Assembly (NCBI RefSeq): GCF_035994945.1
Contig: NZ_CP108678.1
Span: 248,001-312,000 of the forward strand
Direction: 5' to 3'
DNA from: Streptomyces sp. NBC_01216
Lineage (GTDB): Bacteria; Actinomycetota; Actinomycetes; Streptomycetales; Streptomycetaceae
DNA: 64,000 nt
Position numbers and translations under genes: made by a program. The notes beneath the pieces were generated by a model that was given only the letters and a program-made list of their open reading frames with translations, was not told the origin of the DNA and did not search any database. Positions 1 to 64,000 of the stretch are shown here, one piece after another (the stretch's first letter is position 1; every line of letters begins with the position of its first letter).

Positions 1-52
1 TGGGCAGCTACGCCACGGGGGGGCGGTGAGACTTCCTGCTCGGATCGCATCG

Positions 53-559
53 TCAGAGCCAGCCCAGTTCCACGATCTCCTCTCCCTCCCCCTGAGGGGC
101 CTCGAACCGGGCGAAGAAGTCGTCCAAGGCCTCTGGCGTCACCAGCAACGAGTTCGCGTCCCCACGCTCGTTACGCTCCGCAAGCCGGCGCAGCAACTCC
201 TCACGGCCGACCGGGAAGTACAGCAGCCTCCACCGCCCACCGGCCGACTCCACCAGCTCCTTCATCGCCTCGCGGTCCTTGCGCAGCCACAGCCCGTGGT
301 CCCACACCACATCCCGACCCGCCGTCACCAGCCCCACCAGCCGCCGGCGCATCTCGTCGACGACCGGGGCCTCCTTCTCGAAGTAGGTGTCCTCCCGGTA
401 GTCGACGCCATACCGGCCGTGCCGTTCGAAGACCACCTCGTCCACCGACAGCCGCACCACGCCCCGGGGCTCCAGCACCCGCTGGGCGTACGTCGTCTTG
501 CCCGAGCCGGTGAGACCCACCAGCAGGAACACCACCGGAGTCTCGCCCTCGGCCACCAC
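53..559 (-). CDS. P-loop kinase-like ATPase (zeta-toxin/AAA_33 type)
   Basis: About 168 residues. A Walker A motif (GLTGSGKTT) sits near residue 15, followed by SVDEVVFERHG and a DHGLWLRKDRE segment typical of small P-loop kinases that phosphorylate a small molecule or RNA end. The reading frame stays open much further upstream, but the extra N-terminus is low-complexity and overlaps the divergent neighbour. I chose the GTG at 559 because AAGGAG lies just upstream; a GTG at 556 or TTG at 571 are alternatives. The C-terminus looks complete. The substrate cannot be named. It stands head-to-head with a second P-loop kinase. Confidence 0.7.
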   Translation of the reverse strand: MVAEGETPVVFLLVGLTGSGKTTYAQRVLEPRGVVRLSVDEVVFERHGRYGVDYREDTYFEKEAPVVDEMRRRLVGLVTAGRDVVWDHGLWLRKDREAMKELVESAGGRWRLLYFPVGREELLRRLAERNERGDANSLLVTPEALDDFFARFEAPQGEGEEIVELGWL

Positions 560-794
560 CCACTCCTTCAACTGTCTCCCGCGTTCCCCGGCAGTCTGCC
601 ACCGCCGGCCCACCCGGATCCCCCGGAACCGGCCGCCGCCTCTCGAAGGAGCCGCCCGTGTCCGCCCCGTACTCGCGCGCCTATGTCCGCCAGGCCCCCG
701 GTACCCTCGCCAAGGCCTCATGGCCGTCCGGCTCACCAAGCGGCAACCTCGGACCTGCTCTGCGCCCCGCCTCCACCACCCTCGGAGTCCACAC

Positions 795-1376
795 GTGCCC
801 GTCCGACCCCCGACCCTGGCCGTGGTCAGCGGCCCGCCGGCGACCGGGAAGACCACCCTCGCCCGGGAACTCGCCCGGTCCCTGGGCTGCCCCGCGATCC
901 TGCGTGACGAGATCAAGCAAGGGATGGTCATGAACCATCCCGGTCACGACGCCGACGGCGACGACCCGCTCAACATTCCGGCCCTGAAGGCGTTCTTCGC
1001 GGCGATCACCGTCCTCCTGCGAGCCGGCACCACCGTCGTCGCCGAAGCTGCCTTCCAGGACCGCCTCTGGCGCCCCGGGCTGGAGCCGCTCACGGAGCTC
1101 GCCGATCTCCGGATCATCCGTTGCACCACCCCGGCGCCAACCATCGCCCAACGCATCACCGACCGAGCCCGTGCCGACAGCCACCGAGCCGCTCACGGCG
1201 ACAAGGCCCTGCTCGCCGACATGGCGGCTGGCGTGTACGACCCCGATCAGTTCGTCCCCATCAGCCTGGACGCCCCGAAGCTACTGGTGGACACCTCCGA
1301 CGGCTACGCGCCCGGCATGGCGGAGATCCAGAGATTCGTGCTGTGGACGGATCCCGAGGGGGACATAAGCTGGTGA
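795..1376 (+). CDS. P-loop kinase-like ATPase (AAA_33 type)
   Basis: About 193 residues. Walker A is SGPPATGKTT at residues 11-20, followed by a RDEIKQGMV segment and a later EAAFQ motif, the pattern of chloramphenicol-phosphotransferase/zeta-like kinases. The GTG at 795 is preceded by CGGAG six bases upstream, and coding character begins there; the open frame back to 498 overlaps the divergent kinase and looks non-coding. The phosphate acceptor is unknown. A paired divergent arrangement with another P-loop kinase suggests a shared promoter region between about 560 and 790. Confidence 0.7.
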   Translation: MPVRPPTLAVVSGPPATGKTTLARELARSLGCPAILRDEIKQGMVMNHPGHDADGDDPLNIPALKAFFAAITVLLRAGTTVVAEAAFQDRLWRPGLEPLTELADLRIIRCTTPAPTIAQRITDRARADSHRAAHGDKALLADMAAGVYDPDQFVPISLDAPKLLVDTSDGYAPGMAEIQRFVLWTDPEGDISW

Positions 1377-1553
1377 TTTCACGGTGCCGGCCCTCCCTGC
1401 TCGCCTCCCGGCGCCGGGGTGTCCGCTGGTGCCACGGAATCGCGTCCGACCCGATCCCGCTCCACGCCCGGATGCAGACTATGAACAGCGACGACGTCGC
1501 CGAGCCGTCCTCGACCCGCGCCTACACCCCCGTGCTCACCATCGGAGACCGCC

Positions 1554-2138
1554 ATCACCAGCCCCGCTGACCCGATCATCTGGCTGCGCACCGAGACCTG
1601 TGGACTCGGCCCCTACCGCGCCGACCTCGTCGAGACCTACTGGCGCTGGGAGCAGGACCCCGCCCTCCTGGTCGGCTACGGACGCCAGGCCCCCGAGTCC
1701 CTGGAAGCCCGCACGGAAGGCATGGCCCACCAACTGCGCGGCGAGAACATCCGCTTCACCATCTACGATCTCACCGACAGTGAACCCACTCCTGCCGGTA
1801 TTGCGACCCTGCTGCCCGACCACAGTGTCCGCACCGCCGAGTTCGTGATCATGCTCGGTCCGGAGGCACGCGACCGGGGGCTGGGCACCGCCGCCACCCG
1901 GCTGACACTCGACTACGCCTTCCACGTCACGAATCTGCGGACGGTCTGGCTGAAGGTCCTCGCCCCGAACACCGGGGCGATCCGCGCATACGAGAAGGCC
2001 GGCTTCCAGCACGTCGGCCCGATCCGCCAAGCCGGGTACTGGCTCGGCCAGGTATGCGATGAGATCGTGATGGACGCCCTGGCTTCGGAATTTGGTGCCC
2101 CGTCAAGCATCACCCCCGGAGCCTCCAAGCCTTCCTGA
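1554..2138 (+). CDS. GNAT N-acetyltransferase, start unresolved
   Basis: The frame encodes a typical GNAT fold: N-terminal LVETYWRWEQDPALLVGYGR followed by PESLEARTEG, the acetyl-CoA loop region RDRGLGTAATRL (Q/RxxGxG/A type), and the C-terminal NTGAIRAYEKAGFQ. The first ATG in frame (1722) would delete the conserved N-terminal strand and helix, so it is unlikely to be the start. From the upstream stop at 1482 to 1722 the frame has no ATG, GTG or TTG. ATC at 1554 has GGAG six bases upstream and is used here provisionally; CTG at 1584 is an alternative. A frameshift from the ATG at 1481 in another frame is equally possible. Substrate unknown. Confidence 0.65.
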   Translation: MTSPADPIIWLRTETCGLGPYRADLVETYWRWEQDPALLVGYGRQAPESLEARTEGMAHQLRGENIRFTIYDLTDSEPTPAGIATLLPDHSVRTAEFVIMLGPEARDRGLGTAATRLTLDYAFHVTNLRTVWLKVLAPNTGAIRAYEKAGFQHVGPIRQAGYWLGQVCDEIVMDALASEFGAPSSITPGASKPS

Positions 2139-2287
2139 GCGCCCTCGTCCGTGGTGTGACCTCGTGGAGTCGGTAGACCCGGGGCAGGTCGCGGCGTAGC
2201 GTCAGGGGTGAGGTCCCGCCGTATCCCCCGTCGGCGGGACCTCCTTGGTTCCAGCCGGTGGGGCGCACACGCCCGCTGCTTTGTTCG

Positions 2288-2536
2288 TCAGCCGCGAGGC
2301 TCGGGGCCGGCCTCCGTCACCAGGGTGATGCGCTCGGCGCAGACGGACGGGTCTCCCGTACGGTGCCCCGGCTCGAACACCGCGACGGTGTAGCTAGCGA
2401 TCCCGGACGGCAACTGCAGGAACATGTCGTTGATGCGCGACTTGGTGTGCTCCAGGGCATCGGACGCACGGGGTTGGTCGACGGTCAGCATGCGCGGCCC
2501 GACCCCAGGGATATCCACCTCGACGTTCCACTTCAT
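2288..2536 (-). CDS. small conserved-looking hypothetical protein, 82 aa
   Basis: An 82-residue product beginning MKWNVEVDIPGVGPRMLTVD. It looks like a small alpha/beta protein: a beta-rich start, a helix (ASDALEHTKSRIND) and a strand (ASYTVAVFEPG). The start is an ATG preceded by CAGGA. It lies 23 bases downstream of the GNAT gene on the same strand, so the two are probably one transcript. I do not recognise the family. Confidence 0.6.
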   Translation of the reverse strand: MKWNVEVDIPGVGPRMLTVDQPRASDALEHTKSRINDMFLQLPSGIASYTVAVFEPGHRTGDPSVCAERITLVTEAGPEPRG

Positions 2537-2559
2537 GCGGCCATCCTGGCAGGGCCGGG

Positions 2560-3087
2560 CTACGTGAGCAGGCCGCTGCGCGGGGGACGCGCCGCTGGTT
2601 GCAGGACGACCTTCCTCAGCGCCCGGTTGATGTCGGGATTGCGGCCGGGGACGTACGAGCGAACCGGTGTGTAGCCGCATGCGGTGTACAGGGCGAGGGC
2701 GGCGAGGTTGTGCACGCCGGTCTCCAGCAAGAGCTCGGTGTGGCCGCGGCCGAGTGCGTCTTGTTCGAGAGCGGCGAGGATCCGGCGGCCGAGGCCTTGC
2801 CCGCGGGTGGGCGGGGCGACGTACATCCGCTTGATCTCTGCGGTGGAGAGGCTGCGGGCCCGCCAGCCCCCGCAGGCCAGGGCCGGTCCGTCCCCCAGGC
2901 CGGCGACCAGGAACAGGCCGTGCGGGGCGTCGAACTCCACGCTCTCGGTGGCCTCGGGGTCGTCGGCAGTGCCGTAGGTGGCCAACTGCTCCTGGTGAAG
3001 GGCTTGGGTGAGGGCGCGGGCGTCGGCGGTGCCGTACCGGACAGCGGTAAGCGTCCATCGGGGGTCGGTCTGCAGCAGCGAGGTCAT
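2560..3087 (-). CDS. GNAT N-acetyltransferase
   Basis: 175 residues. The central MYVAPPTRGQGLGRRILAAL is the GNAT motif A with the RGQGLG acetyl-CoA pyrophosphate loop, followed by LLLETGVHNLAALALYTACG, the usual motif B. Length fits a single-domain GNAT. The acceptor substrate cannot be inferred. It probably heads a two-gene unit with the 82-aa protein downstream. Confidence 0.85.
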   Translation of the reverse strand: MTSLLQTDPRWTLTAVRYGTADARALTQALHQEQLATYGTADDPEATESVEFDAPHGLFLVAGLGDGPALACGGWRARSLSTAEIKRMYVAPPTRGQGLGRRILAALEQDALGRGHTELLLETGVHNLAALALYTACGYTPVRSYVPGRNPDINRALRKVVLQPAARPPRSGLLT

Positions 3088-3270
3088 GGTGTTGATGGTG
3101 CCGCGCGAAGAGGAGTCCAGTGCATCCCCGTGTCCGGCGGCGCGCCGCCCGGCCAGCGGTTGGGCGGACCGTAGTGAGGAGGGTGCGGCACCAGGCGCTG
3201 CGCTCAGTCGGCTCCAGGCCGAGGCCCGGGACCTCGGCCGGCCACCGTGGGCCGTGCCAGCCCTGCTTGG

Positions 3271-3554
3271 TGACGCAGGCGCCTGCGGTGACGCTGCTGG
3301 ATGACGCTGTGGCGGGTGCCCGATGCCCGCGCTGACGTGCGGGTTCCCCTCTGGCTAGGTGGGCGACAGACGCTGATGACGCTCTGACGCACCATGTCTC
3401 CGGTCCACTTTCCTCCTTCCCTCCCCTTCTAGTGAGATGGGGTATGAGAGCGTCATCAGCGTCATAGCCACACAGCCACGCACAAGAACATGAAGGTCAA
3501 AGCCAGTTCAGGGTGGGCAGAGAGTGCGTCATGGGGAGCGTCACCGCTGCGTCA
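3271..3554. repeat. cluster of ten TGACGC hexamers (iteron-like)
   Basis: TGACGC occurs on the plus strand at 3271, 3289, 3302, 3377 and 3385, then as its complement GCGTCA at 3450, 3459, 3526, 3538 and 3549. Five copies in one direction face five in the other, centred near 3420. About 0.2 copies would be expected by chance in 284 bp of this composition. No convincing gene covers the stretch. It could be a replication-initiator or regulator binding array. It ends right at the edge of the inverted-repeat element. Confidence 0.7.
3369..3463. repeat. 17-bp perfect inverted repeat inside the hexamer cluster
   Basis: GACGCTGATGACGCTCT at 3369-3385 is repeated in inverted orientation at 3447-3463, separated by 61 bases of lower-GC sequence that includes TTTCCTCCTTCC. 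This could place protein sites symmetrically around an AT-richer segment. The arms are too far apart to act as a terminator. Confidence 0.7.
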
Positions 3555-3558
3555 CCGC

Positions 3559-3945
3559 TGTCCCGTGACAAGTGATCTTGACCAGTTGCCAGGTGAGTTT
3601 GACCGCCTGCTTCGGCCTTGCGAGCACCGATCTATGGTTAGCAGTGAATCCGTAGGTCGCCGTCGTGACAGAGGACGACGACCTGGTCGCCAGTCTCGAT
3701 GACGTGCCAACGTTGCTCCCGGGCGTGGCCAAGAAGGGCGTCCATCCCGCCGTTGTTGTCCACGTCCCTCCGGGCGCGTCGGACCACGCCGCCAGCAGTG
3801 GCCTGCCCGGCTTGGAACATCTGTTGCATCCAAGGAGTCAAAGGCATAACTCGACTGTAGGTCGGGGAAGGTCAACCCGCCTGTCCCACCAAACCGAGCG
3901 GTCAAACTCACCTGGCAATCGGTCAAGATCATCTGCCAGAGGACA
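3559..3945. mobile_element. MITE-like inverted-repeat element with 5-bp target duplication
   Basis: The left end (3559-3605) and the inverted right end (3899-3945) match over about 47 bp; both begin TGTCC and share the core TTGCCAGGTGAGTTTGACCG. The element is flanked by the direct repeat ACCGC (3554-3558 and 3946-3950), a 5-bp target-site duplication. At 387 bp it has no room for a transposase; inside is one 69-residue frame. The same architecture recurs at 22571-22969, so this is a family, probably moved in trans by a full-length insertion sequence elsewhere. Confidence 0.8.
3638..3847 (-). CDS. 69-aa hypothetical protein carried inside the MITE-like element
   Basis: 69 residues, beginning MPLTPWMQQMFQAGQATAGG and ending QVVVLCHDGDLRIHC. 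Composition and strand/helix alternation look like a real small protein, and the frame lies entirely between the element's inverted repeats. The ATG has no strong Shine-Dalgarno. If translated, it would be a passenger gene of the element. I do not recognise the family. Confidence 0.4.
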   Translation of the reverse strand: MPLTPWMQQMFQAGQATAGGVVRRARRDVDNNGGMDALLGHAREQRWHVIETGDQVVVLCHDGDLRIHC

Positions 3946-4175
3946 ACCGCCTGCCGGACGCGACGACCGTCTCGCGTCCGGCACCGCTGGGCCCACGGTG
4001 GTCTCCCCCTCCCCCGCGGGCCCCGGGGTGCCGGACGCTGTGGGAGGCGCTCCTCGGACTGGACCGGCCGGGCTTCCGCGGGTGTCCGGGCATGCGGACG
4101 GCCCGCGCGTCCAGGCGGCGACGGCGGGTGAGGGTGAGGGGTATGGGGGCCTGGGTCCGTCGGGCGGGTATTCGG

Positions 4176-5780
4176 TTAGGTGCGCGGCTCCGGGGTGGAG
4201 TGGAGGGTAATGAGGAAGCCGCGCCCGGAGCCGGTGCGGGGCGTCTTGCGGATGTCGATGCCTCGGCCGCGCAGCGCGGGGGCGAGGGAGGTCAAGCGGG
4301 CGGAGAGCAACGCGGTCGTCTTGGGCCAGGTGTCCGGGAGGGGGCCGGGTGGCCGGAGGACGGTGTCGATCTGGCCGGTGGTGGCCTGCCATTCGGTGGT
4401 GTACGCGGCGCTGGCCCAGCGGGTGAGGGCGGTGGCGACCGGGTCGGCGTCGATGACGTCGTCGGTGACTTCTTCCTGAGCGCCGGTGTAGGTGGCCAGG
4501 GTGTCCCAGCCGGTGACCGCGTCCAGGGCCCACAGCAGTTCGGCCCAGTCGGCCATCCGCGGCCGCTGGTCGAGCTGGGCGGCCGCGTCGGGTAGGCGCG
4601 CCCACACTGCGGCGGCCAGATCGAGCAGGCCGCCGAGGATGCGGCCGTGCGCGGCACGGTAGCTGCGCCACAGGTCGGCCTCGCTGCGCCGGGCCTTGGG
4701 GTCGATCATCTCCAGGGTGAAGGGGAGCAGGCGTTCGGCGAGGTCGGGCTGGAGGGCGCCGACGTCGATGCCGGTCAGCACGACGGGGCGCTGGTACGCC
4801 CAGGAGGCGACGTCATCATCCGTATACATCTCGCGTTTGGCGACGGAGGCCCCGGTGACGGTGCGGCACAGGAAGTCCGACAGCCACTGGGGGATGCCGG
4901 CGATGTTGTCCAGGCCCATCGTCCAGCCGGCCGAGGCGGCGACCGCGCCGTCGTCCTCGCTGCGGGGGACGTTGCGGACCTCGGCCCGGATCCCGTCGAG
5001 GACCCGCAGCAGCTGCCTCGCGGAGGTGGTCTTCGCGGTGCCGCGTTCGCCGTTGAAGTACGCGACGGGGCGGGGCATGTTCGGCCGCAGCCCGGCCAGC
5101 AGCCAGGCGACGGCCATCCGCCAGGACGGTTCGGCCAGCGCGGACAGCTCGCGCAGCAGGCCCAGGCCCACCCGCCAGCCGCCCGGGTCGCGTTCGGGCA
5201 TCGGGAGCTCGCCGGTCAGGCGGGTGCGCCGCCACAGCGGGCCGTCGCCGACGGGCGGCGTGATCACCGACCAGGTGCCCGGTTCGATGCACACGCTCTG
5301 TCCGTCCGTACGGCCGAGGTCGAGCCAGGTCACCTGCTCGTCAACGGGGTCGGGGGCGATCCGCAGGTGGACCGGCTGTTCCGGAGCGTCCAGGGCAAGG
5401 GCGTCCATGGAGGCGATCGCATCGGTCAGGCACCCCTGGGACGGGGCCCTGCCGGTGCGCAGGACGTAGGAGCGGTTGAGGAGTTGACGCAGGCTGCCGG
5501 TGCCGCCGAAGCCACCGGCGGCGCGCAGCGGGCGGGCGATCGGCGGGCCTTCGGCCGGGACGGCGTACGCGGTTTGGTCGCAGCGCACCAGGACGTACTC
5601 GTCCATGCCCAGGTGCAGCAGGACATCGGCCTGCGACATCTTCGGCCCGCGCTCGGGGCTGGGCTGCTCGTCCGGTGCCGCGGCTGTCGACTCCCCCGCT
5701 TGGGCGGGCGGTGCCGGACGGGCGGGTCGGGGTTCGCCGGCCGGGAGCGGGAGCGTCACGCGGGTGGTCAGGTCGGTCAT
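4176..5780 (-). CDS. plasmid/phage-type helicase-like ATPase
   Basis: 534 residues. A disordered Pro/Ala-rich N-terminus is followed by a P-loop module: YFNGERGTAKTTSARQLLRV near residue 240 (GxxGxxKT Walker A) and a later VVLTGIDVGALQPDLAERLL that resembles the sensor strand and arginine-finger region of SF3/D5-like helicases. Its ATG overlaps the stop of the primase gene by 4 nt (ATGA), so translation is coupled. In this position it is likely to unwind DNA for the adjacent primase-polymerase. The family label is inferred from the motifs and neighbour. Confidence 0.65.
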   Translation of the reverse strand: MTDLTTRVTLPLPAGEPRPARPAPPAQAGESTAAAPDEQPSPERGPKMSQADVLLHLGMDEYVLVRCDQTAYAVPAEGPPIARPLRAAGGFGGTGSLRQLLNRSYVLRTGRAPSQGCLTDAIASMDALALDAPEQPVHLRIAPDPVDEQVTWLDLGRTDGQSVCIEPGTWSVITPPVGDGPLWRRTRLTGELPMPERDPGGWRVGLGLLRELSALAEPSWRMAVAWLLAGLRPNMPRPVAYFNGERGTAKTTSARQLLRVLDGIRAEVRNVPRSEDDGAVAASAGWTMGLDNIAGIPQWLSDFLCRTVTGASVAKREMYTDDDVASWAYQRPVVLTGIDVGALQPDLAERLLPFTLEMIDPKARRSEADLWRSYRAAHGRILGGLLDLAAAVWARLPDAAAQLDQRPRMADWAELLWALDAVTGWDTLATYTGAQEEVTDDVIDADPVATALTRWASAAYTTEWQATTGQIDTVLRPPGPLPDTWPKTTALLSARLTSLAPALRGRGIDIRKTPRTGSGRGFLITLHSTPEPRT

Positions 5781-6838
5781 GGCCGTGCTCCGGGGCTCGG
5801 GATGGTGCGCGGCGAGCGCATGCCCGCCTGGAGTGCGCGGCGGAGGGTGGACTGGGCCTTGGCTTCGCCGGGGTCGACCCCGGCGAGCGCGGCAGCCTCG
5901 GTGAGGGCCTGGTGGACGTCGTCGAGCTCCAGCAGTCCGGCGCCGACCAGCTGGCCGAGTCTGAACCCGGCGCGGTTGAGCTGGTCGTTGCGGCCGGAGC
6001 GGGCGCCGGCGACGGTCTTGGTTTCCCGGCGCAGTGCCGCGGCGGCGTACGCGGCCGCGTCGCCGGGCCGGTGGCGTACGGCGGGGCGGGGAAGCCGGAT
6101 CCGGGCCGGCGGCGGTTCGGCGGGGTCACGGCGCCGCATTCCGACGCGGGCCAGCTCAAGGGCGAGCCAGCGCGGCAGCCGGGCGGGTTCCATCACCGGA
6201 CCGGTGACCTGGTAGCAGCCGACCGGGGTGCGGGTGGTGGGCGCGACGGCGGTGGACCAGCCGGCCCGCACGTCGATCTGCCAGCCGAGCCGGCCCGAAC
6301 CCTGGGTGAAGCGGGCGTCATCGGTCCGGTACCAGAGGTGGATCCCGCCCCCCGGGGTGCGCACCGTCAGCGTCGGCGGGGCGTGCAGCAGGCTCTCGGC
6401 CCGCCGCACCCGGCACAGCAGCTCCAGCACATCCACCCCGGTGCGCACCCGATCGGCCTCCGGGACGGCGGCCAGGTCGAGGCCGGGCAGCACCAACTCC
6501 CGCCCGGGGAGCGGGTGGTGGTGGTCGTCCAGGTCGAGGACCAGGAGACCGGACGGCCCGGTGGCCACGCCGACGGCGAAATCGCGGCCGCGCCACCAGC
6601 GGCGGATCAGGTCCGGATCGGTCGTCGCCGCCCGCACCCCGTGGCAGTACCGTCCCGCCGCCAGGCAGCCGCAGCCGCCAGCGCCCAGGTCGGGAAACCC
6701 GCAGGGCGGCGGGCCACCGGGCGTGGGCGGCCGGCACCGGCGGCAGTTGCCGGTAGGAGTCTTCGATCCGGGGCACAGCGGATGGACCCACCACCCTCTG
6801 CCCGCGCACCGCAAGGCCAGCTCGAGTCCGTTGCTCAC
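5777..6838 (-). CDS. bifunctional DNA primase/polymerase (Prim-Pol)
   Basis: About 353 residues from the GTG at 6838. It carries archaeo-eukaryotic Prim-Pol signatures: VHPLCPGSKTP near the N-terminus, the metal-binding LVLDLDD, GGGIHLWYR (the GGxHxW element) and IDVRAGWSTAVAP (third acidic residue and conserved strand). A cysteine cluster (CRRC, CGC, C) between residues 33 and 67 may bind zinc. The C-terminal PriCT-like helical part is present. It would synthesise primers for plasmid DNA replication. It starts 7 nt after the upstream gene and overlaps the downstream ATPase by 4 nt. Confidence 0.8.
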   Translation of the reverse strand: MSNGLELALRCAGRGWWVHPLCPGSKTPTGNCRRCRPPTPGGPPPCGFPDLGAGGCGCLAAGRYCHGVRAATTDPDLIRRWWRGRDFAVGVATGPSGLLVLDLDDHHHPLPGRELVLPGLDLAAVPEADRVRTGVDVLELLCRVRRAESLLHAPPTLTVRTPGGGIHLWYRTDDARFTQGSGRLGWQIDVRAGWSTAVAPTTRTPVGCYQVTGPVMEPARLPRWLALELARVGMRRRDPAEPPPARIRLPRPAVRHRPGDAAAYAAAALRRETKTVAGARSGRNDQLNRAGFRLGQLVGAGLLELDDVHQALTEAAALAGVDPGEAKAQSTLRRALQAGMRSPRTIPSPGARP

Positions 6839-6845
6839 GCCGCGC

Positions 6846-7865
6846 TCACCGCCTCCCGGGCCGGGCCGGGGCCTGCCGGACCAGACCCGGCAGCGGCTCG
6901 CCGTCCACCGGCCGGGCCGCGTACTGCACCATCCGCTCCCGCCAGCCTCCCGCCCGCGGCTGGGCCGGGGCCTGGATCTCGGTGCGGACCTGGTCGAGTA
7001 GCTGCACCAGCAATGCCTTCGCGCACCGGCGCGCCGCCTCGTCGGCCGCCGCCAGGACCTCAGACTCACCGCGGCGCCGGGCCCGCTCAATCCCGGCCAC
7101 CCGCTCGGCCTCCGCCCGCGCCTGCGGGCTGTCGAGCAAGACCTCCAGCGCCAACTCGCGTTCACTGGCCACCAGCTGCTCGGCGAGCTCCCGCAGCTGC
7201 CAGACCACCGCCGCCTCCGGCAGGCCCTCGGTACGCCACCGCTCCCCCGCCTGCCCGGTCTCGGCCTCCAACCGTGCCCGGCACGAGCCGAGCCGCCCCG
7301 CCACGGCGCCCGGGACATCCGCCCGGCCCGCCGCCACAGCTGCGAACCGCGTCGCCGACTCCAGGGCCTGACACGTCGACCGGGTCTCCGAGCAGATCAG
7401 GCACAGCCCGCCCGCCTCCGGCGCCCCGCACTCTGCGCACCGCCGGGCCGCCACCTCAGCCTGAGTAGCCATCAGTTCCTCGCGGTGGCGAGCCCACACC
7501 TCCTCACGGCGGGCACGCTCCACCGCCGCGCGCTTCCTCCGGACAGCCTCCTCGGCCGCCAGCCGGGCAACCGCCTGGCCCAGCCGACGCTCGACCTCCG
7601 CCCGGGACTCCTGCGGCTCCAACGCCAGCAGTTCCTGGGTGACGGCCCGTGCGACCTGGTGCCGCAGGGCACGGCGGTCCTCGATCCGCGCCCACTCCCA
7701 CCGCACCGGCGCCAGAGCCTCCTCCAGCCCGCGGGGCAGAGTCCCTCGCAGCAGCACCGGCGCACCACCGACACCGGCTTTCCCGTCCTGCCGTTCGACA
7801 ATTAGGTCGTGGCGCCGTTCCCCGGGGCTGGACGGTGTCCCGGGGGCGCGTGCGGGACGGTTCAT
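6846..7865 (-). CDS. replication-operon zinc-ribbon protein, related to the C-terminal half of its neighbour
   Basis: 339 residues from the ATG at 7865, which overlaps the previous stop by 4 nt. The N-terminal part (LPRGLEEALAPVRWEWARIE) and a zinc ribbon (CAECGAPEAGGLCLIC) match, in the same order, segments of the C-terminal half of the larger upstream protein (VPKGLERVLEPVAMVWGRLD and CEGCGKPNTAGMCGQC). Long charged helices fill the rest. This reads as an ancient partial duplication. It is probably a DNA-binding accessory to the primase and helicase downstream. Confidence 0.65.
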   Translation of the reverse strand: MNRPARAPGTPSSPGERRHDLIVERQDGKAGVGGAPVLLRGTLPRGLEEALAPVRWEWARIEDRRALRHQVARAVTQELLALEPQESRAEVERRLGQAVARLAAEEAVRRKRAAVERARREEVWARHREELMATQAEVAARRCAECGAPEAGGLCLICSETRSTCQALESATRFAAVAAGRADVPGAVAGRLGSCRARLEAETGQAGERWRTEGLPEAAVVWQLRELAEQLVASERELALEVLLDSPQARAEAERVAGIERARRRGESEVLAAADEAARRCAKALLVQLLDQVRTEIQAPAQPRAGGWRERMVQYAARPVDGEPLPGLVRQAPARPGRR

Positions 7866-10483
7866 GCCCCCACCCCCGCCGGCGCGGCCGCAGAGGTCGC
7901 GGGCCGCCGTACGGACACGGCGCGCTCCGGCGGCGCTGGGCGGATGAGAGCACGTACTTGAGCGGCCGCCTGCGCGTACCAATCGGGCTTGGCATCCTCC
8001 TCCGGCGCCGACCGGGAGGCCCGCAGCGTATGCAGTCGCTCGTCCAGAAGCGCGTGCGCCGTGTTGAACCGGGCCGTCTGGGCAGCCTCTTCAGCGGCCT
8101 CGCGGGCCTCATCCAGGCTGTCGTGGAGGTGGCTGCGCCGCATCTCGGTGGCGAACACCTTCTCGTACTCGGCCTGAGCGGGCGGCTGGCAGGCGAACCG
8201 GCTCACCGCCCGGCGCTGCAGCGCGCCCAGCTGGAGTTCCGCGGCCAACCGCGCCGTGAGGGCCACTGACTCGCGGAAGACGTCTCCGCCCGCGGCGAGC
8301 AGCTCTTCCACCGCCCTGTCGACCGCTCCACGCATGTCCCGCTCGGTCCTGCGAACGACGTCCAGCTGATCGAGCTCACCGCCCATGCCCCAGGTGGCCA
8401 CCGCCACGTCGGTGGCCACCGCCACCAGCTCCTCGACACGCCGTTCATCGCGGCACTGCCCGCACATCCCGGCCGTGTTCGGCTTCCCGCACCCCTCGCA
8501 CGCAAGCGCCTGCCGGGCAGCCTCCTGGGCCGCGCACTGGGCCCGCTGCTCGACCCACACCCGTTCCCGGCCCTGCCGTTCCCGGACGGCCTGCTCGTGG
8601 CGGACGGCCGCGGATGCCGCCTCCTTCTGCCAGCACGCGTTCAACTCCGCCTCGAAGACCGATCGGTCAACCCGGCTGCCGGCCAAGTCGGTGGTCGCCT
8701 TGGTGAAGGCGCGGGCCCGCAACGCCCGGCCATCCAGAACCAGCATCTGGCAGGCGGCGCAGTCGGCCTGAGTGTCCATCCGCCGCCCGTCGTCACACCG
8801 GCGATCCGGGCACAGCGCCCGGCGCGGCAGAGCACGGCCGACCAGCCAGCCCACCGGATCGGTGACGGGCGCCGTGCCCTGCTCGGTCAACCGACGCTTG
8901 AGCCGCTCCCGCAGGATCCGCTCGGCGTCCACCTCCGGCCCACAGGCTCCCGAGATCTCGCCGAACTGGGCCCGCACCACCTTCGTGACGTACCGCCGCG
9001 TGGTCAGCCGGTCCAGCCGGCCCCACACCATGGCCACCGGCTCCAGCACGCGTTCCAGCCCCTTGGGCACCTGAGCCCACACCGGCGGCGGCCCTCCGGA
9101 CGCAGCCCGCCACGCCTGAAGAGTCGATGCGGCAGCCGACTCCCGCTCTGCTCCCTGCGTCGGCAACAGATCGGGGTTCTCCCCGCGAAGCGGGCTGTCC
9201 TCGCCATCGACCACCGTCACGTCACCGTGGTCATCAGCGTCCGAACCGGGGAAGTTCCCGCCCTCGCACGCGCGTACCGGCTGACGGCGGTACTCCGATG
9301 CGGCTTCGCCGGAAAACCCGAGACCTCCAGCACCCTCACCACATACATCAGCCACAACAGCGTGGTCGGCGTGAGGGTCTGCAGCAGCACAACTCGCCTC
9401 GAACGACTCAAAGACGGTCTGACCTGCAAAAAGATCGCTCTCAGAGCCGTCGAGATCCCTGGGTGCAGTTCCAGAATCCTCCTCGGTCCCCTCCAGGTCA
9501 TCCCAGGACAGCTGCCGCCACCCATCTCCCTCCACCAGCTCGTCATCGATGCCGTCGAGCGCAGCACACCGAGCGCAACCCATCGAGGTACCGGCAGGCT
9601 CAGGATCCGTGGAGGCGGAATTCTCGAGGTCGGCGCTGCCCTGGTCCGCGGCCGCGGACCGATGCGCGGCCGCGACAGCCGGCACCTCGAGTCGACCCGA
9701 AGCGCTCTTCACCGCCCCTGCTGCCATAAGTCGGCCCAGCACCGTCGCGGCGACCGGGACACGGCACCCCAGCATCCGTGCCAGTGTCACCGCGGCCCGG
9801 CCGTGCCGAGCCACCGTTCTGGCCAACGGGCCACCAACCATCGGTACCCGCCCGTCCGGGCGCGCATGCAAGGCCAGCAGAACCAGGGCCAGCCGGTCTG
9901 ACGCGGCACCCCTCCCCCGCCGCGCCGCCAGCAGACCCGGAGGCGTGGCGCACTGCTCCCCCCACCCTGGAGCGAACAACGCCTCCAGGAAGCGCAGAAG
10001 CGTCGCCAACTCGGGCTTCGACAACGCCAAGGGTGCGCCGACGTCGTGGCGGGCCTTCCACAGGGCCTCCACCCGGTACTCGACGCCGGTCGGCAGACCG
10101 TCGTCGCCCCGCAGCACACGCGCGGCGACAGCATCAACCTCACGGAGAACGCTGAGCACTTCGTGGTCGACCGTCGACTCCGAAACCCCGAGCCAACGGC
10201 CCAGCTCCCGAGCCGTGGTCTCAACACGGCACCTGCCGTGGCTGGCCTTCGCCATCAGTACGACGTTGCCGAGACGCACGACATCCTTGCGGCCGCCGAG
10301 CCTGGGATCGGCAAGCAGAGCCCGGAGAGCCGTCAACAGCCGGAACCGCATGCCGCGGCCCAGGCGCAGGGCCGGACCCGGTTGGGTGGCCAGCTGGGCA
10401 GTTCCGGACCAAGATCCGGTAATCGGAGGTTCTGCTGCTGGGTATTGAGGCGTTTGGGATGGGCTTCGGCCTGCTTCAGGCAT
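7862..10483 (-). CDS. large plasmid replication-type protein, winged-helix plus zinc ribbon
   Basis: 873 residues from the ATG at 10483; the open frame continues upstream without convincing coding sequence. Residues around 85-145 (CRVETTARELGRWLGVSEST) look like a winged-helix DNA-binding domain. A long acidic, low-complexity linker follows, then a helical region and a zinc ribbon CEGCGKPNTAGMCGQC. First gene of the coupled operon with primase-polymerase and helicase, so a replication initiator is the natural guess; that role is inferred from context. No Rep family motif was recognised. Confidence 0.6.
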   Translation of the reverse strand: MPEAGRSPSQTPQYPAAEPPITGSWSGTAQLATQPGPALRLGRGMRFRLLTALRALLADPRLGGRKDVVRLGNVVLMAKASHGRCRVETTARELGRWLGVSESTVDHEVLSVLREVDAVAARVLRGDDGLPTGVEYRVEALWKARHDVGAPLALSKPELATLLRFLEALFAPGWGEQCATPPGLLAARRGRGAASDRLALVLLALHARPDGRVPMVGGPLARTVARHGRAAVTLARMLGCRVPVAATVLGRLMAAGAVKSASGRLEVPAVAAAHRSAAADQGSADLENSASTDPEPAGTSMGCARCAALDGIDDELVEGDGWRQLSWDDLEGTEEDSGTAPRDLDGSESDLFAGQTVFESFEASCAAADPHADHAVVADVCGEGAGGLGFSGEAASEYRRQPVRACEGGNFPGSDADDHGDVTVVDGEDSPLRGENPDLLPTQGAERESAAASTLQAWRAASGGPPPVWAQVPKGLERVLEPVAMVWGRLDRLTTRRYVTKVVRAQFGEISGACGPEVDAERILRERLKRRLTEQGTAPVTDPVGWLVGRALPRRALCPDRRCDDGRRMDTQADCAACQMLVLDGRALRARAFTKATTDLAGSRVDRSVFEAELNACWQKEAASAAVRHEQAVRERQGRERVWVEQRAQCAAQEAARQALACEGCGKPNTAGMCGQCRDERRVEELVAVATDVAVATWGMGGELDQLDVVRRTERDMRGAVDRAVEELLAAGGDVFRESVALTARLAAELQLGALQRRAVSRFACQPPAQAEYEKVFATEMRRSHLHDSLDEAREAAEEAAQTARFNTAHALLDERLHTLRASRSAPEEDAKPDWYAQAAAQVRALIRPAPPERAVSVRRPATSAAAPAGVGA

Positions 10484-10524
10484 GACTGAGCCGACCCTCG
10501 TGCGGGTAGCTATGATCTGCTCCA

Positions 10525-10679
10525 GTCGAGGAGGTACAAGGGAAACCCTCATCGCCATCCGGCACTGCCTGCGGGGGCTGAGAGGCCGGATGTGCAACGG
10601 GTATTCAGCTAGGGATGGGGAGCGACGCTCACCTCCTCGACATGACTGGCCCGGGATTGCGGAGTCCCGGGCCAGTCAT
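10525..10679 (+). ncRNA. candidate structured RNA upstream of the replication operon
   Basis: A perfect 11-bp stem (GTCGAGGAGGT at 10525-10535 with 10631-10641) closes about 95 nt that contain further helices: GGG-AAA-CCC at 10540-10548 and CATCCGGC/GCCGGATG (10556-10563 with 10585-10592). It is followed at once by a 15-bp terminator-like hairpin. The plus-strand reading fits an independent RNA ending in a terminator; the minus-strand reading would be a 5' leader of the replication gene. I see no match to a riboswitch class I know. Strand and existence need transcript data. Confidence 0.4.
10642..10679 (+). terminator. 15-bp perfect hairpin terminator
   Basis: ATGACTGGCCCGGGA at 10642-10656 pairs perfectly with 10665-10679 around an 8-nt loop, then TTTG. 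On the plus strand it would end the candidate RNA; on the minus strand it would end the 10732-11187 gene. Confidence 0.75.
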
Positions 10680-10731
10680 TTGCATGAAACGGGTTGATCT
10701 CGACCGAGCTACCCGAGATGTGACGGCGATG

Positions 10732-11187
10732 TCACGGTTGCGCCGTTTCTGAGACCTCGCTTGCGCGGAGGCGTTGGGTCGGCAGCTCGTTGAACCACCG
10801 GCCCAACGGTGCGTAGTAGAAGGGCTGTTCTGCCAACTTGAAGAACGCCAGGGCCTTGGGCCCTGGACCGGAGACGAGTTCGCACCCTGTCTGGTGAACG
10901 AAGAGGCCAGTGTCGTCGTGCATGTCGTCGGGAAGCGCTGCTCGAGCGGTCTCGATCGTTATGGCTTCCCAAACCCGAAGTCCCTGGTCCTTGTTCGCCG
11001 GCCGACGCTCCTCGGGCCATACAAGGCGTTTCAAGGCCCCGTACAGGCGGACAAGGACAATGTCCGTTTCCACGGTGTGCTGGGCGTCGATCACCCCTTC
11101 CTCCGCGGCATCTCGGGCCACCTTGGGCAGGACGTGCGCTTCCTGGGCCAGGGCGCGGAGTGACCAACCGCTGGGCGCCGTGCTCAT
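10732..11187 (-). CDS. hypothetical protein, 151 aa
   Basis: 151 residues. The N-terminus SGWSLRALAQEAHVLPKVAR could be a helix-turn-helix, and the middle (IVLVRLYGALKRLVW) is helical. The start is supported by CGAGGA upstream of the ATG. It lies between the partition and replication operons on the same strand and has its own gap on both sides. A small DNA-binding or copy-control role would fit, but this is a guess from position only. Confidence 0.55.
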   Translation of the reverse strand: MSTAPSGWSLRALAQEAHVLPKVARDAAEEGVIDAQHTVETDIVLVRLYGALKRLVWPEERRPANKDQGLRVWEAITIETARAALPDDMHDDTGLFVHQTGCELVSGPGPKALAFFKLAEQPFYYAPLGRWFNELPTQRLRASEVSETAQP

Positions 11188-11495
11188 GAACAGTCCTCGC
11201 TTTCAATCAAGAGCATCCTACTCACCGATCAGGCATGGAGTGGTAATGACAGAACCACTGCGTGTCGGATCTTCGGATTGGCGCTTGCGGGGCTCGCGCA
11301 TGAAAACGGGCTAGACCTGCACAGATTGGGTGGTTGTACTTCGAGTGCGTGAGCGTGTCAGCGGCACGCCGGTCCTTCGGTGAGCGTGACAGTCTCATGG
11401 TGGGTGGTGCTGGGGAGGCGTGCGATATGCAGCAGAGACGGTCGCCAGGGCGCTAGGCCGCATGCATTGGTGCGTGTGTGATTGACCGAGGTATT

Positions 11496-11525
11496 GCGTG
11501 CGTGGAAGTGTGTGAATGAGTGAAC
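11496..11525 (+). repeat. iteron-like repeat, outlying copy
   Basis: The 30-bp stretch at 11496-11525 carries the core GGAAGTGTGTGAATGAGTGA, a slightly diverged copy of the three repeats at 14923-15264. It lies just beyond the parB end and its terminator, so copies flank the parAB operon on both sides. The gap 11188-11535 holds nothing else I can identify. Confidence 0.6.
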
Positions 11526-11535
11526 GGATAGCAGA

Positions 11536-11578
11536 AGCAGGGGGTGGCCCGTCCCTGCGGGACGAGCCACCCCCTGCT
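11536..11578 (-). terminator. terminator of the parAB operon
   Basis: Two 20-nt arms (11536-11555 and 11559-11578) pair with one mismatch around a 3-nt loop, starting ten bases after the parB-like stop codon on the minus strand. Confidence 0.8.
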
Positions 11579-11587
11579 CAATGGCGT

Positions 11588-12895
11588 CTAACGAGGGGGA
11601 GGGAAGGGCCCTTCCCTATCGGCATCATCGAGGAATCGATCCACCGCAGCCGAGACGACGTCGAGGATGAGGCCTCCGCTTCCGGCTCCGCGCTGCCCGC
11701 GCAGATGACGCTTGAGTCCCTTGAGGAACGTGTACATCTCCGGCGACACACCAGCTTGGATGCTCACCCCGGGCGGGTGCTCGCCGGACCACCTCTCGAT
11801 GAGCCACTCGTTGGCCATGGCCGCGAGCTCCTCAGGGGTCTTGTCCTGCACCAGCTTCAGCGCGGCGTCGAGGTAGTGCCCAGGCATGAGGTTTCGCCCG
11901 GAAGAGAGTGCGTCATCATCGGCCTTGTTGAGGAGCCGTGCCTTGGTCTCCCCCTCGATGCGACCAGACCAAGTGGGCCAGTCGCGTGCTGTCCTGTGCC
12001 TTATGAACGAAGCGAGTACAGCGGCCTGCATTGGAGGCTTGGCGTCGGCAGCCTTTTTGCGACTGCGGGGCCTGACGGCCGGCTCAGCCGAGGCTGCGGT
12101 GAATCCGGGACCATCATTCCGGCGGCGACCCCCAACCGACGGCACCAGTACAGCTTGCGCTCCGGTAGGCACTGCGGACTCCTGCGCAGGTTCGTGCGCA
12201 GGGCGTTCCTCGCGGGCCTCGGCTTCGGGCTCGGCTTCGGGCTCGGCCTTGGGCTCGCGCTCGGGTTCGGCTTCGGGTTCGGGCTCGGCTTCGGGTTCGG
12301 GCTCGGCCTCGGGTTCGGGTTCGGCTTCGGGCTCGCGCTCGGGTTCGGGCTCGGCCTCGGGTTCGGCTTCGGGCTCGGCCTCGGGTTCGGCCTCGGGCTC
12401 GGCCTCGGGTTCGGCCTCGGGCTCGGCCTCGGGCTCGGGCTCGGCTTCGGGCTCGCGCTCGGGTTCGGCTTCGGGCTCGCGCTCGGGTTCGGCTTCGGGC
12501 TCGCGCTCGGGTTCGGCTTCGGGCTCGCGCTCGGGTTCGGCCTGGAGTACGGCTTCATTCTCACGGGTCACGGCCGGCGAGGGCACGACGGGCGAGGCGT
12601 CAGGTGCGACCGATGCCAGCGCGGGCGATGCGGGACCGCCAGCGGCGTCGTCGCCACCACTCAGCCCGGGCGAGTCGTCGTCGAGCGAGAGGCTGGGAGG
12701 CACTACGACCGCCGTTGCTGCCCCTCGTCGCTCCGACTCAGCAGCGTCGTCTCCGAGGAAGCCACCCTCAGTGGCGTCGTTGCCCACGTGCTCGATGGCG
12801 CTGAAGTCGAAGGAGCGTGACTTGCCTCGCCCCTTCCGCCGCGGCTTTGGCGACTCCTCCACGCCCCGCGTTGATTCCTCCGGTGATGCCGTCAT
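11588..12895 (-). CDS. partition partner of ParA (ParB-like) with long Glu-Pro repeat
   Basis: 435 residues. Its ATG overlaps the parA stop by 4 nt, so it is the coupled second gene of a partition operon. The N-terminus is basic, residues about 115-230 are a low-complexity [15 protein letters not shown] tract, and the C-terminal 150 residues form a folded helical domain ([19 protein letters not shown] onward). There is no ParB/Srx catalytic box, so this is not a canonical ParB; it more likely resembles the non-canonical centromere-binding partners found with plasmid ParA proteins. The acidic spacer may act as a flexible tether. Confidence 0.6.
12214..12560. repeat. low-complexity GGCTCGGC/TTC tract coding for Glu-Pro repeats
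   Basis: About 350 bp of imperfect hexamer/nonamer repeats inside the parB-like gene, encoding alternating EPEAEP and EPEREP units. Such DNA expands and contracts easily, so length may vary between isolates. The apparent GFGLGLGFG frame on the other strand is a shadow. Confidence 0.85.
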
Positions 12896-13737
12896 GACAG
12901 ACCCCGGATCCTGTCGATGATCTCGACCGTGAGGTCTTCAAACCAGCCGCTTGCAGCGTAGCTGGGCTCATCGATGACGATAGGGCGACTGATGCCGTAC
13001 GAAGCGGAGATCTGCGGGCTCGTCCTGATCTCCTTCTTGAAGGGTGCCAGTTCGTGCTTTTGGAGGAAGGCCTCGACGGCGTCTGCTTCCTCGGTGCGCT
13101 TCGACGGAGGCTGGGCCTCGTTGATCACCGTTCCCAGGAAGACAGGGCGGCAGGCGCCGCCGGTGCGCTCCGGGACCTTCACCACGTTGTTTCGAACTAC
13201 GCGAGCTCCGTCCGCGGTTGCGAGCCGCGGGTTGCAGACGGCGATCACGTAGTCGCCGGCAGCGAGGGCCACGGAGGCCAAGGCGTCGGCGGAGGGCGGG
13301 GTATCGACGATGATGAAGTCGAAGTCATCCTGCAGAGTGAGGAGGAGATGGCGAAGGCTTGACACCGCCTCCCAGCCGCGCTTCGCGATCTCGGTGCGAG
13401 CGCGGTCGGTCACGTTCATTACCGAGCCGATCACGCTGAGCCTGCCGGGGTTCTCGAACTCCTTGAGTAGGACGCTCCTGTCGACCATGCGGCTTCCCAG
13501 GGACGTCATGCTTGCAAGATCGTCTGCGTCGACCGCGTCGATGTAGTCGAGCAGGGCGCTCCCGATGTCCTGTGGCTTGCGCGCGAACGCGCCCAAGGAA
13601 ACACCGAGCTGACCCTGCAGCTCAAGGTCGACCATGCCGACGCGGGCTCCCCCGCTGGCAAGACTCGAACCGATGTTGGCGGACGTCGTGGTTTTACCCA
13701 CGCCGCCCTTCTGGCTGGCGAGGACGATGACCTTCAT
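12892..13737 (-). CDS. parA: ParA family partition ATPase
   Basis: 281 residues from the ATG at 13737, preceded by GGAAGG. Deviant Walker [21 protein letters not shown] at the N-terminus (signature lysine present), a switch I-like VDLELQG, Walker [12 protein letters not shown] and the terminal domain all fit. The missing N-terminal HTH makes it a short (type Ib-like) ParA. It would bind ATP and non-specific DNA and position the plasmid together with the coupled downstream protein. The frame upstream of 13737 is not used. Iteron-like repeats lie in the non-coding DNA upstream. Confidence 0.9.
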
Positions 13738-15568
13738 GGGTGCCTTCCTCCCGTCCCCCAGATGCCTCGCCCTAGCTGTTCGCTTCCTGCCGACGTCGAT
13801 GGGGGTGGGACTGACAGATTCACGCTGACGGCCCAAAGGTTAACAGCAGTAGTGGTGCGCTCCGTGTGGAACCTGGGGTTTTTCAGCGTGTCGGGTGTCG
13901 CTGTCCGGGGACCAGCCGGGCCTGTCAGACCCGTCCCCACCGGCAATGCAGCCCCGATAGTCGGGTTTGCGACTTTGGTCGCGCTCCGCGCTCCCGAGCC
14001 GTTGGAGTAAAGCGACGGTGTGCTGCGAGGCGTGCGCCCAAGCGTGAGGTGGTGAGGCTTTCCGCTTGAGTTCTCGCGCTCAGGGATGGTTGGCCGCCCA
14101 GTGGTGACGGTGGGTGGAAGCTCGCGCTGAGTGGTGACCTGTCTTCTGTGAGGGCGTGCATTTGTGCTACGGGGTTAAGACGAGCAGGCAGTTGCGGCCG
14201 GCAGGGCGCATGCCTGGTGAGGCGTGTTGGGTGAGGTCCACCTGCACGAGACGCTGGAAGCCACTGAGCCCTTGCGCGGTTGTGTTCTTGGGTGAGGACC
14301 GGAGTGCCAGAGCAGGCCAGTATTGCCCAGCGCGGCAACGCCCGTGAGTAGGCAGCGGCGTGGTCGTAGAAGTGGTGTGCTGCATGGGGCCGTCTGAGTT
14401 AGCTAACGGATGTTCGGCTGTCGGCACTAATGGCCGCAGATAGGTAAGGGGCGGGGGGCGTATGGCATTTTGCGCGTTCGATGCGGTGCCAGCGGGTTAG
14501 CGCGAAGCGAAGCCAGGGGGTCTATGGGGGCGACAGTAAGTTCGCGGGTGGCAGTGAAAGTAAAGCCGTCTGAAAGTGCAATCGTCTCTACGGAGGCGCG
14601 TGCCTACGTAGAGGCCGACGAAGAGAAGTACGCATCGAAGTAAGTGGCGGTCGTCGTGTGTAGCACCGCACTAAGCGCTGCACGTGTAAACAGAGGAAGA
14701 GAAGGAGGCCAGCGACAGGTGAAGGCGGCAAGAGTGAGCGTGCGCCGAGAGGTAGGTATAGGAGCGTCAGTGGAACTGTTTCAGTGGGCGATATCGAGTG
14801 AGACGGAGTGCGCGTCGCGTGTCATAGGTGCGCGCTCACGGAAGACGGGCGGCGAGAGCGAGTGAGACGCAAGAAGCGTGGGCGCATCGGGGTGGAGAAG
14901 ATCGCCAGAGGGTATGCGGGTGTGCGTGCGTGAAAGTGTGTGAATTAGTGAAACTCGGCATGGTGATGCCAGTTGGCGGGCGTGGGGTGGGGCATGGTTT
15001 GCGAGGGGTGGCGAGCGGAGCCTGCCTGGCCGGGTGTCGCGGAGCAAAAGTTTGAGCGGGTCCATGCGTTCGTGCGCATGAGTGCGTGCATGAAAGTGTG
15101 TGAATTAGTGAAACTGCGCAAGAGGGCGGTCGGCAGGGCTGGGGTTCGGCTCGTTGAAAGTGGCGGATGGAGCCTGTCCAGCCGGGCGTTGAGGGGCAAA
15201 GGTGCAGGTGGAAGCAGGCGTGCGCGTGCCGGGGTGCGTGCGTGAAAGTGTGTGAACTTGTGAGCCTTGCGGATCTGTCGCCTCAGTCGTGGACGCCTTG
15301 TGTGGCGCGCTGACGCTCTGGTTGTCCCCGCTGGGAGTGGTCTCGGTGAAGTGACCCCAGAGGCGGCCGACGCCTGCGCGGATGTCCAGGGTCCCGGGCT
15401 TGAAGCGACCGGCGGGCTGGGAGTGCAGGGCTTTGCACGGCCAGGAGGACGTCGAGTCCGGGTACCTCCTGACGGTCGGAGTCGGTGGCTTGGTTTCAGG
15501 CGGCACCTGTGCGGAAGAGGGTCGCGTAGTCGGCGTCGGGGGGAAGGCGGCGTAGGCGTGTCCGGAGT
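13738..15568. other. 1.8-kb non-coding region upstream of parA
   Basis: No convincing gene on either strand: frames are short, lack ribosome binding sites and show no third-position GC bias. The DNA is visibly less GC-rich than its surroundings around 14350-14900. It holds three copies of a 31-bp iteron-like repeat and a loosely repeated unit of about 150-160 bp. This is the best candidate for a centromere and possibly an origin. Confidence 0.6.
14923..15264 (+). repeat. three iteron-like repeats, candidate partition site
   Basis: Copies begin at 14923, 15083 and 15234 with a common core TGAAAGTGTGTGAATTAGTG; the first two are identical over 20 bp and the third is diverged at its end. Each is preceded by TGCGTGC. 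Spacing is 160 and 151 bp, and the DNA between them is also weakly similar (GGCGGATGGAGCCTGTCCAG versus GGCGAGCGGAGCCTGCCTGG). Together with the copy at 11496 they bracket parAB, as expected of binding sites for a partition protein. Confidence 0.65.
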
Positions 15569-15841
15569 TCACGTCGTGGCTCCGTAGGTCCAGGCGCGTG
15601 GGCATTCGTGCTCCCCGTGGTTGTTCACTTCGACGAGGAGCAGGCCGGGGCCGTTGTTCTGGTCTTCGATGTGGACGTACGGGACGTCGGCGTGGGCCCC
15701 CTATTGGGCGCGGCGGCGGATGAGGACGCTGATGCCGTGGGCCTGGATCTCGTAGACGTCGCTGGAGGCGTTGTCCTCGGGGGAGGCGTTGACCACGGTG
15801 ATCGAGGCATCGCGGATGCGGTGGAGTTCGGGGTCGGCCAT
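15569..15841 (-). pseudogene. small hypothetical gene split by an in-frame TAG
   Basis: From the ATG at 15841 the frame reads 46 residues (MADPELHRIRDASITVVNAS ... GISVLIRRRAQ), meets TAG at 15701-15703, then continues without frame change as GAHADVPYVHIEDQNNGPGL ... AWTYGATT to a TGA at 15569. Both halves read as one about 90-residue protein, so a single base change created the stop, or it is an assembly error, or it is read through. Family unknown. It is the last of three genes in a leftward set. Confidence 0.6.
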
Positions 15842-15877
15842 GGGGGCTTCCCGTGTGGTCGGTGCGGGGCCCGGGTG

Positions 15878-16051
15878 CTAGGTGGCCGGGTTGAGGGCCA
15901 GGAGAGCATCGGTGATGGCCGATGACAGGCGGGAGGGGACGAGGCTGGCGGTTTGCAGCAGCGCGAGTTTGGTGTCGTCGCACGCCTATTATTGTTCGGC
16001 TTCGGCAAGGAGGGCTTCGTAGAGGTTGCTGGCTGCGTCGTAGGAGTTCAT
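15878..16051 (-). pseudogene. small hypothetical gene with tandem in-frame stops
   Basis: From the ATG at 16051 the frame encodes MNSYDAASNLYEALLAEAEQ, then TAA TAG, then ACDDTKLALLQTASLVPSRL and SSAITDALLALNPAT before a terminal TAG. The 58-codon frame is intact apart from the two adjacent stops and looks like one small helical protein. The local DNA at the break (TATTATTG on the plus strand) is unusually AT-rich for this window. It sits between the prepilin peptidase and the other broken gene. Confidence 0.55.
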
Positions 16052-16085
16052 GGGGCCCCGGGCTTGGCGGCAGCGTGCGTTCGGG

Positions 16086-16814
16086 TCAGGCGCCCATGAC
16101 GAAGACGGCAAGTGCTCCGATGATCATGTACGGGCCGAAGGCCACGTGACTCTTCATGGACGCCTGTCCGGTCAGGATCAGTGCGAGGCCGGCGACTGCC
16201 CCCAGGGCGAACCCCGCGAAGGCGCCCCAGAGCACGGCGGTCCAGCTGGACCAGCCGAGGAGCGCGCCTACGGCAGGTGCGAGTTTGACGTCGCCCATGC
16301 CCATGCCGGCGGCGACGAGGACGAGGTAGACGGCGGTGACCACCGCCGCTGCGGCGAGGGCGCGCCAGAAGCTGCCGGGCTCGCCGGCCAGTGCGGCACC
16401 GCCGAGCAGCAGGAGGGTGCCGGCGGACGCGGGCAGGGTGAGGATGTCGGGGAGGCGGTGGACCTTGAGGTCGATGATCGTCAGGGCGGCTCCGCAGGCG
16501 AGGAGCCAGTACTGCGCGGCGCCGACCCAGCCGCTCGCTCCGGCCGCGGCGACGGCCGCGAAGGACGCCCCGGTGAGCAGTTCGGGCAGGCCGGCGGCCG
16601 GGCCGGTTTTCGAGCCGCAGGAGGGACAGCGTCCCGTGGCTGCCTGAAGTCGGCCGCGGAGTCCGGGGGAGGGGTAGCTGGCGGCGCAGGAGGGGCACGC
16701 CGTTCGGTTCGGCTCGCCTCTGGGGACGGCGCGGGCGAAGATCAGCGGCCGGGCCGCGGCGCCTGCTGCGAGGCCGGCGAGGAGCGCGACGACGACGGTG
16801 GCCATGGGCGGCAT
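16086..16814 (-). CDS. A24-type prepilin peptidase
   Basis: 242 residues from the ATG at 16814 (GGAGAG upstream). Multi-pass membrane protein with the two catalytic aspartates of the A24 aspartic protease family: LTIIDLKVHRLPD and GMGMGDVKLAP. Two CPSC pairs (CPSCAASYPS and CPSCGSK) form the cytosolic zinc site seen in bifunctional prepilin peptidase/methylases. It would cleave leader peptides of type IV pilin-like proteins at the membrane. No pilin genes are visible nearby; the two small broken genes downstream are possible partners. Confidence 0.85.
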   Translation of the reverse strand: MPPMATVVVALLAGLAAGAAARPLIFARAVPRGEPNRTACPSCAASYPSPGLRGRLQAATGRCPSCGSKTGPAAGLPELLTGASFAAVAAAGASGWVGAAQYWLLACGAALTIIDLKVHRLPDILTLPASAGTLLLLGGAALAGEPGSFWRALAAAAVVTAVYLVLVAAGMGMGDVKLAPAVGALLGWSSWTAVLWGAFAGFALGAVAGLALILTGQASMKSHVAFGPYMIIGALAVFVMGA

Positions 16815-17123
16815 CGAGGCTCTCCAGGCGATCGGGGATGGTGAATCCAGCCACTGGTAGGCAGGTCTACTGAAGCGTAACGAAGGCATCGAGCGGGCCT
16901 GCCGGCGGGCAAGATCGTGATCTTCAGTACAAATCGGCAGGTGAAACGGGGTAACGTGAGAAGAAGGGGGTGGTTCGTAGACCTCATCCCTCGTACCGTT
17001 CAAAGCCACCGGGGGTGGCCTGAATGAGAGGGAGGTCGATCCGTGTCACACCCGAGGCGTTGATCGCACCTCTATGTGCGATGCGCGCCTGCGCACGGAC
17101 TCGACGAGAGGGAAGTACGACCG

Positions 17124-18710
17124 ATGACCGCTGGGTCGAGCAGCACTGTCCTTGAGCCGTCCATACCCCTGGCTTCTACCCCGGGGCGCGCCCGGGTGAA
17201 GTGGACGAGGGGCCGCAAGGTGCTGTTCGGCGCCATCGGGGCGGGGTCGATCGCGATCGCGACGGCCGGCTTTGTCGGCTCTTACACGGCGGTGCGGGCT
17301 CTGGCCGAGGAGAAAGGTTTCGGCTCGTTCGCCCCGGCGTTCCCTCTCGCCGTCGACTTGGGGATCGCGGTCCTGCTTGCTTTGGACCTGGCGCTCACTT
17401 CGGTCAACCTCAAGTACCCCCTGCTGCGGTACATAGCCTGGCTGCTCACCGCCGCGACCATCACCTTCAACGCGGCGTCCTCCTGGCCTGATGTCCTCGG
17501 CTCCGCGATGCACGCCACGATCCCGGTCCTGTTCATCGCCGTCACCGAAGCGATGCGCAACGCGATCGCGAAGGCGACGTCCATCGAGCTCGACCAGCAC
17601 ATGGACTCCATACGGCCGTCCCGCTGGTTCCTGCAGCCGGTGGCGACGTTCTCCATCTGGCGGGACATGAAGCTCTGGGAGATCCGGTCGTACGCCCTCG
17701 CCCTGGAGCGCTACCAGGAGAAGATGCTGCTGCGGCAGGACTTGAAGGCCAAGTACGGGCGGCGCTGGCGGCGGAAGGCGGCCTCTGCCGAGCTGCGGCC
17801 GCTGCGTCAGGCCCGACTTGGCATCGCGATCGACCGGAACACTGTCTACACCACGGCGCCGGTTGAGCGGCAGGTTGACGAGGTGCCCGCCCCGGCGGCG
17901 GTTGCAGCGGCACCGTCAGCCCCGGCCGCGCCCGCTCTGGAGGCGCCCGCCGCAATTCCGGTGAACGCGCCCGCTGCCGTCCCGTCGGCGCCCGCCACAG
18001 CGACACCGCCCGCCACAGCGACACCGCCGGCTGCAGTCACGCTGCCCGCCCAGGCACCGGTCTCCCCGCAGGGGGCCGAGGGGCAGGCGTCTGCGGGAGT
18101 GCCCGAGGAACCCGGTGCCGGCCAGGAGCAGGTGCCGGATCCCGCGCCGGAAGGCGGACCGGGTCAGGGGGAGGATCCGTCCGCCGCGGAGCCGGAGGGC
18201 ATCCCGGCCCCGGCCCCGGCCCCGGCTCCCGCCCCGGCCTCGGCTCCCGCTCCCGCTCCCGCTCCCGCTCCCGCTCCCGCTCCCGCTCCCGCTCCCGCCC
18301 CGGCCCCGGCCCCGGCCCCGGCCCCGGAGCCGGAGCCGGAGCCGGAGCCGGGCGAGGTGAAGGAAGAGGACGGTGGCGAGGAGGACGACGAAGAGGACCA
18401 CGAGGCGGCCGGTATCGGAGCGGAGGAGCCGAAGGTCAACCTGGGCGTCGCCCCGCCCGGTGAGACGAAGAGCCAGAAGGCCGAGCGGATCTACCTGGCA
18501 CATCAGGAGGCGGGAGTGGAGCTGACCAAGCCCAACCTGGCCCGGTGGGCCGGCTACCAGCAGGAGGGCTCGGGCCGCACCCAGTACAACAAGCTGGAGA
18601 AGAAGCACGGGCCCATCGTGGTCCGCGAGGGAGCGGACCAACTGGACCTGGACTGGCGGGACCCGGGGGCGCCCGGTGAGGGCCTGCGTCCGGCCGCGCC
18701 GGTGAGCTGA
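17124..18710 (+). CDS. DUF2637 membrane protein with Pro-Ala tract (plasmid transfer/spread type)
   Basis: 528 residues from the ATG at 17124. The N-terminal 150 residues hold four hydrophobic helices with the DUF2637 pattern (FVGSYTAVRALAEEKGFGSF, then PLAVDLGIAVLLALDLALTS). Next is a cytosolic part, a Pro-Ala and Glu-Pro low-complexity stretch (about residues 255-415), and a C-terminal domain (KAERIYLAHQEAGVELTKPN) that resembles a small helix-turn-helix. DUF2637 proteins are common on Streptomyces plasmids and conjugative elements and often sit with spread (Spd) genes. DNA binding by the tail is an inference. Confidence 0.7.
   Translation: MTAGSSSTVLEPSIPLASTPGRARVKWTRGRKVLFGAIGAGSIAIATAGFVGSYTAVRALAEEKGFGSFAPAFPLAVDLGIAVLLALDLALTSVNLKYPLLRYIAWLLTAATITFNAASSWPDVLGSAMHATIPVLFIAVTEAMRNAIAKATSIELDQHMDSIRPSRWFLQPVATFSIWRDMKLWEIRSYALALERYQEKMLLRQDLKAKYGRRWRRKAASAELRPLRQARLGIAIDRNTVYTTAPVERQVDEVPAPAAVAAAPSAPAAPALEAPAAIPVNAPAAVPSAPATATPPATATPPAAVTLPAQAPVSPQGAEGQASAGVPEEPGAGQEQVPDPAPEGGPGQGEDPSAAEPEGIPAPAPAPAPAPASAPAPAPAPAPAPAPAPAPAPAPAPAPAPEPEPEPEPGEVKEEDGGEEDDEEDHEAAGIGAEEPKVNLGVAPPGETKSQKAERIYLAHQEAGVELTKPNLARWAGYQQEGSGRTQYNKLEKKHGPIVVREGADQLDLDWRDPGAPGEGLRPAAPVS
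18201..18356. repeat. Pro-Ala codon repeat tract
   Basis: About 150 bp of CCGGCC and CTCCCG hexamers inside the DUF2637 gene, encoding alternating Ala-Pro and then Glu-Pro. It is in-frame, so it is a protein linker and not a CRISPR or satellite array. Confidence 0.85.
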
Positions 18711-18895
18711 CCCCCACCGGGGATCGGGTGCTCGAGCCCGGCCTCTCTCCGGGGCCGGGCAGGGAACCGCGCGTCCGGTGCGGACCGGGGCTGAATGCTC
18801 CGGTGCTTTCCCTCCCGCCCGGAGCGGCGGCCAGGCGCCGGGAGCCCGGTGCCCACGGGGCAACGGTGAGCTGGACGCTGCGGTTCACTGGAGGC

Positions 18896-19846
18896 ATGCC
18901 GGATTACAGCGCTAGCCCCGTAAAGCGGGCCCGCCGGACGAAAGCCCAGGTCGAGGCTCTGCGGCTGGCGATCTGCGCGATCACGGAAGAGGCGCGGCCG
19001 TGCAGCGTCCGGCATGTGTACTACCTCGGGGTGGGACTCCTGTGGGACAAGGACGTCGGCCACTCCCGCAAGAACTACTCGCTGGTCGTCCGCGAGCTGG
19101 GCCACCTTCGCGAGACCGGCCGGATGCCCTGGGAGTGGATCACGGACGGTACCCGCATGGTCCGGCAGGAGACTCTGTACGACACGCTCGACGACGCCTT
19201 TCAGCGCCAGGTGGAGAGCTACCGGCGCAACCTGTGGGCCTCGCAGTCCCGCCGCGTGGAGGTGTGGGTCGAGAGCGATTCCGTCGGCGGCGTGCTCCTG
19301 CCGATCACCTCCGCCTGGGGCGTGGGCCTGTACTCCTGTCGCGGCCAGTCCTCCAAGACCTTCGTCTACGAGGCGGTGCAGCAGTACGCGCATCAGGGCA
19401 AGGGTGTGAGTGTGATTTTCTGCGGCGACTGGGACCCCACGGGGCGCTGTGTCCCTCGTTCCGTGGTCGAGCGGATGGAACGCTACGGCAACGGCGACCT
19501 CGACCTGGACTTCCGGCAGATCGCCATCACCGCGGACGACGTCCGCTCCGGCCAGCTCACCACCCACGACGTCAACCCCCGGGACGTCAACTACGCCCGC
19601 TACCGCGAGGAGTGCCTGCGCGAGGGCCTGGACCCGAACAGCTCGGTTGAAGTCGAGGCCCTGCGCCCCGGGGTGCTGCGGGAGCGGCTCTCGCAGGAGA
19701 TCGAGGGCCTGGTGGACGACGTGCGGCAGTGGAATATCGAGTTCAGGGCCGAAGACGCGGACCGGGAGCTGCTGCGGGCGCTGCAAGGGGTGGCGAGGAG
19801 GATCGGCCGGGGGGAGCCGGCCGTCGAAGAGGATCGAGACGAGTAG
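18896..19846 (+). CDS. Toprim/topoisomerase VI subunit A-like protein
   Basis: About 316 residues. The order SVRHVYYLGVGLLW, MPWEWITDGTR, VEVWVESDSVGGV and SVIFCGDWDPTG matches phage and plasmid proteins distantly related to Spo11/TopoVI-A: a winged-helix region followed by a Toprim fold with its acidic residue (VES) and DxD (GDWD). A conserved SVEVEALRPGVLRE closes the domain. Function may be DNA nicking or recombination, but that is not proven for this family. The start is unsure: GGAGG lies only one base before the ATG at 18896, and a GTG at 18866 is an alternative. Confidence 0.65.
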   Translation: MPDYSASPVKRARRTKAQVEALRLAICAITEEARPCSVRHVYYLGVGLLWDKDVGHSRKNYSLVVRELGHLRETGRMPWEWITDGTRMVRQETLYDTLDDAFQRQVESYRRNLWASQSRRVEVWVESDSVGGVLLPITSAWGVGLYSCRGQSSKTFVYEAVQQYAHQGKGVSVIFCGDWDPTGRCVPRSVVERMERYGNGDLDLDFRQIAITADDVRSGQLTTHDVNPRDVNYARYREECLREGLDPNSSVEVEALRPGVLRERLSQEIEGLVDDVRQWNIEFRAEDADRELLRALQGVARRIGRGEPAVEEDRDE

Positions 19847-19888
19847 CCCCGGTGGTGCGGCGCTCGTGCGGCTGTGTGAGCTGACGGA

Positions 19889-21097
19889 TCAGTTCATCAG
19901 GGCGGTGGCGTCGTTCAGGCGCCTGCGCAGTGCCGCCGCGGTGTGCGTCAGCTTGTCCAGCTCGGTCTGGAGCTCGGCGAGGGTCTGCTGCTCGGCGTGG
20001 CGGCGGTCCGCGGCCCGGGCGTGCGCGGCGGCAAGGCGCAAGAGGGTGATGTCGGGCCGCTGGGTGTAGTGGGCGGCCAGGGCGCGGACCACGGCCCACC
20101 AGCGGCGGTAGGTGGCCGCCGGGACGGGCCGGGTGGCGGCGTCGGCCCGGGAAGGGCGGGGGAGCGTCGCTGGGGAGGAGGGGGTGATGGGCGTCGTGCT
20201 GTCGTGGTTCCAGCCCCCGCGCAGCCGGATGCCGTTGACGACCGGTTCGTCGCCGCCGGTGCCGTACTGCACGCTGATGCCGGTGGGGACGGGGTCGTCG
20301 CTGTGCAGGTACGGACCGATGACGACGCCGGCGGACAGCCGGGGTCCGTCGACCCGGTAGGTGACGGTGCCGGGCGGTTCGTTGACCGCACTCTCGCGCA
20401 CCAGCGCCGTGCCGAGTGCCTGGCCGTGTTCGTCGGTGTAGACGAGCCGCGTGACGCCGGCCGGCGCGTTGGGCGGCGGTGGGGGAGCGGCGGCGAGCTC
20501 CTTCAGGCGCAGCAGGCGGTCCTGGTGCAGGCGCAGGCGTTCTCGGACGGTGTGGAGGTCGGCTTCTGCCGTGGCCAGGGCGGTGCGGGTGGCGCGGACG
20601 GCGGTGGGGGCTGCGAGGCGCGCGACGGCCTGCACCAGGTCGTTCCGGTCGTCACGGATCCGCCAGTGCTGGAGGACTGCCAGGACGGTGTCCTCCAGGA
20701 GGGCCGCCGCGCGGTCGGGAACCCGCCTGGTCGCGTGGTTCTCGCCGAGGACGACGGCTTCCACGAGGACGGCGCGGGGGTCGGGGAGGCGGTCGGGGGC
20801 GGTGCAGGTCGCGGTTCCGTGCACGCGCACGCGGTGGACGACCGGCTCGTCCGGGCGCGGCCGGTAGGGGCGTACCGGTGCTTCGCCGTCGCCGAAGTTG
20901 ACCCGCACGCCCGCGGGAAGGAGCTCGCCGGCGACGGCGTGCGGGCGGACCACGAACACTCCGCGAAGGTGACGGGTGTGGACGGCGTAGCGCACGGTGC
21001 CGGCCTGCGGGGAGGTGGTGGCCGCGACGGACAGGACGCCGCCTCGGGGGAGGGGGAGCGTGAGCTCTTCGGGCTCGGCGCGGTTAGGGGGAAGCAC
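19889..21097 (-). CDS. large hypothetical protein with internal duplication
   Basis: 402 residues. Two segments look related: GVFVVRPHAVAGELLPAGVR near residue 50 and GVVIGPYLHSDDPVPTGISV near residue 255, each followed by a DEPVVxxxRxxG element (DEPVVHRVRVHG and DEPVVNGIRLRG). So the protein contains two copies of a beta-rich module joined by coiled-coil helices (LHTVRERLRLHQDRLLRLKE), with another coiled coil at the C-terminus. I do not recognise the family. Convergent with the Toprim-like gene. Confidence 0.6.
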   Translation of the reverse strand: MLPPNRAEPEELTLPLPRGGVLSVAATTSPQAGTVRYAVHTRHLRGVFVVRPHAVAGELLPAGVRVNFGDGEAPVRPYRPRPDEPVVHRVRVHGTATCTAPDRLPDPRAVLVEAVVLGENHATRRVPDRAAALLEDTVLAVLQHWRIRDDRNDLVQAVARLAAPTAVRATRTALATAEADLHTVRERLRLHQDRLLRLKELAAAPPPPPNAPAGVTRLVYTDEHGQALGTALVRESAVNEPPGTVTYRVDGPRLSAGVVIGPYLHSDDPVPTGISVQYGTGGDEPVVNGIRLRGGWNHDSTTPITPSSPATLPRPSRADAATRPVPAATYRRWWAVVRALAAHYTQRPDITLLRLAAAHARAADRRHAEQQTLAELQTELDKLTHTAAALRRRLNDATALMN

Positions 21098-21169
21098 AGG
21101 TGTTCTCCGGGACGGGGTGGTCGGGGGCCGTGGCCGCCGGAGGCATGGCCACGGAGTGGAGGGTGAGGC

Positions 21170-21334
21170 TCAGGGGCCGGGGCGGCGTTCGGCGTCGGCG
21201 AGGTCCTGGGCGGCTTCGCGCAGCCACTCGCGCTTCTCGCGGGCGCGTTCGGTCCCGTGGTGCAGTTCCTTGGGGTTGTGCCCGGGACAGCAGTAGTCCC
21301 GGCGCTTGCCCCGACGGGTCATCATGACGGCCAT
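21170..21334 (-). CDS. 54-aa basic protein with CCPGHN motif
   Basis: 54 residues starting MAVMMTRRGKRRDYCCPGHN, then PKELHHGTERAREKREWLRE. Highly charged; the CC-PGH-N pattern may bind a metal. It begins 58 bases downstream of a copy of the shared promoter element, which supports expression. Convergence of coding sequence and promoter makes it likely to be real despite its size. Confidence 0.55.
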   Translation of the reverse strand: MAVMMTRRGKRRDYCCPGHNPKELHHGTERAREKREWLREAAQDLADAERRPGP

Positions 21335-21391
21335 GGTCACGCCTCATGGGGATGGGTACGGGCTGGCAGGCCCAATCGACAAGTAGGAAAA

Positions 21392-21421
21392 ACAATACAC
21401 TGAATCGTAGAGTTAAGAAAC
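21392..21421 (-). promoter_or_regulatory. shared promoter element, copy A
   Basis: On the minus strand: TTTCTT, 17 bases (AACTCTACGATTCAGTG), TATTGT. Six such elements with the same 17-base spacing occur in this window. Copy A precedes the 54-aa gene by 58 bases. Confidence 0.65.
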
Positions 21422-21505
21422 TTGCTTTGGGGGAGGGAGGCGGCGCACCGCCGGAAAAGCAGTGCGGAAAGCCGGACGCGATGGCGTAGAGTGAAGGCAC
21501 ACCGA

Positions 21506-21579
21506 CGCGGGGTGGAGCAGCTCGGTAGCTCGCTGGGCTCATAACCCAGAGGTCGCAGGTTCAAATCCTGTCCCCGCTA
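21506..21579 (+). tRNA. initiator tRNA-fMet (CAT)
   Basis: 74 nt. The acceptor stem CGCGGGG pairs with CCCCGCT leaving C1 unpaired, and the anticodon stem has the three G-C pairs GGG/CCC around the loop CTCATAA, both hallmarks of bacterial initiator tRNA. The D arm (GAGC/GCTC) and T arm (CAGGTTCAAATCCTG) are intact. The 3' CCA is not encoded. It is followed at once by a terminator. Confidence 0.9.
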
Positions 21580-21585
21580 CTCTCC

Positions 21586-21621
21586 AGTGGCCCCAGCGCG
21601 TCCCCCCGCGCCGGGGCCACT
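21586..21621 (+). terminator. terminator of the initiator tRNA
   Basis: AGTGGCCCC at 21586-21594 pairs perfectly with 21613-21621, with a further GCGCG/CGCG pairing inside the loop, six bases after the tRNA. Confidence 0.7.
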
Positions 21622-21703
21622 GCCGTTTGCCGTCCCGGCGGCCAGACCGCCGCCGGGCGGCAACGGCCACGGCGTCACGAGCCGGAGTTCGCGGGCCTTC
21701 ACA

Positions 21704-22543
21704 ATGGTGGGTGTGAACGACGGCGTGGACGAGCACCAGAGCAGGGCAACTGCCCTGGCCCCAGGTGCCGAGGCGCTTCTCGTCCACCCCGTCCCGGCCC
21801 CCCGCCCCCAGGTCCGGCCACCGGCCGCCGCCGCACCCGCCACTGCCGACACCGGCGGCCCGGCTCGGCCATCCGGCCGCCGCCCGGCGCGCAGCAGGGT
21901 CCGCCACGGACAGCCGTCCTGCGCCGACTACGGCTGCACCCGACCCGTCTGCCTGGCCGCCGCACGCAAGGCGCGGCGTGAGCGCCACCTCGAACGAGCG
22001 GCCGGCCGCCGCGGCCGCGTGGACGCCGGCCCCGTTGCCCGGCACGCCGCCGCCCTGCGCGAGCGCGGCATGTCCGCGCAGGACATCGCCCGCGCCTCAG
22101 GCGTCGCCGTGACCCTGATCCGCCGCCTCCTCAAGCCACCGCCGCTCCACCCTTCTCAGGTCTCCCAGGTCACCGCCGGCGCGGTGCTGGGCGTGCCACT
22201 CCCGCCGAAGGAGCACCCAGCTCCGCTGGCCGGCCGCGGCCAGGTCGACGCGGCCCCCGCCGCCGGCCTGCTCGTCGAGCTCGCCGAACGGGGCTGGCCG
22301 GCCCGCCGTCTCGGTCGAGGGCTGTGCGTCAACCCCCGGACTGTCGCCTCCATCCGCGACGGCAAGTACACCCGGATCAGCATCTCCGTCGATCAACGCA
22401 TCCGCGCCCTGCACGCCGCGCTCCTGCCCCTCGACCCCGTCGCCGCCGGAGTGCGCCCCGGCGACGCCGCCCGAGTCCGCACCTGGGCGGAACGCCGCCG
22501 AAAGGCGCCGCCCGCGCCGAGCCCAGGTCTGTGCGCGGCGTGA
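21704..22543 (+). CDS. putative HTH DNA-binding protein
   Basis: About 279 residues if the ATG at 21704 is used; a GTG at 21713 is the alternative. After a Pro/Ala-rich start comes HGQPSCADYGCTRPVCLAAA with a cysteine cluster, a helix-turn-helix (LRERGMSAQDIARASGVAVT) and, further on, a second similar module (RLGRGLCVNPRTVASIRDGK). Two HTH-like units in one chain suggest a DNA-binding regulator. Family not recognised. Confidence 0.55.
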   Translation: MVGVNDGVDEHQSRATALAPGAEALLVHPVPAPRPQVRPPAAAAPATADTGGPARPSGRRPARSRVRHGQPSCADYGCTRPVCLAAARKARRERHLERAAGRRGRVDAGPVARHAAALRERGMSAQDIARASGVAVTLIRRLLKPPPLHPSQVSQVTAGAVLGVPLPPKEHPAPLAGRGQVDAAPAAGLLVELAERGWPARRLGRGLCVNPRTVASIRDGKYTRISISVDQRIRALHAALLPLDPVAAGVRPGDAARVRTWAERRRKAPPAPSPGLCAA

Positions 22544-22570
22544 CCGGCCCCACACCACCGCGACCGGCAG

Positions 22571-22969
22571 TGTCCTGTGACGGGGAGGTGGACCATTTGC
22601 CACCGAACTTGGACCGCCCAACCCTCAGACGTAGTTACCGAACGTCCTGGGCAGCGTTGATCACATCATGAAGAAGCTGATCACAGTCGCGGCGTTCGCC
22701 GTCGTCTCTCTCATGGGCACCGTCGCTCCCGCTCAGGCAGCGGATGGCCCTCCAGGAGGACCCTTCCGGGAGCAGGGTTCCATCAGTCCGAACGACCCGC
22801 TGTTTTTCCTTCACCACGCCTTCACCGGCCTCCTCTGGAGCGAGTAGTGGCAGCACCGCAATCCGGGCGTCTCGTAGATGGGTCGACAGACTTGATGGAG
22901 GACCCAGACGCGGCGTAACTCCCTCCAAGTTCGGTGACAAACGGTCCAGGTTCCCTGTCACAGGACAGG
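22571..22969. mobile_element. MITE-like inverted-repeat element with 5-bp target duplication
   Basis: The left end (22571-22612) and inverted right end (22927-22969) match over about 43 bp, both starting TGTCCTGTGAC and ending CACCGAACTTGG. Flanks are the direct repeat GGCAG (22566-22570 and 22970-22974). The 399-bp element lacks a transposase and carries a tyrosinase-like remnant. Its TGTCC ends, length and 5-bp duplication match the element at 3559-3945, although the arms differ in sequence beyond the tip. Confidence 0.85.
22668..22877 (+). pseudogene. signal peptide joined to a tyrosinase CuB fragment, broken by TAG
   Basis: From the ATG at 22668 the frame encodes a signal peptide (MKKLITVAAFAVVSLMGTVA, then PAQA), a short linker, and SISPNDPLFFLHHAFTGLLW, which is the CuB copper-binding motif of tyrosinases (DPxFxLHHAxxDxxW). 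A TAG at 22845 interrupts WSE and WQHRNPG, which would be contiguous in a tyrosinase. The rest of the about 270-residue enzyme, including CuA, is missing. It cannot be a working tyrosinase; a 59-aa secreted peptide is conceivable. Confidence 0.75.
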
Positions 22970-23083
22970 CAGGCCGCAGCGCGCCGATCGGCGTCCTTTA
23001 ACGAGACGTCCCCGGCCGTCACACGAGGACGCCGCTCGACACCTCTATCGGATAGCACCCAGCCATCCGATGTGGAGGACCCG

Positions 23084-25213
23084 TTGTCCCTCAGCGAAAT
23101 CGCACAGCTCGCCCGCCGCGACATCAACGCCCTGTACGAGCCCGACCCGGACCGCCCGGCCCCCGGCCCGGACGCGCTGCGCTCCTGGGCCACCGGGGAG
23201 AGCGAGCACGACGCCCACCTCGAACTCGACACGATCACCGGGCCCGAGCTGATCCCCGTTCCCACCCGGGCCCAGATGGAAGGCGAGGCCCAGGTCTTCG
23301 CCGCTCTCCTCGGCGCCTACGGCCGTCACCGCCCGGCCGTCACCGGCGGCCCGTTCGGCATCGTCGGCGTCATACCGCGCCCCGGCGAGCTCGTGATCCG
23401 CGTCGACGCCGAGCAGCTTCACTACTGGGCACGCGCCCTCGCCCACGCTCCCGCACCGGGCGGGCGCGGCGTTCCTCTCCTGCGCTGGGCCAGCAGCGGC
23501 GAGGACATCCTGCTCACCCTGCCCGGCATGCGCATCGTCCTCGCCCACACCGGCCCGGACACCTGGCGTACCGCCCTGAGTACGCTCACCGCCCCGGGCG
23601 AAGACCACCACGCTCAGGCTCGGCTGCCCGAAGCCGGGACGCCGGCCCTTCCCGCCGAGCACGAGCACCGCGACCACACCCTCGCCCACCTCGATGCCCT
23701 CGTACCGCAACTGTCGGCCACCCTGCGCCGCGTCGGCCTGCTGCGCACCGTGGCGGCACGCTGCGCCACCCTCGAACTGCTGGTCACCGAGCACGACGAC
23801 CACCGCTACCTCGTCGACGCCTCGGGCAACTCCGCCAGCGTGATCCCGCTATGGCAGTCCCTCTCGGCGCCGCTGGAGCTGTGGCCAGGCGCAGCCGAGG
23901 ACAGCCCGACGCGGCGCGTCGACCCGCGTACAGCGGTGATCCGCGCCGCGCGGACCGGCGGGTCCGTGCTCACCAAGCAGCCCTGGGACACGGACGCCGC
24001 GCAGGCCCTGTGCCGACTGGCCGGCCTTCAACCGCACCCGCTGACCCTGCAGGCCGCCGAGGTGGCCCTGACCGCCGCGGAGAAGGTCCTGCCGGATCCC
24101 CGCTTCGCGTCGCTCTTCGACGGCGCGGGCTGGAGCGGCAACTGCCGGCGCCACGACGGGGGCGGCACCGCGCACGAGCTTTGCCGCCCCGCCCTGCCGC
24201 CCGGCGCCGAGGACTTCCTCGACCGCCAGGACGACGACCTGCGCTCTCTCGGCGAGCTCGTCCGCAGCGACGACCTGGACTGCGTCCGCGGCCCCGACGG
24301 CGAGCTGGAGATCGACCCCGCGGTCTGGGGCCTGGAGATCCAGGTCGAGCTGCTGGACTGGGCGCTGGCAGCCTCCACCGCCATCGGCCCGCCGCTCGAC
24401 GAGACGACCCGGCAGTCCTCGCTGCGCGCACCCGCCGGAGTCCTGGACCTCGAACTCCACGACAGCGACGGAGCCCACAGCTACACGGTCCAGGTGATCT
24501 CTGGCGACTTCGCCGAGGAGGAGTACACCGTGGTGTGGGCGAACCAGCCCGCGCCCTCCGCCGGCGCCGCAGCCCTCATGGCCCAGCACGCGGCCATCGA
24601 AGCCGGCCCCGCCATGCGACACCGGCGCGACAGCCGCAAGCACCGGCTCCACCTGCCCCAGGAGATCGCCGACACCGCCGCCCCGACCATCGCCGAGCTG
24701 CTCCTCGCGTCCGACCCGCACCGCTTCCTGACCTTCTCCGGCATGGTGGAGGGCCTGATCCGCGTCTCGGGACGCCTCTTCACGTCGCCGGGCCCCAGCG
24801 CGGGCCACTGGAAGCACTCGGACACACACCCTGAGGACACCCAGGACTACCTCAACTCCATGAGCGCGTACGTCAACGAGTGGTGCGGCATGCCCAGCAC
24901 GCACGACGGCGAGGCCGCCAACACCGCCTCGGTGGACAGCGCCACCTACCGCCGGCACCTGGCCGCCCAGCGAGCGGCCTTCGACCCGTTCGTCACCTGC
25001 TACCTCGCCGCCGCCGAGGAGACCGACGAGGAGCTCGACCTGAACGAACGGCACCGCGCCGGCGTCACGGCACTACGCCAGGCCGACCTGGCTCTCCTCG
25101 CGGAGCACTACCCCTGGCCCGTCCCTCCGCGCCTGCTCGAACTGGTCGCCTCCATCCCGCTCGACCTCTACGAGGTCCGCGACTGGTACGAGGCGTTCTG
25201 CGAGACCGAGTAG
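23084..25213 (+). CDS. large hypothetical protein, about 709 aa
   Basis: I place the start at the TTG at 23084, with GGAGGA five bases upstream; a GTG at 23072 is possible. The longer open frame back to 22934 runs into the inverted repeat of the adjacent element and cannot be original. The protein is acidic, with mixed alpha/beta segments (RPGELVIRVDAEQLHYWARA; DAALxxAxx-type helices) and no catalytic motif I can name. The element inserted about 110 bases upstream and may have changed its promoter. Confidence 0.55.
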   Translation: MSLSEIAQLARRDINALYEPDPDRPAPGPDALRSWATGESEHDAHLELDTITGPELIPVPTRAQMEGEAQVFAALLGAYGRHRPAVTGGPFGIVGVIPRPGELVIRVDAEQLHYWARALAHAPAPGGRGVPLLRWASSGEDILLTLPGMRIVLAHTGPDTWRTALSTLTAPGEDHHAQARLPEAGTPALPAEHEHRDHTLAHLDALVPQLSATLRRVGLLRTVAARCATLELLVTEHDDHRYLVDASGNSASVIPLWQSLSAPLELWPGAAEDSPTRRVDPRTAVIRAARTGGSVLTKQPWDTDAAQALCRLAGLQPHPLTLQAAEVALTAAEKVLPDPRFASLFDGAGWSGNCRRHDGGGTAHELCRPALPPGAEDFLDRQDDDLRSLGELVRSDDLDCVRGPDGELEIDPAVWGLEIQVELLDWALAASTAIGPPLDETTRQSSLRAPAGVLDLELHDSDGAHSYTVQVISGDFAEEEYTVVWANQPAPSAGAAALMAQHAAIEAGPAMRHRRDSRKHRLHLPQEIADTAAPTIAELLLASDPHRFLTFSGMVEGLIRVSGRLFTSPGPSAGHWKHSDTHPEDTQDYLNSMSAYVNEWCGMPSTHDGEAANTASVDSATYRRHLAAQRAAFDPFVTCYLAAAEETDEELDLNERHRAGVTALRQADLALLAEHYPWPVPPRLLELVASIPLDLYEVRDWYEAFCETE

Positions 25214-25516
25214 GGGCCTTCCCCATGTAGGGGGACGCCTCGCCGTCATCCGAACAACTCCCGGGGGCGCCGAGAAGGAGGCGCGGCGGGGACCGGCACC
25301 TGGTCCCTGCCGCGACCGCCTGCTCGCACCGGCCCTCGCCGTTGAGGAAAGCGTGCTGGAGCCCCAACCGTTCCGGGTCCCCGTTGGCACCCTGGTCAGC
25401 GGCACGACGCCCGCACCGGGGGATCAGAGCTCGCCCGTCCAGCCGCTGACGTGGGGCTTGTCACAGCACCCGGCCGCAGTTGGAATCTGGCGGGAGTCGC
25501 ACGGCATCATCGACGG

Positions 25517-25960
25517 GTGTTCGCCAAGCTCCGCCGCCGACCCGCCGCGCCAGCCCCTTCCCCCGCTCCGCGCCCTGCGCTGACGGCAGATCCTGAGCTG
25601 CCGGCCCGGGCCGAACGTCTTCGCGCGGCGCTCCTTCGGGCAGGAGCCGACCTGGCCGAGCGAAGCGCTCCGGAACCGGCGTGGTTCTCCACCCTGCGTG
25701 CGGGCAACACCATCATCCTCAGCGAGCCTCAGCAGCAGGAGCTCACCGACCACCTGGTAGGCCTTGAAGCGGCCAACGCGCTTGATGACGCCGCCTGCGC
25801 CGAGGTCCTCGAGATGCTCGTCGTGCTCGGTGAGATGCGGGCCGAGGGCATGGTCCCCCATTGTTCCCCGACTTCGATGATCAAGGACTCCACCGCCGCC
25901 GGCCTGCGACAACTGGCTGCCTTCGCGCGCGAAGCCAACGAGGAGATCCAGCGCCGGTAG
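25517..25960 (+). CDS. hypothetical protein, about 147 aa
   Basis: The C-terminal 110 residues have clear coding character: LRAALLRAGADLAERSAPEP, then AGNTIILSEPQQQELTDHLV, ending in REANEEIQRR. Mostly helical. The start is uncertain; the frame opens at 25451 and GTG at 25517 is the more natural choice. The N-terminus is Pro/Ala-rich. Function unknown. The 25214-25450 gap shows nothing else. Confidence 0.45.
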   Translation: MFAKLRRRPAAPAPSPAPRPALTADPELPARAERLRAALLRAGADLAERSAPEPAWFSTLRAGNTIILSEPQQQELTDHLVGLEAANALDDAACAEVLEMLVVLGEMRAEGMVPHCSPTSMIKDSTAAGLRQLAAFAREANEEIQRR

Positions 25961-26063
25961 CACCTTCCGACGCCTGGGGGCGGGGTCGGCACCGGGGCGG
26001 TGAGACAGCAACCGCCGCGCTGAGAAGGCCAGCCCGTTCGTCGCTGCAGCTGGCTGTGCGCGC

Positions 26064-27587
26064 TCACAGGTGCCGCGGGCGCGGGCGAGGTGAGGGCATC
26101 AGAGCTCCGACGGCCAGACTGCTCACCACCCAGGCACCGGCCCCGGCCGCGAGGGCGCCCGCGACCGGCCCGTGGATCGCGGAGGCGGTCAGCGCGTAGC
26201 CGACGGCGCCGCTGAGCAGCCCGGCGGTGGAGGCGAGTTCGGCCTCCGGTCCGCCTCGGCGCAGCAGCTGCTCGACCAGGGCCCGGACGCCGGCCGCGCC
26301 CGCCACGAGCACCGGCCCGGTCACCGTTGCGACCAGTACCGCCACCCACCAGGTCAGCGTGCTCCACCCCAGCAGCACCACCATCGTGACGGTGGCGATC
26401 AGCATCGCGGCGAACACCCCGACGACGCTGCCCTGCCCGCTCTGCTGGCCGTGTACGGCGTCGTGCCGCTCCTCCAGGCGCGAGCCGGCCGCGACGCAGC
26501 CGCCGGCCACCAGCCCCAGCACAGCGCTCACCGGGCCGGGGAGAGCCGTGAACATGGCCAGCTGGCCGCCGACCAGGACACCGGTCAGCGCTCCGGCCCG
26601 CCACGGCGCCGACCTCCTGGGCCCGGCGGCCGCGCGGTCGGCGGAGCCCGTGGAGACCTTCCTGACGACGGGCTGCCGGGCTTGGGCCGCGCGTACCGTG
26701 GGCAGCCGGTCCACGGGCAACACGACGGTCTCGACCGGCACGGTGATCGGGGCGGTGGAGGCGCGCACGACGGTTGCCTGAAGGCGCCGGGCGACCTCCG
26801 CCGCGTCCGCGGGCCGCCGCTGCGGGTCTTTCTGCAGCAGCTCCGCCACCAGGTGCTCGAGCTCGGCGGGCACCTCGGGCCGGTGGGAGCGAACCGGGGC
26901 CGGGGCCTGGTGCAGGTGCTGGGCCAGTACCTGCCACCCGCCGCCGGGGAACGGCGGCGCGCCGGTCAGCAGCTCGTACAGAAGGCACCCCAGCGAGTAC
27001 AGGTCGCTGCGGGCGTCGATCACCGCATCGGCGCGGGCCTGCTCCGGGGACATGTACGACGGGGTGCCGATCACCGCTCTGGTCCCGGTGAGAGGATGGC
27101 CGACCGCGTCGGTCCGGCGCGCGATCCCGAAGTCGCAGACCTTCACCCGCCCGTCGGCGGTGATCAGGATGTTCGCGGGCTTGATGTCGCGGTGCACCAG
27201 GCCGGCGGTGTGGGCGGCCTGCAGGCCTCGGCAGATCTGCTGCCCCCAGGCCACGACGTCGCCGACCGCCGGAAGGCCTTCGGCCAGGAGCCGGCTGAGC
27301 GGCTGCCCGTCGACCAGTTCCATCACCAGGTAGACGACCCGGCGCCCGGCCACCAGGGCCTCGCCGACGTCGTGGACGGCCACGACGTGCGGATCGCACA
27401 GGGCGGCCGCGGCCCGGGCCTCGCCCTCCAGGCGCCGGAGCAATTCCTCGTCCTCGGGGTGCAGGAGGACCTTGAGCGCCACCGGGCGGCCGAGCCGCTC
27501 GTCCACGGCCCGCCAGACCTCGCCCATCCCGCCAGCGCCGAGGAGGTCGACCACCCGGTACCGGCCCGCCACCGTGGTGCCGCGCAT
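26064..27587 (-). CDS. Hanks-type Ser/Thr protein kinase with membrane C-terminus
   Basis: 507 residues. Complete kinase domain at residues 1-270: glycine loop LLGAGGMGEVWRA, lysine VALKVL, catalytic loop LVHRDIKPANI, DFG (VCDFGIARR) and GTPSYMSPEQ activation segment. A linker leads to six or so hydrophobic helices in the C-terminal 190 residues rather than an extracellular PASTA sensor. All catalytic residues are present, so it should be active. Targets unknown; the Abi-like gene upstream is a neighbour but separated by a terminator. Confidence 0.9.
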   Translation of the reverse strand: MRGTTVAGRYRVVDLLGAGGMGEVWRAVDERLGRPVALKVLLHPEDEELLRRLEGEARAAAALCDPHVVAVHDVGEALVAGRRVVYLVMELVDGQPLSRLLAEGLPAVGDVVAWGQQICRGLQAAHTAGLVHRDIKPANILITADGRVKVCDFGIARRTDAVGHPLTGTRAVIGTPSYMSPEQARADAVIDARSDLYSLGCLLYELLTGAPPFPGGGWQVLAQHLHQAPAPVRSHRPEVPAELEHLVAELLQKDPQRRPADAAEVARRLQATVVRASTAPITVPVETVVLPVDRLPTVRAAQARQPVVRKVSTGSADRAAAGPRRSAPWRAGALTGVLVGGQLAMFTALPGPVSAVLGLVAGGCVAAGSRLEERHDAVHGQQSGQGSVVGVFAAMLIATVTMVVLLGWSTLTWWVAVLVATVTGPVLVAGAAGVRALVEQLLRRGGPEAELASTAGLLSGAVGYALTASAIHGPVAGALAAGAGAWVVSSLAVGALMPSPRPRPRHL

Positions 27588-27717
27588 GATGCCCTCCTCC
27601 CGGCCGGCCCTGCAGGGCGGTCCGCACTGCGCCGGCTCCGTGCCGGCGTCCGGGCGAGCCTACGAAAACAACTCCGCGGCCCCGCCCGGACCAGAAGCGG
27701 GGCACCCCCGGGGGAGG

Positions 27718-27784
27718 CCGTGACGACGGTGCCGGCCGCTCCCGGGCACCGCGCGCCGGGCAGCGGCCGGCACCGTCGTCACGG
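27718..27784 (-). terminator. 23-bp perfect hairpin ending the Abi-like gene
   Basis: Arms at 27718-27740 and 27762-27784 are perfectly complementary and include GACGACGGTGCCGGCCGCT; the 21-base loop can pair further. The hairpin begins within the stop codon region of the Abi-like gene on the minus strand and isolates it from the kinase gene. Confidence 0.8.
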
Positions 27785-28477
27785 GCGCTTGGCCAGCAGC
27801 GCCGACACCTCGCTGTGATGCTGGATAAAGGCGGCCAGCTCGGAGCCCAGCAGCCCGGCGACCCACGCCAGGTCGCCCATCCGGCGGGTGAGCGGCGCGG
27901 CCAGCAGCGGCTCCCAGTGCGCGGCCCGGTTGCGCAGCCCGTGGAGGTCACCGATCTTCCGGTCGACCTGGCCGCGGTTGGTCCCCGGCGGGAAGGCCCG
28001 GTGCAGGTGCGGCACCCACAGGGTCTTCTCGTGCGCGGAGGACGACAGGTAGCGCCACAGCCCCAGCGACAGGTCGGCGATGATCTTCCCCGGCGGGGCC
28101 TGCATTCCGTACCGGCTACGGGCCGCGTCGATCGCCCGGCGGGGCTTGTCGTTGATGTCGACCTGCCGCGGGCCGCGGGGGCCGCCCCGCTTGGTACGCA
28201 TCAGCGGGGCCCGCAGCGGGCTGGCCGGATCGTCGAGCCAGTGCCCCGCCCCCGACCAGGTCGCGTCCAGAGCGGCGGCGTAGGCGTTGCGCAGCGCGAC
28301 CTCCAAGTGGCCGAGGTCGTGCAGGACCGCGCACGACAGCTCGCTGTTCCACCGGTAGAGCTCCAGCGCCCGGGTGCGGTCGCCGCCGGCCTCGTTCAGG
28401 TACACCCCGTAGCGGGCCGGGCTCAGCCAGGCCTCCACCCACGGGCCGGCGCCGGGGGCCGGGGAAGCGTGCGTCAC
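27779..28477 (-). CDS. Abi-like HEPN protein
   Basis: 232 residues from the GTG at 28477, preceded by an ideal AAGGAGG seven bases upstream. Features of the Abi_2/Abi-D,F family: ELYRWNSELSCAVLHDLGHL EVALRN early on and a C-terminal LHGLRNRAAHWEP. The last carries an RN(x3)H motif, the catalytic signature of HEPN ribonucleases. Such proteins abort phage infection by cleaving RNA. It has its own start signal and terminator, so it is a single-gene unit. Confidence 0.75.
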   Translation of the reverse strand: MTHASPAPGAGPWVEAWLSPARYGVYLNEAGGDRTRALELYRWNSELSCAVLHDLGHLEVALRNAYAAALDATWSGAGHWLDDPASPLRAPLMRTKRGGPRGPRQVDINDKPRRAIDAARSRYGMQAPPGKIIADLSLGLWRYLSSSAHEKTLWVPHLHRAFPPGTNRGQVDRKIGDLHGLRNRAAHWEPLLAAPLTRRMGDLAWVAGLLGSELAAFIQHHSEVSALLAKRP

Positions 28478-28811
28478 GTTGTTCCTCCTTCGGATTCGGG
28501 TATAGTCATGGGTGAGAAGCCCCGGTGGACCGCTGATCCTCGTGATCATGTCGCCGGGGCTAAGACGTTTCCGGGCCCGGACCGCCTCTGCCGCACGAGC
28601 CGCCGCCAAGGACTCCGGGACCCCTGTGAAGCGGGGCCGCGGGTGCGACGGCGGAGCTCGTACACACCATGAGACCCCTTCGGGACGCCCCTCCCGCTAC
28701 ACTGGCACCACGGATTGATCCTCATGTGTCGACACCATGACTGGATAGATGGATGACGATGAGCACAACATACGGATCAAAACGTGGCGATCAAAAGGTG
28801 AGAACTCGTCG

Positions 28812-29843
28812 GTGAACCGCTCCGCAGCTGCTACCGCCAAGGTCCAGGCCCGCCTCGACGCGCTCACCACGCTGCGCACCAGCGGAGCCCTGGCCGCCGT
28901 CACCACCGCCAGCGAAGAGCTGTCCGCCCGCGGCCGTACCCCCGCCGCAGTCCGGCTCCGCCGCACCTACCTCCGGCACGACACCCCTCGCTTCGTCGAC
29001 CGGGAGCGCAACGGACTGCCCCGCGCCGACCAGCCCCCTGCGGCCCGCCTGATCGCCCCGCGCGGCATCGCCGGCCGCCTCCACCTGGTCCTGCTGTTCG
29101 CCGCCCACTGCCAGGCCGCCCCCGGCCACCAGTGGGCCAACCGCATCCCCATCGAGCCCGACAGCACCCAGCCCTACTCCTGGATGTCCCTGATCGGCGC
29201 GCACGCCCGCCACACCCCCGGCGGCCGGCGGATCGCCAGCCCCCGCGTCAACAAGGCCCGCCAGATCACCGAGGCCATCAAGAAGCTGCACGAGCACCAG
29301 CTGCTCGAACTCCCCAACGCCGGGACCTCCCGGCCCTTCCGCGACTTCCAACTGCTGTGCGACAGCGGCGCCAGCACCACCGCCGCCCCCATCCCGTACA
29401 AGGTCCCCCGCCCCGCGCTGCCCGGCGTCAACGTGCCGATCGAGTTCTTCACCCGCGGCTGGGTCAACCTGCTGACCCCCAGCGAGATCGTCGCCTACCT
29501 CATGTGGCTCGACATCAACCAGAACCCCGTCCACGACGAGCCGTACGTCACCGGCGCCGAGCGCGCCGGCCACTTCGGACTCGGCCGCGACGCCTACGAG
29601 ACCCACCGCCAACTCGAGGCCTTCGGACTCATCGACGTCGAAGCAGCCATCGGCCGCTACGACGACGGCAAGTACGCCGACTACGGCACCGACGCCGGCC
29701 GCCCGATCTGCCACCGCGCTACCCTCACCCCCGACGGCATCACCCGCGACGCGGCCACCGTGATCGAGCCCGTGCTGCGCGCCTTCGCCGCCCACGGAGC
29801 CTGGGCCCGACCTCTGAACCTCCGCACAGCCGGCGGATCCTGA
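28812..29843 (+). CDS. plasmid-type hypothetical protein with winged-helix features
   Basis: About 343 residues from the GTG at 28812 (AGGTGAG upstream); ATG at 28749 has no ribosome binding site. Contains RVNKARQITEAIKKLHEHQL, typical of the recognition part of winged-helix proteins, and LTPSEIVAYLMWLDINQNPV followed by FGLGRDAYETHRQLEAFGLI, a second winged-helix-like unit. Architecture with two such domains recalls replication or transcription regulators on actinobacterial plasmids. The gap 28478-28800 shows nothing firm. Confidence 0.55.
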   Translation: MNRSAAATAKVQARLDALTTLRTSGALAAVTTASEELSARGRTPAAVRLRRTYLRHDTPRFVDRERNGLPRADQPPAARLIAPRGIAGRLHLVLLFAAHCQAAPGHQWANRIPIEPDSTQPYSWMSLIGAHARHTPGGRRIASPRVNKARQITEAIKKLHEHQLLELPNAGTSRPFRDFQLLCDSGASTTAAPIPYKVPRPALPGVNVPIEFFTRGWVNLLTPSEIVAYLMWLDINQNPVHDEPYVTGAERAGHFGLGRDAYETHRQLEAFGLIDVEAAIGRYDDGKYADYGTDAGRPICHRATLTPDGITRDAATVIEPVLRAFAAHGAWARPLNLRTAGGS

Positions 29844-29955
29844 CAGGTCCCGGCGCCCCGCGCCCGCAACGGACCGCGCCGGGAGTGACGAAGACCAGCC
29901 CTCGCCGAGGGCGACCATCGCGGTCAGCGTGCCGCACCGGACGTAAGGACTCACC

Positions 29956-31028
29956 GTGCCCCAGCGACCCCACCCTGAGGGTCCGGCAGACCCGATCGAC
30001 GAGGTCTCGCGGCTCCTGGCCTCGGCCGCCGAGCCGATGAACTCCATGATCCTCCTGGACGGCCCGCCGCTCTCCGGCGTCTCGCGGGCCGCGTACGAGG
30101 GCCTGCAGCGCGCCCTCCCGCAGGCCAAATTCGCCCAGTTCACCGCCCTCGATCTCGCCCGAGTCGCCGTACAGCCCAACTTCACCAGCCGGTTCAGCGC
30201 AGGCAGCCGCTACGTCCTGTGGCTCGACGGCCTCACCCCGGCCGACCTCGTGCTGTTGGGCAGCGGCGTGCTGGACAAGACCCTCCCGCATGCCGTGGTG
30301 CTGGCCAGCGTGGACACCGCCTGGCGCGGCCGTCTCCTTGCGGACACCTCGCCCGCCACCGCCCCCGCGCGGACGGTGCTGCTCGAGTACGCGCACCGCA
30401 TCAAGGTGCCCTTCACCCTGACCGCCCGCGAGCGCAGCTATCTCCGTGAGAAGGGCTACCCCGTCAGCAAGGGCCTCGCCGAGTCCCTCGTCGGCGGCGA
30501 GAACCTGGTCAGGCACTACCACCAGGCTGCCCGCAGCGCCCCGAAGGACATCTCCTCGTGCAGGCGGCCATCGACGTACGGCGCTGCGGTATCCACCGCC
30601 CCCTCGGCGAGGACGAGTTGTACCGCCTCTGGTGCGCCCGGGGAAGCCACGAGGACTCCCGGCTCCTGTTCGAGCGCGCGCTCGACTGGGCCGGCGCTGT
30701 CCCCGACGGGGCCTCGACAGGCCTGCTCTCTCGCGCCGCCGGTGGTGCGTCGCCCGACTGGCGGGTACTCGCATACGCGGCAGGCGCCGACGAGGGGAAC
30801 CACGGACACAAGCCCCGTCCGCTCGGCGCCCGGGAGTGGAACGAGGTCTCACAGCAGCTGCCGGAGCCGGGGGACCAGTTCAACCTCGGCATCGCCGCCC
30901 ACCTGCACGGCCGCAGCGACACGGCGACCACCGTCCTCGCGCAGGCCGCCCGGGCTGCAGGCTCGGGCCACCCGGCCGCAGACGCGGCGGCGACCGCTCT
31001 GCACCACCTCCGAGCCGGGACCGAGTGA
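29956..31028 (+). pseudogene. NTPase-like gene interrupted by a frameshift
   Basis: The first frame (from 29956) encodes MILLDGPPLSGVSRAAYEGL and LWLDGLTPADLVLLGSGVLD, ending sensibly at AARSAPKD near 30550. Coding character then switches to the frame of 30558-31028: LVQAAIDVRRCGIHRPLGED and a helical repeat region to AALHHLRAGTE. One missing base between 30549 and 30556 would restore a continuous protein of about 357 residues. The DGPPLSG segment resembles a degenerate P-loop. It could be a real mutation or an assembly error. Confidence 0.55.
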
Positions 31029-31046
31029 GCACGCGGCCTGGACGGC

Positions 31047-31086
31047 CGCGGCTGGGTCCACCGCCTTGCACTGTCCCTGCGCGCCG
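31047..31086 (+). repeat. 40-bp copy of part of the SGNH hydrolase gene
   Basis: 40 bases (31047-31086) match 32475-32514 with one mismatch (GGCTGGGTCCACCGCCTTGC shared). In the hydrolase this codes for RGWVHRLALSLRA; here it lies in a non-coding gap just after the frameshifted gene. It looks like the remnant of a second hydrolase gene or of a recombination event. Confidence 0.7.
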
Positions 31087-31164
31087 ACGGCCAGCCGCGG
31101 ACACGATCCGGCCAATCCGGGCAACGCATGGGCGAGACGTTGAAGCCAGCGGTACGTTCCCGGC

Positions 31165-31317
31165 ATGACGACGACGTTCCCCGAGCTCAGGCGCCCGTCA
31201 CCCGGGCCCACGTCCAAGCCGCCGCCGGGCGGGCCGTCCACCGGGCCCCCGACCCGACCGGACAAGAACCCCCCGTTCCCGCCGAACAACCCCCAGCCGC
31301 CCAAGCCCGGGAGCTGA
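31165..31317 (+). CDS. 50-aa proline-rich small ORF
   Basis: Encodes MTTTFPELRRPSPGPTSKPP followed by a run of proline-rich sequence ending QPPKPGS, and stops 7 bases before the phosphotransferase gene. No good ribosome binding site. May be a leader peptide of the phosphotransferase gene or a chance frame. Confidence 0.25.
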   Translation: MTTTFPELRRPSPGPTSKPPPGGPSTGPPTRPDKNPPFPPNNPQPPKPGS

Positions 31318-31324
31318 CGGCTCC

Positions 31325-32140
31325 GTGTACGTGGAGCGGCTGACGTTCGACGAGTTGCCCACTGCGACCCGTGCCGCGATCGAGGCACGGGTCGGCGAGG
31401 ACTTCCCGCGGGTCGAGGTGGAGAACGGGACCAGTGCGGCGCTCGCCTGCTGGGCCTGGCCGACGACGGGCTCCGAGATGGTGTTCCTGAAGGGGCTGCC
31501 GGTACGGCACGAGCGGATCGGTCAGCTGCGGGCCGAGGTCGCGGTGGCCCCCTTCCTTCCGCAGAGCGCGCCGAAGTTGCTGTGGTGCGAGGAGGCCGGC
31601 GGCTGGCTCGTGCTGTGCTTCCAAGGGCTCGACGCGTCGGCCTGGACGTACTTCGGTGACGACAGCGAGCACCTGGACGCCGTTGCCGCAGTTCTGTGCG
31701 AGCTGAGCCTGCGGGCCGCACCCGAGGTCGTGCGACGTACGGCTTGGGACAAGTGGGGGGAGTACTGCGACCCGTCCGACGAAGCCCTCCTGACCGGCGA
31801 CCGTCTCGCGCACTCCGATCCTGCGGCCGTGAACTTCATGACCGAGCGCGATGGCCGGGTGTGGCTCGTCGACTGGGCATGGGCGATGCGCGCCCCCGCC
31901 TGGCTGGACACGGCACTGTGGGGCTTCCGGCTGGTCCTGGACGGCAGGCAGACCGCCGAGCAGGCCGCGCGCTGGTGCGCGAAGGTGCCCGCCTTCACGG
32001 CGGCCTCACGGGAGGCCGTAGCCGTCCTGGCCGAAGCGGAGGCCCGGTGGTGGGAGGCGTGGCAGCAGTACGGGACAGAGGACCTGGAGCGTACGGTCAC
32101 CGCGGCGCGGACCTGGGCCCGGTACTGGGCGTCCCCGTAG
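31325..32140 (+). CDS. aminoglycoside/choline-kinase-like phosphotransferase
   Basis: 271 residues. The catalytic segment LAHSDPAAVNFMTERDGRVW followed by LVDWAWA gives the HxDxxxxN and (D/E)W metal-binding motifs of the APH fold, and the N-terminal part has the small kinase lobe pattern. Serine replaces the usual glycine in HSDP. Substrate cannot be read from sequence; not every member confers resistance. Start GTG at 31325, or GTG at 31331. Confidence 0.75.
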   Translation: MYVERLTFDELPTATRAAIEARVGEDFPRVEVENGTSAALACWAWPTTGSEMVFLKGLPVRHERIGQLRAEVAVAPFLPQSAPKLLWCEEAGGWLVLCFQGLDASAWTYFGDDSEHLDAVAAVLCELSLRAAPEVVRRTAWDKWGEYCDPSDEALLTGDRLAHSDPAAVNFMTERDGRVWLVDWAWAMRAPAWLDTALWGFRLVLDGRQTAEQAARWCAKVPAFTAASREAVAVLAEAEARWWEAWQQYGTEDLERTVTAARTWARYWASP

Positions 32141-32291
32141 TCCAGAGCGAGGCCCGGACGTCCCCGGCCGACGCCTGGGAGAACCGGCACCGTCGTGAGG
32201 AGGCGACGCCGTCACGTTCGGGGAACGCCCCCATACGCTGGGCCGCCCTGTCCTAACCTGGTGATCGTCCGGACTTCGGGGGTGGGCGATC

Positions 32292-33092
32292 ATGCATGAG
32301 CAGCGACCAGACCAGGTCATGCCGACCGGTGCCGGCCAGCGCCCCCGAACCCTGTCCGTGGGCTTCTTCGGCACTTCGATCATGGAGCATCTGGAGGCGT
32401 TCAACGCGCAGATGGCCAACCAGGCCGCTCTGCCCGCAGTCGGTTCCAGGGTCACCGTCGAGGGGTGGCGCCGGCGCGGCTGGGTCCACCGCCTTGCCCT
32501 GTCCCTGCGCGCCGCCTGGCCCCACGTCGGCTTCGACATCCGCAACCACGCGCTGGGGGGCGCCACGAGCCGCGACATCGCCGGCATCGTCGAACGCGAC
32601 CTGGCCACCGGCGCCGACTACGACCTCGTCTTCCTCGGCTGTGGCATCAACGACGTGTGGCGGCGCTTCCAGAACCGGCTGCCGGAGGCGGTCGACCTCG
32701 ACGAGTACGCCCAGCACCTCGAAGCGATGCTCGGCGGCCTCGGCGGCTCCACCCGGACAACCATCGTCATGTCCGAGGCGCCGTTCGGCCCTGTCGAGAG
32801 CCCCGGCACCGTGGCCGCGATGAACGCCGAACTCGCCCGCTACAACGAGGCCGCCCGCGCGGCCGCAGCCACGAACGGCGCGCTGTTCCTGGACGTGTGG
32901 GCCCCCTTCACCGCCGCCGCCCGGCACCTCACACCCGCCGACGGCGACGACCCGGCCGGCCTGTGGAGCGACGGGGTACACCTGACCGAGCTGGGCGACA
33001 CCCTGCTGCTCCAGCAGGCCGAACGGCTCCTCGCCGAGCACCGGATCATCGACAGGCTCCTCATCTCCCGCCCGGACCGAGGCACCGCGTAG
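32292..33092 (+). CDS. SGNH/GDSL-type hydrolase
   Basis: 266 residues. Block I GFFGTSIMEHL supplies the catalytic serine (GTS instead of GDS), the oxyanion glycine is in HALGGATS, block III is LGCGINDVW (Asn) and block V is WSDGVHLTELG (Asp and His). All four SGNH residues are present. No signal peptide, so a cytosolic esterase or lipase acting on an unknown ester. Part of its 5' half is duplicated at 31047. Confidence 0.85.
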   Translation: MHEQRPDQVMPTGAGQRPRTLSVGFFGTSIMEHLEAFNAQMANQAALPAVGSRVTVEGWRRRGWVHRLALSLRAAWPHVGFDIRNHALGGATSRDIAGIVERDLATGADYDLVFLGCGINDVWRRFQNRLPEAVDLDEYAQHLEAMLGGLGGSTRTTIVMSEAPFGPVESPGTVAAMNAELARYNEAARAAAATNGALFLDVWAPFTAAARHLTPADGDDPAGLWSDGVHLTELGDTLLLQQAERLLAEHRIIDRLLISRPDRGTA

Positions 33093-33206
33093 ACCGGCCG
33101 GCATGTCCGGCGCCGCCGGGCAGGACGCGTCCGCCGGCCCGGGCAGCACGCCGTCGGCCGGAAGGGCGACCACTCCTCCCGCTCGGTGGCCGGGGCCGCC
33201 GACGGG

Positions 33207-33512
33207 TCAGGTGGGGATCTTCCGGTGCCGTCCGGTCCCCGGCCCCAGCGGGTTGAACCCCGGCACCGGCACCGCCACGGCCGCGTCGAGCGCGGAGACG
33301 GCGCGGCAAGCGGCGGAGTAGTCGTCGGCCACGGAGACGGGCTGCCAGCTGTGCCCGTCCCACTCCTCGACGATCCGCGGAGCCTGCGGATCGACGTGCG
33401 AGCCCCGGCTCGGACCCGCATGCAGACTGACGACGCGGCGCTCGCTGATCGGACGGCGCCTCGCCTCCCGGCGCGCGTACCAGGCGCTCAAGGGCTCCTC
33501 GTCGTCTGGCAT
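33207..33512 (-). CDS. DUF6087-like small protein
   Basis: 101 residues from the ATG at 33512 with GGGAG upstream. Begins MPDDEEPLSAWYARREARRR and contains RIVEEWDGHSWQPVSVADDY, the layout of a small family common in Streptomyces. Function unknown. The family label is from memory and needs a profile search. Confidence 0.55.
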   Translation of the reverse strand: MPDDEEPLSAWYARREARRRPISERRVVSLHAGPSRGSHVDPQAPRIVEEWDGHSWQPVSVADDYSAACRAVSALDAAVAVPVPGFNPLGPGTGRHRKIPT

Positions 33513-33728
33513 CCCTGCTCCCAACGTCTCGCTCGCTTCATCCGAACCGCGCCACGGACCCTACCGAAGGCCCACGCCAGCCGGCCATCGAGCACCTGTT
33601 CCCCAATCCGCCAGAAGCGCCAACACCCATGACGCACAGGTGTGTTGCCCCCGACGCGCTGTCGGAAAGCGCCACCGCTCCGGCCGGGTACCGTGGAGCT
33701 CACGTCTCGTCAGATTCCGGGAGCCGGT

Positions 33729-34670
33729 GTGCCCATCCTTGTCGGTTCGCGGGGCAGCGAACTCGCCCGTACCCAGGTCCGCCAGTACCTGGAGCTACTC
33801 GCCCCGCTCTGCCCCGGCGTCGAGTTCAAGCGCCGGGTGATCACGGAGGCAGGCGACCGCGACCGCGTCTCACTGCTTGCCGACGTCGCCGGGCGCAGTG
33901 CGGGAGGCGCGTTCTCCAGCCGCCTGGAGGCGGCCCTGGCCGCCGGCGAGATCGACGTCGCGGTCCACTCCCTGAAAGACCTGCCGACCAGCATGCCGGA
34001 CGGCCTGGTGCTGCTGGCCCCGCCAGGGCGGGAGGCGGTGGAAGACGCCCTGTGCGGCTCGACGCTGGCCGAGTTGCCGCACGGGGCCCGGGTCGGCACC
34101 GGAGCCCCCCGCCGGGCCGCGCTGCTGCGGGCGGTGCGGCCGGACCTGGAGCTGGTGCCGATCCGGGGCAACGTCCCCGGGCGGCTGGCGGCGCTGAAGG
34201 GAAGGAACCGGGTGCACGCCGTGGTCCTCGCGGTCGCGGGCCTGCGACGGCTGGGCCTGGAGGAGCACATCACCGAGGTGCTGCCACTGGACCGGTTCCC
34301 CGCCTCGCCCGGCCAGGGCGCCCTGGGCATCCAGATCCGCAGCGACCAGCAGGAGTTGCGGACGCTGCTGGAACGGGCGGCCGACCATACGGTCCACGCG
34401 GCGGTCCGGGCCGAGCGGAGCATGCTCGCCGAACTCCACGGCGGGTGCAGCGTCCCAGTGGGCGCCTACGTGACCCACGAGCCGGAAGACCGGCTGCGCC
34501 TCACCGGGCAGGTCGTGTCCCTGGACGGAACCGTTCGGCTCACCGCCGCCTCCACCGGCCGTGCCGACGAGCCGGAGAAGCTCGGCGCGGCGGTCGCACT
34601 GGGCCTCCTCGACCAGGGGGCACGGACCATCCTCGCGGAGATCCGCCCTGCGGCCGTCGGCGCACGGTAG
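33729..34670 (+). CDS. hemC: hydroxymethylbilane synthase (porphobilinogen deaminase)
   Basis: 313 residues from the GTG at 33729 (GGGAG upstream). Substrate-binding GSRGSELARTQ, IDVAVHSLKDLPT and VPIRGNVPGRL are canonical, as is SPGQGALGIQ. The cofactor-anchoring cysteine is present in HGGCSVPVGAY. It would polymerise four porphobilinogens to hydroxymethylbilane in tetrapyrrole synthesis. No other heme or siroheme genes are adjacent, so this may be a second copy. Length is normal, and all key residues visible are intact. Confidence 0.92.
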   Translation: MPILVGSRGSELARTQVRQYLELLAPLCPGVEFKRRVITEAGDRDRVSLLADVAGRSAGGAFSSRLEAALAAGEIDVAVHSLKDLPTSMPDGLVLLAPPGREAVEDALCGSTLAELPHGARVGTGAPRRAALLRAVRPDLELVPIRGNVPGRLAALKGRNRVHAVVLAVAGLRRLGLEEHITEVLPLDRFPASPGQGALGIQIRSDQQELRTLLERAADHTVHAAVRAERSMLAELHGGCSVPVGAYVTHEPEDRLRLTGQVVSLDGTVRLTAASTGRADEPEKLGAAVALGLLDQGARTILAEIRPAAVGAR

Positions 34671-34745
34671 GCCGCCCCAGGAGCAGCGCGCCGCGATCCG
34701 GCACGCCGCCGGGAAGCTCTGGCGGGTCAGGTGCGCGGGGCGCTC

Positions 34746-35639
34746 TCAGAAGGCCGTGCGGATGTCGCTGCGCGGGTCCCCGGTCACCAGCCGGTCCTCG
34801 TAGAGCCCGTCCTGCGCCAGGCGGCGCCAGGGCCGGGCGTACCGAAGAGCTACGTCGATGTCCGGGTCGGTCGAGTCGAGGTCGATGTCCGCGACCGCCA
34901 GGGCGGGTTGCCCGTCGGCGGGGCACTGCGCCAGCCACCGGCCGCCGGGTGCAACGATCCCGGACGGCACCGTGGCGCTGAACTGCGCCGGCACGGCGTA
35001 GCCCAACCAATAGCTGTACAGCGTCCCGTAAGCCTGGGCGACGCGCGCCCTCGGAGCATCGTCGACCATCACGGAGAGCAGGACGAGGTCGGCGTCCAGG
35101 CGCTCGTACTCGGCGAAGAGCGGCGGGAAGTTCGCCTCGACGCACAGCGCGCAGCCGATCCGGATGCCGTCCACCTCGAAGACCACAGGCTCGCGCCCCG
35201 GGGTGTACAGGTAGGAGACCTCGGTGTGCGACAGGAACCGCTTGTCGTACCGCGCGACCAGCTCGCCGCGGTCGGAGACGACGAAGAGACTGTTGTGGGG
35301 CGGGGTCGGCGGTGTGAGCGGGTGGAGCGACCCGAACGCCGTCCACAGCCGCAGGTCCCCCGCCAGCGCGGCGATCGACTCGGCCTCGTCGCGCAGGACG
35401 TCCCAGGCGGCACGGCTCCAGTCGGCCGGGACCAGCTTCCCGTCCGGGCCGGCCGCCATCACGTGCTTGCTCGGATAGGTGAGTGCTCCCTCGGGGAACT
35501 GCACCAGTCGCGCCCCCGCCCCGGCGGCCTCGGCCATCAGGGCCCGGATCTCCTGCCCCGCCGCCCGCAGCGCGCCGCGGTCTGTGGGGTCCTCCGGCAC
35601 GGTGCTCTGCGCGACGGCCAGCCGCAATGTCCTCGCCAT
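34746..35639 (-). CDS. carbon-nitrogen hydrolase (nitrilase superfamily)
   Basis: 297 residues. Catalytic triad present: Glu in VQFPEGALTYPS, Lys in ARYDKRFLSHTE and Cys in GCALCVEANFP. The C-terminal half keeps the usual YGTLYSYWLGYAVPAQFSAT strand region. It would hydrolyse an amide or nitrile; the substrate is unknown. Convergent with hemC and probably cytosolic. Confidence 0.9.
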   Translation of the reverse strand: MARTLRLAVAQSTVPEDPTDRGALRAAGQEIRALMAEAAGAGARLVQFPEGALTYPSKHVMAAGPDGKLVPADWSRAAWDVLRDEAESIAALAGDLRLWTAFGSLHPLTPPTPPHNSLFVVSDRGELVARYDKRFLSHTEVSYLYTPGREPVVFEVDGIRIGCALCVEANFPPLFAEYERLDADLVLLSVMVDDAPRARVAQAYGTLYSYWLGYAVPAQFSATVPSGIVAPGGRWLAQCPADGQPALAVADIDLDSTDPDIDVALRYARPWRRLAQDGLYEDRLVTGDPRSDIRTAF

Positions 35640-35852
35640 GGCGCGGAAGCTACGGGATCCCCGCTGCCACGGTCCGAAGCTCCGGCCGAACCGGCCGGAT
35701 CCGCGCGGGTTCTGTCCGGTTCGCCGACCGCGCGGCGCACCGGGGCGATGGCGCCAGCCGTCGCGGCAGAGCGAGGAGGCCGATCCGGCGCTGCACCTGG
35801 TCGCGGCCGGCGCGGGCCGGTGCTCAGGTCATGAGACCCGGCACTCGCACGG

Positions 35853-36113
35853 TCACCTGGTGCTGGACCCGGCGTCCGTGTGCTCAGCCGTGGCCGGCTG
35901 CCGCCGCGGCATCGTGGTGACGAACACAGCGAGGGCCGCGAGTGCGATCAGGACGACCAGCACGGTGGACGTGGTGCCGTGCGGGCGGATCGCCCACGCC
36001 GCGATCAAGGCGACGGCGGCGCTGGGCAGGCCGAAGACGAGCGCCCAGCGCTGCCACCTCGCAGACTGCGAACGCCCTTGTGTGGGCGAGGTGTTCTCGG
36101 ACGGATCGGGCAC
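35853..36113 (-). CDS. small two-helix membrane protein, 86 aa
   Basis: 86 residues from the GTG at 36113 (AGGAGA five bases upstream). Two hydrophobic segments, WALVFGLPSAAVALIAAWAI and TVLVVLIALAALAVFVTTMP, with short polar ends. Divergent from the WhiB-like gene. Function unknown. Confidence 0.65.
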   Translation of the reverse strand: MPDPSENTSPTQGRSQSARWQRWALVFGLPSAAVALIAAWAIRPHGTTSTVLVVLIALAALAVFVTTMPRRQPATAEHTDAGSSTR

Positions 36114-36319
36114 AGCTGTCTCCTGTCGGACGGGCGACAACACCCCGAATCTGCGGCGCGGGGCGGCCGCTGCGGAATCACTCGAAAGCGTGGCATCGGC
36201 AGAGCGACAGTAGCGGCCTCGCTCACCTTCTCCGTAGGTTCCACGGACGGTGCATCGCCTACGCTGGTCGGTCGCCGAGGGGAACCGGCAGGAGCGGGAA
36301 GAGGAAGAGGGGCGCGGCC

Positions 36320-36625
36320 GTGGGGGAGACGGACATCGACTGGGGGCGGGCTGCCTGCCGGGGTGTGGATCCGGATGAGCTGTTCGTCGAGGGTGCCGCA
36401 CAGAACAGAGCCAAGAGCGTGTGCGTCGGATGCACCATCCGCACCGAGTGCCTGGCGGACGCACTCGACCGGCGGGTCGAGTTCGGCATCTGGGGCGGGA
36501 TGACCGAGAGGGAGCGGCGCGCCCTGCTCAAGCGCCGGCCGACGGTGGTGTCGTGGCGGCGGCTGCTGGAGGCAGCCCGGGCCGAACACGCGCAGCACGG
36601 CGGCGGAGAGCGGCTGGCCGGCTGA
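36320..36625 (+). CDS. WhiB-like iron-sulfur regulator
   Basis: 101 residues. Four cysteines that ligate the 4Fe-4S cluster (ACRGVDPDELF and CVGCTIRTEC), followed by the FGIWGGMTERERR turn that contacts sigma factor, then a basic helix (ALLKRRP). Start GTG at 36320. Wbl proteins act as redox-sensitive co-regulators in actinobacteria. The specific Wbl class is not decidable from sequence alone. Confidence 0.9.
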   Translation: MGETDIDWGRAACRGVDPDELFVEGAAQNRAKSVCVGCTIRTECLADALDRRVEFGIWGGMTERERRALLKRRPTVVSWRRLLEAARAEHAQHGGGERLAG

Positions 36626-36982
36626 GGGCTGTCCTTGCGGCGCGCCTCCGCGCCCGGACGAGCGCTCGGTGACGGTGCGCCGGCCGGGATCGAAGGAAGA
36701 CATCTTCGAGCCCGGTATGTGCGAAAACAGGCGGTTGTTGGCTCTTTCGGGGGGTGGCCTTGCGCCGCCCGATGGGGATTCGCCAGGATGGTGCCCTGGC
36801 CGCGCCCACGGTGCGCGGGCCCGCCGGTCATCCCCACCGTTGACCGTCCCGGGTGAACTGAGCAAACGCTCGAACCGGCACGATGAGCATGATCGACATG
36901 ATGACGGCGTCCTGACCTGTTGGCTTGGCGTCGCACCGAGGTGGGGCGGTGCGTCACGCGAAGCCCGGTTCAAGGAGCCCCC
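36626..36982. other. 357-bp gap without a gene
   Basis: No convincing coding sequence. The second half is less GC-rich (GATGAGCATGATCGACATGA) and probably holds the promoter of the TPR gene downstream. Confidence 0.5.
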
Positions 36983-38644
36983 ATGTCCACCACCACGCGG
37001 CCCTCCGCCGACAAGCAGCGGCGCGTCCAGCGCACCCAGCCGACCCGGCTCGCCCGCCTCCTGGATGCCGAGACGCAGATCGGCTACCAGAAGGCACTTC
37101 AGGAAGTGGCCAGCGCCAGCGAGGCCGGCCGGCTCCCCGGCCGCCTCGACCACTACGGCCTCGACCTGGCCCTGCGGATCCTGATGCAGCAGGACTACAT
37201 GATGTGGAGCCCGCTCGCCGCCGGCCACCTCTGGCCGGACGTCTATCAGCCGCTGACGCAGGCGCTGCCCGGCACCCGGGCCAAGCTGGCCCTGGCCGCC
37301 CTGGAGAGGGCACACCTCGCGGGCGCCCGCGAAGCAACCGAGGACGGCGACTTCCACCCCGGCGAAGTCCTCGACGCCTACGACGAGGACGATGAAGACG
37401 ACGAGGAGGAGGACGGTCCCGAGGACGCGGAGGCGCACAGCGCCGACGACTCCGACGACGGCGAAGACCCGGCGGCGCCGGACGCCGAGGACCTCGGGAT
37501 CGCCCCCGGCCCGCAGAAGGACGCCGAGATTGCCGCTCGTTGGTGGCGGGACCGGCTCGCCGAGGACGGCGTCCTGCCCCGCTACCGGATGCCGGACCCC
37601 TACCCCGGCCGCACCGAAGTGCCCCTCGACGCCGCGCTGGACACCCTGCGGGCCACCGCGGACGTGGAAGGCTACGAGGACGAACTGCACCGCATCGTGG
37701 CCGCCGAGCCCCGCGACATCGACGCCTACGCCCACCTCGGCAGCCTGGCCCTGCAACGCCACGACGGCGAGTTCGGCGACCTCATCTCCTACGTCGGCCC
37801 CACCGCCGCCGACCGCCGACGCCACCTGAAGGAAGCACTGGCCTGGTACGAGGCCGCCGTCGCCGTCGGCGAGGCGTCCCTCCCCATGATTTTCCACGGC
37901 CGGCTGCCCTGGTCCGAGATGGACAACCGGCCCTTCCTGCGCGCCGTCCACGGCCTGGCCCTGACCCTGTGGCGCCTGGGCCGCTTCAACTCCGCCGAAC
38001 TCGTCCTGCTCACCCTCCTCTACCTCAACCCCACCGACAACCAGGGTGCGCGCGATCTCCTGGCCGACGTCCGCGCCCACCGCCGCTGGCACCCCGGCAT
38101 CACCGAGACCGACGACCAGCGCATCCGCAACGACGTCCTGGTCGTCGCCCGCCGACCGGTCCACACCCGTCCCGGCAGCCTGCGCACCCTGCTCACCGGC
38201 GCCGAGCAGCCCACGCCCGACTCCGTCGCCCACATCGTCCGCCGCGCCGCCGCCCAGGCACTGGGCGGCACCTGGGACGGGCGGTCCTCCCACATCGTCG
38301 TCGGCCACCCGCGCGCCGGAATCAAGGTGACGATCGTGGCCCGGCACCAGCGCGGCCACAGCCTCACCCCGGACGAGTACTGGTGGGACGCGCACAACGC
38401 CGGCAGCGAGATGGACGGCCCCGTCCTGTTCACCCTGGTCGCCGACCGCGGCTACATCGCGGTCGCCCAACTCCTGCGCGCCGACCAACTGGCCCCCTAC
38501 CGCGCCGCCGACCTCCCGCGGCGCGACCGCACCGCCTTCACCACCACCTTCATCCACGGCGACACCCGGTACGGCACCGACCTGGCCTCGCTGATCGACC
38601 ACGCGCTCGACGTCCTCCCGGCACAGCCCGGCGCCCGCACGTGA
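36983..38644 (+). CDS. TPR-like protein with acidic spacer, 553 aa
   Basis: Start ATG at 36983 with AAGGAG five bases upstream. Residues 1-125 are helical, then an acidic run (DDEDDEEEDGPEDAEAHSAD), then a helical-repeat region (DIDAYAHLGSLALQRHDGEF; FLRAVHGLALTLWRLGRFNS) resembling the ST7/TPR fold. The C-terminal 150 residues (HIVVGHPRAGIKVTIVARHQ) form a separate alpha/beta domain I do not recognise. Possibly a scaffold protein. Confidence 0.6.
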   Translation: MSTTTRPSADKQRRVQRTQPTRLARLLDAETQIGYQKALQEVASASEAGRLPGRLDHYGLDLALRILMQQDYMMWSPLAAGHLWPDVYQPLTQALPGTRAKLALAALERAHLAGAREATEDGDFHPGEVLDAYDEDDEDDEEEDGPEDAEAHSADDSDDGEDPAAPDAEDLGIAPGPQKDAEIAARWWRDRLAEDGVLPRYRMPDPYPGRTEVPLDAALDTLRATADVEGYEDELHRIVAAEPRDIDAYAHLGSLALQRHDGEFGDLISYVGPTAADRRRHLKEALAWYEAAVAVGEASLPMIFHGRLPWSEMDNRPFLRAVHGLALTLWRLGRFNSAELVLLTLLYLNPTDNQGARDLLADVRAHRRWHPGITETDDQRIRNDVLVVARRPVHTRPGSLRTLLTGAEQPTPDSVAHIVRRAAAQALGGTWDGRSSHIVVGHPRAGIKVTIVARHQRGHSLTPDEYWWDAHNAGSEMDGPVLFTLVADRGYIAVAQLLRADQLAPYRAADLPRRDRTAFTTTFIHGDTRYGTDLASLIDHALDVLPAQPGART

Positions 38645-38833
38645 CCACCCCGTCCCGGCCCGGTGCGACACCCGGGCCGGGACGGGCGGCAGCCGCCGAA
38701 CCCGGGCAGCCGCTCACCGCCGGACGAAGCAGAACGCCACGCTGCCCGACCATCCCCGCCCCGGCTCCCGCCGGTACCCCGATGTGCCGCGATCTCGTCA
38801 CGCGCGACCACCCAGCGCTGCCATCCTGGACCG

Positions 38834-39679
38834 ATGGAGTCCGTTGAATCCGCCCTCGCCCGCCTCTGGCCGGCCGTCGTTCGTGCCGACCGCGTCGTCC
38901 TGCGCCCGGTCACGGCCCAGGACGCGCCGGTCGTGCGGGCCTTGCTGACCGACGCCCGGGTCCGCGCCTTCCTGGGCGGCCCGGCCAGCGAGGAGCGGGT
39001 GGCGACCCGGCAACGCGAGTACCCGACCACACCCGGCGTCTGGGCGGTCGCTCCCGCCGCCGGGGGCGAGGCGATCGGCCTGGTCAGCATCACCGCGGAC
39101 AGCCGGTGCGCGGACAGGGCCGAGATCTCCTACCAGCTGCTGCCATCGGCCTGGGGCCAGGGCCTCGGGCGCGATGTCGTGGGCGCCGCCGTCGAGTGGT
39201 GGACTGCGGCGGTGCCCGACGGAGGCCCGCTCATCGCGGTCACCCAGGAGCGCAACACCGCCTCGCGCCGCCTGCTGGAGTCGCTGGGCATGACCGTGCT
39301 CGACACGCTCCTCGAGTTCGGCGAGCCGCAGTGCCTCTACACCCCGGGCGACGAGGACACCGCGCTGCGCTGGGCGCGGGTGCTGGACGCACGCCGCGAG
39401 GACGTCGAACGCCGGCGGGGAGCCGAAGCGCGGGCGACCGCCGTCGGCCGCACGCTGCCGGACGACCTGTCCGTCCTCACCCCCGAGCAGACGGCCCGGC
39501 TCTGCCCCGCCCGGCACGGCGCCCACGGACGCATCTGCGCGCACGAGAAGGACCACACCCCCGACCTCCATCTCGGCAGAGCCGCGGACGGGGCCTGGAT
39601 CGCCTGGCTGGACCGGGCCGAGCCGGCGCCCCCGGCCGGGCCCGCGGTGTCGGTCGGGCGTGGTGCCACTCGTTCATGA
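38834..39679 (+). CDS. GNAT N-acetyltransferase with C-terminal extension
   Basis: 281 residues from the ATG at 38834. RimJ-type GNAT: VLRPVTAQDAPVVRALLTDA, then SYQLLPSAWGQGLGRDVVGA with the acetyl-CoA loop, then NTASRRLLESLGM. The 100-residue extension contains ALCPARHGAHGRICAHEKDH-like sequence with Cys and His spaced as in a small zinc site, found in other actinobacterial proteins. Its stop overlaps the next gene by 4 nt. Confidence 0.8.
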   Translation: MESVESALARLWPAVVRADRVVLRPVTAQDAPVVRALLTDARVRAFLGGPASEERVATRQREYPTTPGVWAVAPAAGGEAIGLVSITADSRCADRAEISYQLLPSAWGQGLGRDVVGAAVEWWTAAVPDGGPLIAVTQERNTASRRLLESLGMTVLDTLLEFGEPQCLYTPGDEDTALRWARVLDARREDVERRRGAEARATAVGRTLPDDLSVLTPEQTARLCPARHGAHGRICAHEKDHTPDLHLGRAADGAWIAWLDRAEPAPPAGPAVSVGRGATRS

Positions 39680-40296
39680 CCGAATCCGCCGCACCGCCCG
39701 AGGACCTGGACCCGATCCTCCAGCTGGCCCGTACGGCCCTGGCCGGCGGGGACCACGACGGCGCCGCCGAACTGTTCGAGCAGGCCGCCCGCGCCGGCAC
39801 CCCCGGCGTCCTGGGGAAGATCGCCGAGGCGTACGCGGAGATGTTCGACGGGCGGGCAGCGGACTGGATGAGCCGCGCCGTCGCCGCGATGAGCGTGCCA
39901 GGCAAGATCACGGTTCACCCGGGGACTCTGCGGATCATCGCGCAGCACGGTGTGCCCGAGCAGCAGGTGTGGTCGGTCACGGTCAGGTCGTCCGACGAGG
40001 ACCGCCCTGCGGTGGTCACCGCGCTGGAGGCTGCGGTGCCTCGGCTGATGCGGATCACACACGACGGCCGGGAGTTGACGGACGTCGACATGGACGCGGC
40101 CCTGGCCTCCGGCGTCGACTTCTACAGCCCGAACTACGCCGCGGTGGACACCTCCGTCCCGAAGGTGTGGCTGGACTGCAAGGACGCGGTACTGCTGGCG
40201 ATGACCCTCGCCGTGATCCGGGTCCTGGCGGACGAGCTCGCCACCGCCGGTGTCCGGCAGGCCGGGCTGTGCACCCCAGCGACGAAGGACCCGTAG
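39676..40296 (+). CDS. hypothetical protein coupled to the GNAT gene, 206 aa
   Basis: 206 residues; ATGA overlap with the GNAT gene. N-terminal helical hairpin repeats (LQLARTALAGGDHDGAAELF) like a SEL1/TPR unit, then a compact alpha/beta part (VWSVTVRSSDEDRPAVVTAL). No catalytic motif recognised. Likely acts with the acetyltransferase or simply co-expressed. Confidence 0.6.
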   Translation: MTESAAPPEDLDPILQLARTALAGGDHDGAAELFEQAARAGTPGVLGKIAEAYAEMFDGRAADWMSRAVAAMSVPGKITVHPGTLRIIAQHGVPEQQVWSVTVRSSDEDRPAVVTALEAAVPRLMRITHDGRELTDVDMDAALASGVDFYSPNYAAVDTSVPKVWLDCKDAVLLAMTLAVIRVLADELATAGVRQAGLCTPATKDP

Positions 40297-40479
40297 CCCG
40301 GTCATCCCGGCCTCGGCCCCCGCGCGCCCGTTGCCGGGCCGGAGCCGGGGCAGACAGCGCCCGGCGCTACCGGGGCGGGACGTGCGCAGCGGGCCGAGGG
40401 GCCCTCGGACGGTGTCGGTGCCCAGGTGCATAGTTGGTCGCAGGCCGACCGTGGTCCGAAACAGAGAGCGAGCAGGTCC

Positions 40480-41274
40480 ATGAGCATCCCGAGGAGTACC
40501 CGTGAGCGCGTGGCCGCGGTGGTTGACCCGGGCCTTCCCGCGTCGGTCGCTGCCACCGTTCACCGCCTCGCCCGTCAGCACCCCGAAGTGCTGCGGAACC
40601 CGGACGCCCCGCTGCCCCGGTGGGCCGCTGTGGACCTCGCCGAGTTGGCCCGTGGAGCCAGGATGCAAGCGATCGTCGTCGCAGGCGCGGCCGTCGTGGT
40701 CCCGCTCCTGGTGTGGGTGCAGCGCGAGATGCAGCGAAACCTCGGCGGCGACATCATGTCGTCCGGCACCCTTCTGACCGTCATGGTCGCGGTGGTCGGC
40801 GTGGCGCTTGTCATGAACATGATGCGAGAGTGGCGCCAGGTACACACCCCCGGAGGGCGAACGACCGTCGCTCGGGAACTCGCCGAGGCCCGGGGCCGAT
40901 ACCTGCTGCGCGGCACCGACCTGACCGACGACGCCTGGGCCGCCGTCGTACGGGCGCAGCGGGCGATGAACCTGGTGCTGGCCTCAACGTGGCTGGTTTC
41001 ACCGGTGGGGACGGTGGACCGCGACGCCTTCGCCCAGGGGATCTGGACGATGGCCCGGACGATGGCGAAGGACGGGAGTGCGGCATCCGGGGAGAACCTC
41101 GCCGCTGCCATCGAGGTGTACAGCCAGCGGATCGACGAGGCCAACAAGATCAACATGGCCGAACTGGAGGCCCGTACCCGCCCGCCAGCCGGTACCCGTT
41201 CCCCGGCCCTGGACGAGGCCGTGAAGCGGGCCGACAGCGCAGGTGCCCACGCACTGACGCTGGCCCGGCTCTGA
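40480..41274 (+). CDS. membrane protein, 264 aa
   Basis: ATG at 40480 with GAGCAGG upstream. Two hydrophobic helices near residues 65-85 (AIVVAGAAVVVPLLVWVQ) and 95-112 (LLTVMVAVVGVALVMNM), then a long cytosolic helical region (EAVKRADSAGAHALTLARL at the end). Function unknown. Confidence 0.6.
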   Translation: MSIPRSTRERVAAVVDPGLPASVAATVHRLARQHPEVLRNPDAPLPRWAAVDLAELARGARMQAIVVAGAAVVVPLLVWVQREMQRNLGGDIMSSGTLLTVMVAVVGVALVMNMMREWRQVHTPGGRTTVARELAEARGRYLLRGTDLTDDAWAAVVRAQRAMNLVLASTWLVSPVGTVDRDAFAQGIWTMARTMAKDGSAASGENLAAAIEVYSQRIDEANKINMAELEARTRPPAGTRSPALDEAVKRADSAGAHALTLARL

Positions 41275-41460
41275 CCTTCACCGGCTCGACCTCACCGAGT
41301 CGGACCTTTGCCCCAGCCCGTCGAGGTGGGCGACTTCTGCCGATCCGCCGGTGAGCCCTCCGCTCGTCGGCACCGACGCCGTCCTTCCGGCCCCGGTCGG
41401 TCCGGCCGTCAGCGCGATCGCGTGAGTTCCCCTGAACCTCCCCGGCGAGGAACTGCCGCA

Positions 41461-41856
41461 GTGCAGGATGTGGTCGTGACGAACGGTGACGTGGAAGGCC
41501 CCGGAGTGCCGCTCAGCAGAGAAGACGCGGTAGCTGCACTCGGTGAGGCCGCTCAGTGGTGGGGCTGCGATGTGCCGGACGATCCGGGGGCTGGCGAACT
41601 CGCCGAGCTCCTGGACGAGGTGGCCGTCCGGCTGCGTGACCGCCAGACGGACGAGCAGCTGCGCGGCGCCGCCAAGTACCTGGCCGAGGCCACCGAAGCG
41701 CTCGGTGCCGTGGCGCGGCTCGGCGGCCTTCTGCCCGTTGTCTCGTTGTGCCACTTGCGCACTGCCGTGGCCAAGGAGCAACAGGCGCGCCGGGGCCTCC
41801 CGCACACGGCGATTCCTCACGCGGACGCGAAGACGCTGCCCGTGGCGGCGTCCTGA
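41461..41856 (+). CDS. hypothetical protein, about 131 aa
   Basis: Helical protein (SREDAVAALGEAAQWWGCDV; QLRGAAKYLAEATEALGAVA). Start is unsure: GTG at 41461 with GAGGAA upstream or GTG at 41476 with AGGA. The open frame back to 41308 does not look coding. Function unknown. Confidence 0.5.
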   Translation: MQDVVVTNGDVEGPGVPLSREDAVAALGEAAQWWGCDVPDDPGAGELAELLDEVAVRLRDRQTDEQLRGAAKYLAEATEALGAVARLGGLLPVVSLCHLRTAVAKEQQARRGLPHTAIPHADAKTLPVAAS

Positions 41857-42071
41857 CCCCGGGTCGACGGACTGGCCGGTCGGTACCCCCGGGAGAGACG
41901 GCCAGCCGCACGCTGGGTGACACCGGCCGATCGCTCGGCGGTGGCTGCCTCGGATGTTCGACCTTCGCCGGCGGAAGCCGGCGCCGCCGGGCTCCTGCCG
42001 ACCTGGACCGGGCCCGCTGGCCAGGGCACACGGGGTTGTAACGCCGGTGCCCTGGCCGGTCCTGGGCGCGG

Positions 42072-43913
42072 TCAGCGGCGGACGGGACGGCGTTTGCGGG
42101 ATGGTGCCGTTGTGCCGGGGGCCGTACGGGCGGCTGCGGTCTGGGCCGTCCGGACGGCGGCCCGCTCGGTGCGGGCCTTGATGGCGCGCTTCTTCGCAGG
42201 CACCACCCTGCCCAGGGTGGCCGGCCGGGTGCCGTCGTGCTCGCCGGCGGCCCGGAGAAGGGTGCGGCTGCCGGACCGGCGGAGGGCGTAGAGGCTGCGC
42301 ACGTAGGCGCGGGTCCGGGCCTCCCAGGCGCGGCCGAGGATGTGGCCGATCCAGGCGGCGGCGGCCATGGGGCTGACGGTGTCGGCGATGAGCTGGGTCT
42401 TGTTGCGGATGCCTTCACCGCGGCCGACATGGGTCCAGGGGAAGTCGGCGCGGAAGCCGACGGCGCGGCCCAGGTCGGCGTGGGTGTGGGTGAGGCCGTC
42501 GGCCTCGCGCTTCCATCCGTACGCGGTGCCGGTCACCGTCGTGCCCGGCTCGTCGGCGGTGAACGTGCCGCCGCCCTTGGGCCGGCCGGTCAGGGGGTTG
42601 ATCCCGCGTACGCCGCGGGTGGTGACCTTGTGCCCCTTCTCCCAGCCCATGCAGGCGGCCCAGGTGGTGGCCGGGACCGGCTTGCTGGGCCGGTAGCTGG
42701 TGAACGGCCGGGTGTAGCGCATGCACACCATGAAGGTGCGGTTCTTCTTCGAGGCGGCCCCGTAGTCGGCGGCCTCGACCAGGCTGAACTTCGCGTACTC
42801 CCAGCCGGCTCCGTAGAACTCCGAGGCGATCGCCTCGACCACGTACTCGGCGGCCTTCGCCTTCAGGAGGTTCGAGGACTGCTCCATGGCCACCCAGCGG
42901 ATGCTGTTGTGCCTGGCCTGCAGCGCCAGCGGCCAGATCACGGCTTCGGCCATGAGGCCGGTGCGCGCGTCCTTCAGCCCCGCCAGCGGGGCACGGACCT
43001 CGTCCCAAGTGGCGCCGGTGGGCGGGGCGTAGCCCTCCATGCCGTCACCGGCGTCGTCGACCATGACGAACCCTGCCGCGGCCCCGGCCTGGCTGATCAC
43101 TTCCTCGACCAGCCCCATGGCCTCCTCCGCGAGCCCGGCCAGCTTCCCGCCGGGCGAAAGCGTCTGGCACGGAGGGGAGAGGATCACCGCGACCACGTAG
43201 CGCAGCGCCGGGTTCGCCGGGTCCAGGTCCGTGACCGAGGCGCAGATCCGCCGGAACCCGGCGGCCTGCGCCGTGGCGCACGCGGCCTCGGAGATGTCCA
43301 CCCCGACCATGTCGACGGGCTCACCCAGCACATGGACGATGCCCTCGCACCAACCGCCCGGCCCGGCGAAGAGGTTGACGACCCGGATGGGCGCGCCCGG
43401 CTTCGGTGCGTAGAGCCACTCAACCGGCCACGGCCCGGCGAGCTCCTCACGCTCCTGGTCGCTCAGCGACGCGATGTAGGCATCGCGCTCCGCGTCGTCG
43501 AGGAGGTCGACGTCGTCCACCGGCAGGCCGAGGGCCGAGCGCACCTTCGCCACCGTCACCCGGGCTGCCTGGAGGACCCAGTACGCCATGTGCGCCCGGG
43601 CCCAGATGTCGGTGCTCTCCTCCTCCAGCCCGCCGCGGTACTCCCATCCCTCCTCCTCCACCGACTCGGGCAGCCGCCACCGCCGCGCCTGGTCGATGGC
43701 GTCGTACGCGGCGGTGATCTCGTCGGAGTGCGCGTCGGCCAGGGCCAACAGGGCGGCGCGCCTGACGGCGGCATGCTCGTGCAGCCGCTCCGCCTCCGCG
43801 AGGGGGCACGGTGGGGCCACCGCCGCGCCGCCCTCGTTGTCCATGGCCGCCGGGCCGCCGGGATCGCTGATCGTGTCGGGCGCCGGTCGGGCGCAAGGGG
43901 AGGGGACGTTCAT
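42072..43913 (-). CDS. DNA cytosine-5 methyltransferase, orphan, with long N-terminal extension
   Basis: 613 residues from the ATG at 43913. Motif I VVNLFAGPGGWCEG, motif IV LSPPCQTLSPGG (catalytic PCQ), motif VI WVAMEQSSNL (E with Q where ENV is usual) and motif VIII YGAASKKNRTFMV (lysines replace the usual Q-x-R start) are in order; a basic tail ends the chain. The first 200 residues precede motif I and are helical. No restriction partner is adjacent, so it may be anti-restriction or regulatory. Expressed from promoter copy B. Confidence 0.85.
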   Translation of the reverse strand: MNVPSPCARPAPDTISDPGGPAAMDNEGGAAVAPPCPLAEAERLHEHAAVRRAALLALADAHSDEITAAYDAIDQARRWRLPESVEEEGWEYRGGLEEESTDIWARAHMAYWVLQAARVTVAKVRSALGLPVDDVDLLDDAERDAYIASLSDQEREELAGPWPVEWLYAPKPGAPIRVVNLFAGPGGWCEGIVHVLGEPVDMVGVDISEAACATAQAAGFRRICASVTDLDPANPALRYVVAVILSPPCQTLSPGGKLAGLAEEAMGLVEEVISQAGAAAGFVMVDDAGDGMEGYAPPTGATWDEVRAPLAGLKDARTGLMAEAVIWPLALQARHNSIRWVAMEQSSNLLKAKAAEYVVEAIASEFYGAGWEYAKFSLVEAADYGAASKKNRTFMVCMRYTRPFTSYRPSKPVPATTWAACMGWEKGHKVTTRGVRGINPLTGRPKGGGTFTADEPGTTVTGTAYGWKREADGLTHTHADLGRAVGFRADFPWTHVGRGEGIRNKTQLIADTVSPMAAAAWIGHILGRAWEARTRAYVRSLYALRRSGSRTLLRAAGEHDGTRPATLGRVVPAKKRAIKARTERAAVRTAQTAAARTAPGTTAPSRKRRPVRR

Positions 43914-44002
43914 GGTGTGCCTCTGTGCTTTCGGCCGTCCGGGGCCGGGCGGCGGGAACGGCCCCGCTTGCGGGGCGGTCGGACTGCGGCCCGACAATTC
44001 AG

Positions 44003-44032
44003 ACAATGCGTGAAATCGTAGAGTTAGGAAAC
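44003..44032 (-). promoter_or_regulatory. shared promoter element, copy B
   Basis: Minus strand: TTTCCT, 17 bases (AACTCTACGATTTCACG), CATTGT. It lies 90 bases before the cytosine methyltransferase start and overlaps the end of the upstream gene. Confidence 0.65.
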
Positions 44033-44413
44033 TCCATTGGGATGGGTGTGGCCAGGGGCTTCGTCCCGCAGCATCCGCTCAACTTCCTGTTGCCCGAAGG
44101 CTCCGACCAGTGCGGCGACCTGGGCTTCCAGGCCGCAGTTGTTGATCGCGCTCGCCTGCTGGTCGGCGTCGTCGTGCACGGCGTCGAAGGCGTCGAGGTC
44201 ACCCAGCCGGGGATGGGCCCCGTTGTTGTAGGCGCCCGACGCGCCGCGGTGCACCATCTCGTACACGAGCTCGTCGACGTCCGTCTCCGTCAGTCTCAGC
44301 TCGCGGGCCAGGCGGACCAGCGCTGCGGCGCCCTGCACTTCCTGGTCCGGACGCGGCGGCGTGCCGGACTCGGGGCGGTCGCCGCGGTCGGCGTGCTGGT
44401 GCGAGGTGGTCAT
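44024..44413 (-). CDS. hypothetical protein, 129 aa
   Basis: ATG at 44413 with GGAGG upstream. Helical (ALVRLARELRLTETDVDELV; LEAQVAALVGAFGQQEVERM), polar, no motifs recognised. Its 3' end overlaps promoter copy B. Confidence 0.6.
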   Translation of the reverse strand: MTTSHQHADRGDRPESGTPPRPDQEVQGAAALVRLARELRLTETDVDELVYEMVHRGASGAYNNGAHPRLGDLDAFDAVHDDADQQASAINNCGLEAQVAALVGAFGQQEVERMLRDEAPGHTHPNGVS

Positions 44414-44494
44414 GCGGGCCTCCAGGGGGCCGAGGTGTTCCGCCGGGATCGGCGAAGCGGTGAACTGAAGCGGGATGGGGGGTGCTCGACGGCA

Positions 44495-44544
44495 CGGCCG
44501 AGGCCGCCGCGACCGGGTCGGTCGGTCGAGCGCGGCCTCGGCCG
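44495..44544 (-). terminator. 13-bp perfect hairpin
   Basis: CGGCCGAGGCCGC at 44495-44507 pairs with 44532-44544 downstream of the 147-aa gene on the minus strand. Confidence 0.65.
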
Positions 44545-44555
44545 CGGGGATGCTG

Positions 44556-44999
44556 CTACAGCCGGGACAGCTGGGCGTAGTTGTGCTCCCTGTCGGTCCA
44601 GGCGAGCGCCTGGACGCGGTGGGCGACTGTCCGGCCGACCCAGGAGCCGGCCGGACCGGGATGGGACCGCTCGCCGGTGAGCCAGGCGTCCAGATCCCCG
44701 GCCAGGTCCCAGAGCCCGCCGGACGAATCCCTGGCGAACCACTGAGAGTTCCCGCCGCAGCCGAAGCTGTCGCGGTACTCCCAGACGCACACCAGGCGCA
44801 GCCCGGTGGCCGCGCCCAGGACGGCGAAGGCGGTGTTCACCTCCTGCTCGGTGTACCCGTCGCGGAACCGGCCCGTCAGCCGGCCGTCGGCGATGACCGG
44901 GGCGAGTGCGGCGTCGGCGTACTGAGCCGGTGCCGGGCGGCCGTCCGATGCCGCCGGGCCGGTGGACGGCTGCGGCGACCTGGTCGGATCTGTCGTCAC
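44556..44999 (-). CDS. hypothetical protein, 147 aa
   Basis: GTG at 44999, overlapping the previous stop (GTGA). YTEQEVNTAFAVLGAATGLR and VCVWEYRDSFGCGGNSQWFA suggest a small alpha/beta domain. Function unknown; coupled to the 64-aa gene. Confidence 0.6.
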   Translation of the reverse strand: MTTDPTRSPQPSTGPAASDGRPAPAQYADAALAPVIADGRLTGRFRDGYTEQEVNTAFAVLGAATGLRLVCVWEYRDSFGCGGNSQWFARDSSGGLWDLAGDLDAWLTGERSHPGPAGSWVGRTVAHRVQALAWTDREHNYAQLSRL

Positions 45000-45190
45000 G
45001 TCGTCACGCCCAGATCGGCGAGCCGCTCTCGCAGCGTGGCGAACTGTTCGGTGAGCTGCTGGGTGAGCCGTTGGCCGTCGGCGGAGACCGGGAATCCGGT
45101 GGCCATGGCCTCCTCGTAGGACGAGGCGAGGGTGTTGCTCAGGTTGTCGGCAGCGCGGTGGGCCTGCCACAGGGCGGTGGGGTCGGGCAT
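44996..45190 (-). CDS. small helical protein, 64 aa
   Basis: MPDPTALWQAHRAADNLSNT ... RLTQQLTEQFATLRERLADL. Probably a coiled coil. Overlaps the next gene by 4 nt. Function unknown. Confidence 0.55.
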   Translation of the reverse strand: MPDPTALWQAHRAADNLSNTLASSYEEAMATGFPVSADGQRLTQQLTEQFATLRERLADLGVTT

Positions 45191-45279
45191 CGGTATCGCT
45201 TTCGTGGGGTGCGGGAGACGTTGGCGGTCTGCGGACCCGGCGCGGGTGCCGGCGCCGCTCCGGCGGACGGTGCGGTGGT

Positions 45280-45867
45280 TCAGGCGTCGTCGTCCTCGGC
45301 GATGCTGAGGTCGAAGCCGAGGGCGTGGAGGCGGTCCTTGATGGCCTCGACGATGTCGCCGCCCTCCAGGTCAGGGTCCGTCATCGCGTCCAGGACGGCG
45401 TCCATCCCGTCCTGCGGGTCGGGCTCCGAAGCGGTGACGGCGGGGCGGCCGAACTCACCGGCGAGGACGGCCATGACCGTGCCGAGCATCTGGACGCGTT
45501 CCTCGACGTGCCGGTCGGCGGCCCGGTCGTGGTCGTCGTAGTCGTTGCCCAGCAGCGCACCGTCCGGCCCGACGAAAGGGGTGATCTCGGCCCTCTGACG
45601 GGCCAGCAGCGAGGCGTGCGCCGTGATCAGGCCGTGGACCACGTCGCGGGACGACCCTCCGGCCGGGCCCGGGGCCCCGTCCAGTCCGTGGCTGTGGCAC
45701 ATCGCCGCGCACTGGAGCCAGCCGGTGAGCTCCTGGACGCGCTCGCTGCGCACGCGGTCCCACTGGTCGAACGGCTGCTCGCAGACGGCGGCGAGCTCGG
45801 CGAGCGCTGCGGCGACGGCGGTGGGCCCGGCATCGCCGGGGAGTGCAGTCAGGGTGGTGGCGGTCAT
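45280..45867 (-). CDS. hypothetical protein, 195 aa
   Basis: GAGGAA lies upstream of the ATG. Helical and acidic, ending FDLSIAEDDDA. AVLAGEFGRPAVTASEPDPQ is a linker. No family recognised. The IS110 element is inserted in the gap just upstream of this start and may have displaced its promoter. Confidence 0.55.
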   Translation of the reverse strand: MTATTLTALPGDAGPTAVAAALAELAAVCEQPFDQWDRVRSERVQELTGWLQCAAMCHSHGLDGAPGPAGGSSRDVVHGLITAHASLLARQRAEITPFVGPDGALLGNDYDDHDRAADRHVEERVQMLGTVMAVLAGEFGRPAVTASEPDPQDGMDAVLDAMTDPDLEGGDIVEAIKDRLHALGFDLSIAEDDDA

Positions 45868-45970
45868 CGGATTCCTCAGGGTGAGCGTCGCGCGGTCGGA
45901 GCGGACGGCGGTTCAGTTGGTCCTACGTTGTTCGTGGGTTGAACGGGCTGTCGTAAGGTCCTGAGGCCCA

Positions 45971-46038
45971 GAGACACCGGGTATGGCTCTCAGTTGGTTG
46001 CCCTGGATGGCTCCGTCCACCTGGCCGCCCGGTGTCTC
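45971..46038 (+). ncRNA. candidate IS110 bridge RNA core hairpin
   Basis: GAGACACCGGG at 45971-45981 pairs perfectly with 46028-46038 around a 46-nt loop that begins TATGGCTCTCAGTTGG. It lies upstream of the transposase, where IS110-group elements encode the bridge RNA that pairs with target and donor DNA. Guide loops were not assigned. Confidence 0.4.
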
Positions 46039-46153
46039 ACGACGACTCGGCCGCTGATTAGGAGCTGCGGGCACCTGCGGGTGTATCGCTGAGTAGGACC
46101 ACGCTGGCGAGGTCGTTCGGGAGAACAGCGCACACCGACGAACCGGAGGTACC

Positions 46154-47344
46154 GTGCCCCAGATCTGGGCAGGCGTGGACATTGGCAAGACACACCACCA
46201 CTGCGTGGTCCTGGACGCCGAGGGAAAGAAGCGGCTCTCGCGCCGGGTCCTGAACGACGAGCCGGAACTTCTGACACTCCTCGCCGACGTACTGGCCGTG
46301 GACGAGGATGTGCTCTGGGCGGTCGACGTCGCCGATGGCATGGCTGCCCTGTGGATCAACGTGCTGCTCAATCACGGCCAGCAGCTGGTCTACATACCGG
46401 GCCTGGCGGTCAACCGGGCCGCGGCCGGCTACCGGGGCATGGGCAAGACCGACGCGAAGGACGCGACCGTCATCGCCGACCAGGCCCGGATGCGCCGGGA
46501 CCTGACCGTGCTGCGGCCGGACGACGAGCACGCCATCGAGCTGCGAGTCCTCACCAACCGCCGGGCCGACCTGACCGCTGACCGCACCCGCCGGATCAAC
46601 CGCCTTCGCGGTCAACTCACAAGCATATTCCCTGCCTTGGAACGAGCACTGGACCTCGGCAACAACGGTCCGCTGATCCTGCTGAGCGGCTACCAGACCC
46701 CTGCCGGTCTGCGTCGCACCGGCCGTAAGCGGCTGGAAACGTGGCTGCGTAACCGCAAGGTCCGCAGCCCCGAAGCCCTCATCGAGGCCGCCATGGAAGC
46801 CGCCGAGCGCCAGCACACCGCCGTCCCCGGGGAGAAGATCACCGCGCAGGTGATCCACACCCTGGCCAAGGAGGTGATGGGCCTCAACGAGCAGATCGCC
46901 GAGATCGACAAGCTCATTGCGGCCCGGTTTCGCGAGCACGAGCTCGCCGAAGTGATCGAGAGCATGCCCGGCATCGGCCCGCTGATGGGCGCCGAGTTCC
47001 TCGCCGCCACCGCCGGCGACATGAGCCGCTACGGCACAGCCGACCGCCTGGCCAGCCTCGCCGGCGTCGCGCCGGTGCCCCGCGACTCCGGCAACGTCAG
47101 CGGCAACCTCCACCGGCCCCGGCGCTACCACCGCGGCCTGCAACGCGTCTTCTACACCTCCGCACTCATCAGCATCCGCAACTGCGACGCCTCGCGACGC
47201 TTCTACGAACGCAAGCGCGCCGAAGGCAAGCGACACACCCAGGCCGTCCTTGCCCTTGCCCGACGACGAGTCAACGTCCTGTGGGCCCTGATCCGTGACG
47301 GACGGTGCTACGAGCATGGACTCTCTGCTGCATCTGCGGCTTGA
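46154..47344 (+). CDS. IS110-family transposase
   Basis: 396 residues from a GTG with GGAGG five bases upstream. N-terminal DEDD RuvC-like domain: VDIGKTHHHCVV (first Asp), DVADGMAALW, and GMGKTDAKDATVIAD (KTDxxDA signature). The C-terminal Tnp_20 domain holds MPGIGPLMGAEFLAA and APVPRDSGNVSG with the serine nucleophile region, then RRYHRGLQRVFYTSA. All parts are present, so the element could be active. Confidence 0.93.
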   Translation: MPQIWAGVDIGKTHHHCVVLDAEGKKRLSRRVLNDEPELLTLLADVLAVDEDVLWAVDVADGMAALWINVLLNHGQQLVYIPGLAVNRAAAGYRGMGKTDAKDATVIADQARMRRDLTVLRPDDEHAIELRVLTNRRADLTADRTRRINRLRGQLTSIFPALERALDLGNNGPLILLSGYQTPAGLRRTGRKRLETWLRNRKVRSPEALIEAAMEAAERQHTAVPGEKITAQVIHTLAKEVMGLNEQIAEIDKLIAARFREHELAEVIESMPGIGPLMGAEFLAATAGDMSRYGTADRLASLAGVAPVPRDSGNVSGNLHRPRRYHRGLQRVFYTSALISIRNCDASRRFYERKRAEGKRHTQAVLALARRRVNVLWALIRDGRCYEHGLSAASAA

Positions 47345-47352
47345 CAACGTCA

Positions 47353-47715
47353 TTAGGAGGTGGGGACGCCGGGGAAGCGGCCGTACGGGTCCAGGAGGAC
47401 CTCGCCGTGCTCCAGGAAGGCGCGGAAGTCGTGGCCGTGGGTGACAAGTCCTCCGAGCCCTTGGCCGCGGACGGCGTCGGTGCCGACGGCGTAGTGGGGG
47501 CGGAGGATGATCTCGCCGACGACCAGCTGGTGGCTGCGTCGGCTGCCGTACCGCAGAGGGTGGGCGTCGCCGGTGTCGGGGATGCGGCTGGAACCGACGA
47601 AGGTGACCAGTCCGGGCCCGGAGTCCTGGATGTACATCCAGGACGGGACGTGGCGGGCGTGGGGGTCGAGCGCGAGGCCGGTCAGGGCGGCGTCGGAGGG
47701 GCGGTGCGTGGTCAT
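47353..47715 (-). CDS. hypothetical protein, 120 aa
   Basis: AAGGA upstream of the ATG at 47715. Beta-rich: MYIQDSGPGLVTFVGSSRIP, then VVGEIILRPHYAVGTDAV. The stop lies in the junction with the IS110 element, so the C-terminus might have been changed by the insertion. Family not recognised. Confidence 0.55.
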   Translation of the reverse strand: MTTHRPSDAALTGLALDPHARHVPSWMYIQDSGPGLVTFVGSSRIPDTGDAHPLRYGSRRSHQLVVGEIILRPHYAVGTDAVRGQGLGGLVTHGHDFRAFLEHGEVLLDPYGRFPGVPTS

Positions 47716-47778
47716 CCGGGCAGTTCCTTGGGATCGGGTCCGTTCCGGCGCCGCGCGGGCGGCGCCGGAACAGGCGGG

Positions 47779-48117
47779 CTACTGGTCGGCGCCGGTCACG
47801 TGCAGCCCTGAGACGCTGGGCAGCTGCGAGAGGATCGTGTAGAACTCCGCCGGCTGGTATCGGGCCTTGCGCTCCCTCTTGCCGAGCCGGAGCGCCAGGT
47901 GCACCTCCACGTCGTCGATGGCGTGGTCCCGGGTGGCGATGTATCCGGTGTCCTGGCACGAGAACGTCACCGACTGGACGATCGTCATCAGTTCGCCGAG
48001 GGCGACCCGGTCGCCCTTGCGGGGCAGCGGCAGGCTGCCGGTCTCCCAGGTGAAGTCCGCCTCGTATTCGACCTCGCCGTCGTTGATGCCCAGGTCGAAG
48101 CTGATCTCTGCGCGCAT
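47779..48117 (-). CDS. hypothetical protein, 112 aa
   Basis: GGAG seven bases before the ATG. Beta-rich (MRAEISFDLGINDGEVEYEA; VEVHLALRLGKRERKARYQP). Function unknown. Lies 63 bases before the 120-aa gene on the same strand. Confidence 0.6.
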   Translation of the reverse strand: MRAEISFDLGINDGEVEYEADFTWETGSLPLPRKGDRVALGELMTIVQSVTFSCQDTGYIATRDHAIDDVEVHLALRLGKRERKARYQPAEFYTILSQLPSVSGLHVTGADQ

Positions 48118-48145
48118 GGCTGTTCTCCGTTTCCGTCGTTGTTGT

Positions 48146-48170
48146 GGCCGCGGCGCGCTGCGCCGCGGCC
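48146..48170 (-). terminator. 11-bp hairpin after the tRNA-like gene
   Basis: GGCCGCGGCGC at 48146-48156 pairs perfectly with 48160-48170 around GCT, ten bases after the tRNA-like 3' end. Confidence 0.65.
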
Positions 48171-48179
48171 GGGTGGTCG

Positions 48180-48386
48180 TGCTCCTGGCGGGAGTCGAAC
48201 CCGCGCCGGGTAGACGAGCTTGGAAAACGCGCTTCCCTGCCGGGGGTTCGGGGGTGTCAGCCCCTCGTTGAGGTTCCCCAACCCTGGGGCTTTTGGCTGG
48301 CCAGGGCCCGGTCCCGGTGCATCCGCAACCGTCTCGTCATGACGCCGTTCCGTTTTACGGCCGCTCTTCCGCTGAGCTACAGGAGC
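48180..48386 (-). tRNA. tRNA-like gene with about 130-nt insertion (possibly tRNA-Gly, TCC)
   Basis: The 5' part has an acceptor strand GCTCCTG, TA, and a D arm GCTC-AGCGGAA-GAGC. The 3' part has a T arm GCGGGTTCGACTCCCGC and the matching acceptor strand CAGGAGC with discriminator A. The two ends pair perfectly over 7 bp but are 207 nt apart instead of about 74. An anticodon-like loop TTTCCAA with imperfect stem CGCGT/GCTCG lies in the 3' part, giving anticodon TCC. The insertion falls between D arm and anticodon arm. A promoter element is 34 bases upstream and a terminator follows. It may be an intron-bearing, tRNA-derived or degenerate gene. Confidence 0.55.
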
Positions 48387-48419
48387 GGGATCGGGCGGTG
48401 CGCCCTCCCCACGGCACAT

Positions 48420-48449
48420 ACATTACACAGACTCAGAGTGTTAAGCAAT
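48420..48449 (-). promoter_or_regulatory. shared promoter element, copy C
   Basis: Minus strand: TTGCTT, 17 bases (AACACTCTGAGTCTGTG), TAATGT, 34 bases before the tRNA-like 5' end. The distance fits a promoter with a short leader. Confidence 0.65.
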
Positions 48450-48481
48450 GTGTGTGTTGTGTTGGTCGGCCTTCGCGGTCG

Positions 48482-48982
48482 TCAGCGGGGCTTGGCGGTC
48501 TCCCTGTCGGGCTCCGCCGGGCCGGCTTGCCGCCGGTCGCTCCGGGCGTCCGGTGCGCCCTCGTACGGATGCCAGGTTGCCGCCGCGCGGTGGGGGAGGC
48601 GGGTGGCGACGATGCTCGGCCAGTCCGTCTGGTCGTGTTCCCTCGGGGTGGTCGGGTGCGTGATCCAGTTGGTCGCTCCGGTCTCGTCGCTCAGCAGTGC
48701 CTCGACCAGGCACTGCCGGCACATGCCGATCTCGGGCGTCCAGTCCCGGAAGGTCGCGGGGGCCTGGGGGTGCAGCGCCGCGTGGCGCTGGGTGGCTTCC
48801 ATGATCAGGCGCGGCCAGTCGACGGCGCGCGCCACTCGCTCCAGGATGGCCGCCATGGCGTCCTCGACCGCCCAGACGTCCTCGGTGGGCATGGTGGTGT
48901 AGCTGCGGGTGCGCTGGTCCCAGCGGTGGTTCCCCAGTACGTCCTGCCGGAGGGTCTTGATCACGGCGAGTCGGTTGGGCAT
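48482..48982 (-). CDS. hypothetical protein, 166 aa
   Basis: AGGAGAG just before the ATG. MPNRLAVIKTLRQDVLGNHR, then a helical middle and MCRQCLVEALLSDETGATNW with a CxxC pair. The C-terminal 40 residues are polar and probably disordered. Family not recognised. Confidence 0.55.
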   Translation of the reverse strand: MPNRLAVIKTLRQDVLGNHRWDQRTRSYTTMPTEDVWAVEDAMAAILERVARAVDWPRLIMEATQRHAALHPQAPATFRDWTPEIGMCRQCLVEALLSDETGATNWITHPTTPREHDQTDWPSIVATRLPHRAAATWHPYEGAPDARSDRRQAGPAEPDRETAKPR

Positions 48983-49091
48983 GGCTCTCTCCTGAAGTTG
49001 GGTGCGGATCGGGCGAGGGTGCCGCCCTGCGCCCGGCCGGGCCGAGGTGCCCGTCCGGCCGGCGCGGGCTGCTGTTCTGTCGTGGGGTGCT

Positions 49092-49979
49092 TCACAGATG
49101 CCAGTGCGGTGGCCGGGTGCGGGTGGGGTAGAGCAGCGTTCGGTGCTTGTGCTCGGCGATCGCCCGCTCGGCGCGCCGGTGCGTGGGCTCTTCGAGGTCG
49201 CGCGGGTCGCCGAAGGCGTCGCCGCAGGACACCGTCACGTTGCTGCCCAGCCGCCACAGCCGCGAGTTGACCGCGCAGCAGGCGGAGTTGATGGTGTCGA
49301 GGTCGTTCAGCCACCAGTGGTAGTGGCCCGGGTCGAGGCCCTGGAAGCGCAGTGCCGCGGCGGCGGCCCGGACCATGGTGCCGGTGCCGGCGCACGGTTC
49401 GAGGAGGACGGCGCCGGGTGCCGGGCGGTCGGTCAGCATGATCTCGCCGGCGGGGTCGGCGGCGATCGAGGGGGTGAAGAACTCGCCGGTGGCCTGCTTC
49501 TGGCCGTGGCCGCGCATCCGCTGGACCAGGAGGCCGAGCAGGTCTTCCGACTCGCAGCGGGCGAGGTCGCTGCAGTACTCCAGCAGTCCGGCCCGCACGA
49601 GGATGCGCGCGTAGTCGGCCAGGCCGCGGATGTCGCTCTCGCTCGGATCGGCGAGCCATGCGTGCAGCGGCCCGGCGGCATCAGCGAGGACCGGGTCGGA
49701 CGCCCACAGGCTGTTCCAGCTGGCCCGCAGGGCGTCGGCCAGTTCCCCGTCGTCCAGGGGGATCAGCAGCGGGCCGTAGTCCGGCCCGTCCGCTCGGCTG
49801 GGGGAGCACAGGGCCAGCCCGGCCAGCGTGCCGACAGCGATGGCCACCTCGCCCGTGCCGCCCCGGTTCTCCAGCCACCACCCATGGGCGGCGTCGACGA
49901 TGGACCGGCCGTGCTCGCGGCCGTTCTCGGGGACCATGAAGCGCCGGAAGCCGGCGGGAGGGATGCCGTACAGGGTCAT
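49092..49979 (-). CDS. N6-adenine methyltransferase-like protein lacking the catalytic NPPY
   Basis: 295 residues from the ATG at 49979 (GGAG seven bases upstream). Helical N-domain, then GEFFTPSIAADPAGEIMLTD and LLEPCAGTGTMVRAAAAALR (SAM motif I of type I M subunits), then HWWLNDLDTINSACCAVNSR and VSCGDAFG. The protein ends soon after, and no (D/N)PP(Y/F) catalytic motif is visible where expected. It may be a SAM-binding regulator or a decayed enzyme. It has promoter copy E and follows an intact hsdM-like gene. Confidence 0.7.
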   Translation of the reverse strand: MTLYGIPPAGFRRFMVPENGREHGRSIVDAAHGWWLENRGGTGEVAIAVGTLAGLALCSPSRADGPDYGPLLIPLDDGELADALRASWNSLWASDPVLADAAGPLHAWLADPSESDIRGLADYARILVRAGLLEYCSDLARCESEDLLGLLVQRMRGHGQKQATGEFFTPSIAADPAGEIMLTDRPAPGAVLLEPCAGTGTMVRAAAAALRFQGLDPGHYHWWLNDLDTINSACCAVNSRLWRLGSNVTVSCGDAFGDPRDLEEPTHRRAERAIAEHKHRTLLYPTRTRPPHWHL

Positions 49980-50034
49980 GTCGTACTCCAGGAAAGAGGC
50001 CGGAGGCAGGGCAGTCGGGCCGCCCCGCTGTCCG

Positions 50035-50064
50035 GCCATGTGCGAATTCGCAACCTTAAGAAAT
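50035..50064 (-). promoter_or_regulatory. shared promoter element, copy E
   Basis: Minus strand: TTTCTT, 17 bases (AAGGTTGCGAATTCGCA), CATGGC, 56 bases before the methyltransferase-like gene. The spacer contains the palindrome TGCGAATTCGCA. It overlaps the end of the hsdM-like gene. Confidence 0.6.
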
Positions 50065-52128
50065 GTGGTGTGCGTCCGGGGCGGCCCAGGGCTGACCGGC
50101 CCAGAGCGCCTGGATCTCGGCCTGGACGGCCTTCAGGTCCGCGTCGATCTCCTCCAGCGGCCGAGGCGGCTTGTAGACGTAGAAGTGGCGGGTGAAGGGG
50201 ATCTCGTAGCCGACCTTCGTCCTGGCGTGGTCGATCCAGGCGTCGGGGACGAATGGCAGCACCTCCCGCCGCAGGTACTCCTCCGGGTCCTGCCCGAGCG
50301 GGACGTTCTCGAAGTCCCTCAGCGCCGGGTCCGGCAGCGGCCCGTCCTTCGAGCCCTGCACCTCGCCCCCGGGATCGGCCACGCCCCACGCCTCACGCAG
50401 CGCCCGGACGAACGCGGCACCCGACGGACACGCCAGGCCGGCCGCGGCCACCGCGGCTGTGAGCGCGTCGAGGGCATCAGCCGCCGTCGCCCACACCGAG
50501 CCGGCCAGCGGGCGCAACGCCTCGGCGAACGCGACCGCGTCAGTCGCCCGCTGGACCGGCTTCGCCGACGCCAGCTGCGCGATCGACGCCTCGCTGGCCT
50601 CGAAGCGCAGCCGGAGGGGACGCTCGACCGTAATCCTCCGGTAGCCGAAGTCCTCGTTGCGGAAGACCTTCACCTTCCCGTCCGCCGAACCGCCGGCACC
50701 ACCGGGCGCGTGAGCCGGCGGGACCGGCGGCGCCCCGGCGTACAGGCGGGTCAGCTCGGCGATGTGCTCCTCACCGAGCTCCTTGCGCTTGTCGCCCAGC
50801 GCCCTGCGCATCTTGCGCCAGTGCTCCCGGGCGTCCAGCAGGACGACACCGCCCTTCCGATTCGCGGCCTTGCGGTTGGTCAGCACCCACACGTAGGTGG
50901 AGATGCCGGTGTTGTAGAAGAGCTGGTCGGGCAGCGCGACGATGCCCTCCAGTAGGTCGCTCTCCAGAATCCACTGCCGGATGCGGGACTCCCCGGACCC
51001 GGCCTGGCCCGAGAACAGCGGGGAGCCGCTGAAGAGGATCGCGATCCGGCTGCCACCGCTCCCCGATGCGTCGACCGGCTTCATCTTCGCGATCATGTGC
51101 TGGAGGAAGAGCAGCGCGCCGTCGTTGACCCGGGGCAGGCCGGCGCCGAACCGGCCGCGCTCGCCCAGCTCCCGGTGCTCGCGCTCGACGGAGTCCTGGG
51201 CCTTGCGCCAGTCGACGCCGAACGGCGGGTTGGCCAGCAAGTAGTCGAACGTCGCGCCCGCATGGCCGTCCTGCGTCAGGGAGTTGCCCAGCACGATGGC
51301 CTCGGGGGCCTGGCCCCTGACCATCATGTCGGAGCGGCAGATCGCCCAGGACTCTGGGTTCAGTTCCTGCCCGAACACCTCCACCGGGCTGTCGGGGTCA
51401 AGACGCAGCAGCTGTTCCTGCGCGGCGCTGAGCATGCCGCCCGTGCCGCACGCCGGGTCCAGGATCGTCCGGGGCGCCCCCGGCTCGCCCGGGGCCTGCC
51501 CGTCGGCCGGGGCGAGGAGGTTCACCATCAGCCGGACGACCTCCGGCGGTGTGAAGTGCTCCCCGGCCGTCTCGTGGGACTGCTCGGCGAACCGCCGGAT
51601 CAACTCCTCGAAGAGGTAACCCATCTGGTGGTTCGACACGACCCCACGTGGCCCCCCGCCCTCGCCCGCGGGCACCGCGCGCCCGGCGGACTCCTCGGCC
51701 GGCCGTAGGTCCAGCTCGGCGAAGCGCCCCACGACATGGTGCAGCAGTCCCGCCCCGGCCAGCCGTTCCACCTGCGGGCCGAACCCGTACTGCTCCAGCA
51801 CCTCTCGCGCCTCGGGCGAGAACGCACCGCAGTACGCGAGCAGCTGCTCGGCGCAGTCCGAGCCTGCGCCCGCGATGGTGCGCAGCGCGAGCGGGCTGGT
51901 GTTGCAGAAGCCGGCCCGCGTGATCGCCCGCAACCCGCCGTCCGGCGTGCCCTCGGCGACCGCGGCCAGGACGGCGTCCTTGGTCGGCTCCAGGACGCAT
52001 TCCAGGCGACGCAGCACCAGGAAGGGCAGGATCACCCGGCCGTACTCCGACTGCTTGAAATCTCCGCGCAGGAGCTCGCTCACCGCCCAGACCCGCGACG
52101 ACAACTCGGCGTGCTTGCCGCTGTTCAA
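50056..52128 (-). CDS. type I restriction-modification M subunit-like N6-adenine methyltransferase, orphan
   Basis: About 690 residues from the TTG at 52128, preceded by GAGAGGTG; the frame opens earlier but that part is arginine-rich shadow. HsdM N-domain SRVWAVSELLRGDFKQSEYG, then GEHFTPPEVVRLMVNLLAPA, SAM motif ILDPACGTGGMLSAAQEQLL and catalytic NPPF (YLLANPPFGVDWRKAQDS). The C-terminal 200 residues extend beyond HsdM and end with FTRHFYVYKPPRPLEEIDAD, seen in larger M proteins. No S or R subunit is adjacent. Confidence 0.85.
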   Translation of the reverse strand: MNSGKHAELSSRVWAVSELLRGDFKQSEYGRVILPFLVLRRLECVLEPTKDAVLAAVAEGTPDGGLRAITRAGFCNTSPLALRTIAGAGSDCAEQLLAYCGAFSPEAREVLEQYGFGPQVERLAGAGLLHHVVGRFAELDLRPAEESAGRAVPAGEGGGPRGVVSNHQMGYLFEELIRRFAEQSHETAGEHFTPPEVVRLMVNLLAPADGQAPGEPGAPRTILDPACGTGGMLSAAQEQLLRLDPDSPVEVFGQELNPESWAICRSDMMVRGQAPEAIVLGNSLTQDGHAGATFDYLLANPPFGVDWRKAQDSVEREHRELGERGRFGAGLPRVNDGALLFLQHMIAKMKPVDASGSGGSRIAILFSGSPLFSGQAGSGESRIRQWILESDLLEGIVALPDQLFYNTGISTYVWVLTNRKAANRKGGVVLLDAREHWRKMRRALGDKRKELGEEHIAELTRLYAGAPPVPPAHAPGGAGGSADGKVKVFRNEDFGYRRITVERPLRLRFEASEASIAQLASAKPVQRATDAVAFAEALRPLAGSVWATAADALDALTAAVAAAGLACPSGAAFVRALREAWGVADPGGEVQGSKDGPLPDPALRDFENVPLGQDPEEYLRREVLPFVPDAWIDHARTKVGYEIPFTRHFYVYKPPRPLEEIDADLKAVQAEIQALWAGQPWAAPDAHHIS

Positions 52129-52255
52129 CGGACACCTCTCCAACAGGAACGGCACCGCCGGGCAGTGCCCGGCGCGGCCGACAGGAACGAAGGGAACATC
52201 GGGACAGGCCCGGCGGATGCGCGGTGGGCCCCGCACTCGCCGGACGGGCGGGACC

Positions 52256-52840
52256 TCACGCGCACGACCGCCCGCACTTCTCGGGATCGTGGTAGCCGTC
52301 CGCGTACTCGCCAACCTTGTCGCGCACCGCCTGCGGCACCTCGGGCCCGAGCGTCGTCACCGAGTCCCACCACTCGTGGTCGGCCCCGCTGCGCCCCGGG
52401 TCGATCGTGTGCACGACAGCCTCGGCGGGGGCGCCGTCCATGTAGACGTGGACCTCGGTGCCGTCGTCGGGGGCGCGGTCGACCACCACGTCGATCCGGC
52501 GGCCGACGGGTGGCCCGGTGGTCTCCGTCCGCGTCGGCGATTCGGCCGCTGCCCTGCTCCAGGCTCCGAAGATCTCGTCGCGCCCGTGGGGACCCAGGGA
52601 CGCGAGCAGCACCGCGTCGAGTGCGCCCAGGTCAACCGTCGCCCATCCCGCGGGCAGGCCCTTGTCCAGATCGTCGGCGTGGCGGTTGAGGAAGCTCAGG
52701 ACGGAGGACTTGGTCACCCGCGGGTCGTCAGCGGTCAGTTCAAGGCGGCGATCCATCTCGGCGGCCGCGTCACGCAGCGCGGCGGCGCCCGTGACGCCGG
52801 GCCGGTGGAGGGGGCTTGCGGGCATGGGGTCGTGCGTCAT
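52256..52840 (-). CDS. hypothetical protein, 194 aa
   Basis: MTHDPMPASPLHRPGVTGAA start, helical N-half, then a beta-rich part (GRRIDVVVDRAPDDGTEVHV) and a C-terminal HDPEKCGRSCA with Cys/His. Function unknown. It lies upstream of the hsdM-like gene on the same strand, 127 bases away. Confidence 0.55.
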   Translation of the reverse strand: MTHDPMPASPLHRPGVTGAAALRDAAAEMDRRLELTADDPRVTKSSVLSFLNRHADDLDKGLPAGWATVDLGALDAVLLASLGPHGRDEIFGAWSRAAAESPTRTETTGPPVGRRIDVVVDRAPDDGTEVHVYMDGAPAEAVVHTIDPGRSGADHEWWDSVTTLGPEVPQAVRDKVGEYADGYHDPEKCGRSCA

Positions 52841-52924
52841 GGGAAGTCCAATCTCGGTGCGTGCCGGGGCAGTCCGGCGTGAGGAGGGGAACCCCGGGGC
52901 GGGGCGGGCTGAGCCGTGCAGCGG

Positions 52925-53107
52925 TCAGGTGTCCAGCGCGGCTTCGTCCCGCCGCCAGCGGCGCGACTCGACACGGCGGGCGATCCGTCGTTCGGCCACC
53001 TTGGCCCGGCCCCGGGCGAAGGTGAAGTAGAAGCAGGTGCATCCTTGGCGGGCCCGGACGCACCCGCCCCGGTGCCCCGGCCGGGTGGCGGGGAGCAGCA
53101 TGCGCAT
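52925..53107 (-). CDS. small basic protein, 60 aa
   Basis: GGAG five bases before the ATG. MRMLLPATRPGHRGGCVRAR then CTCFYFTFARGRAKVAERRI; strongly basic with cysteines. Possibly nucleic-acid binding. Low information. Confidence 0.4.
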   Translation of the reverse strand: MRMLLPATRPGHRGGCVRARQGCTCFYFTFARGRAKVAERRIARRVESRRWRRDEAALDT

Positions 53108-53187
53108 GGGGGCTCCGTGCGGGTTTGTGGCGGTGGTGGGGGACGGCGGGACGCTGGACCGGGCTTGGCCGGGCCGGGCGGGGCTGA

Positions 53188-53358
53188 CTACCCGCGAGCG
53201 GCCTCCGCCTGGGCGTCTTCGGCGGTGTAGCCGCAGTCGCATCCCGCGCGGCAGTACGAGCCGGCCGGGGCGAGGCAGCCCTCGCAAGGCTCGTCGAAGT
53301 CCTGGGGCAGGAACGGTCGGCGCTTCGTGGCATCGAGGGCGGGCGGGGGCACGGACAT
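53188..53358 (-). CDS. 56-aa cysteine-rich small protein
   Basis: MSVPPPALDATKRRPFLPQD, then CEGCLAPAGSYCRAGCDCGY, a six-cysteine cluster likely to bind zinc. Similar mini zinc-finger proteins are common on Streptomyces plasmids. Overlapped on the other frames by shadows only. Confidence 0.5.
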   Translation of the reverse strand: MSVPPPALDATKRRPFLPQDFDEPCEGCLAPAGSYCRAGCDCGYTAEDAQAEAARG

Positions 53359-53429
53359 GGCTGCTCCGAGGTTCGGGCTGACCCGGGTAGGCGGGTCAGC
53401 GCGGGGGCGGTGGAGGTTCCGAGGGCCGG

Positions 53430-53861
53430 TCACCTCTCGATCGGCCCCGAGATCGTGATGGTGGTCGAGGCGGCGGTGGCCCCGTCGAGGGTCGTGCTGG
53501 CCCAGCGCAGTGCGCTGACCTCGGTGATCGGACCGAGTTCGCCTCCGTAGGGGTCTTCCCCGGTGATCAGGAGCTTGACGTCGACGTCTCCCGTGCTCTC
53601 CTGCACCTCGGTGAGCCGGTCGATGAGGTCGCGGACCGTCAGCGGGTGCTCGGAGTGCGTCTGCGGGGCGTCCTCGTCGTCGTTGCGCCCTTCGAGCAGG
53701 ACCGTGACGGGGCCGGTACCGCGGTGACCCCGATCGGCCTTCACGCCGATGACGGGCCCCTCGGCGCCTTCCCACTTACTGGAGAGGATCGAGGTGACTT
53801 CGACGTTCCCTACGCGCTGCTGCTGCTCCTCAAGCCGGTTGAGAAGTTCCGAAATTCGCAT
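53430..53861 (-). CDS. hypothetical protein with two related halves, 143 aa
   Basis: The start MRISELLNRLEEQQQRVGNV (helix) plus EVTSIL and the middle TVRDLIDRLTEVQESTGDVD plus VKLLITG are two copies of a helix-strand unit. The protein is acidic and cytosolic. Promoter copy D lies 66 bases upstream. Function unknown. Confidence 0.6.
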   Translation of the reverse strand: MRISELLNRLEEQQQRVGNVEVTSILSSKWEGAEGPVIGVKADRGHRGTGPVTVLLEGRNDDEDAPQTHSEHPLTVRDLIDRLTEVQESTGDVDVKLLITGEDPYGGELGPITEVSALRWASTTLDGATAASTTITISGPIER

Positions 53862-53926
53862 CGCTGTGCCCTTCTGACGAGGAGACCGACGTTGTGATGA
53901 CCGGCTCGCCGCGCGCCGCTAGCTAA

Positions 53927-53956
53927 ACCATACGTGAAATCACAGAGTTAAGCAAT
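53927..53956 (-). promoter_or_regulatory. shared promoter element, copy D
   Basis: Minus strand: TTGCTT, 17 bases (AACTCTGTGATTTCACG), TATGGT. The spacer includes the near-palindrome TGTGATTTCACG. It precedes the 143-aa gene. Confidence 0.65.
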
Positions 53957-53959
53957 GTG

Positions 53960-54424
53960 CTAGAGAAGGAGCTGTGCCCCTGCCGAGAGGGTGCACGCCA
54001 CATCGCCGGGGAATCGGCCCTCCCGGTCCGGCCAGACCGCCTGCCACACGGGCGGGTTGCGGCGGTAGACGGTGCGAACCAGGACGAACGGCAATGGGCT
54101 GTCCGCCTGCCTCAGTCGCAGCGAGTAGCCGCCCCCGGTGATGCCCTTGACCTCCATCGCCGGAGTCGGGGGAGTCTGCTGCTCAAGCAGCCGCACGGCC
54201 AGGGAGTTGAGTGCGGAGCAGGACATTTTATAGTCGAGCCCACTGACCGCCAGTTCGTAGCCCTGGCGGACGTGTAGTCCCACCGTGTAGGCGAGCGAGG
54301 GCTCGCCGGTCCGGGGGTCGGCCGGGATGAAGGGGATGGCGTACCCCTTCTCGTTGATGCGGGCCGCCAGCTGCTGTAGGTAGGCGGCCATCTGCTTTCG
54401 GGTGTCCGCGGGGATCGAGGGCAC
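53960..54424 (-). CDS. DUF4262-like hypothetical protein, 154 aa
   Basis: GTG at 54424 with GGATGG upstream. AAYLQQLAARINEKGYAIPF and PSLAYTVGLHVRQGYELAVS give a conserved-looking Y-T-x-G-L pattern, similar to DUF4262 proteins. Function unknown. Served by promoter copy F 116 bases upstream. Confidence 0.55.
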   Translation of the reverse strand: MPSIPADTRKQMAAYLQQLAARINEKGYAIPFIPADPRTGEPSLAYTVGLHVRQGYELAVSGLDYKMSCSALNSLAVRLLEQQTPPTPAMEVKGITGGGYSLRLRQADSPLPFVLVRTVYRRNPPVWQAVWPDREGRFPGDVACTLSAGAQLLL

Positions 54425-54539
54425 TGTCCATCCAATCGGGAGGGTCGGGGCGCCGGGGCCTTGTGCCGGGCCGGCAGGGTGTGTTCCGGGCCTGGGTCGG
54501 CGCGCCCCGGAGAGGGTCGGAGTCGGCGGGGATGTGCAC

Positions 54540-54569
54540 ACATTATGCTTACTCGTATCCTTAAGCAAC
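54540..54569 (-). promoter_or_regulatory. shared promoter element, copy F
   Basis: Minus strand: TTGCTT, 17 bases (AAGGATACGAGTAAGCA), TAATGT. Sits in the divergent gap between the DUF4262-like gene and the 83-aa gene. Confidence 0.6.
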
Positions 54570-54704
54570 ATAGTTCGGGATGGCGCTCTTCTGTCTGGCT
54601 CCGTGGCAACGGGAGGGAGCGCGAAGATCACTCGGCAGTTCCGCCCAAGATCCACAGCAGCTACGGTCGACCTCAAGATTCCGTCAACCCGCAGGGAGCA
54701 GAAC

Positions 54705-54956
54705 ATGGGCAGCGTTTACAACAGCATTGGCGACGGCGCAGTCCTTCGTGGCCTCACCATCCAGGCGGGCAATATCGGCTTCGTCGACGGCGCGCAGTCC
54801 GGTGACGGTAAGCCGTCCTCCGCGCTCGACCTGCTGGACACCGAAGGCGCGCCGGTCGCGCTGACCCGCGGCGAGTACGAGGCGCTGAACGCCTACCTCG
54901 GCGAGCGCACCGACCCCACCGCCCGAGCGCTGCGCAACCGGCTGGCCGACCGCTGA
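54705..54956 (+). CDS. small hypothetical protein, 83 aa
   Basis: GGGAG seven bases before the ATG. MGSVYNSIGDGAVLRGLTIQ then AGNIGFVDGAQSG, with a helical end (LTRGEYEALNAYLGERTDP). The G-x-h-h-Q-A-G-x-I pattern recurs in short accessory proteins of actinobacteria, but I cannot assign a role. Confidence 0.55.
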   Translation: MGSVYNSIGDGAVLRGLTIQAGNIGFVDGAQSGDGKPSSALDLLDTEGAPVALTRGEYEALNAYLGERTDPTARALRNRLADR

Positions 54957-54978
54957 CCCAGGGGGACCACGCCCGAGC

Positions 54979-55022
54979 AGATTTTGCAGTGAGTGCAAAC
55001 AATTGCACTCACTGCAAAATCT
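54979..55022. promoter_or_regulatory. 19-bp perfect inverted repeat, likely operator
   Basis: AGATTTTGCAGTGAGTGCA (54979-54997) is repeated in inverted orientation at 55004-55022 with a 6-base spacer. The arms are AT-richer than a typical terminator here and stop 15 bases before the start codon at 55038. Either an operator or a terminator of the 83-aa gene. Confidence 0.7.
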
Positions 55023-55037
55023 GGCATGATGGACGGC

Positions 55038-55475
55038 ATGAGCGTATTCAGCGACATCGCCGCCATCTGCCATCCGATGCCCAGCCCAGGAGAAGTGCCC
55101 GACGACATCTACAGCGATGTATGCGACTCCATCCACGCCCGGCGGGAGGAGATGATCCAAAGCCTTGAGGCCGCCGCCGACGCGGACAGCGAGGAGAACG
55201 AGCCGCTGCTGTCCGCCATCGGCATCGCCCGATACCGCAAGGAGCAGGCCGAGGCCGAGATCCGCCGGCTGATCGCCTACGGACGGGAGTTCACCCGCCC
55301 CCGCCCCTACGTGCTCGCCGATCTCGCCAGCGCCGCCGGCATGTCCATCTCCGGGGCCCGTATCGCCTACGGCCGCACCGAGGTCGCGGACGTGGAGCAG
55401 GCCCTGGGGCGCCCGCCCCGCGAGCGGAGCGCGAACCGACCGGACGCCCCGGACGGCACGGGCAGCGCATCGTGA
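55038..55475 (+). CDS. hypothetical protein, 145 aa, possible HTH
   Basis: ATG at 55038 (55026 is an alternative). Helical; VLADLASAAGMSISGARIAY is a likely helix-turn-helix. It sits right behind the perfect palindrome, which it may bind. The last residues overlap the next start by 4 nt (GTGA). Confidence 0.6.
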   Translation: MSVFSDIAAICHPMPSPGEVPDDIYSDVCDSIHARREEMIQSLEAAADADSEENEPLLSAIGIARYRKEQAEAEIRRLIAYGREFTRPRPYVLADLASAAGMSISGARIAYGRTEVADVEQALGRPPRERSANRPDAPDGTGSAS

Positions 55476-56491
55476 CGGCGCGCCGCTCCAACACCAAGAG
55501 GGCCGGAACGCGGGCAACGGGTTCCGGCGCGGGCGCTCCCGCTCTTCGCTCGCGGCTCCACGCGCATGCTTCCCGCCCACTGACGCAGGTCGATGCGATC
55601 CGCCTCAAAGCCGGCCTGACGGGATGGTTCGGCTCGGATCAGTGGCCCCGCTACCTGGCCGCGGACGGGATCGCCTACGGGGAGGCGGCATGGCCCGAGC
55701 AGTGGCCGTCCGCCTCCCTCAAGGAACGCATGGCGCTCCTCACCGCGGACGAACCGGACCCGCTGACGGTCTGGCAGAACGCCGACACCGTCTACGCGGA
55801 CGCGCCCATGTGCGACATGGTCACAGCCACCGCCCAGACCTTCCCCCGTCAGCACGTCCGGCGCGACGAGTTCCTGGCCCCCATCGGCGTCCTCCTCTTC
55901 GCCAAGCCCGTCCCGTCAGCCGCCTTCGAGTGGTCACGCCCCGACCAGCCGCCCGTCAGTGCCATCACCTGGGCCAGCTGCGACAACGGCATCAACGCCT
56001 TCACCTGGATCCGGCAGCCGCCCGGCGCCTACGAGATCAACGGCGCCACGGTGCAGCTCACCGGGCTCTACCCCCACCTCGCCTACATCGTGCCGTGGGA
56101 CGCCCCCGCGGACGCGGGCACACACGGCGTCTCCATGCTGCGAGCCCTCTCCGCGCTCGCCAGACAGCCTCTGACCCGCGAGGACTCCCCGAAGATCCAC
56201 CAGTCCGTACGCGCCGTCGCCCGCAGCGCCAAGATCCGCCAGGAGAGCTTCCGGCGCATCTCCCTGCGCCGCCCCGAGGCCGCCGCTCACGAACTCTCCG
56301 CCGCACGCGCCGCCGCCGAAGGCCGCACGCTGGCCGGCCACTGGGTCCGCGGACACTGGCGCAACCACTACTACGCCAGCGTCGACGAGCACCAGCCCAT
56401 CTGGATCGAAGGCTTCCCCCGCGGAGACTTCACCCGCCCCGCGCCCGCCAGAGACCGTCTGCTGGTGGCCCACGGAGACCGCACGGCGTGA
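55472..56491 (+). CDS. hypothetical protein, 339 aa
   Basis: GTG at 55472 coupled to the preceding gene. QVDAIRLKAGLTGWFGSDQW, GVLLFAKPVPSAAFEWSRPD, and a C-terminal HWVRGHWRNHYYASVDEHQP that has the tryptophan/histidine-rich pattern seen at the end of actinobacterial proteins encoded with small HTH genes. Function unknown; pairing with a regulator-like gene suggests an operon with a two-part system. Confidence 0.6.
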   Translation: MTARRSNTKRAGTRATGSGAGAPALRSRLHAHASRPLTQVDAIRLKAGLTGWFGSDQWPRYLAADGIAYGEAAWPEQWPSASLKERMALLTADEPDPLTVWQNADTVYADAPMCDMVTATAQTFPRQHVRRDEFLAPIGVLLFAKPVPSAAFEWSRPDQPPVSAITWASCDNGINAFTWIRQPPGAYEINGATVQLTGLYPHLAYIVPWDAPADAGTHGVSMLRALSALARQPLTREDSPKIHQSVRAVARSAKIRQESFRRISLRRPEAAAHELSAARAAAEGRTLAGHWVRGHWRNHYYASVDEHQPIWIEGFPRGDFTRPAPARDRLLVAHGDRTA

Positions 56492-56558
56492 GCGGTGATC
56501 GGCCCCGACGGCGCGTACGGGCGACAGGCGAGGCCGAGGCCGCCCGGGGCGGTGCGCT

Positions 56559-56580
56559 GCCTGGGGCCGACACCCCAGGC
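56559..56580 (+). terminator. 8-bp hairpin after the 339-aa gene
   Basis: GCCTGGGG and CCCCAGGC surround CCGACA, 68 bases after the stop. The 56492-56816 gap between convergent genes holds nothing else I can identify. Confidence 0.5.
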
Positions 56581-56816
56581 CGGGGCCGGGCAACCGCCTG
56601 TACGGGGAGAGGAGCAGGGGCGAGACCCCGGGATGTGCCCCTGCCGGGCTCGGGGCGCCATCACGGGCGCGGCGGTCCTGGCGGTACGGAGATCCGCACC
56701 GGCAGTTCGCCGCATCGGGCCCTGTGGCGAGCGGCAAGAGCGCAAGGTGGCTGCGGGCGGCCCGGGTGGGAGATCGTTCCTCGGGCGGCCGTGCCGTATG
56801 CCGGCCCGGAGGGCCG

Positions 56817-57248
56817 TCAGGGCAGGCTGGCTAGGCTGTGCCGGACCCCGGCCAGGAGCTCGGCCACCGCGGCGTCATTGGAGATCGGCCGACGGCTCCG
56901 CCACTCGTCCATGATCGCTGTCACCGCGTCGCCCGCCGCCCGCACCTGCGCGGCCACGTTCGCCGGCAGTTCCGCGCCCGACGCGGGACCGGTCACGACG
57001 ACAGTCCCGTACAAAAGGTAGGAAATCTCCAGGTTGCGCCAAGTCGACGCCAGCGCCCAGGCGGTCAGGTTCGGCTCCGGGCTCCCGTTGCCGCGCACGT
57101 GCAGCAGCACCTCGGGGTGATAGCGGCCCTGGTCCGCGCCGCCGCCCACCAACTCCCCGATCGCGGCACGCCACCCCTCGGCATCCGAGGGCAGGACCGT
57201 GCTGCTCACCGATCCGGCCGGCGCGATCACCAACGCGTTGTCCACCAC
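56817..57248 (-). CDS. hypothetical protein, about 143 aa
   Basis: GTG at 57248 after a G-rich leader. NLTAWALASTWRNLEISYLL and VTGPASGAELPANVAAQVRA; mixed alpha/beta. Function unknown. Confidence 0.5.
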   Translation of the reverse strand: MVDNALVIAPAGSVSSTVLPSDAEGWRAAIGELVGGGADQGRYHPEVLLHVRGNGSPEPNLTAWALASTWRNLEISYLLYGTVVVTGPASGAELPANVAAQVRAAGDAVTAIMDEWRSRRPISNDAAVAELLAGVRHSLASLP

Positions 57249-57342
57249 ACCCCCCCGTTGTAGCCCGTCGGTACTGCGCATTCGGCTCCCGGAGAGTCTA
57301 CCGAGCCCAGGGCAGGCCACCGTCGGGGAATCAGCGTCCCCC

Positions 57343-57368
57343 GGGCGGGGCGGGGATCCGCCCCGCCC
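57343..57368 (-). terminator. 11-bp perfect hairpin
   Basis: GGGCGGGGCGG at 57343-57353 pairs with 57358-57368 about 145 bases after the 377-aa gene on the minus strand. Confidence 0.55.
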
Positions 57369-57513
57369 CACGCAGCGTGCTCCCACACAACCCACGCGGG
57401 CCGGACGGCTGTCCCGATGCGGCACCATGTGGCCGCCGTGCTCTCCCGGTCCCGGCTCGCTGCCTGCCGTCGGCTTCACCACGCCGGAGCCGGACCGGTA
57501 CGGCCCGGCGGGA

Positions 57514-58647
57514 TCACCACTGGCGCGGCGGCGTGTAGGGCTCCCGCATCGGGGCTTCGCGCCGGCCGTGCCGCTCGCGGTCTCCGGTCATGGCGACGAT
57601 CCGGTGCACCGGTACCTGTATCGGCCGGTGGCCGTGCTGCGGAGTGAAGGTGAGTGTCCGTCGGCGGGCGTCCCAGCCGGTCAGCAGGCCGTACAGGCTC
57701 ACCAGTGCCCTGTCGGCGCGCGGCCCGGCCTCGACGTCCAGGCGCACGACCATCCAGGAGTAGTGGTGCTCGGCCAGGTCCTGCAACTGAGCCGAGGCCG
57801 GGCCGGTCGCGGTGTCGTCCGGGACCCACGCCCACACGCCCTCGCCGAACGCGTGCCGCCACTGCCGCCGGGCATCGCGTTCGCGCTGCTGCGCCCAGTG
57901 GGTGTCGGAGATGTCGGGGCGGGCGGCGCGCTGCTCGGCGCGCGCCGCCCGGACCGGCGCCGAGGCCTGCGGCCGTTTCCCGTCTGCGGTGACGTCCTCG
58001 GGCAGGTACGGGTACACCGTTCGCAGCATCACGCGCGCGGCCGACTCCGCGGCCTGCGCGGTCTCTGGTGAGGGGGTGTCGAGGGCGTCGCCGGCGGTCA
58101 GCACCGTGGCCTGACCCCAGCGCGGCCGGTCCTCGTGCGCGACGGCGTGCTCGACCGCGTACCTCGGCACCGCCAGTACCACGGCGTGCCGCTTCCGGTT
58201 CCGCCCGTACGCCTCCTCGCGGAGCCCGGCGGGCACCGCCGGCCCTATCTGCCGGAACTGTGAGAGGTAGGCGAGGTCGCCCCGGTGGGTCAGCGGCCAG
58301 TCGGCCACCATCAGCAACTGCTCGTCCTCCCCGCCCGTGTGCTGGGAGGCGAACTCCTCCTCCAGCCGCCCGCACCACCGCTCCACGAACACGGCCCACA
58401 GGTGCCGGTACTCTTGCTGCGCCCACTCGGCCGGGCTGGAGCAGGAGCCGACCGGGGCGAGCGCGGGGGAGGGCAGCGCGGACACGTCGACCACCCGCTG
58501 TCGCCCCCACCGCTCGAACATCGCCCGCTGGGCCAACTCCTGGGCGACCACCGCGTCCGGCAGCAGTCCGGGCAGCCGCCCCGCGCAGCGGGCGCAGACC
58601 TGGCCCAGGGGCCTGATCCTCCTGTGGCGCGCCTTGGCCGCGGGCAC
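57514..58647 (-). CDS. hypothetical protein, 377 aa, N-terminal CxxC
   Basis: GTG at 58647. RPLGQVCARCAGRLPGLLPD gives a small zinc motif, followed by a helical domain (WAQQEYRHLWAVFVERWCGR) and a beta-rich C-terminus (PIQVPVHRIVAMTGDRERHG). Family not recognised. Its start lies 9 bases from the divergent start at 58657, so one or both transcripts are probably leaderless. Confidence 0.55.
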   Translation of the reverse strand: MPAAKARHRRIRPLGQVCARCAGRLPGLLPDAVVAQELAQRAMFERWGRQRVVDVSALPSPALAPVGSCSSPAEWAQQEYRHLWAVFVERWCGRLEEEFASQHTGGEDEQLLMVADWPLTHRGDLAYLSQFRQIGPAVPAGLREEAYGRNRKRHAVVLAVPRYAVEHAVAHEDRPRWGQATVLTAGDALDTPSPETAQAAESAARVMLRTVYPYLPEDVTADGKRPQASAPVRAARAEQRAARPDISDTHWAQQRERDARRQWRHAFGEGVWAWVPDDTATGPASAQLQDLAEHHYSWMVVRLDVEAGPRADRALVSLYGLLTGWDARRRTLTFTPQHGHRPIQVPVHRIVAMTGDRERHGRREAPMREPYTPPRQW

Positions 58648-58656
58648 AATGACGGC

Positions 58657-58885
58657 ATGGACCTCATTGCCAAGGTGGCCTGCCGCCGGTGCCCCACGGC
58701 CATCGAACTCACCGTCCGCTCGGCCGATCACGCCAAGAGCAAGGTGGAGGCGGCCGGTTGGACCGAGCACCCCAGCGGCGACGGCCACCTGTTGTGCCCC
58801 GCCTGCTCCAGGCCGCCCGCCAAGCCCTCTGGTCCGTACGTGCCGGACCCCCTCGAGCCACGGGTGGAGCGCATGGAAGATCATG
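58657..58885 (+). pseudogene. N-terminal zinc-ribbon ORF, 3' end unresolved (frameshift?)
   Basis: From the ATG at 58657: MDLIAKVACRRCPTAIELTV with CxxC, then HLLCPACSRPPAKPSGPYVP with a second CxxC. Coding character in this frame ends near 58880 but there is no stop until 59328. The following gene starts here in another frame. Either the two form one gene split by a frameshift, or the first gene has a non-coding-looking overlapping tail. Confidence 0.45.
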
Positions 58886-59272
58886 CCGGTGCTGCGGGCC
58901 GGCGGGTTCGCCCACGAACCCGGCGGCGACATCTGGGACTCGGGCCCCGACTTCTGCTGGGAGGAGTCGGTGCGGCGGGATGGCGAGGAGTGGGTCGACG
59001 GCGCCGAGTTGTGCGTCCGGGTCCACTACGCGGTGGGCCGGGCGAAGAGGGAAGGCAGCGTCGGCACGTACACGGCCGCGGACCGTGCGCACCACCATGC
59101 GGGCCTGGACCGTCTCACCCGCTACCTCGCCGACCAGGGGTACAGCGTCATCGAGGACGCGCGCGGCCGCGAGATGACGCACCTGATCGTCTACCGGCCG
59201 GCCGGACACGAGAGCGTCGTACCCGCAGCGACTTCGTCGGGGGCGAAGGTGGTGGCGATTTTGGTGAAGTAG
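58883..59272 (+). CDS. hypothetical protein, 129 aa
   Basis: ATG at 58883 with GGAAGA close upstream. FAHEPGGDIWDSGPDFCWEE, then VRVHYAVGRAKREGSVGTYT and a C-terminal helix/strand (GLDRLTRYLADQGYSVIEDA). Good coding character. Possibly the C-terminal part of the preceding frame. Confidence 0.55.
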   Translation: MPVLRAGGFAHEPGGDIWDSGPDFCWEESVRRDGEEWVDGAELCVRVHYAVGRAKREGSVGTYTAADRAHHHAGLDRLTRYLADQGYSVIEDARGREMTHLIVYRPAGHESVVPAATSSGAKVVAILVK

Positions 59273-59304
59273 GCGTCCAGCCTGGCGCGCTCGAGGATTT
59301 CCAT
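59191..59304 (-). CDS. 37-aa small ORF
   Basis: MEILERARLDAYFTKIATTF plus 17 residues, with GAGGG upstream. Overlaps the end of the convergent gene. It follows the RsbW-like gene pair on the same strand and may be a short member of that operon, or a remnant. Confidence 0.3.
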   Translation of the reverse strand: MEILERARLDAYFTKIATTFAPDEVAAGTTLSCPAGR

Positions 59305-59356
59305 GGCAGTTCCCTCTCCGGAAGGTGAGTCGGGCGGTGCATGGGGGCTGGGTGGT

Positions 59357-59842
59357 TCAGGCGGTGCGGGAGGTGCGGCAGGCGAAGCCGAACAGCAGCC
59401 GGCCGCGGGCGAGGGCGGCGTCGAGGTAGGCGTCGACGCGGGGTGCGTCGGCCCGCTGGGCGAGCGGGTCCAGGCCGAGGATCAGGGCGGCCCTGCCGCT
59501 GTCGTGGACCAGGCGGGTCCATTGCGGGTGGCCGGGCAGTTTCAGGCCCCAGCGGGCGCCGGGGAACCGCAGCAGGATGTGCGAACCGACGGTCACCAGG
59601 GTTCCGAGGGTCTCGGGGGCCGGGTCCTCGGCCCTGGCGAGACCGCCCAGGGTCTCGGCGAGGTGCCGCATGCGGGCCTCGATCGCGTCGGGGGTGTCGT
59701 GGCTGGTGCGGCCGAGCCGGTGGGCCAGCAGGAGATGAGCGACCTGCTGTCCGTCCGGGGTGGTGCCGGGCCAGGTCCAGGCGTTCAGCGAGGCCAGCAG
59801 TCCGGTGTCCGGGTCGGTGGTGGGGGCGGTTCGGGTCAGCAC
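59357..59842 (-). CDS. hypothetical protein, 161 aa
   Basis: GTG at 59842 with AGGAGG seven bases upstream; overlaps the ATPase gene by 7 nt. Helical (LASLNAWTWPGTTPDGQQVA; AIEARMRHLAETLGGLARAE). Companion of an RsbW-like ATPase; role unknown. Confidence 0.6.
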   Translation of the reverse strand: MLTRTAPTTDPDTGLLASLNAWTWPGTTPDGQQVAHLLLAHRLGRTSHDTPDAIEARMRHLAETLGGLARAEDPAPETLGTLVTVGSHILLRFPGARWGLKLPGHPQWTRLVHDSGRAALILGLDPLAQRADAPRVDAYLDAALARGRLLFGFACRTSRTA

Positions 59843-60273
59843 GCCCGGACCTCCTGACCTGCCTGGACGGGGGTGGCCGGCAAGGCGGTGGGGAAGTGGG
59901 ACCAGACGATCTTCCCGCGCGGCTGGCGGGGATCGACACCCCAGAGAGTGGAGAGAGTATCGACGATCACCAGGCCCCGGCCGGTCTCGGCCGCCAGGTC
60001 CGGGTCGGCGGGTTCGGGCAGGGGCTGGCGGGGGTCGCGGCTGTCGTGGACTTCCAGGCGGATCCCGTCGGTCTGGGCCTCCAGACGGACGAGGAAGCCG
60101 TGGTCGCGGTCGCTGCCGTGGGCGAGCGCGTTGGTGGCGAGTTCCGAGACGACCAGGCGGACGTCGCCGGTGTCGTCCAGGCCCCAGTCCCTCAGCGTCC
60201 GGGTGGTGAAGTCACGTGCCGCTTTGACCGATTCGGGTCGGTGGTCGAAGAACCTCTGAGTCGCTTCAGGCAT
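59836..60273 (-). CDS. RsbW/SpoIIAB-like ATP-binding protein
   Basis: 145 residues. GHKL ATPase N-box LVVSELATNALAHG, G1-like LEVHDSRDPRQPL and G2-like AETGRGLVIVDTLSTLWG. Length and layout fit the HATPase_c_2 anti-sigma-like proteins numerous in Streptomyces. GAGG lies five bases before the ATG. Its sigma or anti-anti-sigma partner is not in the window. Confidence 0.85.
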   Translation of the reverse strand: MPEATQRFFDHRPESVKAARDFTTRTLRDWGLDDTGDVRLVVSELATNALAHGSDRDHGFLVRLEAQTDGIRLEVHDSRDPRQPLPEPADPDLAAETGRGLVIVDTLSTLWGVDPRQPRGKIVWSHFPTALPATPVQAGQEVRAC

Positions 60274-60280
60274 GGGGGCC

Positions 60281-60721
60281 TCACGTGTCGTGGTCCAGAG
60301 CGGGGGCGGGGCCGGAACTGCGGCGGCGGCCCCGTTCGGACGGGGGCCCAGCGGGGCCGGAGGCGGCCGGCCGGGGGGTGTGGGGGCCGCGGACCAGCAG
60401 TAGCCGGGCGCCGGAGGCGGTGATCCGGGCCCGCCGCGGGGCGGCTATCGCCTTCGGCCCGAGGTGCGAGAAGGCGGGCAGGACGACGCCGTAGGTGCCG
60501 TGCAGGTCCAGGACGTCCAGCAGACCGGTGAAGGCGGCCGACCGCTCGGTGCCCGCCGTTCGTTCGGTGAAGACCCCGTGCAGGTCGAGCTCGTGCCGGC
60601 GGCAGTACTCGGCCAGAGCGTCGTGCAGAGCGTCCTGGCGGGCCCGGGAGACCCGCACCAGCCTCAGGAAGCCATAGACGACCGGGCCGCTGACGCCGCG
60701 ATGCTCGGTGAGGGGCTCCAT
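60281..60721 (-). CDS. recombinase-N-terminal-like protein, probably non-catalytic
   Basis: 146 residues. VVYGFLRLVRVSRARQDALH, then LDLHGVFTERTAGTERSAAF and a helix, resembling the N-terminal fold of serine recombinases, but the catalytic serine region is replaced by LRLVRV. Similar truncated proteins occur beside RsbW-like genes in Streptomyces. Probably a regulator rather than a recombinase. Stop lies 7 bases before the ATPase gene. Confidence 0.5.
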   Translation of the reverse strand: MEPLTEHRGVSGPVVYGFLRLVRVSRARQDALHDALAEYCRRHELDLHGVFTERTAGTERSAAFTGLLDVLDLHGTYGVVLPAFSHLGPKAIAAPRRARITASGARLLLVRGPHTPRPAASGPAGPPSERGRRRSSGPAPALDHDT

Positions 60722-60879
60722 CGTTCGCAACCATCCAAGAAGGTCCGGAAACTTCTGTCACCGGTCAGCCTGGCCCGGCCCGAACCACTGGGGAATGACC
60801 GTCTGTTGTACTTCCGTGGCACTTGCGTCCCCCCGCCCCGGCCCGACGTGCTTCGATGACGGCGGGAAGGGAGCGACGT

Positions 60880-61983
60880 GTGGCGACCGTGCACCACTGG
60901 ACCGGACTGGAGGCCAAGGCACTCCGGCTCGCGCTGCGGCTGAGCGTCCGCGCGTTCGCCGAGCACCTCGGTGTCGGCGTGCGGACCGTCTCCAAGTGGG
61001 AGAAGCTCCAGGCGATGACCGAGCCCCGCCCGGACACCCAGGCGATCCTCGACACGGCCCTGGCCCGCGCGGACGCGGCCGCCCATCTGCGGTTCGAGAC
61101 GTTCCTGTCCGAGACCGGACGCCCCGGGACGGAGACCGCAGGCCGTCGGGTGACACCGGCCGGGCCGCTGGCCTGGGAGTACGAGTCGTGGACCGACGAC
61201 CTCGACCGGGCTGTGGTCGCCCTGTCCCGGCAGGACTTCACCTTCGCTGAGAGCCTGATCAGCCGGTGGACCACCCGCTTCACCCCACTGAGGCTCGATG
61301 ACCGGGGCCTGTATCTGTTCGCCCGCTCGACCGCCCTCCTGGGCGACCTCCAGCGCGACCAGGGCAGCGTGATGGGGCCCCTGTCCGCCCAGCGTTCGTA
61401 TGTCACCGCCAAGTCGCTGTTCACCCAGCTCGACATCCCCCGCCGAATCGCCCAACTCGACCTGTCCCTAGCCGTGGTCGCCGAGATGTCAGGGAAACTG
61501 GAGACCGCCGCCCGCCAGTATGAGCACCTCGCGGTCGACGACCGGCTCTCCCGGCGTGACCGGGCCCGGTCACGGCTGTGGGTGGGGACCGCGCTGAGCA
61601 AGGACGGCCAGCACGACTATGCGACCCGCGTGATGCTGGCCGCGACCCGCGACTTCGAGGACCTCGCCGAGCCGGAGGACTGGTCGGTGGCCCACCAGAA
61701 GATCGCTCTGGCCCACCGCGGCGCCGGCGACCTCTCCTCCGCCCTGCACTTCATCACCATCGCCCGCGGCACCGCCACCACCGACGCCCCCATGCAGCGG
61801 GTCCGTCTGGACACCGCCCACGGACACATCCTGCTGAGCGACCCCGCGACCCGCGATGATGGCCTTGACGTCCTCGACAAGGCCGCGACCATGGCCGCCC
61901 GCTTCGGGCTGTCCCACCAGCTGGCCAGCATCGAGGGCATCAAGGCCATGAGCACGGGGCCGTCCGGCCCCGCCAGCCGGTGA
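60880..61983 (+). CDS. XRE-family regulator with TPR domain
   Basis: About 367 residues from the GTG at 60880 (GGGAAGGGAG upstream). HTH at residues 15-50 (SVRAFAEHLGVGVRTVSKWE), then a TPR-like helical region to the end (LETAARQYEHLAVDDRLSRR; GLDVLDKAATMAARFGLSHQ). Architecture of Streptomyces transcription factors that respond to small molecules or partner proteins. Its stop overlaps the next start (GTGA). Confidence 0.8.
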   Translation: MATVHHWTGLEAKALRLALRLSVRAFAEHLGVGVRTVSKWEKLQAMTEPRPDTQAILDTALARADAAAHLRFETFLSETGRPGTETAGRRVTPAGPLAWEYESWTDDLDRAVVALSRQDFTFAESLISRWTTRFTPLRLDDRGLYLFARSTALLGDLQRDQGSVMGPLSAQRSYVTAKSLFTQLDIPRRIAQLDLSLAVVAEMSGKLETAARQYEHLAVDDRLSRRDRARSRLWVGTALSKDGQHDYATRVMLAATRDFEDLAEPEDWSVAHQKIALAHRGAGDLSSALHFITIARGTATTDAPMQRVRLDTAHGHILLSDPATRDDGLDVLDKAATMAARFGLSHQLASIEGIKAMSTGPSGPASR

Positions 61984-62666
61984 CCAGGGAGAGATCAGGC
62001 GTGGGCGACAACCAGCAGACCATCACCGAAGACCAGTGGCGCCAGACCAAGCTGATCTGGGACTACCACCAGATGCAGCACCAGGTCCGGCCCGTCGACG
62101 TGGCGATTGGCCTGGGCAGTCACGACCTCGGCGTCGCCGCGGCCGCCGCCGACCTCTATCACCGCGGCCTCTTCCCGACGCTGGTGTTCACCGGCGGCAA
62201 CAGCCCCACCACGAAGGCCCGCTTCCCCCGCGGCGAGGCCGTCCACTTCCGCGAGCACGCTCTCGAACTCGGCGTCCCCGACTCGGCGATCCTCGTCGAG
62301 CCGAACGCCGCGAACACCGGCCAGAACATCACCCTCACCCGCGACCTGCTGGCCGAGGCCGGCATCGTCCCGACGACGGTCCTGCTGGTCTCCAAGCCCT
62401 ATATGGAGAGGCGATCGTTCGCCACCGCCCGCAAGGTGTGGCCCGACGTCGAGATCGTGTGTGCGTCGGAGCCTCTGGAGCTGGACGACTACTTCAAGTC
62501 CATCGGCGACGAGAAGCTCGTGGTGGACATGCTCGTCGGCGATCTCCAGCGGGTGATCGAGTATCCGAAGCAGGGCTTCGCCATCGCCCAGGACGTCCCG
62601 GAGGACGTGCATGCTGCCTACGAGTCCCTCATCCGTGACGGCTTCACCAGCCGCCTCATCTCCTGA
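61980..62666 (+). CDS. YdcF-family (DUF218) protein
   Basis: 228 residues (or about 221 from the GTG at 62001). PVDVAIGLGSHDLGVAAAAA, LVFTGGNSPTTKARFPRGEA, HFREHALELGVPDSAILVEP-NAANTGQN and VLLVSKPYMERRSFATARK match the DUF218 core. These bind nucleotide-type ligands; the reaction is unclear. Coupled to the regulator upstream and followed by a WbqC-like gene. Confidence 0.8.
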   Translation: MTRERSGVGDNQQTITEDQWRQTKLIWDYHQMQHQVRPVDVAIGLGSHDLGVAAAAADLYHRGLFPTLVFTGGNSPTTKARFPRGEAVHFREHALELGVPDSAILVEPNAANTGQNITLTRDLLAEAGIVPTTVLLVSKPYMERRSFATARKVWPDVEIVCASEPLELDDYFKSIGDEKLVVDMLVGDLQRVIEYPKQGFAIAQDVPEDVHAAYESLIRDGFTSRLIS

Positions 62667-62694
62667 CCAGCCCGGCCCGCGCGGGCTGAGTGCC

Positions 62695-63402
62695 GTGCAT
62701 CAGCCCAACGTGTTTCCGAGGCTGACCACCCTGGCCAAGCTGTTCGCGGCGGACACCTGGATCGTCCTCGACGACGTCCAGTTCACCCGCCGCGACTACC
62801 AGCACCGCACCCGCCTCGCCGCCCTGTCGGACCCGGACCGGACTCGGTGGCTGTCCATCCCCACCCACCTGCCCCAGGGCCGCCAGACCGCCATCCGGGA
62901 CGCTCTGATCGCCGATCCCGCCTCGACCCGGCGGCGGACCAAGGCGATGATCCGGCAGGAATACCGGACCAGCCCCCACTGGCCCGTTCTCCAGATGGCT
63001 CTGGAACCGGTCTGGGCCGCGTTCGACACCGGCCGGACCGCCGCCGTCGCCGAGACCTCCACCTGCATCCTGTTGGACCTCCTCGGCTGGCCAGGCCGCG
63101 TCCTGACCGCATCCGGGCTGCCCACCCGGCCCGAGCGATCCGAGCGGCTCGCCGACCTCACCGCCGCAGCCGGCGCCGGCGCGTATCTGTGCGGGACCGG
63201 CGGGATGACGTATCTCGACCCGGCCCCGTTCACCGCCCGCGGCATCGCCGTCGCCCCGTTCCTGCCCCCGACCACCGGGATCTGGGCCTCCGCCCGGCGC
63301 GTCACCGCCCTGTGGGCCCTGGCCAACCTCGGCCCCGCCGGCCTCGCCGCCCGGCTCCGAGCCCTCACCCGAACCCCGGACGCGCTCGAAGCCGCGGCCT
63401 GA
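62695..63402 (+). CDS. WbqC-like family protein
   Basis: 235 residues from the GTG at 62695. Begins VHQPNVFPRLTTLAKLFAAD then WIVLDDVQFTRRDYQHRTRL, the signature start of WbqC-like proteins, and keeps the GAYLCGTGGMTYLDPAPFTA end region. The family is linked to polysaccharide or O-antigen loci and sometimes glycan biosynthesis. Third gene of the regulator-YdcF-WbqC unit. Confidence 0.8.
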   Translation: MHQPNVFPRLTTLAKLFAADTWIVLDDVQFTRRDYQHRTRLAALSDPDRTRWLSIPTHLPQGRQTAIRDALIADPASTRRRTKAMIRQEYRTSPHWPVLQMALEPVWAAFDTGRTAAVAETSTCILLDLLGWPGRVLTASGLPTRPERSERLADLTAAAGAGAYLCGTGGMTYLDPAPFTARGIAVAPFLPPTTGIWASARRVTALWALANLGPAGLAARLRALTRTPDALEAAA

Positions 63403-63565
63403 GCACGTATCGGAGTACTTCCCCCTTCTCGAGAGGGGGAAAGCACAGACGAACGTCTCCAGTCACGTACGACTTCTTCGTGCACCACCGCGTACGGACT
63501 TATGTGCTCAGCCGTCCGTTCGAGCAGTGCCGGGAAGGACCGGGAGATCCGCAGGGCCGGGTCGC

Positions 63566-63688
63566 TCAGCTGGTGGGCGGGCGGAACGGGATGACGTTGT
63601 CCGGGGTATCGGTGAGAGACGGCTCAGGTGCGAACGAGGGGACCTGGCCGTCAACAAGGACGGCGCTGGCCATAGCGAGCAGGGTCAC
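63566..63688 (-). CDS. 40-aa small ORF
   Basis: GTG at 63688 with GGAG upstream; VTLLAMASAVLVDGQVPSFA then EPSLTDTPDNVIPFRPPTS. Reads like a real short peptide and contrasts with the poor-looking frames on the other strand here. Divergent from the partial gene at the window edge. Confidence 0.35.
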   Translation of the reverse strand: MTLLAMASAVLVDGQVPSFAPEPSLTDTPDNVIPFRPPTS

Positions 63689-63709
63689 GCCCCGTCGCTC
63701 CAGCAGGGT

Positions 63710-64000
63710 CTGACGTCCTGGACGGTCTACCGTGCCGACGGCGACGCCGACGCTGTGGAGGCGGAGCTGTTCCACGTGGGCGTCCAGACCGCGGAGTGGC
63801 TGCGGCCCTTGCTGAACCGGCCGCACGGTCTGCTGCGGTGCGAGAACATCGTCCTGTTGGGCGACGTGCCCGGCGCCCGGCACCGTGACCTGATGGCCTG
63901 GCCGCACTGGGTGCTGAAGAACCTCTACGGTCCGGTCGGGGTGATGTTCGGCAAGTTCTACGCGAGCGAAGAGGAAGTCTCCGCGGCCGGCCACCGGATC
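63710..64000 (+). CDS. partial hypothetical gene running off the window
   Basis: In-frame product SWTVYRADGDADAVEAELFH ... NIVLLGDVPGARHRDLMAWP and HWVLKNLYGPVGVMFGKFYA, with good coding character up to the window edge. The start is not resolved: no ATG or GTG with a ribosome binding site is in frame before 63755, and coding-like sequence (VNKDGAGHSEQGHAPSLQQG) extends upstream. It may begin further left or with CTG. Confidence 0.5.
   Translation, partial: MTSWTVYRADGDADAVEAELFHVGVQTAEWLRPLLNRPHGLLRCENIVLLGDVPGARHRDLMAWPHWVLKNLYGPVGVMFGKFYASEEEVSAAGHRI

Follow-up and report, generated by a model that had tools for sequence, protein, structure and literature searches.

A tRNA-shaped RNA of phages, plasmids and some bacteria with a predicted kissing helix between its anticodon-place hairpin and a conserved core

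Two papers describe YrlA RNAs near Ro60 and RtcB (PMC7790460, PMC8394870), and a Y RNA is defined in one of them as an RNA whose ends pair in a basal, Ro60-binding stem (PMC8394870). YrlA (RF02553) carries a tRNA D arm, a T arm and an acceptor-like helix, with a non-tRNA stem in place of the anticodon arm; the structure line of RF02553 reads basal stem, T arm, closed acceptor-like hairpin, D arm and basal stem. Other systems that place tRNA parts beside unusual ones are tmRNA, in which a tRNA-like domain has a large insertion on the anticodon side, and group I introns, which are inserted within tRNA genes. The tRNAs of phage arrays (RF00005) have the usual acceptor, D and T arms.

In the 64,000-nucleotide stretch of Streptomyces DNA analysed here (the window), a locus was found that is, as judged from its predicted fold, an intact structured RNA gene with tRNA acceptor, D and T arms. 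A DNA search showed that the element is present once on its 338,085-bp replicon of the 7.7-Mb genome. A sequence-only reading had placed a tRNA gene here whose acceptor halves pair perfectly about 207 nt apart and whose D and T arms are intact; the position, the seven acceptor pairs (GCTCCTG/CAGGAGC) and both arms were confirmed, and the strand was corrected to minus, with the gene running from 48386 to 48180. The parts of the RNA and its flanks are given below, with changes counted in A2, an alignment of 19 rows.

48180..48386, minus strand: entire gene of the tRNA-like RNA together with its discriminator base (187.2 bits by cmsearch over the complete model, 1-185; the window copy is itself one of the 19 rows behind this covariance model)
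48380..48386, minus strand: acceptor stem 5' strand GCTCCTG (both-sided changes in 5 of 7 pairs)
48363..48377, minus strand: D arm GCTC-AGCGGAA-GAGC (every cell pairs, with little variation)
48344..48361, minus strand: anticodon-place hairpin GCCGT-AAAACGGA-ACGGC (both-sided change in 4 of 5 pairs)
48351..48356, minus strand: kissing strand 1, loop AAAACG (loop and core change in a compensating way in 5 of 7 variant elements)
48333..48338, minus strand: P2 (basal helix of the giant variable arm), 5' strand GACGAG (5 of 6 pairs changed on both sides)
48316..48330, minus strand: core strand 1 GGTTGCGGATGCACC (conserved from Actinomycetota to Planctomycetota)
48238..48315, minus strand: P3 region and variable hairpins (both-sided change in 2 of 5 P3 pairs)
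48311-48307 with 48244-48240, minus strand: P3 pairing, CCGGG with CCCGG
48222..48237, minus strand: core strand 2 GGGAAGCGCGTTTTCC, containing kissing strand 2 CGTTTT (48229-48224)
48213..48218, minus strand: P2 helix 3' strand CTCGTC (covariation)
48188..48204, minus strand: T arm GCGGG-TTCGACT-CCCGC (both-sided change in 4 of 5 pairs)
48181..48187, minus strand: acceptor stem 3' strand CAGGAGC (covariation); the A at 48180 is the discriminator, and CCA is not encoded
48420..48448, minus strand: possible promoter TTGCTT-17-TAATGT (read from the sequence; consensus scan makes no call)
48146..48170, minus strand: GC-rich hairpin without a T run (read from the sequence; scan calls no terminator)

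The window element comprises a 7-bp acceptor, UA, a D arm with GG in its loop, a T arm (TTCGA) and the discriminator A. The hairpin in the anticodon place has an 8-nt loop, AAAACGGA (48356-48349), and not the 7-nt anticodon loop with U33 of a functional tRNA; the loops of the other elements are mostly A-rich and complementary to the core. As predicted from these parts, the tRNA body forms without splicing, and the A-rich loop makes kissing pairs with the conserved core, which is borne by a giant, extended variable arm (P2-core-P3).

The RNA thus predicted has the tRNA-like D, T and acceptor arms of YrlA. In contrast to YrlA, the order of its parts is acceptor, D arm, insert, T arm and acceptor, and its ends pair as the acceptor stem, whereas the ends of a Y RNA form the basal stem. 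Compared fold by predicted fold, YrlA is the nearest known design, with an arm order circularly permuted relative to the present RNA. RF02553 gave no match in the window region up to E 10. Unlike tmRNA, the present RNA has a full D stem, and RF00023 matched the window only over an 18-nt T-arm stretch (14.9 bits versus a cut-off of 47); a separate tmRNA is annotated in phage Comrade and was found in L056. Unlike the tRNAs of phage arrays, among which the element sits, the window element has no usable anticodon, and default runs of ARAGORN and Rfam leave it uncalled; RF00005 reached its cut-off on the short L083 copy (L144 394-547, 34.9 bits), one copy among the matches listed. Supply of a missing isoacceptor by the element was considered and rejected, there being no consistent gap in the partial phage arrays examined. 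The only tRNA called by ARAGORN in the window is a tRNA-Met(cat) at 21506-21580.

The window element belongs to a family of tRNA-shaped RNAs of phages, plasmids and some bacteria. Five Streptomyces plasmids carry it at 80-84% identity by BLAST, and strong matches were obtained in 4 of 392 Streptomyces genomes (G000, G146, G255 and G157), with a divergent copy in G349 and the 5' part alone in G256. Ordinary tRNAs also match the full-length model R1, which was therefore dropped for wide scans in favour of motif patterns: R1 matched in 388 of 396 Actinomycetota genomes, and among the matches listed only the window's own scored 187 bits, the next being 50.3. An exact 18-base core motif hit 28 stretches of the GTDB representatives, 16 of them with the element, in further Streptomyces, Streptosporangium, Planotetraspora, Herbidospora, Frankia and Archangium as well as in a Myxococcales MAG, a delta-proteobacterial MAG and two Planctomycetota. 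In the phylum samples the element was present in 3 of 294 Planctomycetota and 6 of 195 Myxococcota genomes, two of each already known. Motif scans of IMG/VR yielded about 42 contigs with the element, chance matches aside; when 32 IMG/VR stretches were scanned for tRNAs, 20 had at least five and three had none. In INPHARED, 23 Streptomyces phage records matched one query, and Satis, Quantum, Kradal and EhyElimayoE additionally matched the window element along its full length; among the INPHARED matches listed, the DNA under the element is unannotated save for a hypothetical protein in Moab and LuckySocke. In named phages, too, the element has a tRNA-array setting; in Comrade it occupies 80573-80727 of NC_048728.1. 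Two loci hold two differing copies each (L042 169-355 and 3474-3686; L093 2160-2340 and 7551-7790). No Rfam family fits the window copy. Literature searches that covered parts of PMC9569102, PMC7790460, PMC7824862, PMC12282133, PMC8394870 and PMC4810234 returned no published description of this RNA, though Chen 2014 and Sim 2020, on Y RNAs, may describe related ones.

Sixty candidates were parsed, and removal of the spurious L155 and L176 gave 58 distinct elements spanning 152-278 nt; copies that are truncated, divergent or came to light later (L089, L090, L094, L013, Comrade, Alone3 and those first met in the Planctomycetota and Myxococcota samples) stood outside this set. The acceptor is paired at 7 of 7 positions in 57 elements (the single one with 6 of 7 being L180), the D loop has GG in 57 and U8 is present in 48, and the T loop reads TTCGA in 53, TTCAA in four and TTGGA in one; since the parser favours acceptor, D-loop and T-loop features, these counts describe the shape and are not independent proof of it. 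A local hairpin of at least four pairs follows the D arm in 56 of the 58, as found by a permissive search without a control of its own. Covariation is an independent test of the fold and is stronger evidence than that search. In A2, 97.1% of the cells pair and both-sided changes occur in 20 of the 36 pairs (98 cells); none of 500 shuffles reached any of the measures, and pairing fell to 33-49% when partners were slid. The D stem hardly varies in this alignment, and the kissing pairs have no both-sided change in it. The sequence-only reading had proposed homologue conservation and covariation as checks; run here, they gave halves that are conserved in pairing and free in sequence, with covariation above chance on every measure. 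Forty different acceptor 5' strands occur in this set of 58, which would leave the family without one common synthetase identity.

The stretch inside the tRNA had been read as an insertion of about 130 nt. It is not foreign, being the most conserved part of the element: pairwise identity in A2 is 0.943 for the core (39 columns) versus 0.772 for the tRNA part (53 columns), the former figure being inflated because 15 of the 19 rows came via the core motif. The far-reaching searches also used core motifs, so the invariance of the core is partly by construction. Around the core, the P3 region includes an insert that is missing in several relatives (an indel in alignment A1). The larger members L065 and L081, and similarly L067, have in their 5' part an additional hairpin between the anticodon-place hairpin and P2, with a like loop (AGGGCGUCGCUCGG or AGGGUGAUGCUCGG).

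A core that is very conserved and largely unpaired over several phyla, with optional peripheral hairpins, might also be a ribozyme's active site, with the RNA itself or tRNA precursors as the substrate. We consider this improbable: there is no cleavage product to point at, and no Rfam ribozyme was listed at the window element or, up to E 0.01, at eight other loci.

The predicted kissing helix was examined through its natural variants, which were obtained by a motif scan without requirement for the core GUU. The usual pair, in most elements, is loop AACG with core CGUU; in the window, loop AAAACG faces core CGUUUU. The core site is altered in seven elements, and five of them have a matching altered loop:

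second L093 copy: loop AAAGCG, core CGCUUU
L162: loop AAAUGC, core GCAUUU
L174: loop AACUG, core CGGUU
L180: loop AAGC, core GCUU
L189: loop AACAUG, core CGUGUU

In each of these five the element's own loop outscores all, or all but one, of 51 consensus loops; for the second L093 copy, whose hairpin was not parsed, the scoring used 16 nt of sequence, which exceeds the length of the other loops. L185 is equivocal, 7 of the 51 consensus loops scoring equally well, and L134 shows no compensation. The anticodon-like loop TCC that had been assigned to the 3' part is not an anticodon: UUUUCC there is core, and its U run pairs with the hairpin loop of the 5' part. As the anticodon-like loop is tied into the RNA's own core, the RNA probably mimics tRNA instead of decoding.

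These pairings bear directly on the possibility that the element is a functional tRNA interrupted by a new small intron, an option that the sequence-only reading had left open. With introns allowed, ARAGORN does give a tRNA-Glu(ctc) with a 137-nt intron, though with mismatches in the anticodon stem, and covariation rejects this call. A spliced anticodon stem of five pairs could be formed in 2 of the 58 elements versus 1.6 expected from the five-mers of other elements (variable regions of 3-6 nt tried), and no intron family was listed for the window region by Rfam up to E 10, which sets the RNA apart from tRNA genes with group I introns. The anticodon place is already filled by the covarying local hairpin, whose loop covaries with the core in the kissing helix. 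An interrupted functional tRNA is therefore, in our judgement, highly improbable.

A decayed tRNA, also proposed before, or an artefact is the least credible reading of all. Decay would account for certain Streptomyces relatives in which the tRNA body or the core is no longer complete, namely L013 1400-1740 (minus strand), in which the core is kept and the tRNA part broken, and L010 at about 1500-1640, in which the 3' core is gone. For the window copy, covariation and conservation across phyla contradict this reading.

The flanks of the element gave less clear signals. The earlier claim of a promoter, "copy C" of a repeat, 34 bases upstream survived in part: the hexamers TTGCTT-17-TAATGT end 33 nt before the acceptor on the minus strand, and the NBC plasmid copies have TTGCTT-17-TATAGT upstream of the element. 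A consensus scan of 48050-48550 called no sigma-70 site, and the repeat was not confirmed, as an 18-mer that takes in the second hexamer has a single site in the window when up to three mismatches are allowed. The terminator said to follow directly was not borne out: a GC-rich hairpin starts 9 nt past the gene end, and the sole terminator-like site of the 48050-48550 scan lies on the plus strand within the element. An IS110-family transposase is encoded at 46154-47344, about 0.8 kb from the element; within the window, no link between the two was found.

The likeness to YrlA raises the possibility that the element is a true Y RNA with Ro60 (Rsr) as its obligate partner, the core being the Ro60 site and the tRNA face recruiting an effector such as PNPase. 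Several loci point this way. On one strand of L045, a Planctomycetota MAG, RtcB (577-1935), the element (3102-3312), a YrlA-like match (3842-3995, 31.7 bits) and Ro60 (4513-6090) follow one another; this match is weak, because sub-threshold RF02553 signals are common in controls (13 of 14 control genomes) and tRNA-type partial matches reach the mid-thirties. The stretch 577-6090 of L045 resembles an RNA-repair locus, possibly with two tRNA-mimicking RNAs. In three virus contigs, L069, L071 and L083, the element lies close to a Ro gene on the same strand; in the records L140, L144 and L145 of these three, a Ro reading frame opens 324 nt past the element in L140, and in L144 and L145 the longest Ro frames, with predicted starts, begin beside or before it. 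Ro-like genes were present in all five named phages tested. Among 42 records of phages, plasmids and viruses that bear the element, 13 have Ro60 (TROVE) above its cut-off and 14 have it at E 0.001; it was found in none of 10 other virus records, which are all below 49 kb and hence no matched control.

Against this, none of the five plasmids has Ro60, and the one Ro60 of the window genome is chromosomal. Ro60 was found in 6 of 21 element-bearing records, with no match in 15; the 21 include two genomes twice, one plasmid already counted, one decayed copy and one fragment. A strict Ro60 partnership is doubtful, because Ro60 occurs in 3 of 8 element-bearing Streptomyces whole genomes (4 of 10 with the decayed and fragmentary copies) versus 80 of 150 in a sample of the genus. 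The Ro60 site of Y RNAs has the form GNCGAAN(0-1)G, and this motif was not enriched, occurring in 6 of the 58 elements versus 7.7 expected. Furthermore, none of the 12 records searched with RF02553 exceeded the 69-bit cut-off; the best match in Satis, 43 bits, lies just upstream of a Ro-like gene, and the element is about 39 kb off in a tRNA array. This stretch of Satis (L146 1501-1609) is possibly an unannotated YrlA-type Y RNA of its own beside the Ro-like gene, separate from the element. Taken together, these findings make a true Y RNA unlikely.

No protein family common to the plasmid, virus and chromosome loci was found, which suggests that the element acts in trans. Two protein families are each common to five virus loci, and three of their members, when scanned, gave two weak HNH-endonuclease matches and one without a match; other sharing came from related plasmids or from reading the element as protein. 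This comparison omitted Comrade, Satis, Alone3 and MeganTheeKilla, in which the pattern does not match the core. At the Myxococcota loci, protein matches between loci were confined to the element itself or directly beside it, and among ten reading frames by six Myxococcota copies, six had ordinary Pfam domains, four had none and no RNA-repair protein was seen.

A kept shape with free sequence, a sealed loop and no constant neighbour fit a trans-acting tRNA mimic matured by tRNA enzymes. Such a mimic, serving as a Y-RNA-like scaffold or decoy, is in our view the best explanation of the whole, with a probability of roughly 0.5 as estimated from the sequence comparisons; it comes close to one option of the earlier reading, a tRNA-derived regulatory RNA. 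The arms in common with YrlA, the place of the L045 copy between RtcB and Ro60, the Ro genes close to the element in three virus contigs and the Ro60 of 13 mobile records agree with it; the 15 element-bearing records without Ro60, the ordinary Myxococcota neighbours and the unenriched Ro-site motif count against it. In this scheme transcription would run along the minus strand, and tRNA enzymes would trim the product, which would stay at about 207 nt. The RNA would be unable to decode, because its anticodon-like loop is held in base pairs and its acceptor varies freely in sequence. The acceptor/elbow face would recruit a general tRNA-binding protein and the conserved core a second partner, and the RNA might thereby, as a scaffold or decoy, take part in RNA repair or decay or else counter defences that attack tRNAs, a role that suits its place in phage tRNA arrays. 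We lean towards the scaffold or decoy, serving either RNA repair or anti-defence.

A narrower form of the decoy, bait for or an inhibitor of host anticodon nucleases or other tRNA-attacking systems, would account for the presence of the element in viral tRNA arrays and on plasmids, for the anticodon loop sealed by pairing and for an acceptor whose shape is kept and whose sequence is free; for YrlA, a comparable role is suggested by the authors of PMC7790460. The ordinary chromosomal settings of the Myxococcota copies speak against the narrower decoy, and we give this version a rather low chance.

More tentatively, and with slightly less confidence than in the tRNA mimic as such, the family may be an RNA class without its own Rfam 15 family. 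In such an RNA a kissing helix would hold the anticodon arm of a tRNA against an invariant core that a giant variable arm carries. It would be a circularly permuted counterpart of YrlA that phages and plasmids would spread to control or evade a universal tRNA-handling machine. If both descend from one tRNA-plus-stem ancestor by permutation in either direction, this would be a natural circular permutation between two non-coding RNA families. The RNA is conserved and lacks annotation as such in phage isolates that are well studied, in giant linear plasmids and in several phyla. A tRNA body that does not decode would offer a handle on roles of phage tRNA arrays outside translation. Through the permuted relation to YrlA one could test which face of a tRNA mimic is the important one for RNA repair with Ro60/RtcB, and the kissing helix allows clean loss-and-rescue mutants.

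Dense tRNA arrays enclose the element in two contigs sampled as Planctomycetota and possibly viral, L218 (1190-6841; 35 tRNAs in 13 kb) and L028 (33 in 8 kb). In phage phiC31 (NC_001978.3), an unannotated stretch from about 31424 (L135 801-890) has acceptor, D and T arms around an odd, enlarged anticodon region and has just its 5' 41 nt in common with the present RNA; in the related phage Lilbooboo (L154 301-388), an annotated tRNA-Gly lies where the phiC31 stretch matches.
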